Shown here: positions 1 through 64,000 of the stretch, piece by piece | Position numbering within the stretch: position 1 is the stretch's first letter | Layout of the letters: every line of letters begins with the position of its first letter | From: Sulfurimonas sediminis | Lineage (GTDB): Bacteria > Campylobacterota > Campylobacteria > Campylobacterales > Sulfurimonadaceae | Direction of reading: 5' to 3' | NCBI RefSeq assembly: GCF_014905115.1 | Contig: NZ_CP041235.1 | Span: 1,550,001-1,614,000, forward strand | DNA: 64,000 bases | Position numbers and translations under genes: made by a program | Notes under the pieces: model-generated | Seen by the model: the letters and a program-made list of their open reading frames with translations, nothing else | Database searches by the model: none | What the model was told of the DNA's origin: nothing

Positions 1-1919
1 CCAGGATTGTACTCTATAGAGAGATAAGGGCTGATGTATGTATCAAAAAAATTCTCAGGCGCTCGCTCGTGCAAATCTATAAATATATGAAACATGTTCT
101 CACCAAGTTCTGCTCTGTTTTTGGCATCCATTTTAAAGCCGATAACAGAGGTTACAGAGGAGACATCTTCATTGTTTATGTTTTTAAGAATGATATTTTC
201 CAGTTTTGTTACAATTTTTTCCGTATCTTTGAGTTCATTGTTGATATTTACCTTTCCATAGACATATATTTGTGTATTGTCAAAATCCGGAAAAAGCTGA
301 AATTTTGCATTTTTAATCATTACAAATTCAAGTAAAACAATGCTCACAACAATAACACTCAAAGAGAGAAACTTTCTTCTAAAAAGAAAATGCAGGGCCC
401 TGCTGTACCAGTCGTGCATTTTTTGCCAAAATCGTTTTGTAAAACTCCCTTCTTTGGAGATTTTCAAAAAATCATGTGCATGCAAGGGAAGAAAATAAAA
501 AGCTTCAAAGAGTGAAGAGAGTAAAAGTACCGTTATCATGATAGGAATAATCTTAATAAACATTCCCATTTCACCTGTCATCAAAAGCATAGGTAAAAAT
601 GCAAAAACTGTTGTAAGCGTTGCGGTGAGTACAGCAGGAAACATCTCTGCCGCACCTGTTATGACCGCTTCTTTTCTATCCATCCCCTCTTCAAGGTGTC
701 TGTAGATGTTCTCGGCTACAACTATTGCCTCATCAACGAGCATTCCAAGCGCAATCAGTGCTCCCAGAAGAGAGAGCATATTAAGACTGTCTCCCAATAT
801 CTCTGTTACGATAAGCCCTATCATAAAACTTACAGGAATACCGAGTGCGACAACAAAGGCTATGCCTCGGTTGATAAAAATCAGCATTGCCAGAAAAACA
901 AGCATCAAACCAAACATTATATTTGAAAAGACGGTATTGAGGCGGTTTTTAATCCATACAGAAGTATCTGTATAGATATTATAATCCAAATCAGGATGTT
1001 TTGCTTCTTGTTTTTTTAAAAGTTCTCGTATCTCTTTTACCAAAGCAATGGCATTGCCGTTTTTGCTTTTTGTGACATTTATTGAAATATTTCGTACACC
1101 ATTATAATGGGAGAGTTCCACCTCATCACTCAACTTGAAAGAAACCTCTGCAATGTCGCCGATTTTGACTCTTTTTCCGCCAACATCAATGAGTGTATTT
1201 TCAACTGCTTCTTTTGTCTTTTCACCGTTATATGTAGAAATATAAAGATGATTTGCTTTTTGCTTGATGGTGCCTATGGGAAAAATCGAACTTATTTTGG
1301 AGAGTTGTGCGATAACCAATGTTGAGGAGAGTCCGTAGGCTCTTATTTTTTGCGGATTAAGCTGTATATCCAGCTCTTCATCGGCATCACCACGAATTGT
1401 AATGTCACTCAAATCCTTAAACTTGCTTAATTCAGATTTAAGTTCATCTGCATGTTTTAGCAGTGTTTCCTTGGAAACATCTCCAGAAAGTGCTATGAGT
1501 ACAAGGGGAAATGCATGTGTTTTGATTTTGGCAACAGGCTCATTCATATCTGCCGGCAAATCTTTTTTTACACTGCTCACTACATCTTTGACATCATTAA
1601 GCACTAAAATATTATCCGAACCGTTTTTAATGTCTGCACTGATACTGAACGAACCGTTTTTAATACTGCTTTTTATATCTTCAAGTGCATCAATATTCTG
1701 CAAATCATTTTCAATACTCTGCACAACCATTTTGTCCAAAATATCAGCCGATGTTCCTGCATAACCACCCTTTATGGTTATTTTATCCATATTCATCGGA
1801 GGGAAAATCTCTTTGGGTATATTGATATATGCAAAAATGGAGAGCATAAAAATAAAGAGTAATAGTATATGGTTTAAAAGTGGTTTTTCTATAGCAAATT
1901 CTATAAACTTACGAATCAC
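1..1919 (-). CDS. RND-family efflux transporter, inner-membrane pump (3' part beyond window)
   Basis: The N-terminal ~640 residues of a hydrophobic/amphiphilic exporter of the AcrB/HAE1 type are present; the rest lies before base 1. The start is a GTG at 1917-1919 preceded by AAGGA. It begins VIRKFIEFAIEKPLL, followed by a first membrane helix (about residues 15-30), a periplasmic porter region, then a cluster of helices including the RND signature stretch GALIALGMLVDEAIVVAENI with its conserved acidic residues. This supports proton-driven efflux with an adaptor and outer-membrane channel, neither of which is visible here. It is the last gene in the minus-strand run after rsmH and the FtsL-like gene. 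Substrate cannot be inferred. Confidence 0.88.
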   Translation of the reverse strand, partial: MIRKFIEFAIEKPLLNHILLLFIFMLSIFAYINIPKEIFPPMNMDKITIKGGYAGTSADILDKMVVQSIENDLQNIDALEDIKSSIKNGSFSISADIKNGSDNILVLNDVKDVVSSVKKDLPADMNEPVAKIKTHAFPLVLIALSGDVSKETLLKHADELKSELSKFKDLSDITIRGDADEELDIQLNPQKIRAYGLSSTLVIAQLSKISSIFPIGTIKQKANHLYISTYNGEKTKEAVENTLIDVGGKRVKIGDIAEVSFKLSDEVELSHYNGVRNISINVTKSKNGNAIALVKEIRELLKKQEAKHPDLDYNIYTDTSVWIKNRLNTVFSNIMFGLMLVFLAMLIFINRGIAFVVALGIPVSFMIGLIVTEILGDSLNMLSLLGALIALGMLVDEAIVVAENIYRHLEEGMDRKEAVITGAAEMFPAVLTATLTTVFAFLPMLLMTGEMGMFIKIIPIMITVLLLSSLFEAFYFLPLHAHDFLKISKEGSFTKRFWQKMHDWYSRALHFLFRRKFLSLSVIVVSIVLLEFVMIKNAKFQLFPDFDNTQIYVYGKVNINNELKDTEKIVTKLENIILKNINNEDVSSVTSVIGFKMDAKNRAELGENMFHIFIDLHERAPENFFDTYISPYLSIEYNP

Positions 1920-1928
1920 TGCTGTTCC

Positions 1929-2207
1929 TTAAAAGAGAGTATCTAGTATTTGGTTTTTAAATTTTATCGACTCAACAGAGGCGCGGATGAGTTTGTTTTC
2001 TTCTTTGAGCGTATCATACTCTACTTTGAGTTTTGCAATATCTCTGCTTTTAAAGTAAATCTGCTCTGTAATGTAAATTTTAGGAAATGCAAACATAGCG
2101 ATAAATGTTAACACCAGCAGCATATATAAAAAATAGTTCAGACCCAACTTTTGTTTTGATATAACCAGATTATCAAGTTCATCTAAAAGTTCGTTCTTTT
2201 CGCTCAT
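1929..2207 (-). CDS. FtsL-like small membrane protein
   Basis: A 92-residue protein with one membrane segment at about residues 24-44 (LNYFLYMLLVLTFIAMFAF) followed by a charged, coiled-coil-like stretch (SRDIAKLKVEYDTLKEENKL). This bitopic layout and its position directly after rsmH, whose stop it overlaps by 4 bp (ATGA), match the FtsL division-protein slot of the dcw cluster. FtsL normally forms a complex with FtsQ and FtsB at the division septum. Sequence similarity among FtsL proteins is low, so the call rests on topology and context. Confidence 0.6.
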   Translation of the reverse strand: MSEKNELLDELDNLVISKQKLGLNYFLYMLLVLTFIAMFAFPKIYITEQIYFKSRDIAKLKVEYDTLKEENKLIRASVESIKFKNQILDTLF

Positions 2208-3130
2208 TTTTCACCCATTTGAAACAGACGCATCTTTGCGCTGCGACTCCTGACATTTTCTTTGAGTTCTTCATCTCTCGCCGTAATTGGTTTTTTCGTT
2301 ACAATCTTTCCCAGCTGATTGTTGTTTCCACATGTACAGCGAAATGCCTCAGGAGGGCATATGCATGATTTGGACCATTTGGAGAACTCTCTTTTAACAA
2401 TCCTGTCTTCAAGAGAGTGAAAAGATATTATTGCTACTTTTGCATCCGGTAATTTTGCTTCTTCTATGCTCTTGAGCAGTGATTTAAGCTCACCGAGTTC
2501 ATCATTTACTTCTATGCGGATTGCCTGCATTAAAAGTGTTGCAGGATGGATCTTCTTGCCTCTTGGCATATGTGGTTTGAGCGCTTCACTTAACTCTTTT
2601 GCCGAAACAAAAGGACGGTTTTGCACAATAGCATCTGCAATTTTTTTATAGTTTCTGAGTTCTCCGTATTCTAAAAGTATTTTTTCAAGTTCGCTTTTGG
2701 CATATTCATTCACTACATGTAAAGCACTCAGTGGCGCCTCTTTGTCCATACGCATGTCAAGTGTCTCACTCTCATACGAAAACCCCCGCTCTTTTTGGTC
2801 AAGTTGTAAAGAAGAAACTCCTATGTCCGCAAGAATGCCTTTAATTTCGCCGGGATCAAACTCTTGCAAAATTTCTTGCATCACATTTGAAAAACGCCCT
2901 TTTCTTATACTCACTCTCTCACCGTATTGTTCAAGACGCTTTGTTGAAAAGTCTATAGCGGTCTGATCCTGATCAATTGCTATGAGTTTTATATTGGGAT
3001 TAGCTTCAAGTATCATACTCGAGTGTCCGCCGTACCCCATGGTACAGTCTATCACTATACCCTCTTTTAAATCTTTAAAAGCTTCAACAACCTCTTTATA
3101 TAAAACCGGAACATGTGGAATATTTTGCAA
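2204..3130 (-). CDS. rsmH: 16S rRNA (cytosine-1402-N4)-methyltransferase RsmH (MraW)
   Basis: About 308 residues, normal for the family. The SAM-binding region IDCTMGYGGHS is near the N-terminus, and the family motifs HGIHPATLLMQAIR-like (KKIHPATLLMQAIRIEVNDE) and ISFHSLEDRIVK are both present. It N4-methylates C1402 in the ribosomal decoding centre. Two TTG starts are possible. The one at 3130 (protein starting MQNIPHVPVLY) has AGGGTG about 7 nt upstream and fits the family N-terminus; a TTG at 3145 would add five residues without a ribosome site. It is translationally coupled to the FtsL-like gene. Confidence 0.93.
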   Translation of the reverse strand: MQNIPHVPVLYKEVVEAFKDLKEGIVIDCTMGYGGHSSMILEANPNIKLIAIDQDQTAIDFSTKRLEQYGERVSIRKGRFSNVMQEILQEFDPGEIKGILADIGVSSLQLDQKERGFSYESETLDMRMDKEAPLSALHVVNEYAKSELEKILLEYGELRNYKKIADAIVQNRPFVSAKELSEALKPHMPRGKKIHPATLLMQAIRIEVNDELGELKSLLKSIEEAKLPDAKVAIISFHSLEDRIVKREFSKWSKSCICPPEAFRCTCGNNNQLGKIVTKKPITARDEELKENVRSRSAKMRLFQMGEK

Positions 3131-3238
3131 AAGACACCCTGTCAATAGAAATTTATTAGTGATTATACAGCAAATTTGATTTAGGTTTAATTTTTTATAC
3201 TGTATGATTTATGCTAAGAACAAAAAAAGGGTCTTCTT

Positions 3239-4222
3239 ATGGTTTTACAGTATCAAAATGAATTATTTGCTTTGGCAACCATACTTCTGCTTATGCTCAT
3301 TTATTTTAGGATAAAACAAAAAAACAAAAAAACAGAAGCGGATACAAAAGCAGATAAAAAAGAAGAAGAACTCAAAGCAGAGCAAAGCGGGCAAATTACT
3401 GCAACACCACAAAAAGAGATTCAAGAAAAAAAAATACAAAATACTGTGCCAAGCCATGCAAAGATAACAAAAGAAGATTTTAAAATATTTGCCGGGGAAA
3501 GAATTCTTTTGGCCGAAGACAATCTCATTAACCAAAAAGTAATCCTTGGAGTCCTTGGAGACAGCGGTATAGAAGTTGTTGTGGCAAATGACGGGCAGGA
3601 AGCACTTGACATCCTCCAAACGGACAAAAACTTTCTCATTATACTCATGGATGCGCATATGCCAAGAGTTGACGGATTTGAAGCCACCAGAGCTATCAGA
3701 CACGATCCCCAAAACAATCATATCCCCGTCATTGCCCTGAGTGGAGATACGGCAAGTGATGACATCAGAAAAATGAAAGAAGCCGGTATGGATGAACATC
3801 TTGAAAAGCCTTTGCAGGTTGATGCTTTGTATGATATTCTTTATAAATACTCTGCTAAAATATCAGCACAAGAGGACAACTCTTTGGATATACCGACTTT
3901 AGATACACAAAGAGGTCTGCAGGTATGTGGCAATGACACTGCTTTTTACCACGATATTTTAAAAGAGTTTCTTCTCACCTATAGTAATTCTGCAGAAGAA
4001 TTGGAAATTTTACTCAAAAACAATAAAACAGATCAGGCTGACAGACTGCTTCTCGATATTATTGGTGTTTCAGCGAATATTGGTGCAGATGCTCTGACTG
4101 CCTGTGCTAATGATATAAAAAACAACATAAATGCAAATAAGAACATCAATCTTACACTTTATAAAAAAAGAGTGCAAGAATTAGTCCAAAGCATCAACAA
4201 CTATTTTCTTACATGTAACTAG
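3239..4222 (+). CDS. membrane-anchored receiver protein with degenerate HPt domain
   Basis: A 327-residue protein with three parts. An N-terminal membrane helix (about residues 9-23) is followed by a Lys/Glu-rich linker (24-85). A receiver domain (about 88-205) has E93/D94, the phospho-acceptor D138 (LMDAHMP), S168 and K190 all in place. The C-terminal HPt-like helical domain (about 225-325) keeps the glycine-rich end of the usual motif (GVSANIGAD) but has Leu at about 272 where the phosphorylatable His should be, and Ile in place of the following Lys. It resembles the C-terminal half of a hybrid histidine kinase without a kinase core. It is monocistronic and divergent from rsmH. Its partner is not known. 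Confidence 0.8.
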   Translation: MVLQYQNELFALATILLLMLIYFRIKQKNKKTEADTKADKKEEELKAEQSGQITATPQKEIQEKKIQNTVPSHAKITKEDFKIFAGERILLAEDNLINQKVILGVLGDSGIEVVVANDGQEALDILQTDKNFLIILMDAHMPRVDGFEATRAIRHDPQNNHIPVIALSGDTASDDIRKMKEAGMDEHLEKPLQVDALYDILYKYSAKISAQEDNSLDIPTLDTQRGLQVCGNDTAFYHDILKEFLLTYSNSAEELEILLKNNKTDQADRLLLDIIGVSANIGADALTACANDIKNNINANKNINLTLYKKRVQELVQSINNYFLTCN

Positions 4223-4360
4223 CTTACATATAAGAAATATAAGAAAAACTATTACCAATCTACACATATAAATAATTCCTTAAACAAATAACAAAAATCC
4301 TTCACCTAATGTAACACTAATTATAAAAAAAAGATAAAATCATTATGTTAGTCAATAAAA

Positions 4361-4402
4361 TTGATTTATATCAATATTATTGGTATCAGAAAAGACTAGA
4401 AT
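4361..4402 (+). promoter_or_regulatory. Fnr/Dnr-type operator and -10 for the nor operon
   Basis: A perfect palindrome TTGATTTATATCAA (4361-4374) is followed by TAGAAT at 4397-4402. Taking that hexamer as -12 to -7 places the start near 4409 and the box centre at -41.5, the class II activator position. The first gene of the nor operon starts 36 bp further on, with an AAGGAG site. This is one of four boxes in the window with identical geometry. Confidence 0.8.
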
Positions 4403-4444
4403 ACATATGATTCTAAAATATTAACAGAGTTTAAGGAGTGTAAA

Positions 4445-4771
4445 ATGATCGATCCATCTATAATCAGACCGGAAATTGCGTTGGATGATTTTCTAACTAT
4501 ATTTGTATCGTCAGCACTTGTGTTAGTTTTTGGAGGATTTTATGTTGGTATATATACTGCAGTAAAAGTTAAACTACTAAAACCGTGGAGTATGCTTTTT
4601 GCATACATGTTTTGGGTATTGACTGCCTATTGTTTGTATTTAATGGGAAGTTTAATGCATGTCGGGGAATTTACTGCAAAAGCTTTAGTTGTCGCAGCAA
4701 TTGGATTATTTTTACTTCCATTTGCTGTTTATTATATGCAAAATCAGGTTCATGAAGAAAATGAACATTGA
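4445..4771 (+). CDS. small three-helix membrane protein heading the nor operon
   Basis: A 108-residue very hydrophobic protein with about three membrane helices (residues 18-40, 48-70 and 78-98) and a short charged tail. It starts at an ATG 7 nt after AAGGAG and is the first gene after the Fnr/Dnr-type promoter, 42 bp before norC. I do not recognise the family. By position it could be an assembly or accessory subunit of the nitric oxide reductase, in the way NorF or CtaF-like proteins accompany heme-copper oxidases, but no motif shows this. Confidence 0.7.
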   Translation: MIDPSIIRPEIALDDFLTIFVSSALVLVFGGFYVGIYTAVKVKLLKPWSMLFAYMFWVLTAYCLYLMGSLMHVGEFTAKALVVAAIGLFLLPFAVYYMQNQVHEENEH

Positions 4772-4813
4772 TGCACGATATATATTTTGACAATAAATTT
4801 ATAGGAGGATACA

Positions 4814-5467
4814 GTGGCTAATAAATCTGTATGGAGTGACAATCGTTTCTGGCGAAGAACAGCAACGTGGGTTACAGGTTTTGCATCAGTTCTTTTAATT
4901 TGGTTAACGTTTGATACGTCAGCTCAGATTGCAATGGGAAATGATCAGGATCTACAAAACAAGGTGACGAAGAGGGTTCCAGGACCTACCGTTATAAATT
5001 ACAAAATCACGTATGAAATGAGCGCAAAACGTGGTCATGAAATTCCGGTGATTGGGGAAAAAGAAAAGTTTTTTGGTCGAGATGACTATTCGGAAGAAGA
5101 AGCCGGGGCTTTACTTCACTTAGGCAAGTTAGGCTCACAGGCCAAAAACTGTATGGATTGTCATACACTTCTTGGAAATGGCGCATATTATGCACCTGAC
5201 TTGACAAAAGCATGGCTAGACCCTGCATGGGGACCAGATGGTGCGATGCAGGCTCTAACGGGGAAAAACACAAAAGAAGAGGCGATGGCTGAATTCCTTA
5301 TGCATCCGGACCAGTATCCTACACATGCCCGTATGATGCCGGATTTAGGTATCACAGCAAAAGAGGCTAAAGGTTTAGTTGCTTTCTTGAAACATATGTC
5401 ATCTATTGACACAAATGGCTTCCCAAGAAACTTTGGAAAAATAAAAGGAGCAGTTCATGGCAAGTAA
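4814..5467 (+). CDS. norC: nitric oxide reductase cytochrome c subunit NorC
   Basis: A 217-residue protein anchored by an N-terminal helix (about residues 17-34). It carries a single c-type heme site CMDCH at 113-117 and a downstream Met-rich stretch (HARMMPDLG) that supplies the likely axial Met. NorC passes electrons from periplasmic donors to NorB. The start is a GTG with a strong AGGAGG 7 nt upstream. The stop overlaps the norB start by 11 bp, so translation is coupled. Length and layout match cNOR NorC. Confidence 0.95.
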   Translation: MANKSVWSDNRFWRRTATWVTGFASVLLIWLTFDTSAQIAMGNDQDLQNKVTKRVPGPTVINYKITYEMSAKRGHEIPVIGEKEKFFGRDDYSEEEAGALLHLGKLGSQAKNCMDCHTLLGNGAYYAPDLTKAWLDPAWGPDGAMQALTGKNTKEEAMAEFLMHPDQYPTHARMMPDLGITAKEAKGLVAFLKHMSSIDTNGFPRNFGKIKGAVHGK

Positions 5468-6905
5468 ATATTTAACAGGTGTCGGAAGTGAATCAAAACA
5501 GTTGGCAACATGGTACTTTACATTTGCGGCTATTCTCTTTGGCGCCCAATTACTTTTCGGGTTAGTGGCAGCGATTCAATATGTAATGCCTGGTTTTTTA
5601 TATGGCGTTCTGGATTTTTCAATTGCCAGAATTATACATATTAATGCACTCGTTGTATGGATGGTCTTTGCAATGTTTGGTTCTGTTTACTGGTTACTGC
5701 CGGATGAGACAGGTATTGAAACAGTCGGTATCAAAATCGGAAAGCTTTTGTTTTGGATTTTTGCAGCAGCAATCGTTGTCGTTGTACTTGTATATCTGTT
5801 CATTCAGGTAGGTCCTGCAGATGCAACAACAATCTGGTTTATTACAGAGGGCCGTGAATATATTGAAGCACCTCGTTGGGCTGACTGGGGCATTGTCGTT
5901 GTAGCTCTTGGATTTGTCGGAAATCTTTTCTTAACAGGAATGAAAGGGGAACAGACAGGAATTGTCACCGTTCTTATGGCAGATATGATTGCCTTTGCAG
6001 GTCTTTATCTGGCCGGTATGTTCTTTACGGACAATATTACAGTTGATCAGTACTGGTGGTGGTGGGTAATCCACTTATGGGTTGAGGCTACCTGGGAAGT
6101 TTTCGTTGGCGCGATTGCGGCTTACGGTCTTATTACTATGATTGGCGCACACCGTAAAGTTGTTGAAATGTGGTTATGGATAGAAGTTGCTATGCTCTTT
6201 GGATCAGGTATACTTGGACTCGGTCACCACTATTTCTGGATCGGAACACCTGAGTACTGGTGGGAAATCGGAGCACTATTTAGTGCACTAGAACCGTTAC
6301 CGCTTGTGGCTATGTTTATTCACGTTCTATATGACTGGGGGAAAACGCAAGGTGCAGAAATGGCAAAAGAAGGTGTTAGCGAAGAAAATGTAAAATCAGT
6401 TATCACAAATAAGCCGGCATTTACATGGTTTGTCCTTAATGCCTTTGGTAACTTCTTAGGTGCCGGTATTTGGGGATTCTTCCATACACTGCCACAGGTA
6501 AATCTTTATACTCACGGTACACAGTTTACTTCAGCACACGGTCACCTGGCCTTCTTTGGAGCCTATGCGACCATCCTTGTCGGTATGATGTATATTGCGG
6601 TGCAAGGCACAAACGGTATTAAAGTTATGAAACATACCAAAGCATCTCTGTGGGCTGTCAGCATGATTACCGGCGGTGTTGTCGGAATGACTGTGGCACT
6701 TACAATTGCAGGATATGTACAGGTTCTTGTTTCCCGTGCACAGATGGGTGCTACCTGGGCGGCATACTTTGACGGTCAGAGCGGAATGTGGTTTTCTCAA
6801 GCAATGGACTGGAGACTCATCATGGGTGTTGTTACATTCATCGGTTTCATATTCCTGGCAAAAGATTTACTTACAACTGGTAAAAATCCAGTACACGAAA
6901 GATAA
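5457..6905 (+). CDS. norB: nitric oxide reductase catalytic subunit NorB
   Basis: A 482-residue, 12-helix heme-copper-superfamily protein that reduces two NO to N2O in the cytoplasmic membrane. Family histidines are visible: IIHINALVVW (low-spin heme b ligand region), the catalytic stretch VIHLWVEATWEV, LGHHYFW for the FeB site, and HGHLAFFGAY for the high-spin and low-spin hemes. The Glu residues of WVEATWE are typical of NO reductases rather than oxygen reductases. With norC directly upstream it is the cytochrome-c-dependent (cNOR) type. It has no N-terminal extension of the qNOR kind. Confidence 0.96.
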   Translation: MASKYLTGVGSESKQLATWYFTFAAILFGAQLLFGLVAAIQYVMPGFLYGVLDFSIARIIHINALVVWMVFAMFGSVYWLLPDETGIETVGIKIGKLLFWIFAAAIVVVVLVYLFIQVGPADATTIWFITEGREYIEAPRWADWGIVVVALGFVGNLFLTGMKGEQTGIVTVLMADMIAFAGLYLAGMFFTDNITVDQYWWWWVIHLWVEATWEVFVGAIAAYGLITMIGAHRKVVEMWLWIEVAMLFGSGILGLGHHYFWIGTPEYWWEIGALFSALEPLPLVAMFIHVLYDWGKTQGAEMAKEGVSEENVKSVITNKPAFTWFVLNAFGNFLGAGIWGFFHTLPQVNLYTHGTQFTSAHGHLAFFGAYATILVGMMYIAVQGTNGIKVMKHTKASLWAVSMITGGVVGMTVALTIAGYVQVLVSRAQMGATWAAYFDGQSGMWFSQAMDWRLIMGVVTFIGFIFLAKDLLTTGKNPVHER

Positions 6906-6914
6906 GGAGATATA

Positions 6915-7067
6915 ATGTTTGAACCATTTACAGATGTCAACCCGAGTTTTTTCGGTTGGCTTAACCAAGGACCTTTAACCTTAACAATTTTTTTACACAC
7001 AGTCATAATACTTCCAATGATTTGGATCTATTTTCAGGAGAAGAAACGTTTAGAAAATGAGAACTAG
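6915..7067 (+). CDS. 50-residue single-helix membrane protein after norB
   Basis: An ORF starting at the ATG 6915 with AAGGAG 7 nt upstream, nine bases after the norB stop. It encodes 50 residues with one membrane helix (about 21-40, LTLTIFLHTVIILPMIWIYF) and a charged C-terminal tail. The ribosome site, spacing and transmembrane composition argue that it is expressed. It resembles the small single-helix subunits that accompany heme-copper oxidases (CcoQ-like in size), but there is no sequence motif, so a role with NorBC is inference from position only. Confidence 0.65.
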   Translation: MFEPFTDVNPSFFGWLNQGPLTLTIFLHTVIILPMIWIYFQEKKRLENEN

Positions 7068-7072
7068 TCGGT

Positions 7073-7095
7073 ATTGACTCTTAATTAGAGTCAAT
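7073..7095 (+). other. perfect 9-bp stem-loop between nor genes and nirS
   Basis: Bases 7073-7081 (ATTGACTCT) are exactly complementary to 7087-7095 (AGAGTCAAT) across a five-base loop. No T-run follows, so it is a poor intrinsic terminator. It may be an mRNA processing or stability hairpin separating norCB from nirS, or an operator. It does not have the TTGAY-N4-ATCAW spacing of the Fnr/Dnr boxes. Confidence 0.5.
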
Positions 7096-7125
7096 ATCTA
7101 ATCATATTTTAGAAGGAGAAATAAA

Positions 7126-8763
7126 ATGAGATTAGGTAAATTAGTGATATCAGCTGCAGCGTTTGCAGTTGTCAGTTCAGGTCTGTTTGCGGGTACTTCG
7201 CATATGGATGTTGAAAAAATGTTCGAAAAAGAGTGTCAGGGTTGTCACGGTCCCAATCATGAAGGAGGCGTCGGTGCAGATTTGCGTCCGGCACAATTGG
7301 AAAAGAAAAATGCCTATACACTGGCTGAAATAATCTTAAATGGCCGTCCGGGTACCGCTATGCCTCCTTTTGCCAATAAAATGACGAAAGCAGATGCACA
7401 AAAAATGGTGGATTATCTTCAGCATTTCAAAGGCAAAAAAATAGAAGTCCTTACGCTTGATGCGGTAAAACAAGGATGGAAGAAACTCAACGACAGAATG
7501 AAATTCCTCAAAAAATATCCCAATCCTGTTGATGTAAAGAAAAACACTGATATTTGTTTTGTAACAGAAAGAGATGCAGCACGCGTTGTCTTCGTGGACG
7601 GAACAACCGGTAAAATTCTTTCCCGCCATCCTGCCGGATTTGCGGTGCATGTAACCGTTACAAATAAACGTCAGCCTCGTTATGCATACTCTATCTCCCG
7701 TTCAGGTCTGGTAACAATGTTTGACTTAAACACACCGGGTCAGCAAAAAATTGCTGAATGTCAGGTTGGTAGTGATTCTCGTGGTCTGGCAGTTTCACCG
7801 GACGGAAAATACCTGATGGCAGGGAATTATGTTCCGGGTGGTGCGGTGCTTATGGATGCTATGACACTTGAACCGCTCAAAGTCTACCCTACTTCGAGTG
7901 TTATCAATATGGACGGAGACATTGGTTCTTCTCGTGTAGCCGGTGTTTATGATACACCGTATGGTCCATATATTGCCTTTGCACTTAAAGATGCTGGGCA
8001 TGTTTATATTATAGACTATTCAAAACCAAACTATCCGATAGTCGGAGATATTCCAAATATCGGTAAAATCCTGCATGACGGTTTTGAAAATGAAGGAAAA
8101 GAAATCGGTCGCTACTTAATGCAGGCTTCTCAAGGAAGTGATGTGATGGGTGTAGTTGACTTTAAAACAAAATCTTTAGTTGCCAAAGTATACACAGGTC
8201 CGGGAAGCAAGCCGCACCCGGGACAGGGTTCATCTTGGTATAATGACAGATACGGACAACTTTATGCGACAAACTCTATGAATGTCGGTGATGTTGTAAT
8301 TTGGGACAGTGACTGGAATGTTGTAGCCCATATCAGAACTGCCGGCGGCGGTCTTTTTGTCGGAACAAGTGAACATACGCCTTTTATCTGGTCAGACAAT
8401 GTTCTTGGCGGTCCGGCAAACTGGAACAAAATCTATCTCATTAACAAACAGACTTTGGAAACAGATAGAATTTTGACAGTCGGTACAAAAAGAGGTACTA
8501 TTATAGACCCTGTAACGCATAAAACACTTTACAGTTGGAAAGTTCCTACTGTTAAAGATAAAAAAGGCAAAGTAATCATTCCTAGAATTTTACATGCTGA
8601 ACCTGCAAATCATGGGAAATGGACTATGGTTTCAGAATGGAATGCCGGTCGTATCGGTATTTATGAAGCGAAAACCGGTAAATTTGTTAAATATATAGAA
8701 GGTTTGACAACACCAACGTTTACATACTCAATCGAGCACAGACAGTCTATTCCTGGGGCGTAG
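7126..8763 (+). CDS. nirS: cytochrome cd1 nitrite reductase NirS
   Basis: A 545-residue periplasmic enzyme that reduces nitrite to NO. It has a signal peptide (about residues 1-22), a small cytochrome c domain with CQGCH at 37-41 and an axial-Met-like AMPPF, then an eight-bladed propeller d1 domain from about 140. The two distal-pocket histidines of the family align with ILHDGF (H317) and KPHPGQG (H364). NirN is a related paralogue also carrying a c domain; the retained histidines and the position beside norCB favour NirS. The start ATG has AGAAGGAG upstream. No separate Fnr box is seen, so read-through from norC is likely. Confidence 0.88.
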   Translation: MRLGKLVISAAAFAVVSSGLFAGTSHMDVEKMFEKECQGCHGPNHEGGVGADLRPAQLEKKNAYTLAEIILNGRPGTAMPPFANKMTKADAQKMVDYLQHFKGKKIEVLTLDAVKQGWKKLNDRMKFLKKYPNPVDVKKNTDICFVTERDAARVVFVDGTTGKILSRHPAGFAVHVTVTNKRQPRYAYSISRSGLVTMFDLNTPGQQKIAECQVGSDSRGLAVSPDGKYLMAGNYVPGGAVLMDAMTLEPLKVYPTSSVINMDGDIGSSRVAGVYDTPYGPYIAFALKDAGHVYIIDYSKPNYPIVGDIPNIGKILHDGFENEGKEIGRYLMQASQGSDVMGVVDFKTKSLVAKVYTGPGSKPHPGQGSSWYNDRYGQLYATNSMNVGDVVIWDSDWNVVAHIRTAGGGLFVGTSEHTPFIWSDNVLGGPANWNKIYLINKQTLETDRILTVGTKRGTIIDPVTHKTLYSWKVPTVKDKKGKVIIPRILHAEPANHGKWTMVSEWNAGRIGIYEAKTGKFVKYIEGLTTPTFTYSIEHRQSIPGA

Positions 8764-8776
8764 ACTCTATTTTTAT

Positions 8777-8800
8777 ATTTCTCCCTTTTTTGGGAGAAAT
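8777..8800 (+). terminator. stem-loop after nirS
   Basis: A perfect 9-bp stem (8777-8785 with 8792-8800, ATTTCTCCC/GGGAGAAAT) around a loop of six T, 14 bp after the nirS stop. A pyrimidine-rich TCTCTC follows rather than a clean T-run, so termination may be partial. It sits just before the next Fnr/Dnr-type box. Confidence 0.5.
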
Positions 8801-8811
8801 TCTCTCATTAC

Positions 8812-8853
8812 TTGATATAAATCATCTTTTTTTTCATAATATTTTTTTATAAT
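8812..8853 (+). promoter_or_regulatory. Fnr/Dnr-type operator and -10 for the cytochrome c-nirJ-nirF-cobA operon
   Basis: The box TTGATATAAATCAT (8812-8825, one mismatch from a perfect palindrome) is followed by TATAAT at 8848-8853. The implied start is 8860 and the box centre is at -41.5. It lies about 110 bp before the GTG of the small cytochrome gene, leaving a long AT-rich leader. Confidence 0.75.
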
Positions 8854-8969
8854 TATATATATAAGGTTTTTATTTAATTTTTCCCTGTTTTTTGGGATTT
8901 ATAAGCAAAATTTCAAGTAAATTTTCGCTACAATATAAACAATATACACTGCTTAAAAAGGGAGATGGA

Positions 8970-9278
8970 GTGAAAAAACTGATTATTCTTTTTTTACTTT
9001 TTTGCTCTGTGGCTTTTGCACAAAAGCCAGATGGTAAAAAAGTCTTTCAAACGTACTGTTGGGGATGCCATCATCAAACAGCAATGGCCTTTGGTCCCCC
9101 GTTTTCACAGATTGCAGACAAACGTACAAAAGAAGAGATTATGGCCTATATTGCTTCGCCTCTGTCTCTGTATAAACAATTTGGCTACAAAAGAAGTGTC
9201 ATGACACAGCTCAAACTCTCTGCTGATGAACTCGACGCGGTCAGTGATTATATTCTCTCATACAAAGGTAAAAAATAA
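8970..9278 (+). CDS. small periplasmic monoheme cytochrome c (NirC/NirM-like)
   Basis: A 102-residue protein beginning at a GTG (8970) with GGGAG about 5-8 nt upstream. An earlier ATG at 8892 would place 26 unrelated residues before an obvious signal peptide (VKKLIILFLLFCSVAFA). One heme motif CWGCH is at about residues 30-34. The fold length fits class I cytochromes c. As first gene of the heme d1 operon it is likely an electron donor or maturation cytochrome for NirS, as NirC and NirM are in Pseudomonas. Its stop overlaps nirJ (TAATG). Confidence 0.8.
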   Translation: MKKLIILFLLFCSVAFAQKPDGKKVFQTYCWGCHHQTAMAFGPPFSQIADKRTKEEIMAYIASPLSLYKQFGYKRSVMTQLKLSADELDAVSDYILSYKGKK

Positions 9279-10399
9279 TGTTTCGATTATCAAATCTTAT
9301 CGCTTCTGTTGTCGAAGACAAAAAAGAGAGAATTTTAGACGGAAGCATAGCCATTTGGAATTTTACAAACCGCTGCAATCTTTCGTGTCTGCACTGCTAT
9401 TCCAAATCAACTTTGGATGAAGTAGATACCCTCACAACCCAGCAGATTAAAAAAACCATCTTGGAGATGAAAGCCAATGGTGTCAAATTTATCATCTTTT
9501 CGGGGGGCGAACCCTTAACAAGAAAAGACCTCTTTGAAATCGCCGACTTTTGCAAAGAGCACGGCATCATTACCTACCTCTCAAGCAATGGACTCTATTT
9601 TACAAAGGGCAATATCAAAAAAATTACTGACACTTTTAACTATGTTGGTGTGAGCATCGACGGTGATGAAGCAACCCATGACTATTTCAGAGGACTCAAG
9701 GGTGCATTTAAAGAGACACTCAAGTCTGTCCTTTTGGCAAATGAAACGGGTGCAAAAGTCGGTATACGCTTTACAATGACAAAAGACACCATCGGTTCGC
9801 TTGAATATATTTTTGATCTGGTTGAGCAGCACAATATACCAAAGATATATATCTCACACCTTGTCTACTCGGGGCGTGGACTTGATAACCTGAAAATGGA
9901 TTTGACAAAAGAGCAAAGAAAAAAAGCAGTTGATTTTATCCTTGACAAAGCATTTGAGTATTATGAAACAGGGCGCGAAATAGAAATCGTCACCGGAAAT
10001 ATGGAGATGGATGCGGTTGCCTTTTTAAATAAATTTGCACAAAAGTATCCCAAGCTAAAAGAAAAGATGAGAGAGAGACTCGTCAAATGGGGCGGCAACT
10101 CTGCAGGTCGAAAACTCCTTAACATAAACAGCGAAGGCGATGTGCGCCCTGACCCATTCTTCCCGCTTATAGTGGGCAATATTATCCATCAGGATTTTGG
10201 TGACATTTGGCAAAGCGGAGATCTGTTGGAACAACTCAGAGTCCATCCAAGAAAACAAATCAGCGGTATCTGCTCTACATGTAAGCAGATAGATATATGT
10301 AACGGCGGCAGTCGGGCACGTGCGTATGCAATAACAGGCGACCTGTGGAGTGAAGACCCCTCATGTTATTTAACCCAAGAAGAAAGAGAGACAGTATAA
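9278..10399 (+). CDS. nirJ: heme d1 biosynthesis radical SAM protein NirJ
   Basis: A 373-residue radical SAM enzyme. The [4Fe-4S] motif CNLSCLHC gives C33, C37 and C40, followed by the GGEP motif (FSGGEPLTR). A C-terminal SPASM-like cysteine set is at CSTCKQIDICNG and a later SCY. NirJ acts on 12,18-didecarboxysiroheme to introduce the oxo groups of heme d1. It overlaps the preceding cytochrome and following nirF by a single base (TAATG at both ends), so the operon is tightly coupled. A PqqE- or heme-like SPASM paralogue is the alternative, but the neighbours settle it. Confidence 0.92.
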   Translation: MFRLSNLIASVVEDKKERILDGSIAIWNFTNRCNLSCLHCYSKSTLDEVDTLTTQQIKKTILEMKANGVKFIIFSGGEPLTRKDLFEIADFCKEHGIITYLSSNGLYFTKGNIKKITDTFNYVGVSIDGDEATHDYFRGLKGAFKETLKSVLLANETGAKVGIRFTMTKDTIGSLEYIFDLVEQHNIPKIYISHLVYSGRGLDNLKMDLTKEQRKKAVDFILDKAFEYYETGREIEIVTGNMEMDAVAFLNKFAQKYPKLKEKMRERLVKWGGNSAGRKLLNINSEGDVRPDPFFPLIVGNIIHQDFGDIWQSGDLLEQLRVHPRKQISGICSTCKQIDICNGGSRARAYAITGDLWSEDPSCYLTQEERETV

Positions 10400-11505
10400 T
10401 GAAAATAAAAAAAATTTTAGTAATGGTATTTATTGCCCTATCTTTACATGTAAGTGCACTGGCACATGAAAAAGTCTTTGTTGTTGAACGGGAGAGCAAT
10501 TCGGTAGCAGTCATAGAAGACGGGCTTCCGAGAAATCATATGCTAAACATGCACAATATGAATCACGGTGTTATGAAATTTTACGACAATGACGGCTATC
10601 TTATCTCACGGGATGGCTACATTATGCGTTTTAACCCTGTTACTGAGAAAAAACTCTCCGAATACAAAACAAGCAAAAGCGCCATAGGCTTTGTCATTAA
10701 CAAAAACTATGTTGCCGTTGCCAATTATGATGACAAAAGTGTAGATATTTTATCCCGTAATCTGCAGCCTGTACAAAAGCTCAAAACCGGTTCACGGAAT
10801 GTAGGCATAAAAATCTATAAAGACTATCTCGTTTTTTCAGAAATGGACAAAGACACGATTGCCGTCTACAAAGACACAAACAAGGGCAAAGGCAAACCGC
10901 ATTTTGTTCTCTACAAAGAGTTTAAAGATGTGGGCATTATGCCTTTTGACGCTTTGCTTGATGGCAACAAATATGTCAACGGCTTTTTCAACAGTCCTTG
11001 GATAGGCGAACTCAATCTTGATACCATGAAATATAAAAAAATTCCATTGCAGTTGGGAGAGAGAGAACCGGTTTTAAAAGTACCGCATTTCGGTTTTTGG
11101 TCGGTGAGCCATTCTAAAATCTTCATTCCTGCGGTGGGAGACAACAAAGTTTTTGTTTTTACTCCGAAATTTAAATTTATTACAGCTATTAAAACTGAAG
11201 GCATGCCTGTTTTTACTGCCCTTTCACCGGATAAAAAATATTTGGCTGTGACATTCAGCGGTAAAAAGTTTCCGGTCATTCAAATCATAGATACAAAAAC
11301 ACTCAAAGTCATTAAAAGATTTGAATTTGACGGCAAGGTGTTACATGTAAGATGGTCTCAGGAAAAACCTTATCTGTATGTTTCCGTCAATGATGCAAAC
11401 AAAATCGCAGTCATAAATACAAAAGGATGGTGGTTAAAACGCGAAATTTTTACCATCAAGAAGCCTTCTGGTATTTTTATTTATGAGGAAAAAAACAATG
11501 AGTAG
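10399..11505 (+). CDS. nirF: heme d1 biosynthesis protein NirF
   Basis: A 368-residue protein with a signal peptide (MKIKKILVMVFIALSLHVSALA), then a beta-propeller related to the d1 domain of NirS but without a cytochrome c domain. That is the NirF layout. NirF binds heme d1 precursors in the periplasm in late steps of the pathway. The start at 10399 overlaps the nirJ stop (TAATG); a further upstream ATG at 10363 would lie inside nirJ and before the signal peptide. It overlaps cobA/nirE by 8 bp. Confidence 0.85.
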   Translation: MKIKKILVMVFIALSLHVSALAHEKVFVVERESNSVAVIEDGLPRNHMLNMHNMNHGVMKFYDNDGYLISRDGYIMRFNPVTEKKLSEYKTSKSAIGFVINKNYVAVANYDDKSVDILSRNLQPVQKLKTGSRNVGIKIYKDYLVFSEMDKDTIAVYKDTNKGKGKPHFVLYKEFKDVGIMPFDALLDGNKYVNGFFNSPWIGELNLDTMKYKKIPLQLGEREPVLKVPHFGFWSVSHSKIFIPAVGDNKVFVFTPKFKFITAIKTEGMPVFTALSPDKKYLAVTFSGKKFPVIQIIDTKTLKVIKRFEFDGKVLHVRWSQEKPYLYVSVNDANKIAVINTKGWWLKREIFTIKKPSGIFIYEEKNNE

Positions 11506-12232
11506 AGTTTATTTAACCGGTGCCGGTCCCGGAGATATTGAGCTTTTGACAATGAAAGCACACAGAGTTATCACAGAAGCCGATGTCATCATATATGACC
11601 GTTTGGCAAATCCGGAAATATTAGAGATGACAAAAGACGGCTGTGAATTTGTTTATGTCGGCAAAGAAGACGGCAGGCACACACTTCCTCAAGAAGAGAT
11701 AAATGAAGTCATTTACCAAAATGCTCTCAAGCACAATGTTGTTGTCCGCTTAAAAGGCGGAGATCCTTTTGTCTTTGGGCGCGGCGGAGAAGAGGGAGCA
11801 TATTTGCATGAAAGAGGTGTGAAATTTGAAATTATTCCCGGCATTACCTCTGCAGTCAGTGTTCCTGCCTATGCCGGCATTCCGGTCACTCACCGTGGCA
11901 TTGCCGTAAGTTTTCGAGTAGTAACAGGGCATGAATCCCCAAACAAAAAAGAGTCCCAGATTGCCTGGGAAAATTTCAAAACAGATGACACCATCGTATT
12001 TTTAATGGGACTGCATAATCTTTCTAAAATTTCATCAAAACTGATAGAAGTAGGCAAGCCCGAAGACTATCCCTGTGCCGTCATTTCACGCGGTACGACA
12101 AAAGATCAGAGTGTTGTTGTCGGGACACTCGGTGATATTGTGCAAAAAGCAGAGGGTGTGCCCACTCCCGCACTCATTATAGTCGGAAAAGTTGTTACAC
12201 TCAGAAAACAGCTTGACTGGTTTCATCACTAA
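11498..12232 (+). CDS. cobA: uroporphyrinogen-III C-methyltransferase (CobA/NirE)
   Basis: A 244-residue SAM-dependent methyltransferase making precorrin-2, the branch point to siroheme and heme d1. Family motifs are present: YLTGAGPGDIELLT at the N-terminus, VRLKGGDPFVFGRGGEE, and PGITSAVSVPAYAGIPVTHR. There is no fused CysG-type dehydrogenase domain; that activity is in the separate gene at 18.1 kb. The ATG at 11498 gives the standard N-terminus MSRVYLTGAGPG and overlaps nirF. Position in the d1 operon suggests the NirE role. It ends convergently, overlapping the next minus gene by 4 bp. Confidence 0.94.
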   Translation: MSRVYLTGAGPGDIELLTMKAHRVITEADVIIYDRLANPEILEMTKDGCEFVYVGKEDGRHTLPQEEINEVIYQNALKHNVVVRLKGGDPFVFGRGGEEGAYLHERGVKFEIIPGITSAVSVPAYAGIPVTHRGIAVSFRVVTGHESPNKKESQIAWENFKTDDTIVFLMGLHNLSKISSKLIEVGKPEDYPCAVISRGTTKDQSVVVGTLGDIVQKAEGVPTPALIIVGKVVTLRKQLDWFHH

Positions 12233-12708
12233 TAGTTTTGTAACTTATACTCTTTATACAAGAGTAGAACTTCGGAATTTCCCGAGTCTATAGCCCTTTG
12301 GGCCCATTTCTTTGCCTCTTTGAATTTGTTTTGTGTGACATAGATTTCACTTAAGAGATAACAGGCTTTGGTATCACCCTCTTTTGCATTTTTTTTCAAC
12401 CACTCTGCGGCTTTGTCAAAATTCATTGTCTGCATATAAATACGGCCTACATTTTGCAGCGCTTTTTTATGCCCCGCTTTTGCCGCACGCTCTAACAGTT
12501 CGGCTGCTTTAGAGATGTTTTGTTCTACTCCATACCCGTTGTAATACATCAGCGACAAATTATAGGTTGCATTGATGTTCCCCTGCTTTGCTTCTGTGTC
12601 TAGCAATGAAAATGCTTTTTTATAATTTCCGGTATGAAAGGCTTCAAAAGCAGCATCTGATCCGTATAACAATATACTCAGCAACAAGATAGAAAGTAAT
12701 TTTTTCAT
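12229..12708 (-). CDS. secreted Sel1-like repeat protein
   Basis: A 159-residue protein with a signal peptide (MKKLLSILLLSILLYGSDA) and tandem Sel1/TPR-like helical repeats, for example ATYNLSLMYYNGYGVEQNIS with AAELLERAAKAGHKKAL, then two less regular units. The ATG at 12708 has AAGGA 6 nt upstream; a longer reading from 12759 adds a non-signal sequence. Such proteins act as periplasmic or outer-membrane protein-interaction scaffolds. No specific partner is indicated. Confidence 0.75.
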   Translation of the reverse strand: MKKLLSILLLSILLYGSDAAFEAFHTGNYKKAFSLLDTEAKQGNINATYNLSLMYYNGYGVEQNISKAAELLERAAKAGHKKALQNVGRIYMQTMNFDKAAEWLKKNAKEGDTKACYLLSEIYVTQNKFKEAKKWAQRAIDSGNSEVLLLYKEYKLQNY

Positions 12709-12721
12709 GCAATTCCTTTTG

Positions 12722-12916
12722 TCATATATAGTACAATAAAGAGGAGAGAAACAGGGCACCCAAAAATGTCACCACTAACATTACAGAGCGTTTTTGCGAC
12801 TCTTGTATCCCGTGATGTGCCTCCAGATAATCACTCAGTCGGATTGCCGGATAGATTGTAAAAATAAACATTGGGAAGGTCAGTACCAAAATAATCATAA
12901 CATCGTGAAGTGTCAT
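12722..12916 (-). CDS. small two-helix membrane protein
   Basis: A 64-residue protein with two likely membrane helices (about residues 5-23 and 45-63) separated by a charged loop (RLSDYLEAHHGIQESQKRS). The ATG at 12914-12916 has GAGGA 7 nt upstream, and the ORF directly precedes the Sel1-repeat gene on the same strand. Not recognised. Confidence 0.6.
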   Translation of the reverse strand: MTLHDVMIILVLTFPMFIFTIYPAIRLSDYLEAHHGIQESQKRSVMLVVTFLGALFLSSLLYYI

Positions 12917-12981
12917 CAAAATTCCTCGAAATTAAATTTTTCTTTATAATTATTATTATATCATATAACAAAGGGGTTACT

Positions 12982-13320
12982 ATGAAAAAAATCATAATTT
13001 CGACGATTTCGATACTTTTAAGCACTCTGCTTTTCAACGCCTGCTCAACAGCAAAAATATCATCCGAAGATGTAAAAACAGCTGGTTTCATATATTTCAA
13101 ACATGAGATTCCACTCAAAAAAGTCCATACTCTCATTCGCGAAGCCGGTGAAAAAAACGGTTGGAGAATCACTGAGTTTAAAGAAAATATGCTTATCGGA
13201 GAAAAAGAAGAAAATGGTAAAATGAAAGCAGTTACCATTACTTTTGCAAAAAATTATTTTAATATCTCACCAAAAGATGCTGATTTGCAAGAAGCGATAC
13301 AAAAGGAGCTGCAGGAGTAG
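12982..13320 (+). CDS. small predicted lipoprotein, unknown function
   Basis: A 112-residue protein with a lipoprotein signal (LSTLLFNACS, cysteine at about residue 21) followed by a compact alpha/beta domain with alternating charged and hydrophobic stretches (TLIREAGEKNGWRITEFKEN, KAVTITFAKNYFNI). Start ATG at 12982 has AAGGGG 6 nt upstream. A small periplasmic domain of about 90 residues is implied. No recognised family. Confidence 0.7.
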   Translation: MKKIIISTISILLSTLLFNACSTAKISSEDVKTAGFIYFKHEIPLKKVHTLIREAGEKNGWRITEFKENMLIGEKEENGKMKAVTITFAKNYFNISPKDADLQEAIQKELQE

Positions 13321-13373
13321 TCATATTTATATATTTTTGATACACTTTATTCAAAAGAAATAAAAGGTATTGA

Positions 13374-14267
13374 ATGGATTTTTTCAAATATATACATGCA
13401 GTTGGCACCGGTCCAAAAGGCAACAGAGATTTAAGCTTTCAAGAGAGCAAAGATATGATGCAGCAGATTTTGGACCAAAGTGTCCCGAGTGAACAGATTG
13501 CCGCATTTTTACTGGGCTGGAGACTCAAGCCTGAAACAACAGAAGAGTTTCGCGGCGCATTAAGTGCGTGTGATGCGTATACCAAAAAAGAAAATTTTCC
13601 CGATTCAATAGAATTGGGATATCCTTTTGACGGAAAAGCCAAAAATCCATATATTTTTCCACTGGTTGCAAAAGCACTTGAAAATACAGATTTGAAACTA
13701 GTGATTATGGGTGATGACAAACAACCTGCAAAAGACGGCATTACAATAAAAGATATATGCCAAAACATTGATCTTCACCAAAACATACAATACTTTGACA
13801 GAAAAAAGTATTGTAACAAACTGCATCAACTTACAGACATCAGAAATAAGCTGGGACTCAGAAGTGGGTTTAATACCATAGAAAAACTGCCAAAAGTGGC
13901 AAACAGTCAGTATGCGATTACAGGCGTTTTTCATAAACCTTATGTTAAAAAGTATGTTGAAATTTTTGCAGACAGATATGAGTCTTTTGCTTTGATTCAG
14001 GGCAATGAAGGAACACCGGAACTTTTCAGCAAAGGACGTATATGGATTATGAAGTCAAACAACATAGAAGAAATAATAGTAGCTCCTCAATATTACGGCA
14101 TTCATTATAAAAAATCCTGGGAGCAGATAAGCCTTGCGGACTCTCTTGAACAGCTGAACAACCCTTCTGACGAATATTTAAAACTGGCAAAGCTCAATGC
14201 GGCAGTGTACCTTTTCATAGCACAAAAATATAAAACAATTGAAGATGCCTTTGATGCGCTTTCATAA
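13374..14267 (+). CDS. glycosyltransferase family 3-type protein (TrpD2/YbiB-like)
   Basis: A 297-residue protein with the N-terminal helical domain and nucleoside phosphorylase-like domain of the anthranilate phosphoribosyltransferase superfamily. KYIHAVGTGPKGNRDLSFQE resembles the N-terminal region of TrpD2, and SEQIAAFLLGWRLKPETTEEF is the family's helix pair. The PRPP-binding glycine-rich motif of true TrpD is not obvious. TrpD2/YbiB proteins have been described as nucleic-acid-binding rather than tryptophan enzymes. It is monocistronic here. Confidence 0.7.
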   Translation: MDFFKYIHAVGTGPKGNRDLSFQESKDMMQQILDQSVPSEQIAAFLLGWRLKPETTEEFRGALSACDAYTKKENFPDSIELGYPFDGKAKNPYIFPLVAKALENTDLKLVIMGDDKQPAKDGITIKDICQNIDLHQNIQYFDRKKYCNKLHQLTDIRNKLGLRSGFNTIEKLPKVANSQYAITGVFHKPYVKKYVEIFADRYESFALIQGNEGTPELFSKGRIWIMKSNNIEEIIVAPQYYGIHYKKSWEQISLADSLEQLNNPSDEYLKLAKLNAAVYLFIAQKYKTIEDAFDALS

Positions 14268-14275
14268 ATATTGTT

Positions 14276-14656
14276 TTATGGATGTAAACAATCCATTGTT
14301 TTTGTAATATTTATATTGCCACGCAATGCTTTACAGGTAAAAAGTTCCTCTCTGTCAAGAAAAAAAAGTGTCGGGTATTGTGTGGTATAAAGCATTTCTA
14401 TCGGAAAGCTCTCTTCCTGGTTTCTATAAACCAAAACAAAAACTGCATTTTTCTCAATAAGTGAAGTAAGTCTTTTACTGTTTATCATTTTCATAAGAGC
14501 TTTATTGCAGGCAGAACACCCTTTTTTTGTCAAAAAAACAAGAAGTATTTTATTTGATTTGAGCGCTTTGTACTGTGCAGTGTTATAAGAATTCTCTATA
14601 GTAAATCCCTCTAACTCAAACAACAGAAGAAGCATGAACACGATACTTCTAATCAA
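14276..14656 (-). CDS. thioredoxin-fold periplasmic protein with CSAC motif
   Basis: A 126-residue protein with an N-terminal signal (about residues 1-18) and a thioredoxin-like core: strand KILLVFLT, active-site motif GCSAC, and the cis-proline region TTQYPTLFFLD. The CxxC spacing suggests a thiol-disulfide reductant or isomerase in the periplasm. It overlaps the pentaheme cytochrome gene by 8 bp, so a role in keeping heme-site cysteines reduced during cytochrome c maturation is plausible but inferred. Confidence 0.75.
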   Translation of the reverse strand: MIRSIVFMLLLLFELEGFTIENSYNTAQYKALKSNKILLVFLTKKGCSACNKALMKMINSKRLTSLIEKNAVFVLVYRNQEESFPIEMLYTTQYPTLFFLDREELFTCKALRGNINITKTMDCLHP

Positions 14657-16454
14657 AAGATTTTTCCAGGTGTGTCAGTGTTATGACAGGAGGGTCCGGC
14701 AGTTGCGGATAGGCTGCTTTTACAATATTTGTCACCCATTGCGGATAAATTCGAAAATTGAGTTTGATCTCTACATGTAAAGGATATCGGAGTGGTTTTT
14801 GCAGCAGGAATCTATTTACGACCCGCTTGCCTGCCGGTATTCTCGTATCTTTGAGTAATTTTTCATACCGCCAGAAAAACAGTCCCACAGGATTGCCTTC
14901 TTTGTCCCCAAATACTTTGTTAAAAATAACAGAACCTTTTTCTATCTCCCCTTCTTTGTTGAGTTTTCCGCTGCTAAAAACAGTTTTTCCCTGGCTGTCC
15001 TTCACCGTTATGTCAAGCCACAACTCACGAAAATCTGCTGCTCCTGTCGGCAGTTTATGTCCTGCACCAACATTTTTCACGCCTACAAAGAGCACATTGT
15101 TCTCAATATCCGCATCGAGTTTGGCGGATGTTTTAAGAAGCTGAAGAGACTGTGATTCATTCTCTTTGTTCTTTAATCCGCTCAGAAAATGATTGCCTCC
15201 TGCAAAATAGTGTACTTTTATATCTTTTTTAGACTGACCGCCAAGCGTTGAATGCCCCTGTAACGGAGAAAATTTTCCGTTTTTCATATAGGTCATATGA
15301 CAGTCTATACAATCTTTATGCTCTTTTGGGTTTTGCGGATTGTTATATGGTGACTCTTTCCACTGTTCATAGGTAGAAACAACTTTTTTTCCGCTGTGTG
15401 GCAAAAATTCATTATGACAGGAGGCACAGTACTGACTCTTTTTATACAAAGGCTTCATATATTCCTGCTTGTGGATCTGCGGTTTTGCATTGATAAGTTT
15501 TTGGCTTATCCATACTTTCATATCTGTATGTGCGTCTTCATAGAGATACTTTTTTCTTTTTGTAAGATTCAAGCTGTAGGAACTGTTGCCCATTGATTTT
15601 GCATCAACAATTCGATGGCATGCGATACATGAAACCCCCTGCTCCAGTCTGTTCGGATGGTTTTTATACGTATTAATCAGGTTTTGCGAAGCTTTTGTAA
15701 ACAATGGTTCCGGCATCATATTGTCTTGCATAAAATGTGTTGTTCTTTCCTGGTGCATACTCACGGCACTCGGATTATGACAGCCCATACACCATTGTCT
15801 GAACTCTTTGCCTCTGTCCATTTCAGCCAAATTTTCAAGCACCATATAGTATGGATTGGAATCTGCGAGATGTCTATGGTTTGAATCTGCCCATTGTTGA
15901 AAGATAGCCGGGTGGCAGGCTTTACATGTAACGGAGTTTGTCCAGTCTATACTGTGATGATGTTTTGCACCGTCTGTAAAGATGATATTTGTCAGTTTCT
16001 CTGAACTTGAATAGGCATAGTTTGGGAAGAATATCAGCAAAAGAGGAAGAACAGCTGTAATTTTTTTTACCGCAAAAAATTTTCTCAGATGCAGTGCAAA
16101 AAAGAACAGCAATACAAAAGAGCCATAAAGGTGTATGTAGTAAGAAACAATGCCATAGATATCACCGCCTCTGTTTCCTATCAAGAACAGGTACGTTCCG
16201 CTGACGAGTAAAAACACAAATACAAAAGCAAATGCCAACCCGCTTTTGCTTTTGTGTTTCATAATTATCATACTCTCATAAATATGCTTATATAAAAAAG
16301 GAAGAACAAAAAACAGTGTGAGAACTACAGAGCCAAAAATGTGAAGAAATTCTATCACTCGAAAATAGGACCATTGCAGTGAAAAATAGTTCATCAGCAA
16401 AATTCCACTGACAAACATAAAGAGAATATCAAGGTTTATATATAAAATTTTCAT
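14649..16454 (-). CDS. membrane-anchored pentaheme cytochrome c
   Basis: A 601-residue protein in two halves. Residues 1-150 carry about five membrane helices with several histidines in or near them (H38, H108, H122), resembling a small b-type cytochrome. Residues 160-600 are periplasmic, with five CxxCH motifs at 177-181, 222-226, 276-280, 343-347 and 382-386, then a beta-rich C-terminal domain. The heme spacing resembles the cytochrome c554/HAO-like group, but I cannot assign a substrate. It overlaps the triheme peroxidase-like gene by 4 bp and the thioredoxin-fold gene by 8 bp. A quinol-to-periplasm electron path is possible. Confidence 0.8.
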   Translation of the reverse strand: MKILYINLDILFMFVSGILLMNYFSLQWSYFRVIEFLHIFGSVVLTLFFVLPFLYKHIYESMIIMKHKSKSGLAFAFVFVFLLVSGTYLFLIGNRGGDIYGIVSYYIHLYGSFVLLFFFALHLRKFFAVKKITAVLPLLLIFFPNYAYSSSEKLTNIIFTDGAKHHHSIDWTNSVTCKACHPAIFQQWADSNHRHLADSNPYYMVLENLAEMDRGKEFRQWCMGCHNPSAVSMHQERTTHFMQDNMMPEPLFTKASQNLINTYKNHPNRLEQGVSCIACHRIVDAKSMGNSSYSLNLTKRKKYLYEDAHTDMKVWISQKLINAKPQIHKQEYMKPLYKKSQYCASCHNEFLPHSGKKVVSTYEQWKESPYNNPQNPKEHKDCIDCHMTYMKNGKFSPLQGHSTLGGQSKKDIKVHYFAGGNHFLSGLKNKENESQSLQLLKTSAKLDADIENNVLFVGVKNVGAGHKLPTGAADFRELWLDITVKDSQGKTVFSSGKLNKEGEIEKGSVIFNKVFGDKEGNPVGLFFWRYEKLLKDTRIPAGKRVVNRFLLQKPLRYPLHVEIKLNFRIYPQWVTNIVKAAYPQLPDPPVITLTHLEKSFD

Positions 16455-17653
16455 TGCAGTTCCTTATACTCGACAACATCACCTTCAAGTGATTTTAAAA
16501 ATGCTACGATTTCATCTATCTGTATCTCTGTCAACTCCATGCTTAACTGGTATTTTCCCATAATACGGACAGCTTCGCGTAAATCAAATACGGCTCCGTT
16601 ATGAAAATAGGGAGATGTTTTGGTAACATTGCGCAAAATAGGCACCCGAAAAAGCTGTTCGTTGTTTTTGCCTAAAAATCCGCCCTTGTTTTCAAAAGGA
16701 TATCTGCTGTACGGCTTCACATTAAAATCAAAAGCAGCCACATCACGCCCAATGTATTGCGTGCTGAAAATACCGGTGACATCTATGATATGATTATAAT
16801 TTCGTGTCGGAAATTTCTGGATGGTCTGCCCTCCGACTGTTATGCCCGTATGACACCCTTTGCATCCGAGCTGAATGAAGTTTCGAAAACCTCTTTTTGC
16901 CTCCGCACTCATTGCTGCATTGTCCCCTTCCAAAAATCTGTCATAGGCACTGCGTGTCAAAAGTGTTTTTTGGTAAACATCCAAAGCCTTACAGACATTT
17001 TCAAAGGTCACGCCGTCCGAAAAAATCTTTTCAAAAGTTTGTTTATATCTCTGGTTGTTTTTTAGCCTTGTTTCGACTGCCTGTGCCGATAGATTCATTT
17101 TGTATTTATCATGTATCATAGGAGCTACAGCTGCTTTGGAGCTTGTGAGTGAACCATCCCACATTCTGTATTTTGCCAAGGCTGAATTTAATATTGTCGG
17201 TGTGTTTAAATGGTTTGGAGCAGTTTTGGCACCTACTCCTATTGCCGTAGAGAGTCTGTCACTGCCGCTTTCATCCTTAATATGACATACCATACAGTCG
17301 GTTTTTGCCTGGGGATGTGTCAGGTCATCTAAAAACTGCTTTTTATTATGAGGATTTTTTTTCAGCATATGACAAGAAGCACAGCTGACTGTTTTATCCT
17401 GCGAAAGTATTGTGTCAAAGTACAGACTTCTGCCTAAAGCTACTTTCTCTTTTGTTATCGGATTTTCTTTTGAATCCAGCAGTTTTAAAAATCTATCATA
17501 CTCTTTGGGTATCGGCTGCATTCCTCTGCTTAAGGCAATTTCACGAAGTTGATCATCACTGTAGAGCTGTTTTGGCTTGTTTGGAATTATATAAGGAAGC
17601 AGCTCTATCCATACAACAATAATAAAAATTGCCAGGAAAGTCAAGCGTAGCAT
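16451..17653 (-). CDS. cytochrome c peroxidase/MauG-family protein with three heme motifs
   Basis: A 400-residue protein with an N-terminal membrane anchor (about residues 4-23) and a bacterial diheme peroxidase core. CASCH (91-95) and CKGCH (265-269) are the family's usual heme sites, and the tail SPYFHNGAVFDLREAVRIMG is typical. An extra motif CMVCH (120-124) lies in a ~30-residue insertion between the first heme site and the conserved AIGVGAKTAPNHLNTPT region. The extra heme is not at the N-terminus as in the triheme quinol peroxidase YhjA of E. coli. Periplasmic H2O2 reduction is the family function; the actual substrate is uncertain. Confidence 0.82.
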   Translation of the reverse strand: MLRLTFLAIFIIVVWIELLPYIIPNKPKQLYSDDQLREIALSRGMQPIPKEYDRFLKLLDSKENPITKEKVALGRSLYFDTILSQDKTVSCASCHMLKKNPHNKKQFLDDLTHPQAKTDCMVCHIKDESGSDRLSTAIGVGAKTAPNHLNTPTILNSALAKYRMWDGSLTSSKAAVAPMIHDKYKMNLSAQAVETRLKNNQRYKQTFEKIFSDGVTFENVCKALDVYQKTLLTRSAYDRFLEGDNAAMSAEAKRGFRNFIQLGCKGCHTGITVGGQTIQKFPTRNYNHIIDVTGIFSTQYIGRDVAAFDFNVKPYSRYPFENKGGFLGKNNEQLFRVPILRNVTKTSPYFHNGAVFDLREAVRIMGKYQLSMELTEIQIDEIVAFLKSLEGDVVEYKELQ

Positions 17654-17684
17654 AATGCACTCCCTTTATAAAACGAATATAAGA

Positions 17685-18062
17685 TTAGATGCCAAAAAAC
17701 TTTTTCAGCCAGTCTCTTTCTTCTTTTGTCTCTATATAGATTTTTCTCACTGTTTGATTTGCATCGCCAAGGACGATAACATCATTTCCTACAACTTTCA
17801 AATGTTGTTTTCCCCACTTTTGATCCAATTCATCCATGCGGTACAATGAATCTGCCGCATCCGGTTTCTCTTTGGTCCCTGTTCTTGTATCTACAATGGC
17901 AAGACCACCGATTGTTTTTTCAAACTTATACGGACTGTAGACTTTAATCTCTTTGTAAATTCTGTGCGGCTTTGTATCCGGGGTAGCTTTTTGTATCGCT
18001 ATAAACCCAAGTGCAAAAAATGCAAACAATATCCCTAAAAACAATCCTTTTTTAGCGTTCAT
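17685..18062 (-). CDS. unknown membrane-anchored protein
   Basis: A 125-residue protein with an N-terminal signal anchor (about residues 5-23) and a small extracytoplasmic domain. It has no motif I recognise. It overlaps the precorrin-2 dehydrogenase gene by 11 bp and is probably cotranscribed with it. Confidence 0.65.
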   Translation of the reverse strand: MNAKKGLFLGILFAFFALGFIAIQKATPDTKPHRIYKEIKVYSPYKFEKTIGGLAIVDTRTGTKEKPDAADSLYRMDELDQKWGKQHLKVVGNDVIVLGDANQTVRKIYIETKEERDWLKKFFGI

Positions 18063-18627
18063 TATGACTCCAATTTTCTATATATTTTTTTGCTTTTTCA
18101 TCAAGCATTTTCATTCTCTCTTTTCCTTTGGGCAAACTTTTACGCAGTTTTTTCATCTCCTGCAAAAATTCTGAAATTCCATTTGGAATCATCTTTTGCA
18201 GATATTTTCTTAAATGCTTTGCCATCGCAGGAGAAGCACCTGAAGTTGATATTGCAATAATCAGATCCTCTTTTTTTACATACGAAGGAAAAATAAAATC
18301 ACAATACTCAACCGAGTCCACAGCATTACACAAACAATTATACTGCTTGGACTCCTCAAATATCTCTGCCTGCAGTGCAATACTGTCCACAGCAACCACT
18401 GCAACAGCAAACTCCCGTATATCACCTTTTTTGTACTTACGCTTTTCATACACAAGATTTTCTTCTTCTATGCGCTGCAGCATCTCCTCTGAAAATTCAT
18501 TTGCAATGATATGTATATCTTTTGTAAAATCAAGAAGATGTTCCAATTTTTCATACGCAACATTTCCGCCACCTACTATAAGAATTTTTTTACCGTCTAA
18601 TTTTAAAAATGCCGGAAAATAAGCCAT
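18052..18627 (-). CDS. precorrin-2 dehydrogenase / siroheme synthase N-terminal type
   Basis: A 191-residue protein matching the CysG N-terminal / Met8p fold: N-terminus YFPAFLKLDGKKILIVGGGN with the NAD-binding GGGNVA, and the catalytic-region sequence NAVDSVEYCDFIFPS followed by ISTSGASPAMAKHLR. It oxidises precorrin-2 to sirohydrochlorin, and Met8p-type enzymes also chelate iron. It fills the step between cobA and NirDL in this window, serving siroheme and heme d1. It is transcribed divergently from nirDL. Confidence 0.92.
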   Translation of the reverse strand: MAYFPAFLKLDGKKILIVGGGNVAYEKLEHLLDFTKDIHIIANEFSEEMLQRIEEENLVYEKRKYKKGDIREFAVAVVAVDSIALQAEIFEESKQYNCLCNAVDSVEYCDFIFPSYVKKEDLIIAISTSGASPAMAKHLRKYLQKMIPNGISEFLQEMKKLRKSLPKGKERMKMLDEKAKKYIENWSHNER

Positions 18628-18687
18628 TCCAAATACCCTTACTTAAGTTTTTGTAATCTAATCATAACATATACAGACATAAAGTTC

Positions 18688-18729
18688 TTGACAAATATCA
18701 ATTTAAATTTAGATAAAGATAGATACAAT
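18688..18729 (+). promoter_or_regulatory. Fnr/Dnr-type operator and -10 for nirDL
   Basis: The box TTGACAAATATCAA (18688-18701) is followed by TACAAT at 18724-18729, giving a start near 18736 and a box centre at -41.5. nirDL begins 27 bp later. In the other direction the geometry gives ATGATT, a poor -10, so the divergent dehydrogenase gene is less likely to be activated from this box. Confidence 0.78.
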
Positions 18730-18762
18730 CATTATGCTAAAAATTAATATAAAGTAATACAG

Positions 18763-19767
18763 ATGAAACAAGAGATACTTTCAAGAATACAGAAAAAGTT
18801 TCCGTTGGTACAAAAACCTTTTGAGGTGATTGCTGATGAGTTGGGTATGCGAGAAGATGAAGTTTTAGAGATATTGCAAGCAGAAAAAAAAGCAAATATC
18901 ATACGACAGACTTCCGCTATATTTGACACAAAACGCCTGGGGTACAAGTCATCTTTGGTTGCGTTTAAAATTCCCGAAGAAAAAATCAGCACTGCCGTAA
19001 AGATTATCAATGCCCATCCGGGTGTTTCGCATAACTACGAAAGAAACCATGATTTTAACATCTGGTTTACCATGGCAGTTGCACCTGATTCTGTTTTGGG
19101 TTTAGAAAAAACAATACAAACACTTGCGAGCCTTACAGAGGCAGATGATTATATTGTTCTGCCTACATTGAAGCTTTTTAAAATCAATGTCAAACTCAAT
19201 ACGACAGGAAAAGACGAAAAAAAAGAAGAGGTAAAAAAAGTTGTTCATAAAGATATAAAACTGACACCTTTGCACCATAAAATTATTCAAAGAGTGCAGT
19301 ATGACATTGATTTTGTCAGTGAACCCTTTGCTGATATCATCAATGATCTCGATATAGACTACGAAACCTTTTTCAATACCCTGCAGGAGTTGCAAGAAGC
19401 CGGTGTCATGAGACGGTTTGCCTCCATTTTAAACCATAGAAAAGCAGGTTTCAATGCAAATGCCATGGTCGTATGGGATGTTGATGAAACGATTGGTGAT
19501 GAGATAGGGGCAAAAGCAGCGGCTTTTTCTGCCGTAAGTCACTGCTACCTGCGTCCAAAATACAAAAACTGGCCCTATAATCTCTTTACAATGGTCCACG
19601 GAAAAACGACACAAGAGACAAATGCCATGATTGCGGAGATGGCACAGGAGATAGAGTCAAAAGACTACATGCCTCTGTACTCATCAAAAGAGTTTAAAAA
19701 GGTACGGATTGAGTATTTCACACCCAAATTTGCCGAATGGGAAAAAAAACATGCTACAGTTGCATAA
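18763..19767 (+). CDS. siroheme decarboxylase, fused two-domain NirD-NirL type
   Basis: A 334-residue protein made of two Lrp/AsnC-like halves. Each has a winged-helix-like N-terminal part and a ligand-binding domain with the decarboxylase histidine region: GVSHNYERNHDFNIWFTMA in the first half and VSHCYLRPKYKNWPYNLF in the second. The pair R-FASILNHRKAGFNANAMV is also typical. NirDL proteins convert siroheme to 12,18-didecarboxysiroheme on the way to heme d1. The fusion gives both chains of the NirDL heterodimer in one gene. No weak ribosome site competes with the ATG at 18763. Driven by the adjacent Fnr/Dnr-type promoter. Confidence 0.88.
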   Translation: MKQEILSRIQKKFPLVQKPFEVIADELGMREDEVLEILQAEKKANIIRQTSAIFDTKRLGYKSSLVAFKIPEEKISTAVKIINAHPGVSHNYERNHDFNIWFTMAVAPDSVLGLEKTIQTLASLTEADDYIVLPTLKLFKINVKLNTTGKDEKKEEVKKVVHKDIKLTPLHHKIIQRVQYDIDFVSEPFADIINDLDIDYETFFNTLQELQEAGVMRRFASILNHRKAGFNANAMVVWDVDETIGDEIGAKAAAFSAVSHCYLRPKYKNWPYNLFTMVHGKTTQETNAMIAEMAQEIESKDYMPLYSSKEFKKVRIEYFTPKFAEWEKKHATVA

Positions 19768-19779
19768 AGGAGAAATATA

Positions 19780-20184
19780 ATGGAAAGATTTTTTGAATTG
19801 GAAATTGCATATATTGTCATAGGAATATTTTTTTTGGCCATTACCGCCTTTGTCACAACAAGGGACTTTATGCCAAAAGGTGCCTTTAAAAAAGGAATGA
19901 CTGGCATATTTGCCATATTTGCCATTATGATAGGTATTCATTATTTTGTAACAACCAAAAGAATGCAGGGTGTCAAAGAAATTTTCAATGAAGGCAAGAC
20001 TGTCATCTGTGAAAACAAGATGAGAAGAACCATTTCACAGTCTGTTTTGATTTCCAAAGAACTTGGATGGAAACTTGATGGTGATTACTTCAAAAATCCT
20101 GATTTTATCAGAGATTTTCATACGGCAAGATGCGTAGACTATTCACCTATTGCCCCAAAAGATGAGAGTAAAAATGATAAGTAG
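19780..20184 (+). CDS. membrane protein after nirDL, unknown
   Basis: A 134-residue protein with two N-terminal membrane helices (about residues 8-25 and 40-58) and a C-terminal extracytoplasmic part containing two cysteines (C76 region and C117 region). AAGGAG precedes its ATG and it starts 12 bp after nirDL, so it shares that operon. Not recognised. Cotranscription with heme d1 genes suggests a role in nitrite or NO respiration, which the sequence itself does not prove. Confidence 0.7.
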   Translation: MERFFELEIAYIVIGIFFLAITAFVTTRDFMPKGAFKKGMTGIFAIFAIMIGIHYFVTTKRMQGVKEIFNEGKTVICENKMRRTISQSVLISKELGWKLDGDYFKNPDFIRDFHTARCVDYSPIAPKDESKNDK

Positions 20185-20335
20185 ACTCAAAAGATATGGT
20201 ATGGCTATTATATTTTTGATTTTAGTCATTGTTTTAATGCTACTTGGAACTTTAGGTGTGAAGGATTTTGGAGATCAGATGTTTAAAGATGCAAATATTA
20301 CAATTACCCCAAAAGGAGAGAGGATACAGTTATGA
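20174..20335 (+). CDS. small single-helix membrane protein, unknown
   Basis: A 53-residue protein starting at 20174, overlapping the end of the preceding gene by 11 bp, with GAGAG upstream. One membrane helix (about residues 9-28, MAIIFLILVIVLMLLGTLG) is followed by a polar tail. Its TGA overlaps the start of the next gene by 4 bp (ATGA), evidence for translational coupling. Confidence 0.65.
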   Translation: MISRLKRYGMAIIFLILVIVLMLLGTLGVKDFGDQMFKDANITITPKGERIQL

Positions 20336-20622
20336 GTTTGACATTTTTGTTGAGTATTGGAATTGTTCTAACAATTATCTTTCATTTTTTAGGTGTTTAT
20401 GCCGGAGCAAAAAGAATAGTATGGATTGCCATTATTCTTATATGGGCTGCTGTTATTTCTGTTGCAACAAGTGAGGTCAAGCCTAAAGCTTATGATGATA
20501 TAAAAAGAATGCAGGGTAAATATAAAGATACAGACCAACTTATAGACGAAGCGATGCCAAAAGTTTCGGTATATGAAATGATAGTGATAAAAAACAGTTA
20601 TTTAAAACATGAGCCTCAGTAG
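20332..20622 (+). CDS. small two-helix membrane protein, unknown
   Basis: A 96-residue protein with two membrane helices (about residues 3-22 and 28-46) and a soluble tail. The tail contains KRMQG, also found after the second helix of the 134-residue protein two genes upstream; this may be a shared short motif or chance. It overlaps the preceding gene by 4 bp. Its stop codon lies in the loop of the terminator-like hairpin at 20608-20632. Not recognised. Confidence 0.65.
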   Translation: MSLTFLLSIGIVLTIIFHFLGVYAGAKRIVWIAIILIWAAVISVATSEVKPKAYDDIKRMQGKYKDTDQLIDEAMPKVSVYEMIVIKNSYLKHEPQ

Positions 20623-20632
20623 CAGGCTCATG
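20608..20632. terminator. bidirectional stem-loop between convergent operons
   Basis: A perfect 9-bp stem CATGAGCCT/AGGCTCATG (20608-20616 with 20624-20632) around a 7-base loop. An A-run on the left provides a U-tract for minus-strand transcripts. It lies between the nirDL operon and the DUF59 gene, which converge here, and it overlaps the last codons of the 96-residue ORF. Confidence 0.65.
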
Positions 20633-20637
20633 AAATA

Positions 20638-20937
20638 TTAAGCACCTAATGCTTTTTTGACATTTTCATCAGCCATGGAAATATTCCACTGCGGTTCCCA
20701 GACAACTTCTACATCAGCACTTTTTACATTTGGCAGTTTTTCTACTGCCTCTTTTACCCATTGTAAAATCATCTGATGCATAGGGCAGGCCTTTGTTGAA
20801 AGCGTCATGACTACTTTAACATTCCCCTCTTCATCACAACTGGCATCATAGATAAGACCCATTTCCACAAGATTAAAACCTACTTCCGGATCTATAACCG
20901 TTGAAATTGCTTGAAATAATTCATCTTTTGTATACAT
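20638..20937 (-). CDS. DUF59/MIP18-family (PaaD/SufT-like) Fe-S assembly protein
   Basis: A 99-residue protein with the family pattern AISTVIDPEVGFNLVEMGLIYD at the N-terminus, a TLSTKACPMHQMI segment bearing the conserved cysteine, and a C-terminal VVWEPQWN. These proteins help mature Fe-S or other metal centres. As third gene of an Fnr/Dnr-controlled operon with a heme-copper-oxidase-like membrane protein, it may serve metallocentre assembly under denitrifying conditions. The ATG at 20937 overlaps one of the TACATGTA motifs. Confidence 0.85.
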   Translation of the reverse strand: MYTKDELFQAISTVIDPEVGFNLVEMGLIYDASCDEEGNVKVVMTLSTKACPMHQMILQWVKEAVEKLPNVKSADVEVVWEPQWNISMADENVKKALGA

Positions 20938-20959
20938 GTAATTCTCCTCTTATAAAATT

Positions 20960-22198
20960 TTATGCTTTAAAATTTATCATATAAAATACATTTCTGATAA
21001 ATGCCAATGTTCCTATAAAAAGAAAAGAAGCACCGGCATGTAGGAATGCATCACCTTTTGTAAGTATTGCGATGGTAATCAAAACAACACCGACTGCACA
21101 AAACACAAACTGAGCCTGCGAACTTTTGTACGGTACCATATCTGCCAGCATTGGAACCTTTTGTTTCCCCACCAATGGTGAAAACTTTTCAAACCAGACC
21201 AAAAACGGAATTATTTTGTAAATATGCCCTGTAATCAAAAAAGCAAAAAATCCAAAAAAGAGCAGCCACATAGAGGCCAGCAAAAATTCCTCTTTTTGTG
21301 TCAGAAAATAAAAAACGACAATCACAATGGAAACCAACATGGAAATATAAGAGAACATCAAAGAGACCGCATAGATATCGTTCTCTTTTCTTGGTCTGGT
21401 GCTATAAATTATATAAATAAGATAAAAATAGACAACCATCGAAACAGCTGCCAAAGCATAGCCGATATAAGCCAGTATATCTATCTTAAAAAATGAAGAT
21501 ATGACAACACTCACAACAGCCGCACTCATCATGATCAAAGAAATCTTTAATGGCTTCAAAGAAAAGCTGTGAGAGAGCGTAAACATAGGCACAAGCACAA
21601 TGGAGAGTCCCATAATGGTTATAGCAATGTAACCGCCTAAAACCGCATAGACATGGGCTTTGAGCAAGGATGCAATATCCAAAGAAATTGTTCCGGCATA
21701 AGAGAGTGCCATTAAAAGCCCAAAAATTATTCCGAAAAACAAAAAAGTATTTGAAATAAGCAGACTGCTCATCACCAAAGTTAATTTTTTGACTTTAAAT
21801 ATTGTTAAAAAAATTTCGCCTACAAATATCAGCATAGATATCAATACAGTCACGCCGCCGTAAGGCAACAGCGCGGGAAAATACAAAAATCCCAATACCA
21901 TGAGCAGTGTACCCGTAAGCAGCAACGGCCAAATTGCATAAAAAAGTTCTACACCAAAGTGTCCGACTTCAAGAACAACCGGAACCAGTTGTGCCATTGC
22001 ACCAAAAATCACCATCATGACAAAACCCAATAAAAACAGATGCGTAAAAGCTATCATATCCGGGTTGACAAAAGAGAGATTTGCAGCATCAAATGAAAAA
22101 AGATAGACTGATGCAAAAAAATAAAACAGGCTCCCTATCAGGAAAAAAGGAGCTATCAGTTTAAACGGCGGTGCAAAGTCCTGCGATATTTTTACCAT
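20960..22198 (-). CDS. polytopic membrane protein, heme-copper-oxidase-subunit-I/NnrS-like
   Basis: A 412-residue protein with about 12 membrane helices and few charged loops. Conserved-looking intramembrane histidines occur in FTHLFLLGFVMM with AMAQLVPVV, in LKAHVYAVLGGY with MGLSIVLVPMF, and in TGHIYKIIPFLVW. This pattern of His plus Gly/Pro-rich helix ends resembles catalytic subunits of heme-copper oxidases and NnrS-type heme proteins, but the tyrosine-histidine and copper-site motifs of true oxidases are not visible. It sits between DUF2249 and DUF59 genes in an Fnr/Dnr-controlled operon. A heme-binding role in NO or nitrite metabolism is inference. Confidence 0.7.
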   Translation of the reverse strand: MVKISQDFAPPFKLIAPFFLIGSLFYFFASVYLFSFDAANLSFVNPDMIAFTHLFLLGFVMMVIFGAMAQLVPVVLEVGHFGVELFYAIWPLLLTGTLLMVLGFLYFPALLPYGGVTVLISMLIFVGEIFLTIFKVKKLTLVMSSLLISNTFLFFGIIFGLLMALSYAGTISLDIASLLKAHVYAVLGGYIAITIMGLSIVLVPMFTLSHSFSLKPLKISLIMMSAAVVSVVISSFFKIDILAYIGYALAAVSMVVYFYLIYIIYSTRPRKENDIYAVSLMFSYISMLVSIVIVVFYFLTQKEEFLLASMWLLFFGFFAFLITGHIYKIIPFLVWFEKFSPLVGKQKVPMLADMVPYKSSQAQFVFCAVGVVLITIAILTKGDAFLHAGASFLFIGTLAFIRNVFYMINFKA

Positions 22199-22206
22199 TA
22201 CTCAGC

Positions 22207-22554
22207 TCAACCGCCACAACTTGTCTGTGTCAAATCAGATTCACTTGCAGCATCTTTGTTATAGGAAAAAACAACTTTTACCAAACCGTCATCCAGTTCT
22301 TGTATATCATACTTCACATCATCTTCAAGTTTTGCAAAGAGTCCTCCCGGTGCTTTATGGTTGATCATAACCAGAGTATCGTTAGTGCCTTTTATAAGAG
22401 CCAAACCTGCCATTGCATTCACCATCGGGTGTGGCGGCCCCTCTTTTGATGTGTCAAAATAATAGGTACTCTCTCCATCTTTTTGCAGTTTGTAAAAATC
22501 AACGGTAGCACCGTCAACAACTATTTTTTCAGCTTCATTGGGTATATGTGACAT
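22207..22554 (-). CDS. DUF2249-domain protein
   Basis: A 115-residue protein with the DUF2249 (TusA-related fold) pattern: GPPHPMVNAMAGLALIKGTN, LVMINHKAPGGLFAKLEDD and a final strand VKVVFSYNK, ending in a Cys-Gly-Gly. The ATG at 22554 is preceded by AAGGA 6 nt upstream; an in-frame TTG at 22560 is less well placed. It is the first gene of the operon continuing into the 12-helix membrane protein and the DUF59 gene. DUF2249 proteins often neighbour NO-related genes, but the biochemical role is not established. Confidence 0.8.
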   Translation of the reverse strand: MSHIPNEAEKIVVDGATVDFYKLQKDGESTYYFDTSKEGPPHPMVNAMAGLALIKGTNDTLVMINHKAPGGLFAKLEDDVKYDIQELDDGLVKVVFSYNKDAASESDLTQTSCGG

Positions 22555-22584
22555 TATCAATCCTTTTACTTATAAGATTTCATG

Positions 22585-22626
22585 ATTGTAATCAAGAAAG
22601 CGTAATAATGGCTTGACTAATATCAA
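22585..22626 (-). promoter_or_regulatory. Fnr/Dnr-type operator and -10 for the DUF2249 operon
   Basis: Read on the minus strand, the box TTGATATTAGTCAA (22613-22626) is followed by TACAAT (complement of 22585-22590). The start is then near 22578 with the box centre at -41.5. The first gene starts 24 bp downstream of that. The box lies just after the stop codon of the Crp/Fnr regulator gene on the same strand. Confidence 0.78.
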
Positions 22627-22640
22627 TAAAAAGAAAAAAA

Positions 22641-23288
22641 TCACTCAAAAAGGATGGTTAATGCCTCTTTATTGGTGATTTGGTATGAACTTGCCTCTTT
22701 TTTTACAAATCCTAACTTTGTGAATTTTTTAAGTATTCTCGAAAGTGTTTCAGGTGTCATGTGCAGATATTGTGCAAGCTGATTGTTTTTCATCTTCAGT
22801 GCCTCGTCATTTTCACAGATATATTTTGCAACTCTTGCCGTTGAGTCCAGAACAACATTCAAGGCTATCACATTGTCAAGATGCTTGATTTTTTGGGTCA
22901 GTGATTTAAAAAGAGCCAAAGAGATGTCTTGATTTCCAAGAAAATACTCTTTGAATTTTTCAAAATCTATCTCTAAAACGCTTCCGTCACTCTCAAAAGC
23001 AGCAGAAGCAGGATAAGGAATACCTTCAAAAACCGCCATTTCAGCCACCATACTCTTTGGTCTAAACCGATGCAGAACGATTTCATTGTTTTTTGGATCT
23101 ATTTTATAAATTTTCACAACACCTTCAAGCACCATCGTAAGATGCTCTGCTTTGTCTTTTTCATAAAAAAGAATTTCACCTTGAGAAAAACTTCTCTTTC
23201 TTGTGATTGAAAGTAACAGTTTCAACTCTTTTTCATTGAGATTTTCAAAAAAAACAATACTTTTTAGTTCATCAACAGTCAACATCAT
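22641..23288 (-). CDS. Crp/Fnr-family transcription regulator (Dnr/NnrR type)
   Basis: A 215-residue protein with a cyclic-nucleotide-binding-type beta-barrel (about 15-120), a long dimer helix (about 122-150) and a C-terminal winged helix. The recognition helix has ETLSR at 180-184, the Fnr-type E--SR pattern that reads TTGAT half sites. There is no N-terminal cysteine cluster; the only Cys is at about 158, so it should not be an [4Fe-4S] oxygen sensor like Fnr. A heme-type NO sensor like Dnr is more likely. It overlaps proA by 4 bp and is probably its downstream cistron. It is the best candidate to bind the four boxes in this window. Confidence 0.88.
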   Translation of the reverse strand: MMLTVDELKSIVFFENLNEKELKLLLSITRKRSFSQGEILFYEKDKAEHLTMVLEGVVKIYKIDPKNNEIVLHRFRPKSMVAEMAVFEGIPYPASAAFESDGSVLEIDFEKFKEYFLGNQDISLALFKSLTQKIKHLDNVIALNVVLDSTARVAKYICENDEALKMKNNQLAQYLHMTPETLSRILKKFTKLGFVKKEASSYQITNKEALTILFE

Positions 23289-24517
23289 CTTATCTGCCCG
23301 CTTCCATAAATTTTATATTTATACGTTGTCAATCCTTCTATGCCCATAGGACCTCTTGCATGGAGTTTGTTTGTACTGATTCCCACCTCTGCACCAAAGC
23401 CAAAAGCACCTCCGTCTGTAAAACGGGTAGAGGCATTGACATAAACTGCCGCTGCATCAATGTTGTTTAAAAATTTCTCTGCTGTAGTGATATTTTCAGT
23501 AACAATAGCTTCCGAGTGTCCTGAGCCGAAATGTATTATATGCTCAATTGCCCCGTTGACACCCTCAACAACCTTCAAATTTAAAATATTTGCCAAATAC
23601 TCAGTATCATAATCGGCATCTGTCGCATCTGCAACACTGATTATCTCCTGAGTTTTCGCACAGCCCTTTAATTGTGTATTTGCATTGTCAAAAGCCTCTT
23701 TTAATAAAGGAAGTACCTCTTTTGCTATTGTTTTGTCTACCAACAGTGTCTCCATTGCATTACAGACACCCGGTCTTTGTACTTTTGCATTAATGGCAAT
23801 TTTTATGGCACTCTCAATATTTGCGTCCTTGTCTATATAGGTATGACACTGCCCTTTGTCATGCTTGACAACACTTACCGTTGCATTTTCACTGACAAAC
23901 TTTATAAGCCCTGCTCCTCCGCGAGGAATAATCAGATCTACATATTTGTCCATTTTGATAAGTTTGGCCACACCCTCACGGGAACTGTCCGGAATCAAAG
24001 ATATAAGAGATGTCGGCAAATCATGATTTTCCAGGACCGCTTTTAAGACTTTAGCGATTGCTTTGTTTGAACGCTCTGCTTCTTTGCCGCCTTTGAGAAC
24101 ACAGACATTTGAACTTTTGAAACAAAGAGCAGCTGTATCGCTCGTGACATTAGGGCGTGATTCGTAAATTATACCGATTACACCAATGGGAATACTCACT
24201 TTTTCTATTTTCAGCCCATCTTCAGTCAGCCACCCGTCAAGTACGCGTCCTACCGGTTCTTTGAGTGCAGCTATCTCTTCTACAGCCTTTGCCATAGACT
24301 CTATTCTCTCTTCATCCAAAAAAAGTCTGTCCATCAATGCAGAACTTAATTTGTTCTTCTCACCTTCGAGCATGTCAATAGCATTTGCTTCTATAAGATC
24401 CATAGTATTGGCACGCAAAGCATTTGCCATTTCGTGTAGTATTTTGTTTTTATCACGTCCGCTCAAACTGTTAAATACTCTACTCGCAGTTTTTGCTTCT
24501 TTTAAAAATTGTTCCAT
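23285..24517 (-). CDS. proA: gamma-glutamyl phosphate reductase ProA
   Basis: A 410-residue aldehyde-dehydrogenase-fold enzyme reducing gamma-glutamyl phosphate to the semialdehyde in proline synthesis. The catalytic cysteine is in RPGVCNAMETLLVD, and the nucleotide-binding region IGVIYESRPNVTSD and C-terminal AEVGISTNKLHARGPMG are typical. The start giving MEQFLKEAKTASR is used; an ATG 12 bp upstream is also possible and its GGTGGGG may instead be the ribosome site. It diverges from proC, so two proline genes share one intergenic region. Confidence 0.95.
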   Translation of the reverse strand: MEQFLKEAKTASRVFNSLSGRDKNKILHEMANALRANTMDLIEANAIDMLEGEKNKLSSALMDRLFLDEERIESMAKAVEEIAALKEPVGRVLDGWLTEDGLKIEKVSIPIGVIGIIYESRPNVTSDTAALCFKSSNVCVLKGGKEAERSNKAIAKVLKAVLENHDLPTSLISLIPDSSREGVAKLIKMDKYVDLIIPRGGAGLIKFVSENATVSVVKHDKGQCHTYIDKDANIESAIKIAINAKVQRPGVCNAMETLLVDKTIAKEVLPLLKEAFDNANTQLKGCAKTQEIISVADATDADYDTEYLANILNLKVVEGVNGAIEHIIHFGSGHSEAIVTENITTAEKFLNNIDAAAVYVNASTRFTDGGAFGFGAEVGISTNKLHARGPMGIEGLTTYKYKIYGSGQIR

Positions 24518-24583
24518 ATCCCCACCCATTTTTTAGACTTTATTTTAATAATGTTATACTACCATAAAACATTTAGGACTTGT

Positions 24584-25342
24584 ATGAAAACAATTACATT
24601 TATCGGAAATGGCAATATGGCACTCAGCATTGCCAAAGGTTTAAAAAACAGTTACAAAATAGAAGTAGTGGGAAGAGACCGTAAAAAGTTGGAGAGTTTT
24701 GAAGAAAAACTCGGTGTACATGTAAAGAAATCTCTTCTTGATAATTTTAATATTGAAGATAAAAATATTCTCCTGTGTGTTAAGCCGGCAAATGTAGAAG
24801 AAGTGTCAAAAAAACTGCAAGGCAGAGCAGAGGTACTCTATTCGGTTTTGGCCGGAACAGGCATTCAAAAGCTCAAAGACCATTTTAACACATCTGCAGT
24901 TGTAAGAGCTATGCCAAACCTTGCGGCAAGTGTTGGAAAATCCATGACAACACTCACAGGAGACACCACCTATAAAGAAGAAGCACAAACGCTTTTTAAT
25001 TCTATCGGCTCAACAAGATGGCTGGCAAATGAGAAAGAGATAGACATAGCAACAGCTCTTGCCGGCAGTGGTCCTGCCTATCTTGCACTTATTGCAGAAT
25101 CTTTAAGCGACGGAGCTGTCAAACAGGGACTCAAACGCGAAGATGCCATGGCTATTATGCGCGGTTTGTTTGACGGTTTTGGAGAGCTTATCCAGGAAAT
25201 ACACCCTGCACTGCTTAAAGACGGTGTCATGAGTCCGGGAGGGACAACAGCAGCAGGGTATGCTGCACTCGAGAAAGGAAATGTTCGCAATGCCTGTATC
25301 GAAGCAATAGAAGAAGCCTATAAAAAAGCAGTGAAGCTGTAA
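24584..25342 (+). CDS. proC: pyrroline-5-carboxylate reductase ProC
   Basis: A 252-residue NAD(P)H-dependent enzyme for the last step of proline synthesis. It has the Rossmann motif FIGNGNMALSIAKGL at the N-terminus, VRAMPNLAASVG in the middle and the dimerisation/active region ALAGSGPAYLALI with SPGGTTAAGYAALE. The ATG at 24584 is 6 nt after GGA; an earlier ATG would add 25 unrelated residues. Divergent from proA. Confidence 0.95.
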   Translation: MKTITFIGNGNMALSIAKGLKNSYKIEVVGRDRKKLESFEEKLGVHVKKSLLDNFNIEDKNILLCVKPANVEEVSKKLQGRAEVLYSVLAGTGIQKLKDHFNTSAVVRAMPNLAASVGKSMTTLTGDTTYKEEAQTLFNSIGSTRWLANEKEIDIATALAGSGPAYLALIAESLSDGAVKQGLKREDAMAIMRGLFDGFGELIQEIHPALLKDGVMSPGGTTAAGYAALEKGNVRNACIEAIEEAYKKAVKL

Positions 25343-25354
25343 CGCCGGGCTGCT

Positions 25355-25765
25355 TTAATACCCCTCTTCTGATTCATAGGTCAAATACAAAATCATAATC
25401 CAGATTAACAGACAGACAGAGACTATTTCATACCCTATCAGCCAAACTACAGGAAATGCATTGAGATTCAGTAACTGAAAGCTTTCCCAATTTGCATTTG
25501 CTATAAATAAAAATAAAAACAAAGCTCCAACGGTATAGGGGATACCGACAAAATAGAGTATGTATGCAACAAATTCCCATTGTTGGGGAATAAACAGATA
25601 ATCTTTAAAATCGACTTTTTGGGAACCAAAACTTGTACGCTTTTTAGCTGTTTTTGTTTTTCTTCCATGAAAAGACTTTGCACGTCTTTCATTCAAAATC
25701 AGTTGATTGTAATAAAGCATATTCCGCTTTTGCTTTAACTTATCCTCAGTCGTTGTTTCATTCAT
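25355..25765 (-). CDS. membrane protein of unknown function
   Basis: A 136-residue protein with a Lys/Arg-rich cytoplasmic N-terminus (residues 1-55) followed by two membrane helices (about 66-88 and 104-128). It does not resemble a family I know. It is monocistronic between proC and thrC; 90 bp of AT-rich sequence separate it from thrC, with no clear operator. Confidence 0.65.
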   Translation of the reverse strand: MNETTTEDKLKQKRNMLYYNQLILNERRAKSFHGRKTKTAKKRTSFGSQKVDFKDYLFIPQQWEFVAYILYFVGIPYTVGALFLFLFIANANWESFQLLNLNAFPVVWLIGYEIVSVCLLIWIMILYLTYESEEGY

Positions 25766-25855
25766 AATTTTTCCTATTAAAGTTATTTTACATCTTTAAT
25801 AGTTAATGACAACTTAAACTGTTAATAATAATTATTTATCGCTTTTGTAAAAATG

Positions 25856-27328
25856 TTACAAAAATTTGAGTATCTCTTCTTCTATTTCCTCTTTTTCTAT
25901 CACTGTTTTTTGCACTGTCGGTTTGGTAAACAACTCTTGTATCATCTTTGGAATTTCAAGATTTGCCACTCTCGATATTGATTCTAACGCTTCAATATCT
26001 TTCATACCAATCTCTCCTGTCAGTGCATTTGCAATTACCGGAGAAAATTTCGTCCACTCAGCCGTCGAATATGCAATCGTCTTAATTTCAGGTTTTGAAC
26101 ATGTTTCGTAGGATTTCATACATGTAGCCGTATGCGGATCCATCAAATAGTTATATTTTTCAAAAGTCTCTTTGATGTATTTTTTCCCCTCTTCTCCTGT
26201 ACAAAAATCAGCATCAAAACACTCACGAAGCTTTGTAAGTTCATCCGCAGTCAATTCATAAAAATTATTTTCTTCAAGAGTTTGCATTAACTCTTTTGTT
26301 CTGCCTTCTCCAAACAGATCGAACAAAACTCTTTCAACATTGGATGACTTTAAAATATCCATAGCAGGTGATGTCGTACCGATAACTTCACAATTTCTCA
26401 AATCATATTTCCCGTCACGAATCAGACGCGTAAGCACATTGTTTTCATTGGATGAAATAATGATTTTTTCAACAGGCAGACCCATTTTCCAGGCATAATA
26501 TCCCCCAAGAGCATTTCCGAAGTTCCCGCTTGGAACATTCAGATAGACTTTTTCACCCATTGCAACGGCATTTTGACGAACCAACTCCAGATAAGAATGA
26601 ATATGATAAATAATCTGAAATATTATACGTCCGAAATTGACCGAATTTGCTGCCGAGAGTTTCATATCTTTTTTTTGCAGTGCATCCTTAAAACTTTGCG
26701 AAGCCAGCAAACGTTTTAAAGCACTCTGTGCATCATCAAAAACACCGTTTATGCCGATGACTTTTAGGTTTGGTGCATCTTCTGTCACCATCTGCAGACG
26801 CTGCACATCACTTGTTCCGCCATCCGGGTACAAACATGCAACTTTTACATTTGCTCTGTTTTTAAAAGTTTCAAGTGCCGCAGGACCGGTATCTCCGCTT
26901 GTTGCAGCCAAAATCAAATAATTTTCATTTAATCTCTGTGCGATAGAAGAGAGAACTACACCAAAGGGTTGCAGTGCCATATCTTTAAATGCGCGGGTAG
27001 GCCCGTGATACAATTCACTGATATAGAGGTTTTCTTTGACTTTTACAACAGGCACAGGATTGGATGCATCATCAAATTTGTCATACAGACCCAGTGCTTC
27101 ATCAATCACTTCTTTTGCGATATCTATTTCAAAACGATCTAACATATCTGCTGCGAGTTCTTTATAAGAAGAGTTCAGATGCTTTTGTAAAAATTCTTCT
27201 CCGAGATCAGGAAGATTCTGCGGAACATATAAACCGCCAAAAGATGCTATAGGACTCAATATTGCCTCTGAAAAGGTAACCGTTTGCGGCTTGTTTTTAT
27301 CTGCGCCGCGTGTTTGAATAAAGTTCAT
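25856..27328 (-). CDS. thrC: threonine synthase ThrC
   Basis: A 490-residue PLP enzyme converting phosphohomoserine to threonine. The PLP lysine lies in LYHGPTRAFKDMALQPFG (K115), and ILAATSGDTGPAALETFKN plus NVPSGNFGNALGGYYAWKMG supply the phosphate-binding loops. The length and N-terminal domain fit the class II (E. coli / yeast-like) threonine synthases. Confidence 0.95.
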   Translation of the reverse strand: MNFIQTRGADKNKPQTVTFSEAILSPIASFGGLYVPQNLPDLGEEFLQKHLNSSYKELAADMLDRFEIDIAKEVIDEALGLYDKFDDASNPVPVVKVKENLYISELYHGPTRAFKDMALQPFGVVLSSIAQRLNENYLILAATSGDTGPAALETFKNRANVKVACLYPDGGTSDVQRLQMVTEDAPNLKVIGINGVFDDAQSALKRLLASQSFKDALQKKDMKLSAANSVNFGRIIFQIIYHIHSYLELVRQNAVAMGEKVYLNVPSGNFGNALGGYYAWKMGLPVEKIIISSNENNVLTRLIRDGKYDLRNCEVIGTTSPAMDILKSSNVERVLFDLFGEGRTKELMQTLEENNFYELTADELTKLRECFDADFCTGEEGKKYIKETFEKYNYLMDPHTATCMKSYETCSKPEIKTIAYSTAEWTKFSPVIANALTGEIGMKDIEALESISRVANLEIPKMIQELFTKPTVQKTVIEKEEIEEEILKFL

Positions 27329-27368
27329 ATTTTTTCTCTGTTTTTTATTTTTGCAATTATATCAAAAT

Positions 27369-28595
27369 CTATTGAAATAAGCGTATCGGATTAATATGAT
27401 TTGTTTTTTGTGTAACTTCAAAAACAAGTTCATCTTTGACCCTGCCGATTGTTGCCCCTTTGGCAATCTTTTTCCCTTTTTTGACATTTGGTGCTATCTG
27501 TGAAAGATTTGCATAAATTGTATGGAGTCCATTTTTGTGTTCGACAATAACAATATTGTCTAAAACCGCTGTCTTTGCCGCATAAATTACCTTACCGTTG
27601 AAAACAGTTTTTACTTTTGCATTAGGATATTTTGGTTTCAAAGAGATAGATTCATTAAATATCTTTATACCGTAAATAGGATCTGTATAGGTACCGTATT
27701 TTTTTGTAATGGTATAAGCATTGAGCGGAGCAATCGTTTTTCGTCCTCTGTACCTGATTGTCTTTATTGCCTGATAGCTGCTGCCGTGTTTTTTTACTTT
27801 TGGCAGGTTTTTTCCAAGTTTTTTCTGACGTTTTGCAAAAGCCAGTTTTCTCATCTTCTCTTCTTTTGCTCTTTTAATTTCATCTATTTTTATAAGATTC
27901 AGCTTAGAAAGCGTTCTTTTTAAAGCATTTTGCCTTCTGATAAGACTTTTTAACTCTTTTTTGTAGGACTCTTTTGCCAAAGTCAGTTTTTTCAATGCTT
28001 TTTTGTTCTCTTTTCTTCTTCGGATTACTTCTTTTCTTTTTTGATCTATATTGGCGATTGCCACTTCGAGTGAACTTACATGTAAACTGATTAAATCTAT
28101 ATTTTTTTCATTTTCAAAAAATTTTCTGCTTAAAAGTTTTGCTTTGTCTTTTGAGGCTTTGAGCATAGCTTTTAAAACTTCAAACTCCATGATAGCCTCT
28201 TCGTTTTCAGGATATTCTTTTTCCAGAACAACTGATAAAGAGACAGTTTTGGCTATAACAAAAATCAGATCCTCTTCGAGTTTTTGCCGTTTTTTTTGAA
28301 GTGCTTCCTGGGATTTTTTTAAAATTTTCAACTGTTGTGTATTTTCACTGTGACTGCTCTCTTTGAGAGAGAGTTCTTTTTCTAACTTTTTGAGATAAAG
28401 CGTTTTTTTTGCCAACTCTGTTTTTTGCTTGATGATGGCTTTTGCCGTCTGTGCCATTTTCGCATTGAGTACAGAATAGTTCTTCGTATAAGACTTCAGC
28501 GCAGAACTTGTTTTGTTTATTTTTTTATCTATTGCTGTCGCACCAAACAAAATACTGCTACATGTAAAGAGTAAAAAAAATAATACAGCTCTCAT
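27369..28595 (-). CDS. EnvC-like protein, coiled coil plus degenerate LytM domain
   Basis: A 408-residue secreted protein with a signal peptide (about 1-20), long coiled coils (about 22-255) and a C-terminal M23/LytM fold (about 290-405). The metal-ligand positions of active M23 peptidases are lost: YaHL is YANL and the HLHF motif is replaced by ELVFEV. EnvC-type proteins activate septal amidases instead of cutting peptidoglycan. It overlaps ftsX by one base, forming ftsE-ftsX-envC, the known partnership where FtsEX drives EnvC at division. Confidence 0.82.
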   Translation of the reverse strand: MRAVLFFLLFTCSSILFGATAIDKKINKTSSALKSYTKNYSVLNAKMAQTAKAIIKQKTELAKKTLYLKKLEKELSLKESSHSENTQQLKILKKSQEALQKKRQKLEEDLIFVIAKTVSLSVVLEKEYPENEEAIMEFEVLKAMLKASKDKAKLLSRKFFENEKNIDLISLHVSSLEVAIANIDQKRKEVIRRRKENKKALKKLTLAKESYKKELKSLIRRQNALKRTLSKLNLIKIDEIKRAKEEKMRKLAFAKRQKKLGKNLPKVKKHGSSYQAIKTIRYRGRKTIAPLNAYTITKKYGTYTDPIYGIKIFNESISLKPKYPNAKVKTVFNGKVIYAAKTAVLDNIVIVEHKNGLHTIYANLSQIAPNVKKGKKIAKGATIGRVKDELVFEVTQKTNHINPIRLFQ

Positions 28596-29407
28596 CAGAC
28601 CTCTTCTTTATGCCCTAAAACTATAAAACCTGCCAGTAAAATAGAGACTGTTATAGAAACGCCAAGCATAATCAGTGAATCATACACTCTGTCAAAAATC
28701 ACAACAGATATACCTATGTTTGCAAACTGCTCTTTTACCCACGGACTTGAAGCAAAATAGGAAAAAGCTACAAATGAAATACCAAAGGCTATAAATGCAT
28801 CAACAATGGAAAGCCGAAACAAAACTGCTGAACGCAGCCATACAGGAGCACCGAACAATCCCATTATATTCATTCTTTCATTGTGTTTAAACTGCCATAT
28901 ACGAAGTTCTTTAAATATTAAAAGTATCGTAACAAGCAAAATAGATATTGCCAAAACAGATATGACATTTTTAAAAAGCAGCAACAGTTTATAGGTTGTG
29001 TCATGTGTATTTGAAAAAGTTTCCACTTTTGTAATATACGGGTACGCTAAAAGCTCTTTTTTTATTTTTTGCAACTCTACAGGTGTCGGATATCTTTTTA
29101 ATTTAAATTTATAAAATTTTGGCAATGTTATTTTCAACAGTTCTATATTTTTTTTACTTATCCCTGTATTGAGTTTTTTTATGATCTCATCAGGAGAAAG
29201 CTGTTCGACAGAAGAGAGTGCTGTTATTTTATCCGTCAACTCTTTTGGCTGCAATGTTTTTTGACTGACGACCACAAGTGAATAGTTTTTAGCCAGATTC
29301 TCTTTATAGGCATTGATAGATCTGTCGACTATAGTAAAAATCTGCAATGAAAAAAGTATACTTACAAGAGCAATAACAAGAGAGATGTGATTTTTAAATG
29401 ACTTCAT
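28595..29407 (-). CDS. ftsX: cell-division ABC permease FtsX
   Basis: A 270-residue protein with an N-terminal helix (about 8-28), an extracytoplasmic domain (about 30-145) and three further helices. This is the FtsX layout. It pairs with FtsE at the septum and recruits the EnvC-like protein. The ATG at 29407 has GGAG 6 nt upstream; an in-frame TTG at 29419 is possible. Overlap with ftsE and envC indicates one operon. Confidence 0.88.
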   Translation of the reverse strand: MKSFKNHISLVIALVSILFSLQIFTIVDRSINAYKENLAKNYSLVVVSQKTLQPKELTDKITALSSVEQLSPDEIIKKLNTGISKKNIELLKITLPKFYKFKLKRYPTPVELQKIKKELLAYPYITKVETFSNTHDTTYKLLLLFKNVISVLAISILLVTILLIFKELRIWQFKHNERMNIMGLFGAPVWLRSAVLFRLSIVDAFIAFGISFVAFSYFASSPWVKEQFANIGISVVIFDRVYDSLIMLGVSITVSILLAGFIVLGHKEEV

Positions 29408-30065
29408 GTACCTCTCCAAATTCTATATGATAGTGCTTGTAATCAACCTTCATTGTTTCAGGAATATGGTGTGTTACCACAATAACAGTAGTTTTAAGCT
29501 GCTCATTTGCACCTTCTAAAAGATTCCAGATCAGCTGTGAAGAGTAATCATCAAGATTGCCTGTCGGCTCATCGGCAAGTATCAAAATCGGATTATGTGC
29601 CAAGGCTCTTGCCATGGCTACACGCTGTTGCTCTCCACCACTGAGTTCCAAAGGATACTTTCCCACTTGATGCTGCAGTCTTACATGCTTAAGCAAAGAG
29701 TCAACCTGACTCTGTGTGATACTTTTTTCATAGCCGTTTATAATCAGCGGCAGCATGATGTTTTTTTCTATCGTCCACTCTTTTACAAGTTTATAGTCCT
29801 GAAAAACAATGCCAAGGTGCTTTCGCAAAAAATTCAGCTTTGCACTTGAAACACCTTTGAGCTCAACACCTCCCACAACAAGACTTCCCTCAATGGGCTT
29901 GAGCGCACCATAGAGTGACTTTAAAAGTGTTGATTTGCCACTGCCGCTTGCTCCGGTTATAAAAACAAAACTTCCCGAGTCTATAGAAAAATTTGCTTTG
30001 TTTATAATGGTTTCATCTTTGGAATAAGCAAGAGAGAGGTTCTGTGCAATAATAACTTTATCCAT
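29394..30065 (-). CDS. ftsE: cell-division ABC ATPase FtsE
   Basis: A 223-residue ABC ATPase with Walker [10 protein letters not shown], signature [14 protein letters not shown], Walker [14 protein letters not shown] and the switch His in VVVTHH. The MacB/FtsE-type sequence and the neighbouring ftsX and envC-like genes make the division role secure. It overlaps trmB by 8 bp. Confidence 0.93.
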
Positions 30066-31230
30066 GTAACACCTTGTTAAGTTCTTTGTGTGCTTTGAGA
30101 TTACTGCGTGATTTTAATGGGTACTCAGGATAGTAGAAAACTTCCTCATTATTGATAATAAGATACAAATGTTCCGGCCTGTCAAAACTCCCCATTGACA
30201 AACGCAGCATAACCCCTTCTTTGAGTCTGTATACCCGTTCAAAATGTATAAAACCGCCTTCAAAACGAAAAGTCTTATTATGCAGTGCAATGATTTCTTC
30301 TGCACTCAAGCCAGGTTTTGTAAAAGCAAAATCACCTTCAATAGCCAACTCCTGAGAAAACTCATCATTTATCATTGTCACATCATAAATGTTTTTTTCC
30401 ATTTTTTTCCATCTGTCTTCGTATTTTGAACTGATGGCAATGTCTTTGTTTTTGTTAATTTGCAGTGTTGTTTTGTCAAAGGCTATAAAGGTCTCATAAG
30501 AGTACGCATAATAGTTTTCACTGTCTGTTCTGAGTTCCAAAGTTCCGCCAACCTTCAATACACGACGGGCCTCTTTGATAAAAGAAGTTGAAATAACTCT
30601 GCGATGCGGTTTTTTGTCCCATGGAACAGGAAAATGCACATAAACAGCCCCGACAATATTTGAAGGAACAAGCTCCATAAAAAGCCTCGCATCATAATCA
30701 AGCACAAGTAAATTATCTAGCTTTTGTATGACACTCTGTTTAAGTACCTGTTCTATGGAAGGACGATGAATCTCCAAGCCTATAAAGAGCACATCAGGAT
30801 TCTTTGCTGCCTGGTGCAACAAATGCCGTCCCGAACCAAAGCCTACTTCAATGCGGACCTCTTTGTCCTGTGGAAATTCATTGGCAAAATATTCTATTTT
30901 TTTGAGTGCCGTTACTTCTTGCAGGTGTATATTCTTCGGTGCCTGGGGTACATTGGATGTGATTACATGTAAGCCTGCAGCTTTTGCATATGCCAAAAGT
31001 GCTTTATGTACATTGTGTATGGAAGCGGGACGCGTAAGCTTGTCGGTTTTAAGCAGGCTTCTGTTCTCTTCTTCCTTAACCAAAAGAAAAAAATCTTCAC
31101 CTTCTACAGTCGTTGCAATGAGCTTTTCATCAGAATGCAAAACATTTGATGCAATAAAATTAAAACTTACCTCATCACAAACCTTTGGAAAATCAATTTG
31201 TTTAAATTTTTCTATATGTAAATGTGGCAT
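30058..31230 (-). CDS. trmB: tRNA (guanine-N7)-methyltransferase TrmB, extended form
   Basis: A 390-residue protein; the central methyltransferase core includes [12 protein letters not shown]-like SAM binding ([16 protein letters not shown]), ALEIHRPS-like [13 protein letters not shown] and the substrate region [14 protein letters not shown]. It methylates G46 in tRNA. E. coli TrmB is about 240 residues; the extra N-terminal ~110 and C-terminal ~100 residues are a recognised feature of Campylobacterota TrmB. It is coupled to the FN3 lipoprotein gene (TAATG) and to ftsE. Confidence 0.92.
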
Positions 31231-32615
31231 TAAATCTCGTTTAAATCTAAATCTTTGACAGGAGTCACTCTCTCTTGTGTACTGTCTGTATTCTTTATAT
31301 AGGTTTTGACATGAACCTCTTTCACCGGCGCACTCTTTTCTCCATCAACCACCTTGGTAAATGCACCCACTTTTATTTTGACTTCGGTACTCGGTTTTGA
31401 AACTATACCGTTTTCATCTATGCCGTAGACAGTATATGTATAGATACTGTCTGCAGTAATGTTTGTATCAAGAAATCTGTTTGTATGAATATTTTTATAC
31501 TCTTTTGTTGTCTCTTTAAACCAGCCTATCTGGCGCTTTCTGACAATTTTATATGATTTGATTCTTGCGTCTGTGGCTTTCCAGGAAAGTTCTACACCTG
31601 AATCAGTAAGCTGTATTGAGGTAACAACAGGAGCATCGGGTTTTGGCAGCGTCATCCCCATAACGGTATTTTCATCATGTTCGCTTTCAAGCCCGTCTTT
31701 ATCCACAACACTGACTCTGTAAAAATAAACCTGTCCGTCTTTGTTGATATGATCCGTAAAGCTGTTGTTGTACAGTTTGGCTATCAGTTCAAAAGAGCTG
31801 TCTATATCTTCGCCTCTGTATAAATAGTATTGATGAAAATCTTTTTGTTTTGAAACAGACCAGCTGATTTTTATCATTTTTGGCAAATTTTTGCTTGCAC
31901 TTATATGTTCTACACTTTTTGGCAATGCCTTTGTTACAGATTTTACAATTTGTGAAGGTTGTGAAATGATTCCATCATAGGTCTTTGCCCGAATTCTGTA
32001 CAGATATACGGCATTGTCTTTTAAATCTTCATCAATATACTCGGCATTTAAGCGCCCTTTTAGTGTTGCAATCTTTTTAAATGACTCATCTTCAACACTC
32101 TGGCGCTCAATTATATAGGATGCAACCCGCTGATTTTCATGCGGTCTCCATATAATTTTCGCACTTCGCGGAAGTCCGGCAATGGAGTGTATCCAGGCAA
32201 CGGATTCCAAAACAGGGAGAGTGCTGACATTGTATACTTTACTGAGTTGTCCCTGGGCATCTTTGGAAACCACCCTGAAAGCATAACTGTATTTTGTTCC
32301 CGGTTTATTCTTTGCATCAAGATAATGCGTTTTAAATCTATTGTCTATACGGTCGTAATAATCCAGTTCTTTTGTAGTTTTTTTTCCTAAAATTCTTTTA
32401 TAGACATAAATACCGTTTACACGCGGATCTTTTATACTTTTCCATTCAAAGGCTACGGTTTTCATATCACGCATGATTCCGTTTTTTGTAAGCGTTACAA
32501 CAGGCAGTGTAGAGTCTATAGCAACTTTTTTCTTTGGCAGCGGGCTTATTCCCTGACAACCACTAAGAATCAGCAGTGAAACTGCGCATAATGTACTCAG
32601 GCTCAATAACTTCAT
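31230..32615 (-). CDS. fibronectin type III repeat lipoprotein
   Basis: A 461-residue lipoprotein: signal and lipobox LLILSGCQ with cysteine at 20, then four FN3-like repeats (roughly 35-130, 133-225, 228-325 and 326-420), each with the YxYRV/F pattern such as [33 protein letters not shown] and [12 protein letters not shown] Lys/Val-rich tail follows. It is a surface or periplasmic binding scaffold; the ligand is unknown. It overlaps the end of rluD by 53 bp. Confidence 0.85.
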
Positions 32616-33537
32616 TTAAAATCTCCGTATCAAATTTTTTATAAATTGTTTCTCGCATTATAGCATCAAACTCTGCTTGAAAAGTTAACTTTTCTTTTGT
32701 TGAGGGATGAATAAAGTAAATCATATAGGCATGCAGCAAAATACGTTCCGAGTTCTCCTGTTTTGGGCTCAGTCCATAGATATGATCTCCCAAAATATGA
32801 CGGTTTATGCTCTCAAGGTGTACCCTTATCTGATGGGTTCTTCCGGTAAAAAGCTTGCAGGCTATAAGCTGAGTATGTTCGTCTTCACTCAAAGCCAGAT
32901 GCTTAAACATCGTTTTTGCATACTTTGCATGTTCGAGTCCGGATGCCATTTTCAAACGGTTATGGGCACTTCTGCCTATGTTTGATTCTATTGTGGTAAT
33001 TTCTTCTTTTAAAGGAGGCACAATAACAGCTATATAATAGCGTCCCATACTTTTGTCCTGCAACTGCTGTGACAAAAATTCATGGGCTGCATTGTTTTTG
33101 GCAACAACCATTGTGCCACTCGTTCCTTTGTCCAGACGGTGCACAATACCGTGACGCTCTTCCCCGCTTATGGTAGAAAGCCTGATACCTTTGTGCTTGA
33201 GCCAGTCAACCAGGGTTGCTTCTTTGACACTCGGTGCAGGATGTACTGTCACTCCGCTTGGCTTGTTTATGACCAGAACATCATCATCTTCATATAAAAT
33301 TTCAACATCAAAATCTACATCAAGTGCTTTTTCCTCTTTTGCCTCCGGAAATTCTACCCTGACTCTCTGTCCTGATTTAAGTTTTACACCCGGACGGGGA
33401 ACTTTTTTTCCATCTACAAAGACACATTCATGTTTGATCAGTCCTGCTATTTGCGAACGGGTCTGTCCTATCTGTGCAGTCAGAAAAGTATCCAGTCTTT
33501 CAGGATTTACGCATTTGTATTCTTGTGTGTTTATCAT
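32563..33537 (-). CDS. 23S rRNA pseudouridine synthase, RluD family
   Basis: A 324-residue protein with an N-terminal S4 RNA-binding domain (about 10-75, RLDTFLTAQIGQTRSQIAGLI) and a pseudouridine synthase domain. The catalytic aspartate is in HRLDKGTSGTMVVAK, and KLFTGRTHQIRVHLESINRHILGD is the conserved core. RluD modifies 23S rRNA helix 69. RluC-type specificity cannot be excluded. It is the first gene of a long minus-strand run through to envC. Confidence 0.9.
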   Translation of the reverse strand: MINTQEYKCVNPERLDTFLTAQIGQTRSQIAGLIKHECVFVDGKKVPRPGVKLKSGQRVRVEFPEAKEEKALDVDFDVEILYEDDDVLVINKPSGVTVHPAPSVKEATLVDWLKHKGIRLSTISGEERHGIVHRLDKGTSGTMVVAKNNAAHEFLSQQLQDKSMGRYYIAVIVPPLKEEITTIESNIGRSAHNRLKMASGLEHAKYAKTMFKHLALSEDEHTQLIACKLFTGRTHQIRVHLESINRHILGDHIYGLSPKQENSERILLHAYMIYFIHPSTKEKLTFQAEFDAIMRETIYKKFDTEILNEVIEPEYIMRSFTADS

Positions 33538-33590
33538 TCTTTACAGCCTTTATGATACAATCATAATAATTTTATTTTGGAGTTACAAAT

Positions 33591-34703
33591 TTGTGGAGAT
33601 TTGATAAGAGTATTTTATCACAATTTGACTTTTTTTCCATCATTCTTATCATTCCTTTGATAATTATGTCGCATTGGCTCATCGGTGAAGCTGTTCCTGC
33701 TCTTGCTGAAAAACAGCTTGCCTATGTCGGTGTTGCATTTTTGGCTTTTTTGGTTGTGTTTTTATTGCCTATAAGACGGATGAGTTGGCTTATCCCTTTT
33801 ATATACTGGGGCAACATTGCCCTGCTTTTTGCAGTAGAACTTTTCGGACACTCACGTCTTGGAGCCCAAAGATGGATAGAAATCCCCTTCATCAATGCCA
33901 CCATACAGCCCTCAGAATTTGTAAAACCTGCGCTTATTTTAATGCTTGCCTATCTTATCCATAAAAACCCTCCGCCTGCCCAAGGCTACAGACTCAAAGA
34001 TTTTTTACGCATCAGCTTTTACATACTGCTCCCTTTTGTTCTTATTGCAAAAGAACCGGATTTGGGTACAGCCCTTGTATTACTGCTTATAGGCTACAGT
34101 GTTTTGTTTTATGTGGGTGTTTATTGGAAAATTATAGCCACTATTGTTGCAGGAATTTTGATTCTCTCACCACTTGCCTATAAATTTATGCTGCATGATT
34201 ATCAAAAAGAGAGAATTACAGATTTTTTAAGTGAAAAACCATCGTATCACGTACAGCAGTCTATCATTGCCATAGGCTCTGGCGGATGGAGCGGAAAAGA
34301 CAAAGAGAATGCGACGCAGACACAGATGAAATTTTTGCCTATCGCCACAAGTGATTTTATTTTTGCCTTTGTTGTTGAGCGAACCGGCTTTTTAGGTGCT
34401 TTGGCACTTATTTTACTCTATGCTATGCTCATATTGCATCTTTTGAGTCTGAGTATATTTAACAATGACTACTATATTAAAGTTGTCACTGTCGCTATCT
34501 CTTTTATGATTTTCATCTATATGGGTGTCAACATTGCCATGACTATAGGCTATGCCCCTGTAGTTGGCGTCCCTCTGCCTATGTTTTCCTACGGAGGCAG
34601 CAGTTTTTTAAATTTTATGATACTTTTTGCTATCATGCAAAATCTCATAACATTCCGGTACAAAGATATGTATGACAAAGGGGGAACAAAAAGCTTTGTA
34701 TAG
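33591..34703 (+). CDS. rodA: rod-shape peptidoglycan polymerase RodA (MrdB)
   Basis: A 370-residue SEDS-family protein with about ten membrane helices. Signature regions are RWIEIPFINATIQPSEFVKPALIL, EPDLGTALVLLL and AIGSGGWSGKDKENATQ. The C-terminal GVPLPMFSYGGSS motif is also typical. Its length and EPDLGTA motif fit RodA better than FtsW. It starts at a TTG (33591) with GGAG 8 nt upstream. It is divergent from rluD. Confidence 0.88.
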   Translation: MWRFDKSILSQFDFFSIILIIPLIIMSHWLIGEAVPALAEKQLAYVGVAFLAFLVVFLLPIRRMSWLIPFIYWGNIALLFAVELFGHSRLGAQRWIEIPFINATIQPSEFVKPALILMLAYLIHKNPPPAQGYRLKDFLRISFYILLPFVLIAKEPDLGTALVLLLIGYSVLFYVGVYWKIIATIVAGILILSPLAYKFMLHDYQKERITDFLSEKPSYHVQQSIIAIGSGGWSGKDKENATQTQMKFLPIATSDFIFAFVVERTGFLGALALILLYAMLILHLLSLSIFNNDYYIKVVTVAISFMIFIYMGVNIAMTIGYAPVVGVPLPMFSYGGSSFLNFMILFAIMQNLITFRYKDMYDKGGTKSFV

Positions 34704-34722
34704 TCTCTGTGTTCAACCCGGA

Positions 34723-36435
34723 TTATTTTTTCAGCTCTCCCGCCAGTCTTTGATACACAGCAGAACACTCTAAAAGCTCTTTGTGCGTACCGCTTGCCAC
34801 TATGAGCCCTTTTTGCAGTACCAAAATTTTGTCAGCATGCTCAATTGTAGAGAGACGGTGTGCGATTGTCAGTGTGATTTTATCTTTTGTGTAGGCATCG
34901 AGTGCTTTTTGTATCCGCTTTTCACTCTCATTGTCGAGTGCCGATGTTGCTTCATCAAAAAGCAGCAGTGAAGCATGTTTGTATATTGCTCTTGCAATGG
35001 CTATACGTTGTCTCTGTCCACCTGAAAGATTTGCCCCTGCTTCACTCATCATAGTATAAATACCCTCTTCAAGCTGCATCACAAAATCATAGGCATCCGC
35101 CAGTTTTAAAGCTTCTATGACTTTTGCTTCATCTATATGCTCTTGGCCGTAGGCAACATTGGCAGCCAGAGTGTCTTGAAAAATGTAGATGCGCTGTGAA
35201 ACAAGCGCGATATGATGCTTGAGTGACTTTTGCTTGAACTCTTTGATATTTATGCCGTTTATGAGAATCTCTCCGCTGTCGGGATCATAAAAACGCAAAA
35301 GCATATTCATAAAAGTCGATTTGCCCCCGCCACTGTCTCCAACAAGAGCAATATGTTCTCCCTGGTTGATTGTCAAAGTAATACCGTCTAGTATATTGAT
35401 ATTTTCATACTGTAAAACAACATTTTTGTATTCGATTTTCTTAATGTCTTCTTTGAGCTCTTTTGTACCCTCGACGACACTGTTTTCTTTGTCTATGATT
35501 TCAAAAACACGCTCACTTGCCGCAAGCGCATCCTGAATTTTTGAATAGGTTCCGCCAAGTTTGCGAATCGGTTCAAACACAAGTCCTACTGCCGTGATAA
35601 ATGCTGTAAACTCACCGACAGTCATTTTACCATCAAAAACCTCTTTGCCCCCGACATACACGACCATGGCAAGTCCTGAAACTGCTATGATCTCCATTAT
35701 AGGCGAAACAAGGGCACCGACATAAATGGCTTTCATGTTTATCTTGAAAAAGTTCCAGTTTTCTACACTGAAACGGGAGACTTCAAATTTTTCTGTTGCA
35801 TTGGCTTTGATGATTTCACTGTTGTTGAAAACTTCTGTCAAACGCGATACCAAATCAGCATTTTTATTCTGGGAACGGTGTGAATACTTTTTGAGTTTTT
35901 TGGCTATAAGCATCAAAGGGTAAATAATCAGAGGCACAACAATAAGCGTATAAAAAGAGAGTAAAGGATTGAGATAGACAATATACCCCACGAGCGCAAT
36001 AACCGTTAAAAGATCGCGAAACATATCAGGCAGCATATTTGAAACAAAATACTGAATCCGACCGATGTCATTTGTTACACGAGAAATAAGCTCTCCGCTC
36101 CGGTTTGCATACAAAAATGCCATATCAAGATGAATCATCTTGTCTAAAAGTATTTCACGAAAACGGGTCACAATACTCTGCCCGATGTACTCCATAAAAA
36201 TTGTCTGAATATACTTTCCAATCGCTTTTGTCACATAAATGGCAATAAGCCCCAAAGGAATAAGGTAGAGCATTGTTTTGTCTTTTTTAATGAACATATC
36301 ATCCATCATCGGCTTCATAATCTGGGCAGTTCCCACAGTTGACACAAGAATCAGCAAGCCGCCAAAAATGACAAGTAAATAGTAGAGTTTATACTCTTTT
36401 ATATAAGGCCAAAACCGTTTAACAATCTCTTTCAA
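34723..36435 (-). CDS. MsbA-like ABC exporter (lipid A or related)
   Basis: A 570-residue half transporter: six membrane helices (about 15-300) then an ATPase with Walker A GDSGGGKST, signature LSGGQRQRIAIARAI, Walker B LLLFDEATSALD and switch His in TIAHRLST. A GTG at 36441 would overlap its own GGAG; a TTG at 36435 has it 5 nt upstream and is preferred. Neighbouring the heptosyltransferase-like gene supports an envelope lipid A/LOS function, but substrate is not proven. Confidence 0.85.
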   Translation of the reverse strand: MKEIVKRFWPYIKEYKLYYLLVIFGGLLILVSTVGTAQIMKPMMDDMFIKKDKTMLYLIPLGLIAIYVTKAIGKYIQTIFMEYIGQSIVTRFREILLDKMIHLDMAFLYANRSGELISRVTNDIGRIQYFVSNMLPDMFRDLLTVIALVGYIVYLNPLLSFYTLIVVPLIIYPLMLIAKKLKKYSHRSQNKNADLVSRLTEVFNNSEIIKANATEKFEVSRFSVENWNFFKINMKAIYVGALVSPIMEIIAVSGLAMVVYVGGKEVFDGKMTVGEFTAFITAVGLVFEPIRKLGGTYSKIQDALAASERVFEIIDKENSVVEGTKELKEDIKKIEYKNVVLQYENINILDGITLTINQGEHIALVGDSGGGKSTFMNMLLRFYDPDSGEILINGINIKEFKQKSLKHHIALVSQRIYIFQDTLAANVAYGQEHIDEAKVIEALKLADAYDFVMQLEEGIYTMMSEAGANLSGGQRQRIAIARAIYKHASLLLFDEATSALDNESEKRIQKALDAYTKDKITLTIAHRLSTIEHADKILVLQKGLIVASGTHKELLECSAVYQRLAGELKK

Positions 36436-36527
36436 ATGCACTCCGTTAAGTTAATATGACATTTTACACTAACTATCCTATATAAATGTTAATTGGCTAT
36501 AATTACACAAAAAAAACAAAGATTCCT

Positions 36528-37604
36528 ATGAAATATCCTTTACATGTAACCCTAAGAAAAAAACTCTCGAGTATTCTCAATGGTCTGCTTTCTTTCTTTT
36601 CTCATAAATCGCAGCCTGCTCAATATATTGACAAAGAGAAAGTCAAAAGCATTGTCATTATACGGCCAAATTACCGAATAGGGAACCTGCTTTTTTTAAC
36701 GCCTCTTATCAACGAACTTGCAAAAGAGATGCCAAATGCAAAAATAGACATCATTGTCGGCATGAAACTTGCCGGTAAAATTCTTGAACCTCTGCCAAAT
36801 GTTGACAAAGTCATAGACATCCCCCGAAAACTGCTTTTGCATCCGCTTGAGATGCTTGCCTACATCAAACAGGCCAGAACAAAAGAGTATGATGTTGCCC
36901 TGAATGTTTCCGGCGGTTCCACCAGTGCCCAAATCGTCACATCACTCACAAGAGCAAAATATAAAGCCAGCTTCGCAAGTGACAAACTCTGGGCGAATTT
37001 CACACATATTCAAGAAAGAGGCTTAAAGACCTACCGGCATATGGGACTTGAAAGTATGGAATTTTTACGATTTTTCAAAATTGATTTTCCAAAAAAAATG
37101 CCAACGCTTGATATAAAACCAACACAAGATGAGAGAGAAAAAGCAAAAAAAGACTTGCTTTCACTGTTACATGTAAATAATATTGCTGCCGGTACAAAGG
37201 TTATAGCCATCTTCAGAAATGCAAGATTTGACAAAAAGATAAGTGATGAATGGTGGAACGAGTGGGTAGACACACTCTTTAAGCTTGATGAAAACATTGT
37301 CATTATAGATATTCTCTCCCCTGACATTCCTACAAAACTCAACGAAAAAGTTTTGGAATATGCCAACAAAGATTTAAGAGTTTTAGGGGCATTTTTTCAA
37401 GTCTGTGATCTGTATGTCAGTGCGGACACAGGGCCTATGCATCTTGCAGTCGCTTCAGGTGCAAAAGTTTTGGCACTTTTCAACAAGACAGATATTCAAG
37501 TCTACGGTGCTTTGGGAGAACAAAACAAAACTATAAACATAGAAAAACTCTCCCCCGGAGATGTTGCACACATTACAACTGACTTTCTCAGTACTCTCAA
37601 GTAG
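36528..37604 (+). CDS. glycosyltransferase family 9 (heptosyltransferase-like)
   Basis: A 358-residue GT-B-fold transferase. N-terminal region IVIIRPNYRIGNLLFLTPLI and C-terminal CDLYVSADTGPMHLAVASGAK are the family's acceptor and sugar-nucleotide motifs. It probably adds heptose to the lipooligosaccharide inner core. TATAAT lies at 36498-36503, so an upstream ATG at 36486 cannot be in the transcript; the ATG at 36528 is used although its ribosome site is weak. Divergent from the exporter. Confidence 0.85.
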   Translation: MKYPLHVTLRKKLSSILNGLLSFFSHKSQPAQYIDKEKVKSIVIIRPNYRIGNLLFLTPLINELAKEMPNAKIDIIVGMKLAGKILEPLPNVDKVIDIPRKLLLHPLEMLAYIKQARTKEYDVALNVSGGSTSAQIVTSLTRAKYKASFASDKLWANFTHIQERGLKTYRHMGLESMEFLRFFKIDFPKKMPTLDIKPTQDEREKAKKDLLSLLHVNNIAAGTKVIAIFRNARFDKKISDEWWNEWVDTLFKLDENIVIIDILSPDIPTKLNEKVLEYANKDLRVLGAFFQVCDLYVSADTGPMHLAVASGAKVLALFNKTDIQVYGALGEQNKTINIEKLSPGDVAHITTDFLSTLK

Positions 37605-37690
37605 TTTTTTCGGAATCTGTACTTCAATGACAATGTCATTAAGTTAAAAAAATTAATGCTTTCTCGGAACCGGTACTTCCGTGAGGGCTT
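37605..37690 (+). repeat. REP-like repeat, one full and one partial copy
   Basis: A ~57-bp unit at 37634-37690 (TGTCATTAAGTTAA then TTAATGCTTTCTCGGAACCG, ending TACTTCCGTGAGGG) follows a partial direct copy at 37605-37632 (TTTTTTCGGAATCTGTACTT). It is closely similar to the arms of the inverted element at 46.77-46.89 kb. It sits immediately after the heptosyltransferase stop codon. Confidence 0.7.
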
Positions 37691-37781
37691 TATCTTTGAA
37701 AGTCTGGATTAATAAGAACTTGAACAGATGATGTAAAAACAGTATTTTATGATTGAATGGATTGAATGAATAAAAAGAGAA

Positions 37782-37858
37782 TGGCGCGGTGGATGGGGCT
37801 CGAACCCACGACCCCCTGCGTGACAGGCAGGTATTCTAACCAACTGAACTACCACCGC
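37782..37858 (-). tRNA. tRNA-Asp (GTC), copy 1
   Basis: Cloverleaf with acceptor GCGGTGG/CCACCGC, G discriminator and encoded CCA. The anticodon loop is CTGTCAC with GTC between five-base stems. It is identical to copy 2 at 38652-38728. Confidence 0.95.
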
Positions 37859-37868
37859 AACCTAAAAT

Positions 37869-37984
37869 TATGCTTTTTGCTTTACTCGGCGTTAGAACCT
37901 TTCGCTCAATCGTCACATAGTATAACTATGCTCCTTTTTCACTCTAGAACCTGCCTTGATTAAAACAAAAATCAAGAATTTTAT
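37869..37984. repeat. tRNA-cluster spacer repeat A, copy 1
   Basis: 116-bp direct repeat with copy 2 at 38214-38329, a few mismatches. It contains small palindromes, CATAGT/ACTATG and CTTGATT/AATCAAG. It encodes no tRNA. Confidence 0.85.
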
Positions 37985-38024
37985 AAATAATCGTCACATT
38001 TTCTTTTTTAAAGTAAGAAAAAAC

Positions 38025-38209
38025 TTGTTTTTTACATTAGTTGTGTCAAAAATTTTAGCGAAGCGTATCTTGATGCCCCTTGAGGGTGCTTAGGTACGTG
38101 AACTGAAATCTTTTGATGCAAATAATCAAAAAATGGTGGGCACTACTGGACTCGAACCAGTGACATCTACCTTGTAAGGGTAGCGCTCTACCAACTGAGC
38201 TAAGCGCCC
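38025..38209. repeat. duplicated block B+tRNA-Val, copy 1
   Basis: 185-bp direct repeat with 38461-38645: a ~105-bp spacer (starting TTGTTTTTTACATTAG) plus a whole tRNA-Val gene, differing at a handful of spacer bases. It indicates recent segmental duplication. Confidence 0.88.
38134..38209 (-). tRNA. tRNA-Val (TAC), copy 1
   Basis: 76-nt cloverleaf; acceptor GGGCGCT/AGTGCCC, A discriminator and encoded CCA. The anticodon loop is CTTACAA (TAC). Identical to copy 2. Confidence 0.95.
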
Positions 38210-38213
38210 AAAA

Positions 38214-38329
38214 TATGCTTTTTACTTTACTCGGCGTTAGAACCTTTCGCTCAATCGTCACATAGTATAACTATGCTCCTCATTCACTCTAGAACCTGCC
38301 TTGATTAAAACAAAAATCAAGAATTTTAT
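38214..38329. repeat. tRNA-cluster spacer repeat A, copy 2
   Basis: Second copy of the 116-bp spacer at 37869-37984, lying between tRNA-Val copy 1 and tRNA-Glu. It differs mainly near CTCCTCATTCACT and at one base of the leading T-tract. Confidence 0.85.
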
Positions 38330-38356
38330 TATTAAAATTTCAAACACCAATTAAAA

Positions 38357-38432
38357 TGGCGACCCCTAAAGGATTTGAACCTCTGTTACTACCATGAAGT
38401 GATAGTGTCCTTGGCCACTAGACGAAAGGGTC
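38357..38432 (-). tRNA. tRNA-Glu (TTC) with C at position 33
   Basis: 76-nt cloverleaf, acceptor GACCCTT/AGGGGTC, G discriminator and encoded CCA, aligning base for base in length with E. coli tRNA-Glu. The anticodon loop is ACTTCAT between CTATC and GGTAG, so the anticodon is TTC but position 33 is C instead of the near-universal U, with A32 and U38. The identity is clear from the alignment. Confidence 0.9.
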
Positions 38433-38460
38433 ACTTTCATTGTTAACAAAGGGTTAACGG

Positions 38461-38645
38461 TTGTTTTTTGCATTAGTTGTGTCAAAAATTTTAGCGAAGC
38501 GTATCTTGATGCCCCTTGAGGGTGCTTAAGTACGTGAGCTGAAATTTTTTGATGCAAATAATCAAAAAATGGTGGGCACTACTGGACTCGAACCAGTGAC
38601 ATCTACCTTGTAAGGGTAGCGCTCTACCAACTGAGCTAAGCGCCC
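38461..38645. repeat. duplicated block B+tRNA-Val, copy 2
   Basis: Second copy of the 185-bp block at 38025-38209. Here the block is followed directly by tRNA-Asp copy 2 rather than by spacer A. Confidence 0.88.
38570..38645 (-). tRNA. tRNA-Val (TAC), copy 2
   Basis: Same sequence as the tRNA-Val at 38134-38209, with encoded CCA and anticodon TAC. Confidence 0.95.
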
Positions 38646-38651
38646 GAAAAA

Positions 38652-38728
38652 TGGCGCGGTGGATGGGGCTCGAACCCACGACCCCCTGCGTGACAGGCAG
38701 GTATTCTAACCAACTGAACTACCACCGC
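38652..38728 (-). tRNA. tRNA-Asp (GTC), copy 2
   Basis: Same 77-bp sequence as copy 1, anticodon GTC, encoded CCA. It lies only six bases from tRNA-Val copy 2. Confidence 0.95.
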
Positions 38729-38739
38729 GCATATAAAAA

Positions 38740-38815
38740 TGGTGTCCTGTGATGGATTCGAACCATCGGCCACATCATTAAAAGTGACGTGCTCTACCAG
38801 CTGAGCTAACAAGAC
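38740..38815 (-). tRNA. tRNA-Lys (TTT)
   Basis: 76-nt cloverleaf; acceptor GTCTTGT/ACAGGAC, A discriminator and encoded CCA. The anticodon loop is CTTTTAA (TTT). It is the promoter-proximal tRNA of the cluster. Confidence 0.95.
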
Positions 38816-38820
38816 ATTTG

Positions 38821-38872
38821 CCTCTTATTGTTAAGAGGTCGAAATTATAGACAAATAGATTTTAATTGTCAA
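38821..38872 (-). promoter_or_regulatory. strong sigma70-type promoter and leader hairpin of the tRNA operon
   Basis: On the minus strand TTGACA (complement of 38867-38872) is followed after exactly 17 bp by TATAAT (complement of 38844-38849). Near the predicted start the leader can fold as a CCTCTTA/TAAGAGG hairpin (38821-38838) just before tRNA-Lys. One promoter probably serves all six tRNAs. Confidence 0.8.
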
Positions 38873-38889
38873 GATATTTTCTCCTAAAT

Positions 38890-39978
38890 TTAGAAAAAAG
38901 TCTCTTTATCAAGCAAAAGCAACATTTTTATTGCCATCAGGGCACTCTGTTCCTGTACATAATTCCTGTCACCGTGAAAATGCAGATGCTTTTCAGTATG
39001 TTGTGTTTTGCTTCGCACACCTATATATACAGTACCGACCGGTTTAAACTGCGTGCCCCCTGTATCTCCGGCGATTCCGCTTACTGCCAAAGCATAGTCT
39101 GCTCCACTGACATTGAGTGCACCCTCACTCATTTCTCTGACAACTTCGGCACTTACTGCACCGTTTTCTTCAAGTATGGCATGATCCACAGCCAACCAGT
39201 TTTCTTTGAGTGTATTGGAGTAGGTTACCAGGCCGCCCTCTAAAATTTTTGATGCGCCGTTGTGTTTTGTAAAAAAGTAACTGAGCAGTCCGCCTGTGCA
39301 ACTCTCGGCAAATGTTATTTTTTTCCCTGAATGTGAAAGTTTTTCTATAATATACTCAATAATATTTGATGATGCAATAAGCTTTTTAGGCAACAGGTTT
39401 TTTGCTGCATGAATAAATTTTGTAATATCCCCGTACTTGTTACTCGTTACATCTACTCTGTGCCACCCTTGCACCTCCTGTGTTACATCAATATTGACTT
39501 CATATGTTTGTGCGATTGGAGTAAAAATTGTCACTATAGTGGATTTGTCTTCTTCAAATATATGTATAGTTGCCCGTATCTCTTCATTTTTTAAAAGTAA
39601 TTCGGGCATTTTTTGTCCTTCATCCATCTGTATTACGTTTATCAGGGAGTTTTGAAATTCCAACAGATAGGAACGTTCTGCAAACAATGAAGCTTTCTGC
39701 GGTATGAGCATCCCCTCTTTTAAAATCTGGTTATCACTGGTTGCGGTGCATATCACTTTTCCGACAGTTGAAAAGTTTTGTTTACATGTAACGATAATAA
39801 CCCGGTCGGATGTATGGAGTTCTTCTTCAAGATAAAGAAAAAAGGAGTTGTCACTGTCCTTAAAATAAGTTATATTATCTATAAAACCGCTGTTTTTTTC
39901 AATATCTCGCAAAATATACTCTTGTAATGATCTGTTATAAACAAATTTATTTCCAATGATTATCAGATGTGTTTTCAT
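38890..39978 (-). CDS. CinA-family protein with C-terminal NMN-amidohydrolase domain
   Basis: A 362-residue protein. The C-terminal CinA/PncC domain (about 205-360) has KITFAESCTGGLLSYFFT, VTYSNTLKENWLAV, GAVSAEVVREMSEGA and AVSGIAGDTGGT, the deamidase core acting on nicotinamide mononucleotide. The N-terminal ~190 residues would correspond to the MoCF-like domain but lack its usual glycine-rich motifs, so this half is diverged. Last in its direction before the tRNA cluster. Confidence 0.82.
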   Translation of the reverse strand: MKTHLIIIGNKFVYNRSLQEYILRDIEKNSGFIDNITYFKDSDNSFFLYLEEELHTSDRVIIVTCKQNFSTVGKVICTATSDNQILKEGMLIPQKASLFAERSYLLEFQNSLINVIQMDEGQKMPELLLKNEEIRATIHIFEEDKSTIVTIFTPIAQTYEVNIDVTQEVQGWHRVDVTSNKYGDITKFIHAAKNLLPKKLIASSNIIEYIIEKLSHSGKKITFAESCTGGLLSYFFTKHNGASKILEGGLVTYSNTLKENWLAVDHAILEENGAVSAEVVREMSEGALNVSGADYALAVSGIAGDTGGTQFKPVGTVYIGVRSKTQHTEKHLHFHGDRNYVQEQSALMAIKMLLLLDKETFF

Positions 39979-40054
39979 ACTCTGTACAGCCTTGTTTGAA
40001 GAATTTTATTTGGCTTATTATAACACTTTTATTAGGTTTTAAACACATAAAAGG

Positions 40055-40060
40055 TATACT
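40055..40060 (+). promoter_or_regulatory. probable -10 and leader of ileS
   Basis: TATACT at 40055-40060, 33 bp before the ileS start. The 26 bases from 40053 match 45215-45240 upstream of guaB at 24 positions (both contain TGCAAAAATTT and TAATAAT). No good -35 is seen. Confidence 0.45.
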
Positions 40061-40092
40061 GCAAAAATTTATAATAATATTTTGAGGTTTCA

Positions 40093-42861
40093 ATGGACTA
40101 CAAAGACACACTACTTTTACCAACAACTACGTTTGCCATGCGAGGCAACTTAATAAACAATGAACCAAAGCGTTATGCTGCTTGGGATGAGAAAAAAGTT
40201 TATCATAAAATGAAGGCAAAACGTGCCGGTGCGGAACACTTTACCTTGCATGACGGTCCTCCCTATGCAAACGGACATATCCACATAGGACATGCACTCA
40301 ATAAAATTCTCAAAGATATTATCATCAAAAACAACTATTTCAACGGGAAATCAGTCCGTTTTACTCCGGGCTGGGATTGTCACGGTCTTCCAATTGAACA
40401 GCAGGTTGAAAAAAAGCTTGGCGGAAAGCAAAAAAAAGAGCAGCTTGAAACTGCCGAGATCAGAAAACTCTGCCGTGAGCATGCTGCGAAGTTTGTAGAC
40501 ATTCAAAAAGAAGAGTTTAAAACACTCGGAATTATTGCTGACTGGGAAAAACCCTATGTGACAATGGATTACAGATTTGAAGCAAACATTTTCAGAACAC
40601 TCTGCAGTGTTGCGAAAAAAGGTCTTTTGATTGAACGTAGCAAACCTGTCTTTTGGTCGTGGGCTGAACGAACTGCACTGGCAGAAGCCGAAGTTGAATA
40701 TGAGGACAAAGAAGACTATTCGATTTTTGTAGCCTTTGAACTCAGCGATGAAGCCAAAGAAAAACTCGGACTGGACAAAGAAACAAAAGCAGCTCCGGTT
40801 ATCTGGACGACTACACCATGGACAATTCCTGCAAATACAGGGATTTCGCTAAACCCTGAAGAAGAGTATGTTCTTACAACTGAGGGTTATATTGTTGCAA
40901 AAAAACTATTGAATGCTTTGGTTGAAGAGGGCATCCTCAAAGGCAGTGTTGCCAAAACTTTTGATGCGACTGTATTTGAAAACCTCAACGCCATCAACCC
41001 GCTCAATGGCAGAATTTCCCGTATGGTTTTAGGAGAGCATGTTTTAGTTGACAATGGTACAGGCTGTGTGCATACCGCTCCGGGTCATGGTGAAGATGAC
41101 TACCGTGTCGGACTAAAATATGATCTTGAAGTTGTTATGCCTGTGGATGAAACAGGATGTTATGATGCAACTGTTGTACGTGATGCTTTGATTCCCAATG
41201 CAGAGGATTTTGTAGGGCGTCACATCTTTAAATCAAATGAAGACCTTATAGAGATGATGGGTGAGAGCGTGTTACATGTAAGCAAGTTTATGCACTCCTA
41301 TCCACATTGCTGGAGAAGTCATACACCGCTTATCTACCGTGCTACAAAACAATGGTTTATCTCTGTTGATGAAAAACCTGAGGGCGAGGATAAAACACTC
41401 AGAAACATTGCCCTTGATGAGATTGAAAAAACACTTTTCGTGCCACAAACCGGAAAAAACCGTTTGACTTCGATGGTTGCAAACCGTCCTGACTGGTGTA
41501 TTTCCCGCCAGCGTGACTGGGGTGTGCCTATCGCATTTTTCAGAGTAAAAGAGACAGGTGAAGTTTTACTTGATGAAAAGGTGCTCAACTTTGTAGCGAT
41601 GATATTTGAAATGCAGGGAAGTGATGCCTGGTACTCTATGGACATCGCGCAGCTTCTTTATCCGGGAAGCGGCTACAAGCCTGAAGAGCTTGAAAAAGTG
41701 ACAGATATTTTGGATGTATGGTTTGACTCGGGCTCTACCTGGAATTCGGTACTCAAATCTCGTAACTATGATGCTGGAGATTATCCGGCTGACCTGTATG
41801 TAGAAGGGTCTGACCAACATCGCGGCTGGTTCCAGTCATCTCTGTTTTTATCTTCTGCGGTTGAGCACAAAGCACCCTACAAAGGTGTATTGACACATGG
41901 TTTCACAGTGGATGAAAAAGGCGAGAAAATGTCTAAATCAAAAGGCAATGTCATAGCACCTGAAAAAGTCTTAAAAGAGTACGGCAGTGAAATCCTGCGT
42001 TTATGGGTTGCTTCTTCAGACTATCAGGGTGATTTGAAAATTTCTCAGGGGATTTTAAAACAGACTTCTGAAAACTATCGTAAACTGAGAAACACATTCA
42101 GAATCATGCTTGCCAATATCAATGACCTGGAAAACCTGACACCGTACGAAGATATGGGTGATTTGGACAAATGGATTTTAAATGTTGCACAAAACACGCT
42201 TGATGAAGTACATAAACACTTTAGCGAATATAACTTTGTCAACGGTATGAGCACACTCAATAACTTCATCGTTAACGAACTCAGCGGCATGTATATAGAT
42301 ATGACAAAAGACAATTTGTACTGCAATGCACAAGACTCTACAAGAAGACGTGCAAGTCAAAGTGCTATGGCAATGATTACAAAAACACTTCTGCTTCTTA
42401 TGGCACCTGTCATAACCTATACAGCGGATGAGATAGTAGACAATGCCCCTGCCATCATCAAAGGCAATGCCGAAGATATTTTTGACATGAGCTATGAAAA
42501 AATTGAAGCCGGTGACGTGCCGTTTGATGCTGAGTATATGGTAAAAGCGCGTGAAGGTTTCGGCGCAGAAGTTGATAAACTCAAAAAAGAAAAAATCATC
42601 AAAAATACCCTTGAACTTGTCATTTGCACAGAATCAAAAACTGTCCTTGAGATGAACAGTACTGATGCAGAAGACTGGTTTGTTGTTTCCGGAATCTTCG
42701 AAGACAAACCCGAAGAAGAGATCATAGCCAGCTTTAAAGTTGATGAAGATACCTTCAGCATCGCAAAAGCCACACTGTACAAATGTCCAAGATGCTGGAA
42801 ATACCAGGCTGAAGCAGAGGACTGCCTTTGTAAAAGATGTCAAAGCGTAGTCAATGATTGA
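40093..42861 (+). CDS. ileS: isoleucyl-tRNA synthetase
   Basis: A 922-residue class I synthetase. HIGH-type motif PPYANGHIHIGHALN is near residue 60, the WDCHGLPIE and GWFQSSLF regions are typical of IleS, and the KMSKS loop is GEKMSKSKGN. A CP1 editing domain lies between, and a C-terminal zinc finger has CPRCWKY and CLCKRC. It charges tRNA-Ile. Length and zinc finger place it in the bacterial group. Preceded by a weak TGAGG site. The small ORF at 42854 overlaps its end. Confidence 0.97.
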   Translation: MDYKDTLLLPTTTFAMRGNLINNEPKRYAAWDEKKVYHKMKAKRAGAEHFTLHDGPPYANGHIHIGHALNKILKDIIIKNNYFNGKSVRFTPGWDCHGLPIEQQVEKKLGGKQKKEQLETAEIRKLCREHAAKFVDIQKEEFKTLGIIADWEKPYVTMDYRFEANIFRTLCSVAKKGLLIERSKPVFWSWAERTALAEAEVEYEDKEDYSIFVAFELSDEAKEKLGLDKETKAAPVIWTTTPWTIPANTGISLNPEEEYVLTTEGYIVAKKLLNALVEEGILKGSVAKTFDATVFENLNAINPLNGRISRMVLGEHVLVDNGTGCVHTAPGHGEDDYRVGLKYDLEVVMPVDETGCYDATVVRDALIPNAEDFVGRHIFKSNEDLIEMMGESVLHVSKFMHSYPHCWRSHTPLIYRATKQWFISVDEKPEGEDKTLRNIALDEIEKTLFVPQTGKNRLTSMVANRPDWCISRQRDWGVPIAFFRVKETGEVLLDEKVLNFVAMIFEMQGSDAWYSMDIAQLLYPGSGYKPEELEKVTDILDVWFDSGSTWNSVLKSRNYDAGDYPADLYVEGSDQHRGWFQSSLFLSSAVEHKAPYKGVLTHGFTVDEKGEKMSKSKGNVIAPEKVLKEYGSEILRLWVASSDYQGDLKISQGILKQTSENYRKLRNTFRIMLANINDLENLTPYEDMGDLDKWILNVAQNTLDEVHKHFSEYNFVNGMSTLNNFIVNELSGMYIDMTKDNLYCNAQDSTRRRASQSAMAMITKTLLLLMAPVITYTADEIVDNAPAIIKGNAEDIFDMSYEKIEAGDVPFDAEYMVKAREGFGAEVDKLKKEKIIKNTLELVICTESKTVLEMNSTDAEDWFVVSGIFEDKPEEEIIASFKVDEDTFSIAKATLYKCPRCWKYQAEAEDCLCKRCQSVVND

Positions 42862-42970
42862 TTACACTCAGCCCGTTAGTACAACATTTATCATAACAAC
42901 CATACTTGCTGTATTTGTTATGATTGGTATAGGTATTTTAGCTGTTAAAAAATTCAAAAAGGAAAGTTAG
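42854..42970 (+). CDS. 38-residue membrane protein between ileS and gatA
   Basis: A short ORF starting inside the last codons of ileS and ending at a TAG that shares its G with the GTG of gatA. It encodes one helix (about residues 10-30, [20 protein letters not shown]) followed by a basic tail KKFKKES. Overlap at both ends and membrane composition support expression, but the ribosome site is weak. Not recognised. Confidence 0.5.
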
Positions 42971-44310
42971 TGATTACATTAAAAGAAGCGCTTGCAATGA
43001 GCAAAGATGAACTTAATAAATTTAAAGATGAATTACAAACAAAGATAGAAGCAAACAAAGATTTAAATGCTTATATAGATGTCAATACTTTTGGTGAGGG
43101 CGTGCCTGTTGCCATAAAAGACAATATTCAAGTCAAAGGGTGGTCTGTTACTTCTGCTTCAAAAATTCTGCAAGGCTACATTGCGCCTTACAATGCCACT
43201 GTCATAGAAAAACTTTTAGCTGCCGGGCTCTCTCCTTTTGGTCGCACAAACATGGATGAATTTGCCATGGGTTCGACAACAGAGACAAGCTGCTACGGCA
43301 AAACACTCAACCCTGTCAATCCTGAGCATGTTCCCGGTGGAAGTTCGGGAGGAAGTGCCGCTGCAGTTGGAGCGGGTTTGGCTATAGCTGCACTTGGCAG
43401 TGATACAGGCGGAAGTATCCGCCAACCGGCAGCCTATTGCGGCATCGTAGGGATGAAACCGACCTACGGAAGAGTCAGCCGTTACGGTTTGGGAGCTTAT
43501 GCCTCAAGTCTGGATCAGATAGGACCGATGACACAAAATGTAGAAGATGCTGCTATTTTGTATGACATTATCAGCGGGAGTGATGCCAAAGATTCCACAA
43601 ATGCCATGAGAGATGACAAAGTCAGTGACAATCTCAATCCTGAAAGAAAGCTCACTATTGCCGTTTTGCCAAAGTATATAGAAAATGCGAGTGATGATAT
43701 GAAAGAGGCCTACAACAAAGCAATTGCAGCACTCAAAGCACAGGGGCACACCATCGTTGAAAAAGAGATGATGGATGCCAAATATGACATTTCTGCATAC
43801 TATGTGACGGCTACAGCAGAAGCAACAACCAACCTTGGACGATATGACGGCATACGTTATGGCAACCGAGTTGAAGGTGCAAACTTAGAAGAAACCTACT
43901 ACAAAACAAGAAGCGAAGGTTTTGGGGATGAAGTCAAACGCCGTATCCTCCTTGGAAATTTTGTACTCTCAAGCGGCTACTATGAAGCCTACTATGTAAA
44001 AGCACAAAAAACACGCCATTTGATAAAAGAGGAGTATGCAAAAATCTTTAAGGATGTTGACCTGATTCTCTCTCCGGTTGCTCCGAATGTTGCTCCAAAA
44101 TTCGGAGAACTTGCAAATCCGATGGAGATGTATCTGAGTGATATCTATACAATCAGTGTCAACCTTGCAGGTCTGCCTGCTCTGTCTTTGCCTATTATAA
44201 AAAATAAAGATGGCATGCCTGTCGGACTGCAGCTTATAGCCAATGCCTATGATGAGCAGACACTCTTTGACGGTTCACTGAGTCTTGAAAAAGAGATTGC
44301 CTATAAATAA
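42970..44310 (+). CDS. gatA: glutamyl-tRNA(Gln) amidotransferase subunit A
   Basis: A 446-residue amidase. The Ser-cisSer-Lys triad regions are [28 protein letters not shown] and [15 protein letters not shown]. With GatB and GatC it makes Gln-tRNA(Gln), and often Asn-tRNA, in Campylobacterota, which lack or duplicate the direct synthetases. GTG start with AAAAGGAAAG upstream; coupled to the small ORF. gatB and gatC are not nearby. Confidence 0.95.
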
Positions 44311-44361
44311 TGTAATGACAATGAGATAATTTTTTGCTACTATTTTAAAAAAGGAAGTAAA

Positions 44362-44769
44362 ATGGCATATTTTGACAATGTAAAAGTAAAAGACAAACTC
44401 TACGGCTTGGTTTTTGGTCGGGGCAAGGTTTCGCAGGTTTTTGAAGATTCTCATTACAAAATGATGGTAAAATTTAAAAACGGTCATGAGGTTCCCTACA
44501 CTGAAGACGGCATACCAGGCTGGGGAAACTTCAAAAAACAGACAATCTTTTATAAAGATGATATAGATTTGACAGATGTTGATTTTGCCCCTGTCACAAA
44601 AGTACTCTCTCCTAAAAAAATCATTAAACTCAGGGAAAAGAAAAAACTTGAAGTCAGACTGCCTTCGGGAATATGGACAAACTGCACAAAATGTGTGGCA
44701 AGTTATGTTGAAGATATGCTTGAGTCTGAGAACTATCATCTCTTTAGAAAAACACCTAAAAAAGGATAA
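44362..44769 (+). CDS. conserved-looking soluble protein, unknown
   Basis: A 135-residue protein with a beta-rich first half (KDKLYGLVFGRGKVSQVF, MMVKFKNGHEVPYTEDG), which might be a small barrel, and a C-terminal helix containing a CTKC pair (KCVASYVEDML). Two close cysteines could bind metal. The start has AAGGAAG. It is followed directly by the membrane protein that begins at a possible ATT codon. Confidence 0.7.
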   Translation: MAYFDNVKVKDKLYGLVFGRGKVSQVFEDSHYKMMVKFKNGHEVPYTEDGIPGWGNFKKQTIFYKDDIDLTDVDFAPVTKVLSPKKIIKLREKKKLEVRLPSGIWTNCTKCVASYVEDMLESENYHLFRKTPKKG

Positions 44770-44772
44770 ATC

Positions 44773-45204
44773 ATTACATATACAATCATTCATACCATAC
44801 ATATATTTGCTGTTTTTATTTATGGAGGATTTCTCTTTACCGATAATCTTTTTATGACAAAGATGAAACAGTCATTAACGGAAGAAGAACATAAAAAAGC
44901 ACGTGAAGCCATCATGATACATGTACGAAAAGTTGTTCCAAAGGCTCTTATAGTTGCTGTACTCTCTGGAATGTATCTTTTTTCACAGGTTTTTGGAAAA
45001 ATTTCTCCTGATGGACTAAGCAGTTTTCAGATAGCTCTTTCAATCAAAGCTTTTTTAGGTCTTTGGCTTGGTTTTCGCGGTGTCAATCAGGTATTTTTCG
45101 GTATACAGCCGTGGGTATTTAAAAGCCATATTTTCCCTTTTGTTCTTGTCGTTATTATCATTTTACTTTCCCAGTTTATGTTTTTAGATTTTACCTCTTT
45201 TTAA
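44773..45204 (+). CDS. four-helix membrane protein, probable ATT start
   Basis: The frame beginning at ATG 44854 omits an evident first membrane helix. In-frame upstream sequence reads I-T-Y-T-I-I-H-T-I-H-I-F-A-V-F-I-Y-G-G-F, and the stop of the previous gene lies just before it. The only codon well placed after AAAGGA (6 nt) is ATT at 44773; no ATG, GTG or TTG occurs between that stop and 44854. With it the protein is 143 residues with four helices. Either a rare ATT start or a shorter ATG start must be true. Function unknown; histidines in helix 1 could bind heme. Confidence 0.6.
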   Translation: MTYTIIHTIHIFAVFIYGGFLFTDNLFMTKMKQSLTEEEHKKAREAIMIHVRKVVPKALIVAVLSGMYLFSQVFGKISPDGLSSFQIALSIKAFLGLWLGFRGVNQVFFGIQPWVFKSHIFPFVLVVIIILLSQFMFLDFTSF

Positions 45205-45217
45205 CCACAAAAGAGGT
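45193..45217. terminator. stem-loop overlapping a stop codon and the guaB promoter
   Basis: A perfect 9-bp stem ACCTCTTTT/AAAAGAGGT (45193-45201 with 45209-45217) with the previous gene's TAA in the loop. Its right arm ends at the first base of the guaB -10 (TATAAT, 45217-45222). No T-run follows on the plus strand. Confidence 0.5.
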
Positions 45218-45222
45218 ATAAT
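45217..45222 (+). promoter_or_regulatory. probable -10 of guaB
   Basis: Consensus TATAAT 47 bp before the guaB start codon. The sequence around it (45215-45240) nearly repeats the ileS leader. The -35 region lies within the overlapping hairpin and is not a good match. Confidence 0.5.
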
Positions 45223-45239
45223 GCAAAAATTTCTAATAA

Positions 45240-46715
<1,476 letters not shown>

Positions 46716-46766
46716 TTAAATTTTAAATACATATAAGTGCCTGACAAGAATACCTTCCTCCTCCAA

Positions 46767-46893
46767 TGCCATTAAGTTAAGCATTTTTTTGGAACGCGGA
46801 CTTCAGTCCGGGCTGAGAGTGACAAGAGTATTGCAACAGCCGGCACTGAAGTATCGGTTCCGAAAAAGCATTAATTTTCTTAACTTAATGGCA
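46767..46893. repeat. imperfect inverted REP-like element
   Basis: Two arms of about 48 and 57 bp in inverted orientation. The left arm runs 46767-46815 (TGCCATTAAGTTAA, GGAACGCGG, ACTTCAGTCCG) and the right arm 46837-46893 is its reverse complement apart from a 9-10 bp gap and scattered changes. The left arm also holds its own hairpin CGGACT-TC-AGTCCG. It matches the unit at 37634-37690. No transposase is adjacent. Confidence 0.75.
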
Positions 46894-46990
46894 GTGACCT
46901 CCTCCCCACTTTGTAAATCTTTTGTCAATAAACTACTACCAAATACTTGATAATCTACTGTTATACTTTTAAAATAATAGGAGGTGCTAC

Positions 46991-47401
46991 TTGAAAAAGA
47001 TACTACTAACATTTGGAATTTTAAGTATAACGCTTTATGCAAATCCAATAAATAGCTACATGGAGACTTTAAAAGTTCAAGCAAAAAAAGAGAACCAAAA
47101 CTTCAGTGACTTTAGTGCTGTAAGAGGCAAAGAGATATTTTTCAAAGAACTGATTGGTAAAAGAGAAAAAAAGGTCTCTTGTGCAAGTTGTCATACAAAT
47201 GACTTAACGAAAACAGGTGAAAACATCTTTACAGGGAAAAAAATAAAACCACTCTCACCAAAAGTAAATCCAAAGAGATTTACAAATGTAAAAAAGGTCA
47301 AAAAGTGGCTTAGAAGAAACTTTAAAGATGTTTACAAAAGAGAAGGAACAGCCCTTGAAAAAGGTGATGTATTATATTTTATGATGGGAGTTCAAAAATG
47401 A
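46991..47401 (+). CDS. SHP-like monoheme cytochrome c (DUF1924 type)
   Basis: A 136-residue periplasmic cytochrome with a signal peptide (about 1-18) and one heme site CASCH at 64-68. The sequence around it and the tail KRFTNVKKVKKWLRRNFKDVYKREGT match the sphaeroides-heme-protein / DUF1924 pattern, whose heme can bind O2 or NO transiently. A TTG start (46991) follows AGGAGGT. Its stop overlaps the diheme cytochrome gene by 4 bp, and it heads a six-gene AT-rich operon. Confidence 0.8.
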   Translation: MKKILLTFGILSITLYANPINSYMETLKVQAKKENQNFSDFSAVRGKEIFFKELIGKREKKVSCASCHTNDLTKTGENIFTGKKIKPLSPKVNPKRFTNVKKVKKWLRRNFKDVYKREGTALEKGDVLYFMMGVQK

Positions 47402-47937
47402 AAAAGATAGTAATTTTAATGATTTGCAATGGTTTAGTTTTTGCCGGCGGAATGGCTTATAATCAAGTGACGGATTTTAGGGAAAAGAAAAGCAACTCAA
47501 AAGAAAAAGCTTTATATATAAATGAGTGTGGTTCATGTCATATGCCATATCAACCACAGTTTTTACCTAAAAAATCCTGGATAAAGATGATGAAAAATCT
47601 TGATAATCACTTTAAAACCGACGCAACAGTTGAGCCGGAAGATTATAAAAATTTAAAAGATTTTTTACTTAAAAATGCTTCGGACAGCAAAGAGAGCAAA
47701 AGAGTTGGTAAATATTACAGGAAAATAGCAAATTCTATACCTAAACACAAAACTCTTTTAAGAATAAGTAACGCACCCTATTTTCAAAAAGAGCATAGAG
47801 AATTTCCTAAAAAATACATAACGCAAAAAGAGGTTAAATCTATTGCAAATTGTATTGCTTGTCATAAAGATGCAGAAAAAGGAACATATCAAGAGAGAAG
47901 TATATTTATACCAAACTATGGCAGATGGGATGATTAA
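47398..47937 (+). CDS. diheme cytochrome c (DHC type)
   Basis: A 179-residue protein with a signal peptide (about 1-17) and two c-heme sites, CGSCH (44-48) and CIACH (152-156). FLPKKSWIKMMKNLDNHF between them is the DHC family hallmark. In Rhodobacter, DHC is the electron partner of SHP encoded beside it. The adjacent gene carries another DHC domain, so the pair reads as a duplication. Confidence 0.82.
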   Translation: MKKIVILMICNGLVFAGGMAYNQVTDFREKKSNSKEKALYINECGSCHMPYQPQFLPKKSWIKMMKNLDNHFKTDATVEPEDYKNLKDFLLKNASDSKESKRVGKYYRKIANSIPKHKTLLRISNAPYFQKEHREFPKKYITQKEVKSIANCIACHKDAEKGTYQERSIFIPNYGRWDD

Positions 47938-47939
47938 AG

Positions 47940-49055
47940 ATGAAAGCATATATTTGGCCTCTTCCAAACAGAGTTTTTCATACACTGATAGTTCTTTTTG
48001 TTGCTATATCATGGATAACAAGCGAGTGGGATAACTATTTAGATATACATGCAATTTTTGGCATAGCTGTAGGGTTATTGATTTTGTTTAGAATTGTTTG
48101 GGGCTTTATTGGACCAGAGTATTCGAAATTTTCTACTTGGCCTTTGCATATAGACGAGTTATGGGAATTTGCTAAAAACTTTTTAAATCCAAAAAAGTAT
48201 GCGGGACATAATCCGGCTGCTTCTTTTGTGCTGCTTTCTATCTTAGTGGTTGGAATACTAGTAGTGTTGAGTGGGCTGTTGGCTTATGGAGTACAGGAAG
48301 GAAAAGGTCTTTTTAGTTTTTTACATGACACCTTTTTCCAAAAAATGGAAGTTTTTGAAGAGTTGCATGAATTTATAACAAATATATTTTTCTTGCTTAT
48401 TTTTGCTCATCTATCAGGAGTAATGATAGATAGACTCTTACATCCAAAAACGCAAACTCTTAAATCTATTGTTACAGGCTACAAAAGTATTGAAGCAACA
48501 AGTGTGAGATTAAACAGCTTGCAAAAATTATTTGCATCTCTCTTTTTTATAGGATTGTCTATATTCTTTTCATATAGCATAAGTGGACAAAATATCTTTA
48601 TAAAAAGCAAATATAAAGAGATAGAATATGAAAAACACTCTGCTATTTTTGTAGAAGAGTGTGCTGCTTGTCATACGCTTTATCCCCCTTTTTTACTGCC
48701 TAAGAGTTCTTGGAAACAGCTTATGAAGCAAAAAGAACTTGAAAATCACTTTGGTGATGATGCTTCTTTGAATGAGGAGGATAGAATTTCTATTTTAAAC
48801 TTTTTAGTAAAAAACAGCGCAGAATTTTCTACAAAAGAGAGTGCAAACTATATTTTAAATTCACTAAAAGAGAAAAAAAAGTATATAATAGCAATAACTG
48901 ATACACCTTATTGGAAAAAAAGACATAAAAATATAGATAAAAACATATTTTCAAGTAAAGAAGTAAAAAGTAAGGCAAATTGTAAAGCATGCCATACAAA
49001 AGTAGAAAGAGGTCTTTTAGAAGATAATCAGATAAAAATACCTAATGGAGCTTAG
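47940..49055 (+). CDS. cytochrome b561-type membrane protein fused to a DHC diheme domain
   Basis: A 371-residue fusion. Residues 1-215 form a four-to-five-helix b-type cytochrome (histidines at about 14, 37, 143 and 157 are candidate heme ligands; RIVWGFIGPEYSKF is typical of hydrogenase-type cytochrome b561). After a last helix (about 197-215), residues 230-371 repeat the DHC pattern with CAACH (241-245), LLPKSSWKQLMKQKELENHF and CKACH (348-352). It can pass quinol electrons to periplasmic SHP/DHC. Starts 2 bp after the separate DHC gene. Confidence 0.82.
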   Translation: MKAYIWPLPNRVFHTLIVLFVAISWITSEWDNYLDIHAIFGIAVGLLILFRIVWGFIGPEYSKFSTWPLHIDELWEFAKNFLNPKKYAGHNPAASFVLLSILVVGILVVLSGLLAYGVQEGKGLFSFLHDTFFQKMEVFEELHEFITNIFFLLIFAHLSGVMIDRLLHPKTQTLKSIVTGYKSIEATSVRLNSLQKLFASLFFIGLSIFFSYSISGQNIFIKSKYKEIEYEKHSAIFVEECAACHTLYPPFLLPKSSWKQLMKQKELENHFGDDASLNEEDRISILNFLVKNSAEFSTKESANYILNSLKEKKKYIIAITDTPYWKKRHKNIDKNIFSSKEVKSKANCKACHTKVERGLLEDNQIKIPNGA

Positions 49056-49442
49056 ATGAGAATTATTCTTATTTTTTTAATGATATTTAACTTTGCTTTT
49101 GCAGATCACAATGATAAATATGAAAATAAAGAGCATTTTTTTAAAGACTTATCATATTTACACCTAAAAAACGATCAAAAAAAATACATACAAGTTATTT
49201 TAATTAATGCCAAGAAGAGATTAAAAAATATGAAAAAACTAGAAAACAGTACCAATAAAACTCTTAAAAAACTTTTCTTAGAAGATGATTTTGATGAAGA
49301 AGAAGCTTCAAGAGTTTTAAATATCTATGAAGCAGAAGAAGTAAAACTTCATATAGATACATTGAAAAAAATTCATAAAATTCTAAATAATGAGCAAAGA
49401 AGACAATTTAGCAGATATCTTAAGGAGTGGGAGTTTGAGTAA
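49056..49442 (+). CDS. periplasmic Spy/CpxP-like helical protein
   Basis: A 128-residue protein with a signal peptide (about 1-16) and long amphipathic helices rich in Lys/Glu, resembling periplasmic LTxxQ/CnrX-type sensors. A signature LTxxQ is not clear, though LKNDQKKYIQ is similar. It precedes a response regulator and kinase and overlaps the regulator by 8 bp, so it could be the periplasmic signal input of that system. This is inference. Confidence 0.6.
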   Translation: MRIILIFLMIFNFAFADHNDKYENKEHFFKDLSYLHLKNDQKKYIQVILINAKKRLKNMKKLENSTNKTLKKLFLEDDFDEEEASRVLNIYEAEEVKLHIDTLKKIHKILNNEQRRQFSRYLKEWEFE

Positions 49443-50106
49443 AAATATAATGCTAATAGAAGATGATAAAAAGATGCAAGAGTTAATACAAGAGTATTTA
49501 GAAAATTTTGGATTTAATCTGTCTGTGTTTGGAGAACCAAAAGAGGCTTTAGATGAACTTTTTTCAAAACAAAGTTTTTATGATTTGGTTGTTTTAGATT
49601 TAATGCTTCCAAATATGGATGGCTTTGATGTATGTAAGATTATAAAAAACACAGTTGATATACCCATAATAATATCAAGCGCAAGAGGTGATATAGGAAA
49701 TAAAATCTACGGATATGAGCTTGGCGCAGATGATTATTTGGCCAAACCTTATAATCCAAGAGAACTTGTATTAAAAGTAGAAACACTCCTAAAAAGATAT
49801 AAAAAGTCAAACAGTTTTAAAATAAACAACCTAACAATAGATGAAATCAACAGAACAGTAAAAATTAAAGATTATAAGGTTGATTTAACAAAAGCAGAAT
49901 TTGATATTTTACTTTTCTTAATAAAACATACAAATTCAATTTGCTCAAGAGAGCAGATAGCCACAGCTATCGGATTGCCAATCGATACAAAAAAAAGAGT
50001 TATTGATATGCATATCTCTAACATTAGATATAAGATTGGAGATGATGCTAAAAATCCAGAGTTTATTAAATCTATTTGGGGTATGGGATACAAGTTTGTA
50101 TCATGA
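49435..50106 (+). CDS. OmpR-family response regulator
   Basis: A 223-residue regulator: receiver domain with E9/D10, phospho-acceptor D55 (LVVLDLMLPNMDG) and KP at about 101, and a winged-helix C-terminus with VDLTKAEFDILLFLIKH and RVIDMHISNIRYKIG. The TTG at 49435 follows AAGGAG (8 nt); an ATG at 49390 would lie inside the upstream gene. It overlaps its kinase (ATGA). Confidence 0.9.
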   Translation: MSKNIMLIEDDKKMQELIQEYLENFGFNLSVFGEPKEALDELFSKQSFYDLVVLDLMLPNMDGFDVCKIIKNTVDIPIIISSARGDIGNKIYGYELGADDYLAKPYNPRELVLKVETLLKRYKKSNSFKINNLTIDEINRTVKIKDYKVDLTKAEFDILLFLIKHTNSICSREQIATAIGLPIDTKKRVIDMHISNIRYKIGDDAKNPEFIKSIWGMGYKFVS

Positions 50107-51305
50107 ATATTCAAAAAAAACTTTTTATATTTTTTGCTTTTAACGGAGTCTTGTTTCTGGCAATATCATCGTTCCTCTATCTTCAAAACAATAAAAAGCA
50201 AGAGCTTTTAATCGATAAAATCTACCTCAATAGCGCAAACACTATTTTAAAATATATTACTAAAGAACAAAATACTCAATTAAAAAACTATTTATTATCA
50301 CAAAATCTTCAAGAGATAAAAAATTTAAAAAATTATAAAGTCACATATTCTAAAGATTTAGTTTTATCCAAATTAGCAATTGTCAAAAAAGAGAATACAA
50401 AATATTTAATAGTTGAATATCTTGATGAAAAAAGAATCTTTTTTAGTAAACTTTATCAAAAATTTAAAAAAGAGAACTATATTTTATTAGTATTTTTTTT
50501 AATAATTTTTATATTGAACATTACTCTTTTTATTTTAATCAACAGACTATTTAAACCTATAAAACTCTTAACCCAAAGGATGCTTGATTTTGTATCTTTA
50601 AGTAAAAATACAAGTAACTTCGATGAAATACAAGAGTTAAATATCGCTTTTTCAATTATGACACAGAAAATCAATACTCTACTTATGCAACATAAAGACC
50701 TCTTAAGAGATATGGGACATGAATTAAAAACACCTATAGCAAGAGGAAAATTTATAATTCAAAAAATAGAACAAGAGAATTTAAAAGTTGAACTCAATGC
50801 TGTTTTTAACGAATTAAACAGCTTAACTTCAACTATTTTAAATACACAACTATTATCAAAAGAGAATATGAAAATATCAAATTTTGATATTGACTCCATT
50901 TTACTAGAATCACTTCAAAGAGTTGGAGCGAGTGAAGATGAAGTTGAAATTCAAAAAAGAAATGAACTCAATTTTCAAGCTGATTTTTCTTATCTTATCC
51001 TTGCATTTAAAAACTTAATTGAAAATGGCTTGAAATATAAAATCAATGATAAGCTATACATAATCATAAAAGAAGATAGAATTATATTTAAAAATAGAGC
51101 AAAAAGATTAAAAAAAGAGTTTGAGTACTATTTAAAACCATTTTCACAAGAGGATAAAAACTCAGAGGGGTTTGGGATAGGACTTAGCTTGGTTCAAAAA
51201 ATTGCTACACTACATAATTTTCAGTTAAACTATTACTATAAAAATGATTTTATACATTTTGAGATGATAGTAAAAAAGAGTATGAAAAGTGCTAAAAGAG
51301 AATAA
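50103..51305 (+). CDS. sensor histidine kinase
   Basis: A 400-residue membrane kinase with helices at about 8-27 and 126-147 flanking a ~98-residue periplasmic sensor region, a short HAMP-like stretch, the DHp histidine H206 in MGHELKTPIARG, and an ATPase domain with N-box NLIENGLKY and G-box GFGIGLSLVQK. Coupled to the regulator by ATGA overlap. It probably senses a periplasmic signal relevant to the SHP/DHC cytochromes. Confidence 0.88.
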   Translation: MNIQKKLFIFFAFNGVLFLAISSFLYLQNNKKQELLIDKIYLNSANTILKYITKEQNTQLKNYLLSQNLQEIKNLKNYKVTYSKDLVLSKLAIVKKENTKYLIVEYLDEKRIFFSKLYQKFKKENYILLVFFLIIFILNITLFILINRLFKPIKLLTQRMLDFVSLSKNTSNFDEIQELNIAFSIMTQKINTLLMQHKDLLRDMGHELKTPIARGKFIIQKIEQENLKVELNAVFNELNSLTSTILNTQLLSKENMKISNFDIDSILLESLQRVGASEDEVEIQKRNELNFQADFSYLILAFKNLIENGLKYKINDKLYIIIKEDRIIFKNRAKRLKKEFEYYLKPFSQEDKNSEGFGIGLSLVQKIATLHNFQLNYYYKNDFIHFEMIVKKSMKSAKRE

Positions 51306-51356
51306 AAAGAGTGTTACATTAGTATTAAGTAAGCGTTCTTACGCTATCTTTAGGGT

Positions 51357-51860
51357 ATGAAAAAAAATATTAGATATGCAGGATTTTGGATACGCTTTTT
51401 TGCCTCGTTTTTCGATACGCTCTTTTTGGCTCTGCCTGTAGGTATCATTATTTATTTTGTAAGTGATGGCAACTGGTTTGATTTTTCCCAGTACCAACAC
51501 AATATTCAAATGGCAATGAATGGGAATATGCATGCTCTTGACCAACAACCGCATACCTCTTTAACATGGGAATTTGTTTTTGAGATTTCAGTGTTGCTTG
51601 TGACAATTCTTTTTTGGGAAAAGTGGCACGGAGCTACCCCTGGAAAAAAATTTCTACATGTAAAGATAGTCGATGCCTTTACATGTAAAGATATAAACAA
51701 CAAACAGGCGATTACACGTTCTTTGGCCTATATCCCCTCATTACTGTTGTTCGGACTCGGCTTTTTGATGGTGGCTTTTCGAAAAGACAAAAGAGGACTG
51801 CATGATTTGATTGCCGGAACCATTGTAATCTATGAGGAAGAAGCTACTCCTCACTCATAA
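51357..51860 (+). CDS. RDD-family membrane protein
   Basis: A 167-residue protein with three membrane helices and RDD-type residues: AGFWIRFFASFFDTLFLALP at the start, PGKKFLHVKIVDAF after the second helix and KDKRGLHDLIAGTIVI near the end. It has two TACATGTA motifs within 25 bp. RDD proteins often act in ion or small-molecule transport; function here is unknown. It ends convergently, overlapping ttcA by 17 bp. Confidence 0.88.
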   Translation: MKKNIRYAGFWIRFFASFFDTLFLALPVGIIIYFVSDGNWFDFSQYQHNIQMAMNGNMHALDQQPHTSLTWEFVFEISVLLVTILFWEKWHGATPGKKFLHVKIVDAFTCKDINNKQAITRSLAYIPSLLLFGLGFLMVAFRKDKRGLHDLIAGTIVIYEEEATPHS

Positions 51861-52602
51861 AAAAACTCTCGACTGAGATGTTTTTAAAAGCGGCATTGAG
51901 TGAAGTAAAAAGCTGAGGATGTTCTTTTTCCATTGATGCGAGCATCTCTTTCATCTGTGCTCTAGCATAAGGCATTTTGACATCAAAACGCATAGCAGGA
52001 CAGGCTTCATCACCTATGGCTTCTATGCCGTTGTCTTGTACAAAAGCACGCAGCTGACGTTCACGCATCTGAATCAAAGGACGAATCACAACAAGTCCGT
52101 TTTGGGCTGTATATTTCGGAGCAAGACTGCGCATCTGTCCATTGTAAATAAAGTTCATAAAAAAACTCTCTGCCGCATCATCCATATGATGTCCAAGGGC
52201 AACTTTGTTACATCCCAACTCCTTGGCAACACTGTAAAGATACCCTCGCCGCATACGGGAAAAAAAGCTGCAAAATGAAGAGTTTTTGCGAATTTTTTCT
52301 TTTGCCAAATCATAAGTCTGGGTCTCTTTTACTATATGTTTTATACCATGTTCCCTGCAATGTGCGGAGAGTTTTTCAAAATTTTCACCCATCCCGTAGC
52401 TTACGGTAACGGCAATAAATTCAAAATCAAAAGGAGCCCGACGCTGCTGCTCTTTCATCGCATGAATCATTGTCAGAGAGTCTTTGCCTCCGCTGAGTCC
52501 GACAAGAATTTTATCCCCCTCTTCTATCAAGGCAAACTCGGCATTTGTTTTACCGAGCTTTGACATAATTTTTTTGGAAAGTTTAACCGACAAGTTTATC
52601 AA
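51844..52602 (-). CDS. tRNA 2-thiocytidine synthesis protein TtcA-like
   Basis: A 252-residue adenylating sulfur-transfer enzyme with the PP-loop LSGGKDSLTM. TtcA normally uses a CxxC pair plus a third Cys to hold a [4Fe-4S] cluster. Here the first motif reads CSFFSRMRRG, so the second Cys of the pair is Phe, while the later ACPAMRF still gives one Cys. The rest of the family pattern (GHHMDDAAESFFMNFIYNG) is intact. It overlaps mtn by 20 bp. Confidence 0.8.
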   Translation of the reverse strand: MINLSVKLSKKIMSKLGKTNAEFALIEEGDKILVGLSGGKDSLTMIHAMKEQQRRAPFDFEFIAVTVSYGMGENFEKLSAHCREHGIKHIVKETQTYDLAKEKIRKNSSFCSFFSRMRRGYLYSVAKELGCNKVALGHHMDDAAESFFMNFIYNGQMRSLAPKYTAQNGLVVIRPLIQMRERQLRAFVQDNGIEAIGDEACPAMRFDVKMPYARAQMKEMLASMEKEHPQLFTSLNAAFKNISVESFFMSEE

Positions 52603-53275
52603 CCATTTTCATAATAAATTCAGCAGACTCTACAGCACTCGTCTCTAAAAACTCATCAAAAGAAAAACTTGCATCCATGTCTGCCGCATCACTTATTGCA
52701 CGAAGAATAAAAAAGGGCACATCCAAAGCATCACATACAACAGCAACACTTGCCCCCTCCATTTCCAGTGCATCTGCATGAAACGTCTCTCCAATCCAGT
52801 TTTTTCTTTTCTCATCGGCTACAAACTGGTCACCTGTTGCAATGATACCTTCTTGGACATTTTTGCCCATCTCTTTTGCAACCTCTTTTGAAAGGGCTAT
52901 CAGTTCTTTGTCTGCTTCCACATATACAGCACCCTCGGGCACATATCCAAAAGGATGTCCAAAGGCTGTAATGTCAAGATCGTGCTGAGCAAGTTTTGTT
53001 GCTACAATCAAGTCACCTATTTTGAGTTTTGGCGATATTGCCCCGGCAACCCCCGAAAACAAAAGTGTTGTTGCTCCAAAATGTTCACACATGGTTGTAG
53101 CCGTCAGTGTTGAAAAGACTTTTCCAATCTTTGAGTAGGCAATAATAAGACCAACCCCTTGGTAATCTGCTTCGTAGTAAGTGTTTCCTGCATATTTTGT
53201 TGTTTTGTATGTACCGACTTTTTCTAAAATCGGTGCGATTTCTTCAGGCATTGCACCCATTATTGCTATTGTCAT
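52583..53275 (-). CDS. MTA/SAH (and possibly aminofutalosine) nucleosidase
   Basis: A 230-residue nucleosidase with IAIMGAMPEEIAPILE, GDQFVADEKRK, EMEGASVAVVC and the catalytic-region RAISDAAD. It cleaves methylthioadenosine and S-adenosylhomocysteine; in many Campylobacterota the same enzyme acts on 6-amino-6-deoxyfutalosine in menaquinone synthesis. Sequence alone cannot split these roles. Confidence 0.93.
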   Translation of the reverse strand: MTIAIMGAMPEEIAPILEKVGTYKTTKYAGNTYYEADYQGVGLIIAYSKIGKVFSTLTATTMCEHFGATTLLFSGVAGAISPKLKIGDLIVATKLAQHDLDITAFGHPFGYVPEGAVYVEADKELIALSKEVAKEMGKNVQEGIIATGDQFVADEKRKNWIGETFHADALEMEGASVAVVCDALDVPFFILRAISDAADMDASFSFDEFLETSAVESAEFIMKMVDKLVG

Positions 53276-53277
53276 AT

Positions 53278-54000
53278 TTATTCCTCGATTGTAAATGTCT
53301 GTATTGATTTTTCAAACAGTGGCAGCTGATGCACTCTTTTGCCCTCTCTTTGAACGATACAGCTTCCGCCCCAAAAGCCAAGTCCGTCTTCAAATCCTAC
53401 ACGGTTGACAAAAAGAAGCTCTGCACTGCACTCTTTTGCAACATTGCTGATAATTCCATACCATTTGTCTTGAATATCCAAAGATTTTTCATTAAATCCG
53501 CGAGCCGGGGATGCCACAAGAACGATAATCAAGTCCGGATCAAGTCTGGTGAGTTCTTCATGCACACTGCTGTGCCATAAATCCTCACAGATAAGCATCG
53601 AAACTTTTTTTCTCACCGCAACAAAAGACTCAAATGTGTCACCGCCTTCAAAATAGCGGGCTTCTTCAAACATTCCGTAATTTGGTAGATGGACTTTTAT
53701 ATGCTTGGAGAGAAGTTTTCCTCCGCTGTAGTACAACGCTGTATTTCTAAAAACATTCCCGTCTTTGAGTGCTGCGCCGACAACAATATCAATATCTTTG
53801 CTCAACTCTTCAAAAACGCTCAGTTCTTCAGGTAAATAGGCATCTTCAAAAAGTTTATCCTGAAGCAAATACCCGCTTAAAGAGAGTTCAGGAAAGACTA
53901 TAAGATCTGAACTCTCTTTGACACTGTTTATACATGTAACAGCGTCATTGAGATTTGTACGGTTTAACTTCGGTGAAGTTTGTGCAAGTGTGACTCTCAT
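53278..54000 (-). CDS. carbon-nitrogen hydrolase (nitrilase superfamily)
   Basis: A 240-residue protein with the Glu-Lys-Cys triad regions VFPELSLSGY, KVHLPNYG and MLICEDLWH. It hydrolyses amides or nitriles, or is an NAD-synthetase-type amidase; the substrate is unknown. It lies 2 bp before mtn, in a compact block with fabD. Confidence 0.85.
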   Translation of the reverse strand: MRVTLAQTSPKLNRTNLNDAVTCINSVKESSDLIVFPELSLSGYLLQDKLFEDAYLPEELSVFEELSKDIDIVVGAALKDGNVFRNTALYYSGGKLLSKHIKVHLPNYGMFEEARYFEGGDTFESFVAVRKKVSMLICEDLWHSSVHEELTRLDPDLIIVLVASPARGFNEKSLDIQDKWYGIISNVAKECSAELLFVNRVGFEDGLGFWGGSCIVQREGKRVHQLPLFEKSIQTFTIEE

Positions 54001-54001
54001 A

Positions 54002-54940
54002 TTAAGAGCAAACTTCCTCTTTCACTTTTTGCAATGATGCCATATCTGATATATTGAGTGTTTTCAACTCTTTTGCAATTCTTCTGTTGAGGCCTTTTAG
54101 TACAACTCCGTTACCAAACTCTATGGCCAGATCAACTTCAGGTGCTATCGCCTGAATAGACTGTTTGTATTTTACCGGTTTTACAAGCTGCTCTTTTAAA
54201 AGGTCAACTGCTTCGGCTTTTGTACTGTAGGGTTTTGTTGTAACATTTGAAATCACAGGGGCTTCAAAAGTATCTTGTATCTGTGTCTGCATAATTTCAG
54301 CAAGAGGTTCCTGTGCAGGTGCCAATATATCACAGTGTGATGCAACAGACATATTTAAAAGTAAGGCCCGTTTTGCACCTGCTTCTTTAAAAGTCTGTTC
54401 CATTGATGCCAAATCTTCTTTATTTCCCGCAACTACAAGTTGTCCATCCTGGTTATAATTGGCAGGCCATACCTGCTTACCTTCATTTTGTGCATCACTA
54501 CAAATTTTTTCCACACTTGCATCATCAAGACCGACAATAGCCATCATCCCTGCATTTTTTCCTTCACAGGCTTCTTGCATAAAAGCACCGCGTTTATGCA
54601 CAAGTTCTACAGCATCTACATAATCAATAGCGCCTGCTGCACATAAAGCAGAAAACTCACCCAGAGAGTGTCCTAAAAAAAGTTCGGCTTTGGTGTCAGG
54701 GCAAGCTTCTTTGAAAAGTCTGTATGCTATCATCTGAACAAGTAAAATTGCCGGCTGTGTATAGGCCGTTTGCCCCAGTTTTTCATTTTCTTCAAAAATA
54801 AGTTCTTTAAAATCCACACCGATTCTTTCACCGGCTTTCTCAAACATTTCACGTGCAATTTCAGAATTTTCATAAAAATCTTTTCCCATGCCAACTGCCT
54901 GAGAACCCTGTCCTGCAAATATCATAGCTATTTTTTTCAT
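54002..54940 (-). CDS. fabD: malonyl-CoA:ACP transacylase FabD
   Basis: A 312-residue transacylase with the nucleophile serine in FLGHSLGEFSALCAAGAI, GQGSQAVGMGKDFYEN at the N-terminus and the His in MSVASHCDIL. It loads malonyl groups on ACP for fatty-acid synthesis. It overlaps the Fis-type AAA+ gene by 4 bp. Confidence 0.95.
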   Translation of the reverse strand: MKKIAMIFAGQGSQAVGMGKDFYENSEIAREMFEKAGERIGVDFKELIFEENEKLGQTAYTQPAILLVQMIAYRLFKEACPDTKAELFLGHSLGEFSALCAAGAIDYVDAVELVHKRGAFMQEACEGKNAGMMAIVGLDDASVEKICSDAQNEGKQVWPANYNQDGQLVVAGNKEDLASMEQTFKEAGAKRALLLNMSVASHCDILAPAQEPLAEIMQTQIQDTFEAPVISNVTTKPYSTKAEAVDLLKEQLVKPVKYKQSIQAIAPEVDLAIEFGNGVVLKGLNRRIAKELKTLNISDMASLQKVKEEVCS

Positions 54941-55701
54941 ATTTTTCCTTCTAAATATTTTTTATTTTCTGTTATCTTTTTTCGTAATGTGTTTCTGTTT
55001 AAACCCAAACTTTCAGCTAACTGTACCTGTGATTTAAACTTATGCAGACCTGCTTTGAGAAGCGGTACTTCATAAAGATATAAATAGTTTCTATAATCAC
55101 TCTTGGAGCCAAGTTTGTCGTAAAGATAATGTTCAATAATATCCATTAGCTCATTGTCTTGAATATCCTGAAGTAAATAATTTATCATCACCTGTCTTTT
55201 TAAAGAGATGCCATTTTGAGACAAATCAGGTTTGAAATTACTTACGTCAAAGTTACTGCACTCACCAAACAACACAATGGCTTCGCTCACAAACTTTTCG
55301 ATTAATGCTTTGACATCTTCCATTCTCTCTCGTAAAGGAGGAATATTAAACTTCACACTAAAAAGCTCATCAATGGCCCGGTGGGAAAAAGAGTCTTTTG
55401 CCGTTGCTATAACTCTTACATTGTTTTCTTTTACAGCCTGTGCCAAACGTTCAATATTGGGTGAATTGTCAAGATTTGTGATTATGATAGCTTGTGTGTT
55501 TTCTAAAGAAAGAAGCAGCTCATCAAAATTAGATGCATCAATTACAAATGCATCCGGAAGAATAAAAGAAGCCAAGGTCTTTTTTCCAACACCTATCTCA
55601 CCTGTAATAAGGGCATTTACCGTAAGTGTTTTTAAAAGAGTCGCTGTCTTTTTAGCCTGGGAGGAAGCCTCACAGGCAGTTAGAAATTTAGTTACATCCA
55701 C
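54937..55701 (-). CDS. Fis-type AAA+ regulator lacking sigma54-contact motif
   Basis: A 254-residue protein with a reduced AAA+ domain and a C-terminal Fis helix-turn-helix (SQVQLAESLGLNRNTLRKKI). Walker A is GEIGVGKKTLA, and IPPLRERMEDVKALIEKF is the sensor-like NtrC stretch. The GAFTGA loop required to contact sigma54 is absent, as is a clear GxxxG Walker-B acidic pair. The start at a GTG overlapping slyD gives the protein a compact N-terminus (MDVTKFLTACEASSQ); in-frame ATG codons lie further up within slyD. It may control transcription without acting as a sigma54 activator. Confidence 0.72.
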   Translation of the reverse strand: MDVTKFLTACEASSQAKKTATLLKTLTVNALITGEIGVGKKTLASFILPDAFVIDASNFDELLLSLENTQAIIITNLDNSPNIERLAQAVKENNVRVIATAKDSFSHRAIDELFSVKFNIPPLRERMEDVKALIEKFVSEAIVLFGECSNFDVSNFKPDLSQNGISLKRQVMINYLLQDIQDNELMDIIEHYLYDKLGSKSDYRNYLYLYEVPLLKAGLHKFKSQVQLAESLGLNRNTLRKKITENKKYLEGKI

Positions 55702-56212
55702 AACCGCTGCCGCCACCTGTTCCACAACAACCCTCTTCATCAGAAGGTTTGTTTTCTTCCGGAACACCAGTCATTGCTTCTTCAGCAGAGGCATCTCTTA
55801 CATTGTTAATGGCAACAGTGAACATTAAATCTTTTCCTGCAAGAGGATGATTAAAATCAATTACGACAGTATCATCTTTGATTTCTTTTACTGTAACCTG
55901 CACAGTTCCGCCATCTTCACCCTGACCGTAAAGAGTCATGCCTTCAGTTAAATCAATCCCGGCAAACTGTTCTTTTGGAACCTCTTGAGTTGCATCTGCA
56001 TTATACTCGCCATAGGCATCTGCCGCTTTTACCAAGATGTCAGCTTTGTCACCTGTATTCATATCTTTGATTCCATTTTCAAGTCCTGGAATAATTTGTC
56101 CTTTTCCGAACATAAATACCAATGGAGCTCCGCCTTTGTTACTGTCTACGATTTGATCGCCATCACGTACTTCATATTCCATTGATACAATTTGATTGTC
56201 TTGAATTGCCAT
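55688..56212 (-). CDS. slyD: FKBP-type peptidyl-prolyl isomerase SlyD
   Basis: A 174-residue protein with the SlyD FKBP core VSMEYEVRDGDQIVDS and FMFGKGQIIPGLENGIKDM, an insert-in-flap region, and a short cysteine-rich tail (EEGCCGTGGGSGCGCN) that could bind nickel or other metals. It acts as a cytoplasmic foldase and metallochaperone. Overlaps the Fis-type AAA+ gene by 14 bp. Confidence 0.93.
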   Translation of the reverse strand: MAIQDNQIVSMEYEVRDGDQIVDSNKGGAPLVFMFGKGQIIPGLENGIKDMNTGDKADILVKAADAYGEYNADATQEVPKEQFAGIDLTEGMTLYGQGEDGGTVQVTVKEIKDDTVVIDFNHPLAGKDLMFTVAINNVRDASAEEAMTGVPEENKPSDEEGCCGTGGGSGCGCN

Positions 56213-56286
56213 TATTTTACCTTTTATTTTTTTGGGATTTTATCATAATAATCTATATTATTGCTGAAAAGCATATTTTACCCCGT

Positions 56287-57192
56287 TTAGCCTAAATGTT
56301 TCTTAGCCTCTTTTGCTTCTTTTGAATGAGGATATTTTGCAATTACAGCATTGTAAAATGCCTTTGCATGTGCCTTGTCTCCTGTTTTATCCATCGCAAT
56401 CGCAGTATGTAACAACAGTTTTGGCATATACGAAGCTTTGTCATACAAAGAAGCACTTTTTTTAAAATATGAAATTGCCTGTGCATAATTTTTTCTTTTA
56501 AAGTTCATCTCGCCTATCATATAATGTGCATAGGCCGGCTTGTATTTTCTTTTGATGAGTTCTTTATAGTTTTGAATCGCTTTTGTATAGTATCTTTTGT
56601 CAAAATTTGCTTTTGCCTGGTTGTATAACTGTGCACTGCTTATTTTTCTCGGTTTCACACTTTTTTTTCTAGACTGCATCTCTTTTGCAATCAATGTTTT
56701 AAAATCATTGATATCTTTTACAAGAGTATTGAATGCCTCTTTGCTTACATACTGAGCATTCATTTTATCTACGACTTTTGAAAGCGCAAAGATCATGGTT
56801 TGCAGTTTTGCTATCTCATCTTGATTCTTCTGTACTTTTTCAGCCAGTCTGGTTTGAAACTCATGAATATTGTCAAGATTTACTCTGTTTTCTTCTTTGA
56901 ATTTTTGTAATTCCAGCTTATTTTCATGAGAGCGTACACTCAGATTTTCTACAACACTTTGTATGCCGTCCACTCTTTCACGCAATGAATCAAGTTTACT
57001 GGCTTGTGATTTTGTATTTATGGCAACTTTTTTCAAAGTATCTTTTGTTTGCAAAATAACTTTTTCACTTTGAGTAAGTCCGTAGGGTGTCGGTGCAGTC
57101 AAGTCGCCTGCTCCGAACGCAGAAGGTTCAGAAGCAAACGATAAAGAAGAGACAAAAGTAAGAAGTAATAAAGTGCGTATATTACTTTTCAT
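56287..57192 (-). CDS. cpoB: Tol-Pal associated TPR protein CpoB (YbgF)
   Basis: A 301-residue secreted protein with a signal peptide (about 1-21), an N-terminal coiled coil (about 35-165) and C-terminal TPR repeats (about 185-300, e.g. YNQAKANFDKRYYTKAIQNY and AISYFKKSASLYDKASYMPK). That is the CpoB/YbgF layout. It lies last in the tol-pal block and helps link outer-membrane constriction to peptidoglycan synthesis. ATG at 57192 is used; a GTG lies one codon earlier. Confidence 0.87.
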   Translation of the reverse strand: MKSNIRTLLLLTFVSSLSFASEPSAFGAGDLTAPTPYGLTQSEKVILQTKDTLKKVAINTKSQASKLDSLRERVDGIQSVVENLSVRSHENKLELQKFKEENRVNLDNIHEFQTRLAEKVQKNQDEIAKLQTMIFALSKVVDKMNAQYVSKEAFNTLVKDINDFKTLIAKEMQSRKKSVKPRKISSAQLYNQAKANFDKRYYTKAIQNYKELIKRKYKPAYAHYMIGEMNFKRKNYAQAISYFKKSASLYDKASYMPKLLLHTAIAMDKTGDKAHAKAFYNAVIAKYPHSKEAKEAKKHLG

Positions 57193-57202
57193 CACATAAA
57201 AC

Positions 57203-57760
57203 TTATGGTAAAAGTTTAAAATTTACGCGACGGTTTTTAGCCCAGCATTCTCTTGTGTGTTCGGTACATACAGGGTTACTCTCTCCGTAACTGACCATAG
57301 AGATACGAGAAGCATCAACACCCTCAGCAACCAAAGCTTTTTTTACACTGTTTGCACGCTTGAGTCCAAGTGCGAAGTTGTACTCATCACTTCCCCACTC
57401 ATCACAGTTACCTTCAAGTTTTATATTAAAAGACTTTGCAGTAGTTTTTCCAAGTTCTGCTGCAGTATCTACTTTTTCCTGCATATCAGGTCTGATGTTA
57501 TACTTGTCAAAATCAAAATAGACTGTAGGAAATTTTGATTCAATTGCACCAGTACTGAACTGATTGCTGTTGAGGCTGTTTGTAGATGAACTGATTTCCG
57601 CATTTTCACCTGTTACAGTTTCAGTCATCACTTCTTCAACTTCTTGTGCTACCGGTGCCGTGACTTCTTCAGTCTTTGTGTCGACTGCCGGTTCTTTTGT
57701 ACTACAACCACTGAAAACTAAAAGTGCTACTACAACACTTGAAAGAACTATACTTTTCAT
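57203..57760 (-). CDS. pal: peptidoglycan-associated lipoprotein Pal
   Basis: A 185-residue lipoprotein: lipobox LLVFSGCS, an acidic linker rich in Glu/Thr (about 22-75) and a C-terminal OmpA-like domain with VYFDFDKYNIRPDM, LEGNCDEWGSDEYNFALGLK and the peptidoglycan-binding NRRVNFKLLP. Pal tethers the outer membrane to peptidoglycan together with TolB. Confidence 0.95.
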   Translation of the reverse strand: MKSIVLSSVVVALLVFSGCSTKEPAVDTKTEEVTAPVAQEVEEVMTETVTGENAEISSSTNSLNSNQFSTGAIESKFPTVYFDFDKYNIRPDMQEKVDTAAELGKTTAKSFNIKLEGNCDEWGSDEYNFALGLKRANSVKKALVAEGVDASRISMVSYGESNPVCTEHTRECWAKNRRVNFKLLP

Positions 57761-57832
57761 TATTTATTTCCTTGCTTTTAAAATTGATATATTATACCAA
57801 AAAAATGTAATAAGTGATGAACACTTACAACC

Positions 57833-59083
57833 TTACCAGTCCATAGATTGTATTTTTCCTGATTTTAGAGGAAAAAGATAGTTTTTATTGTGCATCAGCC
57901 GAATAATGCCAATGGCACTTTGCGATTTATAGTTTTTTATAAATATAATTGCATCACCGTCTTTGGAAAACCTTGGAAACTCATTCACTCCTGTCGCAGT
58001 GAGCCTGCGAATAAAATCAGTTTCTGTTGAGATAAGATGCAGATTAAATGTATTTGCACTAAAAGCATTTGAACTTTCACGGGCCTCATAGACTACATAA
58101 TGTCCTTGCGCACTGCATGAAGAGTTTGCTTTTCCATAATAAACCAGCTGCTCTACAAGTCCGTTGTCCAATCTCTTGGAAAAGACATTGGGATAGCCTA
58201 AACGGGATGAAATAAAAATAATTTTATCATCTCCCATAAACTGTCCGTTTACATCTATTCCGCTGTATGAGGTAATTCTTTTATATTTTTTTGTCTCTGT
58301 ATTGTAAAGATAAATATCCGGCTGACCGTCTCTTGCCATTGTCAGCAGCAGCTTTTTTCCGTCTTCGCTGACATCTGAACATACCATCATCCCGTCAGAA
58401 GATATGATGTTTTTCACTTTTGCAGTTTTAATATCAACATGCTTCAAAGTAGGTTCAAAAGAATCCAGTGATGTATAATAAAATGCAGTTTGTGCTTTGT
58501 TTGCCCATTTTGGAAAGATATTCAATCCGCCTGAGATGATTACATGCTGGTAGGAGAGTGTATAGTCCGCAATAATAATTTCACTTTTTTTAGGTGCAAC
58601 TATACGGGAAAATATAACTTTTCTCTTCATCCATCCAACAGAAGGCTCACCCATAAACTCATTGATATCATAAGCCATGGCATGAGAGATAAACATATAA
58701 ATATTTTTGTTGTTTACTCTGTATCGCTTTGAAAAGACTACTTCATTTTGGTGAAACAGAATCATTTCGATATTTAAAGCTTTGTTGTCATCCTCAAACA
58801 GTTTATAGCGCAAAACATAATTCATATCTTTATTGGCGACAAGTACATTTGTATCATCAAAATCGGCAAACCTGTGATGCCTGTCAACATTAAATAGAGA
58901 AATAACATTTAAATCTGCTACAAGAGACTTAAAAAAACGCAGCTTAAATGTGTCATTATAGCTGAGCGACGCATCTTCAACTGCCAAGGAAGGCAAAGAG
59001 TCTGCTTTTTTCACTACTTCTATAGTTGCATCACCTGCAAAAGCCAGGCTGATTAAAATGAACAAAGAAAAAAATATTTTCAA
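57833..59083 (-). CDS. tolB: Tol-Pal periplasmic protein TolB
   Basis: A 416-residue protein with a signal peptide (about 1-16), an N-terminal alpha/beta domain and a six-bladed WD40-like propeller (repeats such as DGQPDIYLYNTETKKYKRIT and LGYPNVFSKRLDNGLVEQL). It binds Pal and links it to the inner-membrane Tol proteins. Encoded between the TolA-like and pal genes, the standard order. Confidence 0.93.
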   Translation of the reverse strand: MKIFFSLFILISLAFAGDATIEVVKKADSLPSLAVEDASLSYNDTFKLRFFKSLVADLNVISLFNVDRHHRFADFDDTNVLVANKDMNYVLRYKLFEDDNKALNIEMILFHQNEVVFSKRYRVNNKNIYMFISHAMAYDINEFMGEPSVGWMKRKVIFSRIVAPKKSEIIIADYTLSYQHVIISGGLNIFPKWANKAQTAFYYTSLDSFEPTLKHVDIKTAKVKNIISSDGMMVCSDVSEDGKKLLLTMARDGQPDIYLYNTETKKYKRITSYSGIDVNGQFMGDDKIIFISSRLGYPNVFSKRLDNGLVEQLVYYGKANSSCSAQGHYVVYEARESSNAFSANTFNLHLISTETDFIRRLTATGVNEFPRFSKDGDAIIFIKNYKSQSAIGIIRLMHNKNYLFPLKSGKIQSMDW

Positions 59084-59086
59084 AAT

Positions 59087-59803
59087 CTACTCCTTAGAAA
59101 TTAATATAACAATCGTTCTGCTCGGTCTGTTTTTCGGGTTGACAGGAAAGACAACATTTTTCAATCGTTCTTTAATCCTGTCTGCTTCTTCATTGAGTGC
59201 TTCATTGTTAGAATAACTCAGTATTCTAAAATCAATAAGTTTGCCAAAAGGGTCAAGTTCGATTACTGTTTTTACACTGTTGCCCTCACTGTTTTGCGGC
59301 ACATTAAAATGTTGATAAACAATATCCTGAATTTTAGCCAAATATTCATTAACTTCATTCGCAGCAGATGTTGCTTCATTTTTTGACGGATCATGGCTTG
59401 CCTGAAGTGTACTGATCTTTTGTGTTACAGACTCTCTCTCTTCTTCTTTTGTGGGCCTGATTTTTCTTGTAATCTGTTCTATCCGTCTTTTATTATCGGT
59501 TTTTTTAACTTTTTTTACACTGTTGTCTATTTTCTTTGTCCATACATCACTGAATAGATTATTGATATCTATGTTTTTTACAGCTTTTTTAGTTGCGGGA
59601 ACTGTTTTGGAACTTTTCTTTTTCAGCGGGTGCTTTGTATTTGTAACATTGATTGAAACAGAGATATAATTTTCTTTTTTATAGCCATATGCTTTTGTTT
59701 TGGAAGCATTAAACATCATATAAAGAAATGAGAATAAAAAAAATGCAAAAAGAGAGAGTGACAAAAAGCCACTTATATAAAAATAACGGCTGTTGTTATC
59801 CAT
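59087..59803 (-). CDS. TolA/TonB-like energy-transducing protein
   Basis: A 238-residue protein with one membrane helix (about 12-31), a Lys/Thr-rich middle section and a C-terminal domain resembling TolA/TonB (VIELDPFGKLIDFRILSYS, then RPSRTIVILIS). By position after the ExbD/TolR gene it should be the TolA of this system; the C-terminal SYSNNEALNEEADRI pattern is also TonB-like. It overlaps exbD by 8 bp. Confidence 0.82.
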   Translation of the reverse strand: MDNNSRYFYISGFLSLSLFAFFLFSFLYMMFNASKTKAYGYKKENYISVSINVTNTKHPLKKKSSKTVPATKKAVKNIDINNLFSDVWTKKIDNSVKKVKKTDNKRRIEQITRKIRPTKEEERESVTQKISTLQASHDPSKNEATSAANEVNEYLAKIQDIVYQHFNVPQNSEGNSVKTVIELDPFGKLIDFRILSYSNNEALNEEADRIKERLKNVVFPVNPKNRPSRTIVILISKE

Positions 59804-60188
59804 TTGTAGCTAAAGATACCTCAGTGAAACCGGCTTGTTTAACCGCAGCAAGCACTGACATAACTATACCATAGTCCAAACGTTTATCTGCACTGATTAA
59901 TACAGTTGCTTTTTTATTTAACTTTCTTGCATACAATGAAAAATTATCCATAAAAGCATTTAAGAGATAGATATCTTTATTGACTTTTATATTTCTTTCT
60001 TTGTCTATTGTTATATGTACAGGAGGAATCTTCGAGAGTTGCTCGGTTGTTGAGCCCTGTGGCAGTTTTATATTCTCTTCATAAATGATATTTGGAGCAA
60101 TAACCATCAAAACAACGAGCAGTACAAGCATTACGTCAACAAGGGGAGTAATGTTGAGCTCTGGTTTTTCTTCCCAATCATACAGCAC
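59796..60188 (-). CDS. ExbD/TolR-family protein
   Basis: A 130-residue protein with a single N-terminal helix (about 15-36, TPLVDVMLVLLVVLMVIA) bearing the conserved Asp, and a small periplasmic domain. With the ExbB/TolQ gene it forms the proton-driven motor of Tol-Pal; TolR is likely from the neighbours. Confidence 0.92.
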   Translation of the reverse strand: MLYDWEEKPELNITPLVDVMLVLLVVLMVIAPNIIYEENIKLPQGSTTEQLSKIPPVHITIDKERNIKVNKDIYLLNAFMDNFSLYARKLNKKATVLISADKRLDYGIVMSVLAAVKQAGFTEVSLATNG

Positions 60189-60192
60189 TGTT

Positions 60193-60759
60193 TTACGCCT
60201 TACGTGCTAAAATCGCATCACTTTGCATTTGTATATAACTGATAAGTTCATAAGAGTTTCTTTTCAAAACCTGATGATATGTATACGCAAATATTGCCAC
60301 AAATATACCCGATGCAGTAGCGACGAGTGCATCCGAAACGCCGCTGGCAATAATTGACATACCCCCGCTGTTTTGTCCGATATGTGAAAAAGTATCCAGT
60401 ATAGAGACCACTGTACCAAAAAGTCCGATAAAAGGAGAAGTAGAAGCAAAAACAGAGAGTACGGAAAGTCCTTTTGTTGCTTCTTTTGTCGCAGCAAGCA
60501 TTCCGAGTCCTAAAACTTCTTTTGAAACAACATTACTGGTTTTTATAAAATTATTTAAAAAAGAGTTTTCATTTACAGTAGTAGCTCCAAGTAAAAGTGA
60601 TTCAAGAGAAGCACTTTCACGAGAAAGCCAGTTATTAAGAGAAAAATAGCGGTAAAAAAACACCCAGTTCAATACTATAAAGTATAAAGAGAGCAGTAGC
60701 AATACTCCGAGAGTCACAGGGTGGCTTTTTAGATAAAAATCTATTAAATTATTAATCAT
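60193..60759 (-). CDS. ExbB/TolQ-family proton channel
   Basis: A 188-residue protein with three membrane helices (about 14-34, 98-120 and 138-160), the last ones enclosing the conserved STSPFIGLFGTVVSILDTF and SDALVATASGIFVAI. It is TolQ by context. Starts 7 bp after atpC stop region in the same strand run. Confidence 0.92.
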   Translation of the reverse strand: MINNLIDFYLKSHPVTLGVLLLLSLYFIVLNWVFFYRYFSLNNWLSRESASLESLLLGATTVNENSFLNNFIKTSNVVSKEVLGLGMLAATKEATKGLSVLSVFASTSPFIGLFGTVVSILDTFSHIGQNSGGMSIIASGVSDALVATASGIFVAIFAYTYHQVLKRNSYELISYIQMQSDAILARKA

Positions 60760-60766
60760 ACGGTTA

Positions 60767-61159
60767 CTATATTAACTTTTGTGCGGCAGATTCAATTTTT
60801 GCTGATACTGATGCAATAGCAGTGCTTGAATCTGCAATTTCATTAATAAGTTTTTTCGCTGCATCAAGTGCCTGCGCAATCTCAGATTCAGTTTCACCGC
60901 GAATTGCAGCAGCACCTTCAACCAAAATAACAACTTTTTCTTCATCAACTTGAACAACGCCCCAATTAACAACAATAGACTCGACTGATTTATCTTCTTT
61001 TTCGATATCTACCACGCCAGCTTCTAACAATGTAGTTAGAGATGCATGACCTGCCAGAACACCAAACTCTCCCTCTTTTCCAGGAAGAACAACACTGACA
61101 GCTTTACCATTATAGATTTCACCGTCAGGCGTTAGGATTTCAAGTTTAAATGTATCCAT
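60767..61159 (-). CDS. atpC: F1 ATP synthase epsilon subunit AtpC
   Basis: A 130-residue protein with the ten-strand N-terminal domain (FKLEILTPDGEIYNGKAVSVVLPGKEGEFGVLAGHA) and a helical C-terminal hairpin. The family inhibits hydrolysis and couples F1 to Fo. Last gene of the F1 set; only 7 bp before the TolQ-like gene, suggesting a shared transcript. Confidence 0.95.
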   Translation of the reverse strand: MDTFKLEILTPDGEIYNGKAVSVVLPGKEGEFGVLAGHASLTTLLEAGVVDIEKEDKSVESIVVNWGVVQVDEEKVVILVEGAAAIRGETESEIAQALDAAKKLINEIADSSTAIASVSAKIESAAQKLI

Positions 61160-61186
61160 TACAGTCCTTTGTCTTAAGCGATATGC

Positions 61187-63483
<2,297 letters not shown>

Positions 63484-63493
63484 AAGTTATTCC

Positions 63494-64000
63494 TTAGTTA
63501 GCTACAAAGCTGGCTTTGAACTCTTCTAGTGCTTTCATCAATAGTGTTTTTGTTTCATCATCTACTTTTTTAGTACTTCTGATATTTTCAAAGATCTGAG
63601 GATATGATGCTTCTATAAACGGATAAAGTTCTGCTTCAAAACGAACAACATTTGATACATCCATATCATCCAAGAAACCTTCATTTCCGGCAAATATAAT
63701 AACAACCTGTTTTTCAGCAGGAAGTGGTGAGAAAGGCCCCTGTTTTAGGATTTCAACCATTCTTTGTCCACGCTCTAACTGCTTACGTGAAACTTCATCA
63801 AGATCAGATGCGAACTGGGCAAATGCCTGCAATTCTCTAAAAGATGCAAGATCGAGTCTTAATGTACCTGCCACCTGTTTTGTAGCTTTAATTTGCGCAG
63901 CACCACCAACACGAGATACTGAAAGACCGACATTGATCGCAGGACGAACACCTGAATTAAACAAGTCAGTTTCCAAGAAAATCTGACCATCAGTAATAGA
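63494..64000 (-). CDS. atpA: F1 ATP synthase alpha subunit AtpA (C-terminal part)
   Basis: The last ~169 residues of the alpha subunit are present; the start lies beyond the window. [31 protein letters not shown] and the C-terminal helices are characteristic. The order atpA-atpG-atpD-atpC matches bacterial F1 operons, with the Fo and delta genes presumably further upstream. Confidence 0.96.

Follow-up and report, generated by a model that had tools for sequence, protein, structure and literature searches.

We analysed a 64-kb stretch of the Sulfurimonas sediminis genome (the window) and found, at positions 46991–51305, a block of six genes that we interpret, with a probability of about 0.5, as an SHP operon of the Campylobacterota type, gained by horizontal transfer and under its own control, which would be induced by stress and would feed an electron chain ending in SHP. 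All six ORFs are open and intact, lie on the plus strand and abut or overlap one another, as tightly packed as an earlier note on this DNA had described them. They run in the sequence SHP, DHC, b561–DHC fusion, Spy-like protein, response regulator and histidine kinase; judged by this arrangement, the block is an operon of SHP, DHC and cytochrome b genes.

The first gene (46991–47401, +; TTG start with AGGAGG ahead of it) encodes an SHP (DUF1924) monoheme cytochrome c (Pfam DUF1924/SHP, E 4.5e-36) that matches the solved SHP structure 1dw0 at E 2.1e-16. Its single heme motif, CxxCH, occupies residues 64–68, and Asn110, the presumed sixth heme ligand, aligns with the RN motif of 1dw0; this Asn is kept in 68 of 69 aligned SHP rows, the remaining row having a gap. 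The disulfide that in most SHP operons directly follows the sixth ligand is absent from the window SHP, and none of the 69 rows, the window copy included, has a Cys beyond CxxCH in the part that aligns. Since excerpts of Meyer, Kyndt and Cusanovich 2010 (PMC2909971) report the same absence in three epsilonproteobacteria, we regard it as the mark of a subtype and no bar to membership of the SHP operons. According to the same excerpts, reduction of the disulfide in Methylophilus SHP stops ligand dissociation, so ligand binding by an SHP without it may differ from that of Methylophilus. The second gene (47398–47937, +) encodes a soluble diheme cytochrome c (Pfam DHC, E 2.7e-35). The third (47940–49055, +) joins a membrane cytochrome b561 (E 9.8e-20) and a diheme DHC domain (E 1.1e-30; both Pfam) in a single protein, and the fused DHC domain is 40% identical to the separate DHC, in agreement with the earlier description of a fusion that repeats it.

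The product of the fourth gene (49056–49442, +), a Spy/CpxP-like (LTXXQ) periplasmic protein, is the weakest family call of the six (LTXXQ, E 3.2e-4; NCBIfam Spy, E 8e-6), with scores under the curated cut-offs (21.8 versus 24.3 bits for Pfam LTXXQ and 26.2 versus 174 for NCBIfam Spy). Its motifs L35-x-L37-x3-Q41 and L110-x3-Q114 are conserved across 64 sequences. The predicted model is all-helical and its top PDB matches include Spy, CpxP, ZraP and CnrX chains, at E 0.19 or worse; an unrelated protein ranks third among the matches, none of which reaches E ≤ 0.001. Among its conserved residues there is one His (63 of 64 sequences) but no multi-His site, so that a metal site like that of CnrX is unsupported. 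The fifth gene overlaps the spy-like gene (49435–50106, +; TTG start at 49435 placed by reading the sequence) and encodes an OmpR-family response regulator with Pfam receiver and winged-helix domains. The product of the sixth (50103–51305, +; ATG at 50103, likewise read from the sequence), an ArsS-like sensor histidine kinase, has a periplasmic domain of ~100 aa; its kinase domains score just below or below the Pfam cut-offs, as does its match to the NCBIfam ArsS-family histidine kinases (E 1.5e-55). In sequence it resembles the kinases that hold the same operon position in Arcobacteraceae loci. It deviates from the consensus at many positions conserved across 57 sequences and retains the phospho-acceptor and ATP-binding motifs. 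We found no convincing PDB match for its sensor fold, and no heme or NO sensor domain in the six proteins with Pfam or NCBIfam. In the Cpx envelope-stress system, a Spy/CpxP LTXXQ-like helical periplasmic protein works with an OmpR-type regulator and a kinase. The window likewise has an LTXXQ-like helical protein encoded next to such a regulator and kinase; it departs from Cpx in that its kinase is closer to the ArsS family than to CpxA and its Spy-like protein scores under the family cut-offs.

Of 68 testable loci, 57 keep all six genes in this order, counted after removal of 14 duplicates (11 by script and three, L208, L219 and L221, by judgement) and leaving out 23 loci that were too short or lacked b561; the loci named here are the 80 best among 171 matches to a Campylobacterota query and are therefore uninformative on absence elsewhere. 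The full order is missing from L024, L168, L180, L184, L185, L193, L197, L210, L240, L241 and L253; in L168 a Spy-like ORF is present but uncounted, and a flavoprotein gene stands between shp and dhc. Recurrent flank genes among the 68 loci, identified from the recurrent clusters of 520 flank ORFs, include cation efflux (4 loci), ZIP-like (5; a label from a single weak match) and EptA (8), and none of them matched in a small control of 264 kb of the window's genome. The metal-related flank genes occur in a minority of loci, their recurrence is in part inherited synteny, and none of them directly adjoins the window copy.

Upstream of the SHP gene lies a putative response-regulator operator, TGTAAA-N5-TGTCAA (46912–46928, +), an 11-bp direct repeat and the only strict match in the window. 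Of 66 loci, 51 have the tandem repeat TGTMAA-N5-TGTMAA ahead of SHP, where 0.035 would be expected, although k-mer enrichment uncovered it on the very sequences used for counting and, the upstream regions being related, the 51 occurrences are not independent. The remaining 15 regions comprise nine with one mismatch, four with two, one with three and one with four. Across 853 kb of loci, 53 of the 61 strict matches fall upstream of SHP. The repeat is missing upstream of two loci without the regulator pair, both from one Helicobacter MAG, and present at L168, where neither a regulator nor a kinase was detected next to the SHP module. On this sequence evidence the conserved repeat is probably the binding site of the operon's own regulator, and together with the regulator pair it supports the earlier suggestion that the unit has its own control. 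Genome-wide, the 13 strict matches are near background (6 for the reversed pattern), so no targets outside the operon can be named. A putative promoter follows (46947–46975, +), with TTGATA at 46947–46952, a 17-bp spacer and TAAAAT at 46970–46975, the last an unsure −10 assignment because it is very near the ribosome-binding site. TTGATA starts 35 bp past the operator start, as in most relatives: a TTGACA-like hexamer lies 34–35 bp along from the operator in 47 of 51 loci, against 17 of 51 control stretches with two or fewer mismatches and none of 51 with an exact match. Alternatively, the hexamer could be an inverted half-site.

Judging from the excerpts of Meyer et al., the operon type itself has been known since 2010 (PMC2909971), and what is new here is the six-gene order kept in most loci and the conserved upstream repeat. 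Like the epsilonproteobacterial SK3 SHP operon described there (Campylobacter fetus, Arcobacter butzleri), the window has SHP, DHC, a CytB/DHC chimera, a regulator and a kinase; in both, the SHP gene is ahead of CytB and the Cys89–Cys97 disulfide is absent. The excerpted description mentions no Spy-like gene or operator, whereas the window has both, the operator being putative, and the window copy, unlike the SK3 operon as described, has a composition foreign to its genome. In Allochromatium vinosum and Shewanella oneidensis, too, SHP clusters combine SHP, DHC, b561 and a two-component pair, with metal efflux genes near the A. vinosum cluster (excerpts of PMC2909971 and PMC11267869). They differ from the window, according to the excerpts of Meyer et al., in a kinase of type SK1 and an accessory protein, Orf1; the same text has b561 unfused to DHC in most species and the disulfide in most SHPs, whereas the window has the fusion and lacks the disulfide. 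For S. oneidensis, published listings label SO4483/4484 cytochrome b and shp (PMC5955497), SO4477/4478 cpxR/cpxA (PMC2535785) and SO4475 fieF (PMC10617992); we infer their closeness from gene numbering alone. The Shewanella DHC SO_4485 is annotated, in the portion of PMC3219624 available, merely as 'for energy production'. Excerpts of PMC11267869 list DUF1924, two DHC genes, b561, a two-component pair and FieF of A. vinosum as induced on pyrite, and there the authors discuss the cytochromes as pyrite electron transfer, not metal stress.

In the operation we propose, the Spy/CpxP-like protein and the ArsS-like kinase would sense stress in the periplasm, most probably a surplus of transition metal or damage to the envelope. 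This best guess at the signal comes from the Spy/CpxP-like protein, the recurrent metal and EptA flank genes and the pyrite induction in A. vinosum. The phosphorylated OmpR-type regulator would bind the tandem TGTMAAGAAAn repeats ahead of the promoter and would turn on, rather than repress, all six genes. Electrons would then pass from quinol through cytochrome b561, the fused diheme domain and DHC to SHP, whose reduced heme may bind a small ligand (O2 and NO are the known ones) and reduce or detoxify it. The steps from DHC to SHP and from SHP to its ligand are borrowed from relatives: in the excerpts of PMC2909971, Rhodobacter SHP binds O2 and NO and is reduced by DHC. Meyer et al. could do no more than propose a role for SHP (PMC2909971), and the literature we searched yielded neither a role established after 2010 nor a published experiment on this operon.

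The same Rhodobacter chemistry, together with the near-invariant presumed Asn ligand, lends some weight to a reading close to that of the earlier note, in which the same acquired operon senses and removes O2 or NO in a microaerophilic bacterium. We give it a distinctly smaller chance than stress induction, because none of the six proteins has a detected heme or NO sensor domain, the regulatory half resembles an envelope-stress system and no SHP row has a Cys after the heme motif. It is unlikely that the block is a decaying or silent acquired island, with genes intact and a signalling half that no longer works in this host: of the six, the genes for the kinase and the Spy-like protein have the highest AT content, and the kinase has drifted from the consensus, yet every frame is open, the phospho-acceptor and ATP-binding motifs of the kinase are intact and the operator fits the strict pattern at the usual distance.

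Horizontal acquisition of the module is well supported by its sequence. The G+C content of the block, 0.279, is below that of all 423 overlapping equal-length genome stretches sampled (mean 0.378), and its genes, from SHP to kinase, have 0.307, 0.306, 0.312, 0.235, 0.285 and 0.237, compared with a mean of 0.376 (sd 0.036) for 240 background ORFs. One of 139 overlapping background concatenations has a stronger codon bias than the block (0.29). These are the G+C and codon statistics that the earlier note had proposed, and they bear out its A/T-rich block and codon use. With the module taken as shp to rr, module minus flank G+C is −0.097 here versus a mean of −0.007 and a lowest value of −0.043 in 60 other loci; the AT-richness is thus foreign, as the module matches its flanks in those loci and not here, and the idea that it is intrinsic to such genes is rejected.

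The block lies between the housekeeping gene guaB and an RDD gene. In the closest by guaB of 60 genus genomes, the same slot is taken by a TonB/PepSY/EAL island; positions 46734–51292 have no homologous counterpart in G011, the closest relative examined, where the flanks are 93.5 and 94.6% identical. Among the 46 genus genomes that carry guaB and RDD on a single contig, the gap between them is ≤130 bp in 35, and six other gaps exceed 1 kb, each with an EAL-type ORF; this count omits G010 (RDD fragment match only), split-contig genomes and genomes missing either gene. Close relatives therefore hold different cargo or none, as a synteny comparison suggested in the earlier note was meant to reveal, and the locus is a clear case of swapped cargo between two housekeeping genes. 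SHP is patchy, being present in 21 of 134 other genus genomes. The exchanged segment contains no recognisable integrase, and no direct repeats of ≥7 bp are common to 46716–46765 and 51256–51357. The REP-like element previously noticed just upstream is real: a 133-bp REP-containing MITE-like element (46764–46896) with 18-bp terminal inverted repeats, CAMTGCCATTAAGTTAAG. The 8-bp CCTCCTCC at both its edges (46757–46764 and 46898–46905) is compatible with a target duplication without proving one. The element is one of 20 genome sites with at least 120 of 151 query bases aligned; five pairs of same-family ends bracket 1585-bp stretches, and the one read encodes a DDE transposase.

In the tree, the window module groups with sequences from other families, clustering with nine rows (SH-aLRT 99), though its long branch (0.59) makes the position unsure. 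In the eight of those nine genomes where guaB was found, it is 75–81% identical, versus at least 88% in 57 genus matches. Grouping the window with either of two genus clades was rejected (AU p 7.6e-14 and 9.7e-74), whereas grouping with L167, L172 and L173 was not (p 0.09), the formal p values being weakened because the groups were named after tree inspection; vertical inheritance within the genus is thus rejected in two groupings and not in the third. The three loci are probably congeneric, as their guaB is 91% identical, and their SHP copies sit elsewhere than the guaB–RDD slot, since neither gene was seen in these loci. The nearest module is 61% identical, so the donor would be unsampled. 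In L225, a Sulfurovaceae locus, the SHP module follows guaB and a ZIP-like gene; this locus was ruled out as donor via guaB because its copy is distant (43% in b561–DHC). The tree favours an origin outside the genus but is also compatible with kinship to the three likely congeneric copies. Given the composition, it is largely disfavoured, and very improbable, that the AT-richness is intrinsic or the block an old genus possession lost elsewhere, which the 21 other SHP-bearing genomes and the AU p of 0.09 would allow and which the matching G+C of module and flanks in other loci, the mostly short or EAL-filled guaB–RDD gaps and the different location of the three likely congeneric copies argue against. 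Hence, from the earlier proposal of an acquired redox-sensing or detoxifying unit, acquisition stands on composition, slot swap and patchy presence, and the redox-sensing or detoxifying role is a conjecture, the indirect evidence pointing rather to metal or envelope stress as what induces the operon.

A bolder version of the stress-induced operon, which we consider rather doubtful, would make the Campylobacterota SHP module a mobile stress cassette, carried between genera together with a private operator, found almost only upstream of this operon. Its Spy-like sensor, ArsS-like kinase (with a sensor fold that has no PDB match) and regulator would induce a quinol-fed, disulfide-free SHP acting as a metal- or envelope-stress reductase, not as an O2 carrier. 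The conserved operator-like repeat and the near-constant sensor–regulator set make the function of SHP approachable through what induces the promoter.

The six genes that the earlier note described on the forward strand at 46991-51305 are all open reading frames, lying where it had placed them. They are tightly packed: shp and dhc overlap by 4 bp, spy/rr and rr/hk also overlap, and b561-dhc touches spy. Family searches confirmed SHP (DUF1924), DHC, a fusion of cytochrome b561 with a second DHC domain and an OmpR-type regulator; for the kinase, ArsS was the nearest family. The Spy assignment, which scores below curated cut-offs, is the least secure of the six. Solved structures 1dw0 and 3u99 are recognisably related to the SHP and DHC of the window, respectively. 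The block is flanked by an RDD gene, whose identity was confirmed with Pfam, and by a gene that we take to be guaB. The periplasmic domain of the kinase (50187-50507) is predicted to fold as two helices, five strands and a final helix (pLDDT 85); comparison of this model with the PDB gave no convincing match.

Meyer et al. 2010 (PMC2909971) describe SHP operons in over 40 proteobacteria. They report a CytB/DHC chimera and absence of the disulfide for C. fetus, A. butzleri and W. succinogenes, and a kinase of type SK3 for the first two. The operon type with the chimera has thus been known since 2010, and the window copy resembles these epsilonproteobacterial operons in having the chimera and lacking the disulfide. 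In the aligned part of the 69 SHP rows, no Cys follows the heme motif, and the Asn presumed to be the sixth heme ligand is kept in 68 (one gap); judged by sequence, this alignment extends the disulfide-free subtype.

The block had been called AT-rich, and indeed its G+C content of 0.279 lies under the minimum (0.305; mean 0.378) of 423 overlapping block-length windows drawn from ten 20-kb regions of its genome and the rest of the window. AT-richness intrinsic to such genes is largely disfavoured: at the 60 other module loci with enough flank, the G+C of the module (shp to rr) differed from that of its flank by a mean of -0.007 (sd 0.021, lowest -0.043), versus -0.097 in the window. The bias, therefore, marks the window copy.

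Of the 60 genomes of the genus that were searched, 46 carry guaB and the RDD gene in the same orientation on a single contig; as the earlier note had wondered, these genes mostly stand side by side (≤130 bp apart in 35 genomes, 131-1000 bp in 4, and >1 kb in 7, the window's included). All six other long gaps contain a large receiver/PAS/GGDEF/EAL-type ORF, as in genome G011, on whose protein the Pfam domains were determined and to which the other five are 48-52% identical; the slot thus varies across the genus. At loci L125-L130, in several genus members, the ORF filling it encodes 753-852 aa. G011 is the closest by guaB among the genomes surveyed (99% identical), and its slot also carries a TonB receptor and a PepSY protein; flank identity with the window ends 18 bp past guaB and picks up again within hk, 13 bp from its end. 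In genome G067 (guaB 98%), an EAL-type ORF (84% identical) follows guaB, and a TonB-type ORF, similar by eye, lies beside the RDD gene on a separate contig. Of 8 genomes searched for the EAL protein, 3 have it; in the window's own genome it was not found at E ≤ 1e-100. The SHP module either displaced EAL/TonB-type cargo or moved into a slot already vacated; the inserted segment showed neither an integrase-like gene nor a repeat shared by its ends. In a Sulfurovaceae MAG (L225:4069-10835), too, the module follows guaB, from which it is separated by a ZIP-like gene (weak Pfam hit).

SHP is present in 22 of 135 genus genomes, counting the window's. One scan of a species-representative collection gave 171 loci; among the best 80, which were named, all but two had Campylobacterota-type titles (the others being 'Proteobacteria' and 'bacterium'). 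Of 91 non-duplicate loci, 68 were long enough for a gene-order test, and 57 have the six genes in identical order. At L168:3806-7595, in a Campylobacterota MAG, shp and dhc are separated by a gene for a flavoprotein (4644-5882) that by eye resembles a sulfide dehydrogenase.

A tree built by a quick method from shp, b561-dhc and rr (69 rows, SH-aLRT support only) groups the window with nine rows (support 99): G058, a genome of another family, and MAGs titled Nitratifractor, Sulfurovum, Campylobacterales and Campylobacteraceae. The guaB of eight of these is 75-81% identical to the window's, versus at least 88% in 57 genus matches, which puts those eight genomes outside the genus as sampled; no guaB was found for L165, one of the nine. 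The next group out (L167, L172 and L173; support 88) is probably congeneric, since its guaB is 91% identical. Joining the window to these three was not rejected by the AU test (p 0.09); the test did reject placing it in either of two further genus clades. The window has a long branch (0.59). The data thus favour, without settling, an origin outside the genus, and the earlier proposal that the module was acquired is carried by its foreign composition and the different cargo of the slot.

The same proposal gave the module its own control, and here a regulator pair in the operon is joined by a conserved upstream sequence. An 11-bp tandem repeat, with the approximate consensus TGTMAAGAAAnTGTMAAGAAA, is common to the regions upstream of 66 modules, that of the window among them. 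In its strict form, TGTMAA-N5-TGTMAA, the repeat is found in 51 of the 66, whereas Markov-shuffled sequences average 0.035; no other spacing from 7 to 24 exceeds 3, and across 853 kb of module loci 53 of 61 strict matches fall within upstream regions. In 47 of 51 cases (control stretches, 17/51), a TTGACA-like hexamer (≤2 mismatches) begins 34-35 bp from the start of the repeat, and in 28 the match is exact (control, 0/51); this hexamer could serve as a -35 box or form an inverted half-site. Within the window the strict form occurs once (46912-46928), with TTGATA exactly 35 bp on. The repeat is absent at two loci of one Helicobacter MAG that have SHP, DHC and b561 without the regulator pair, and present at L168, although no regulator or kinase was found alongside. 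These observations fit a putative site through which the OmpR-type regulator would act on its own operon. Among the papers listed in literature searches, mainly of non-subscription sources, none described this putative operator or an experiment on SHP from Campylobacterota.

Just upstream lies the REP-like element noticed earlier, a MITE-like repeat containing the REP (46764-46896), with 18-bp inverted repeats as ends and 20 near-full-length genome sites. The end sequence has 46 genome matches at ≤1 mismatch. Five pairs of ends enclose 1585-bp stretches, and the one read codes for a 456-aa DDE transposase; the ends of the element match those of this IS. Y1 transposases are linked to REPs, and the genome has three Y1 genes. 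The element sits just before the putative operator, which is intact, and we take the element as an insertion separate from the SHP module. Several of the 20 aligned copies adjoin GAGGTGCCCTT-like sequence, as if such sequence were preferred for insertion.

As to the inducing signal, we lean towards metal or envelope stress, because of the Spy/CpxP-like partner, the metal and EptA genes in flanks, and the induction on pyrite of the SHP genes of A. vinosum together with FieF, which its authors discuss as electron transfer (PMC11267869). O2 or NO is a fair rival. Flanks of the 68 loci hold cation-efflux (4), ZIP-like (5) and EptA (8) genes, the EptA loci being mostly Arcobacteraceae and likely to reflect shared synteny. 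EptA lies upstream of shp in all eight (L181, L183, L186, L187, L189, L192, L194 and L199), with PAP2 in seven and diacylglycerol kinase in seven, functions of lipid A or the envelope (Pfam run on one representative each).

The block is thus a real, probably self-regulated member of a known operon type, most likely acquired; what is new and testable here is the conserved operator-like repeat upstream of shp.
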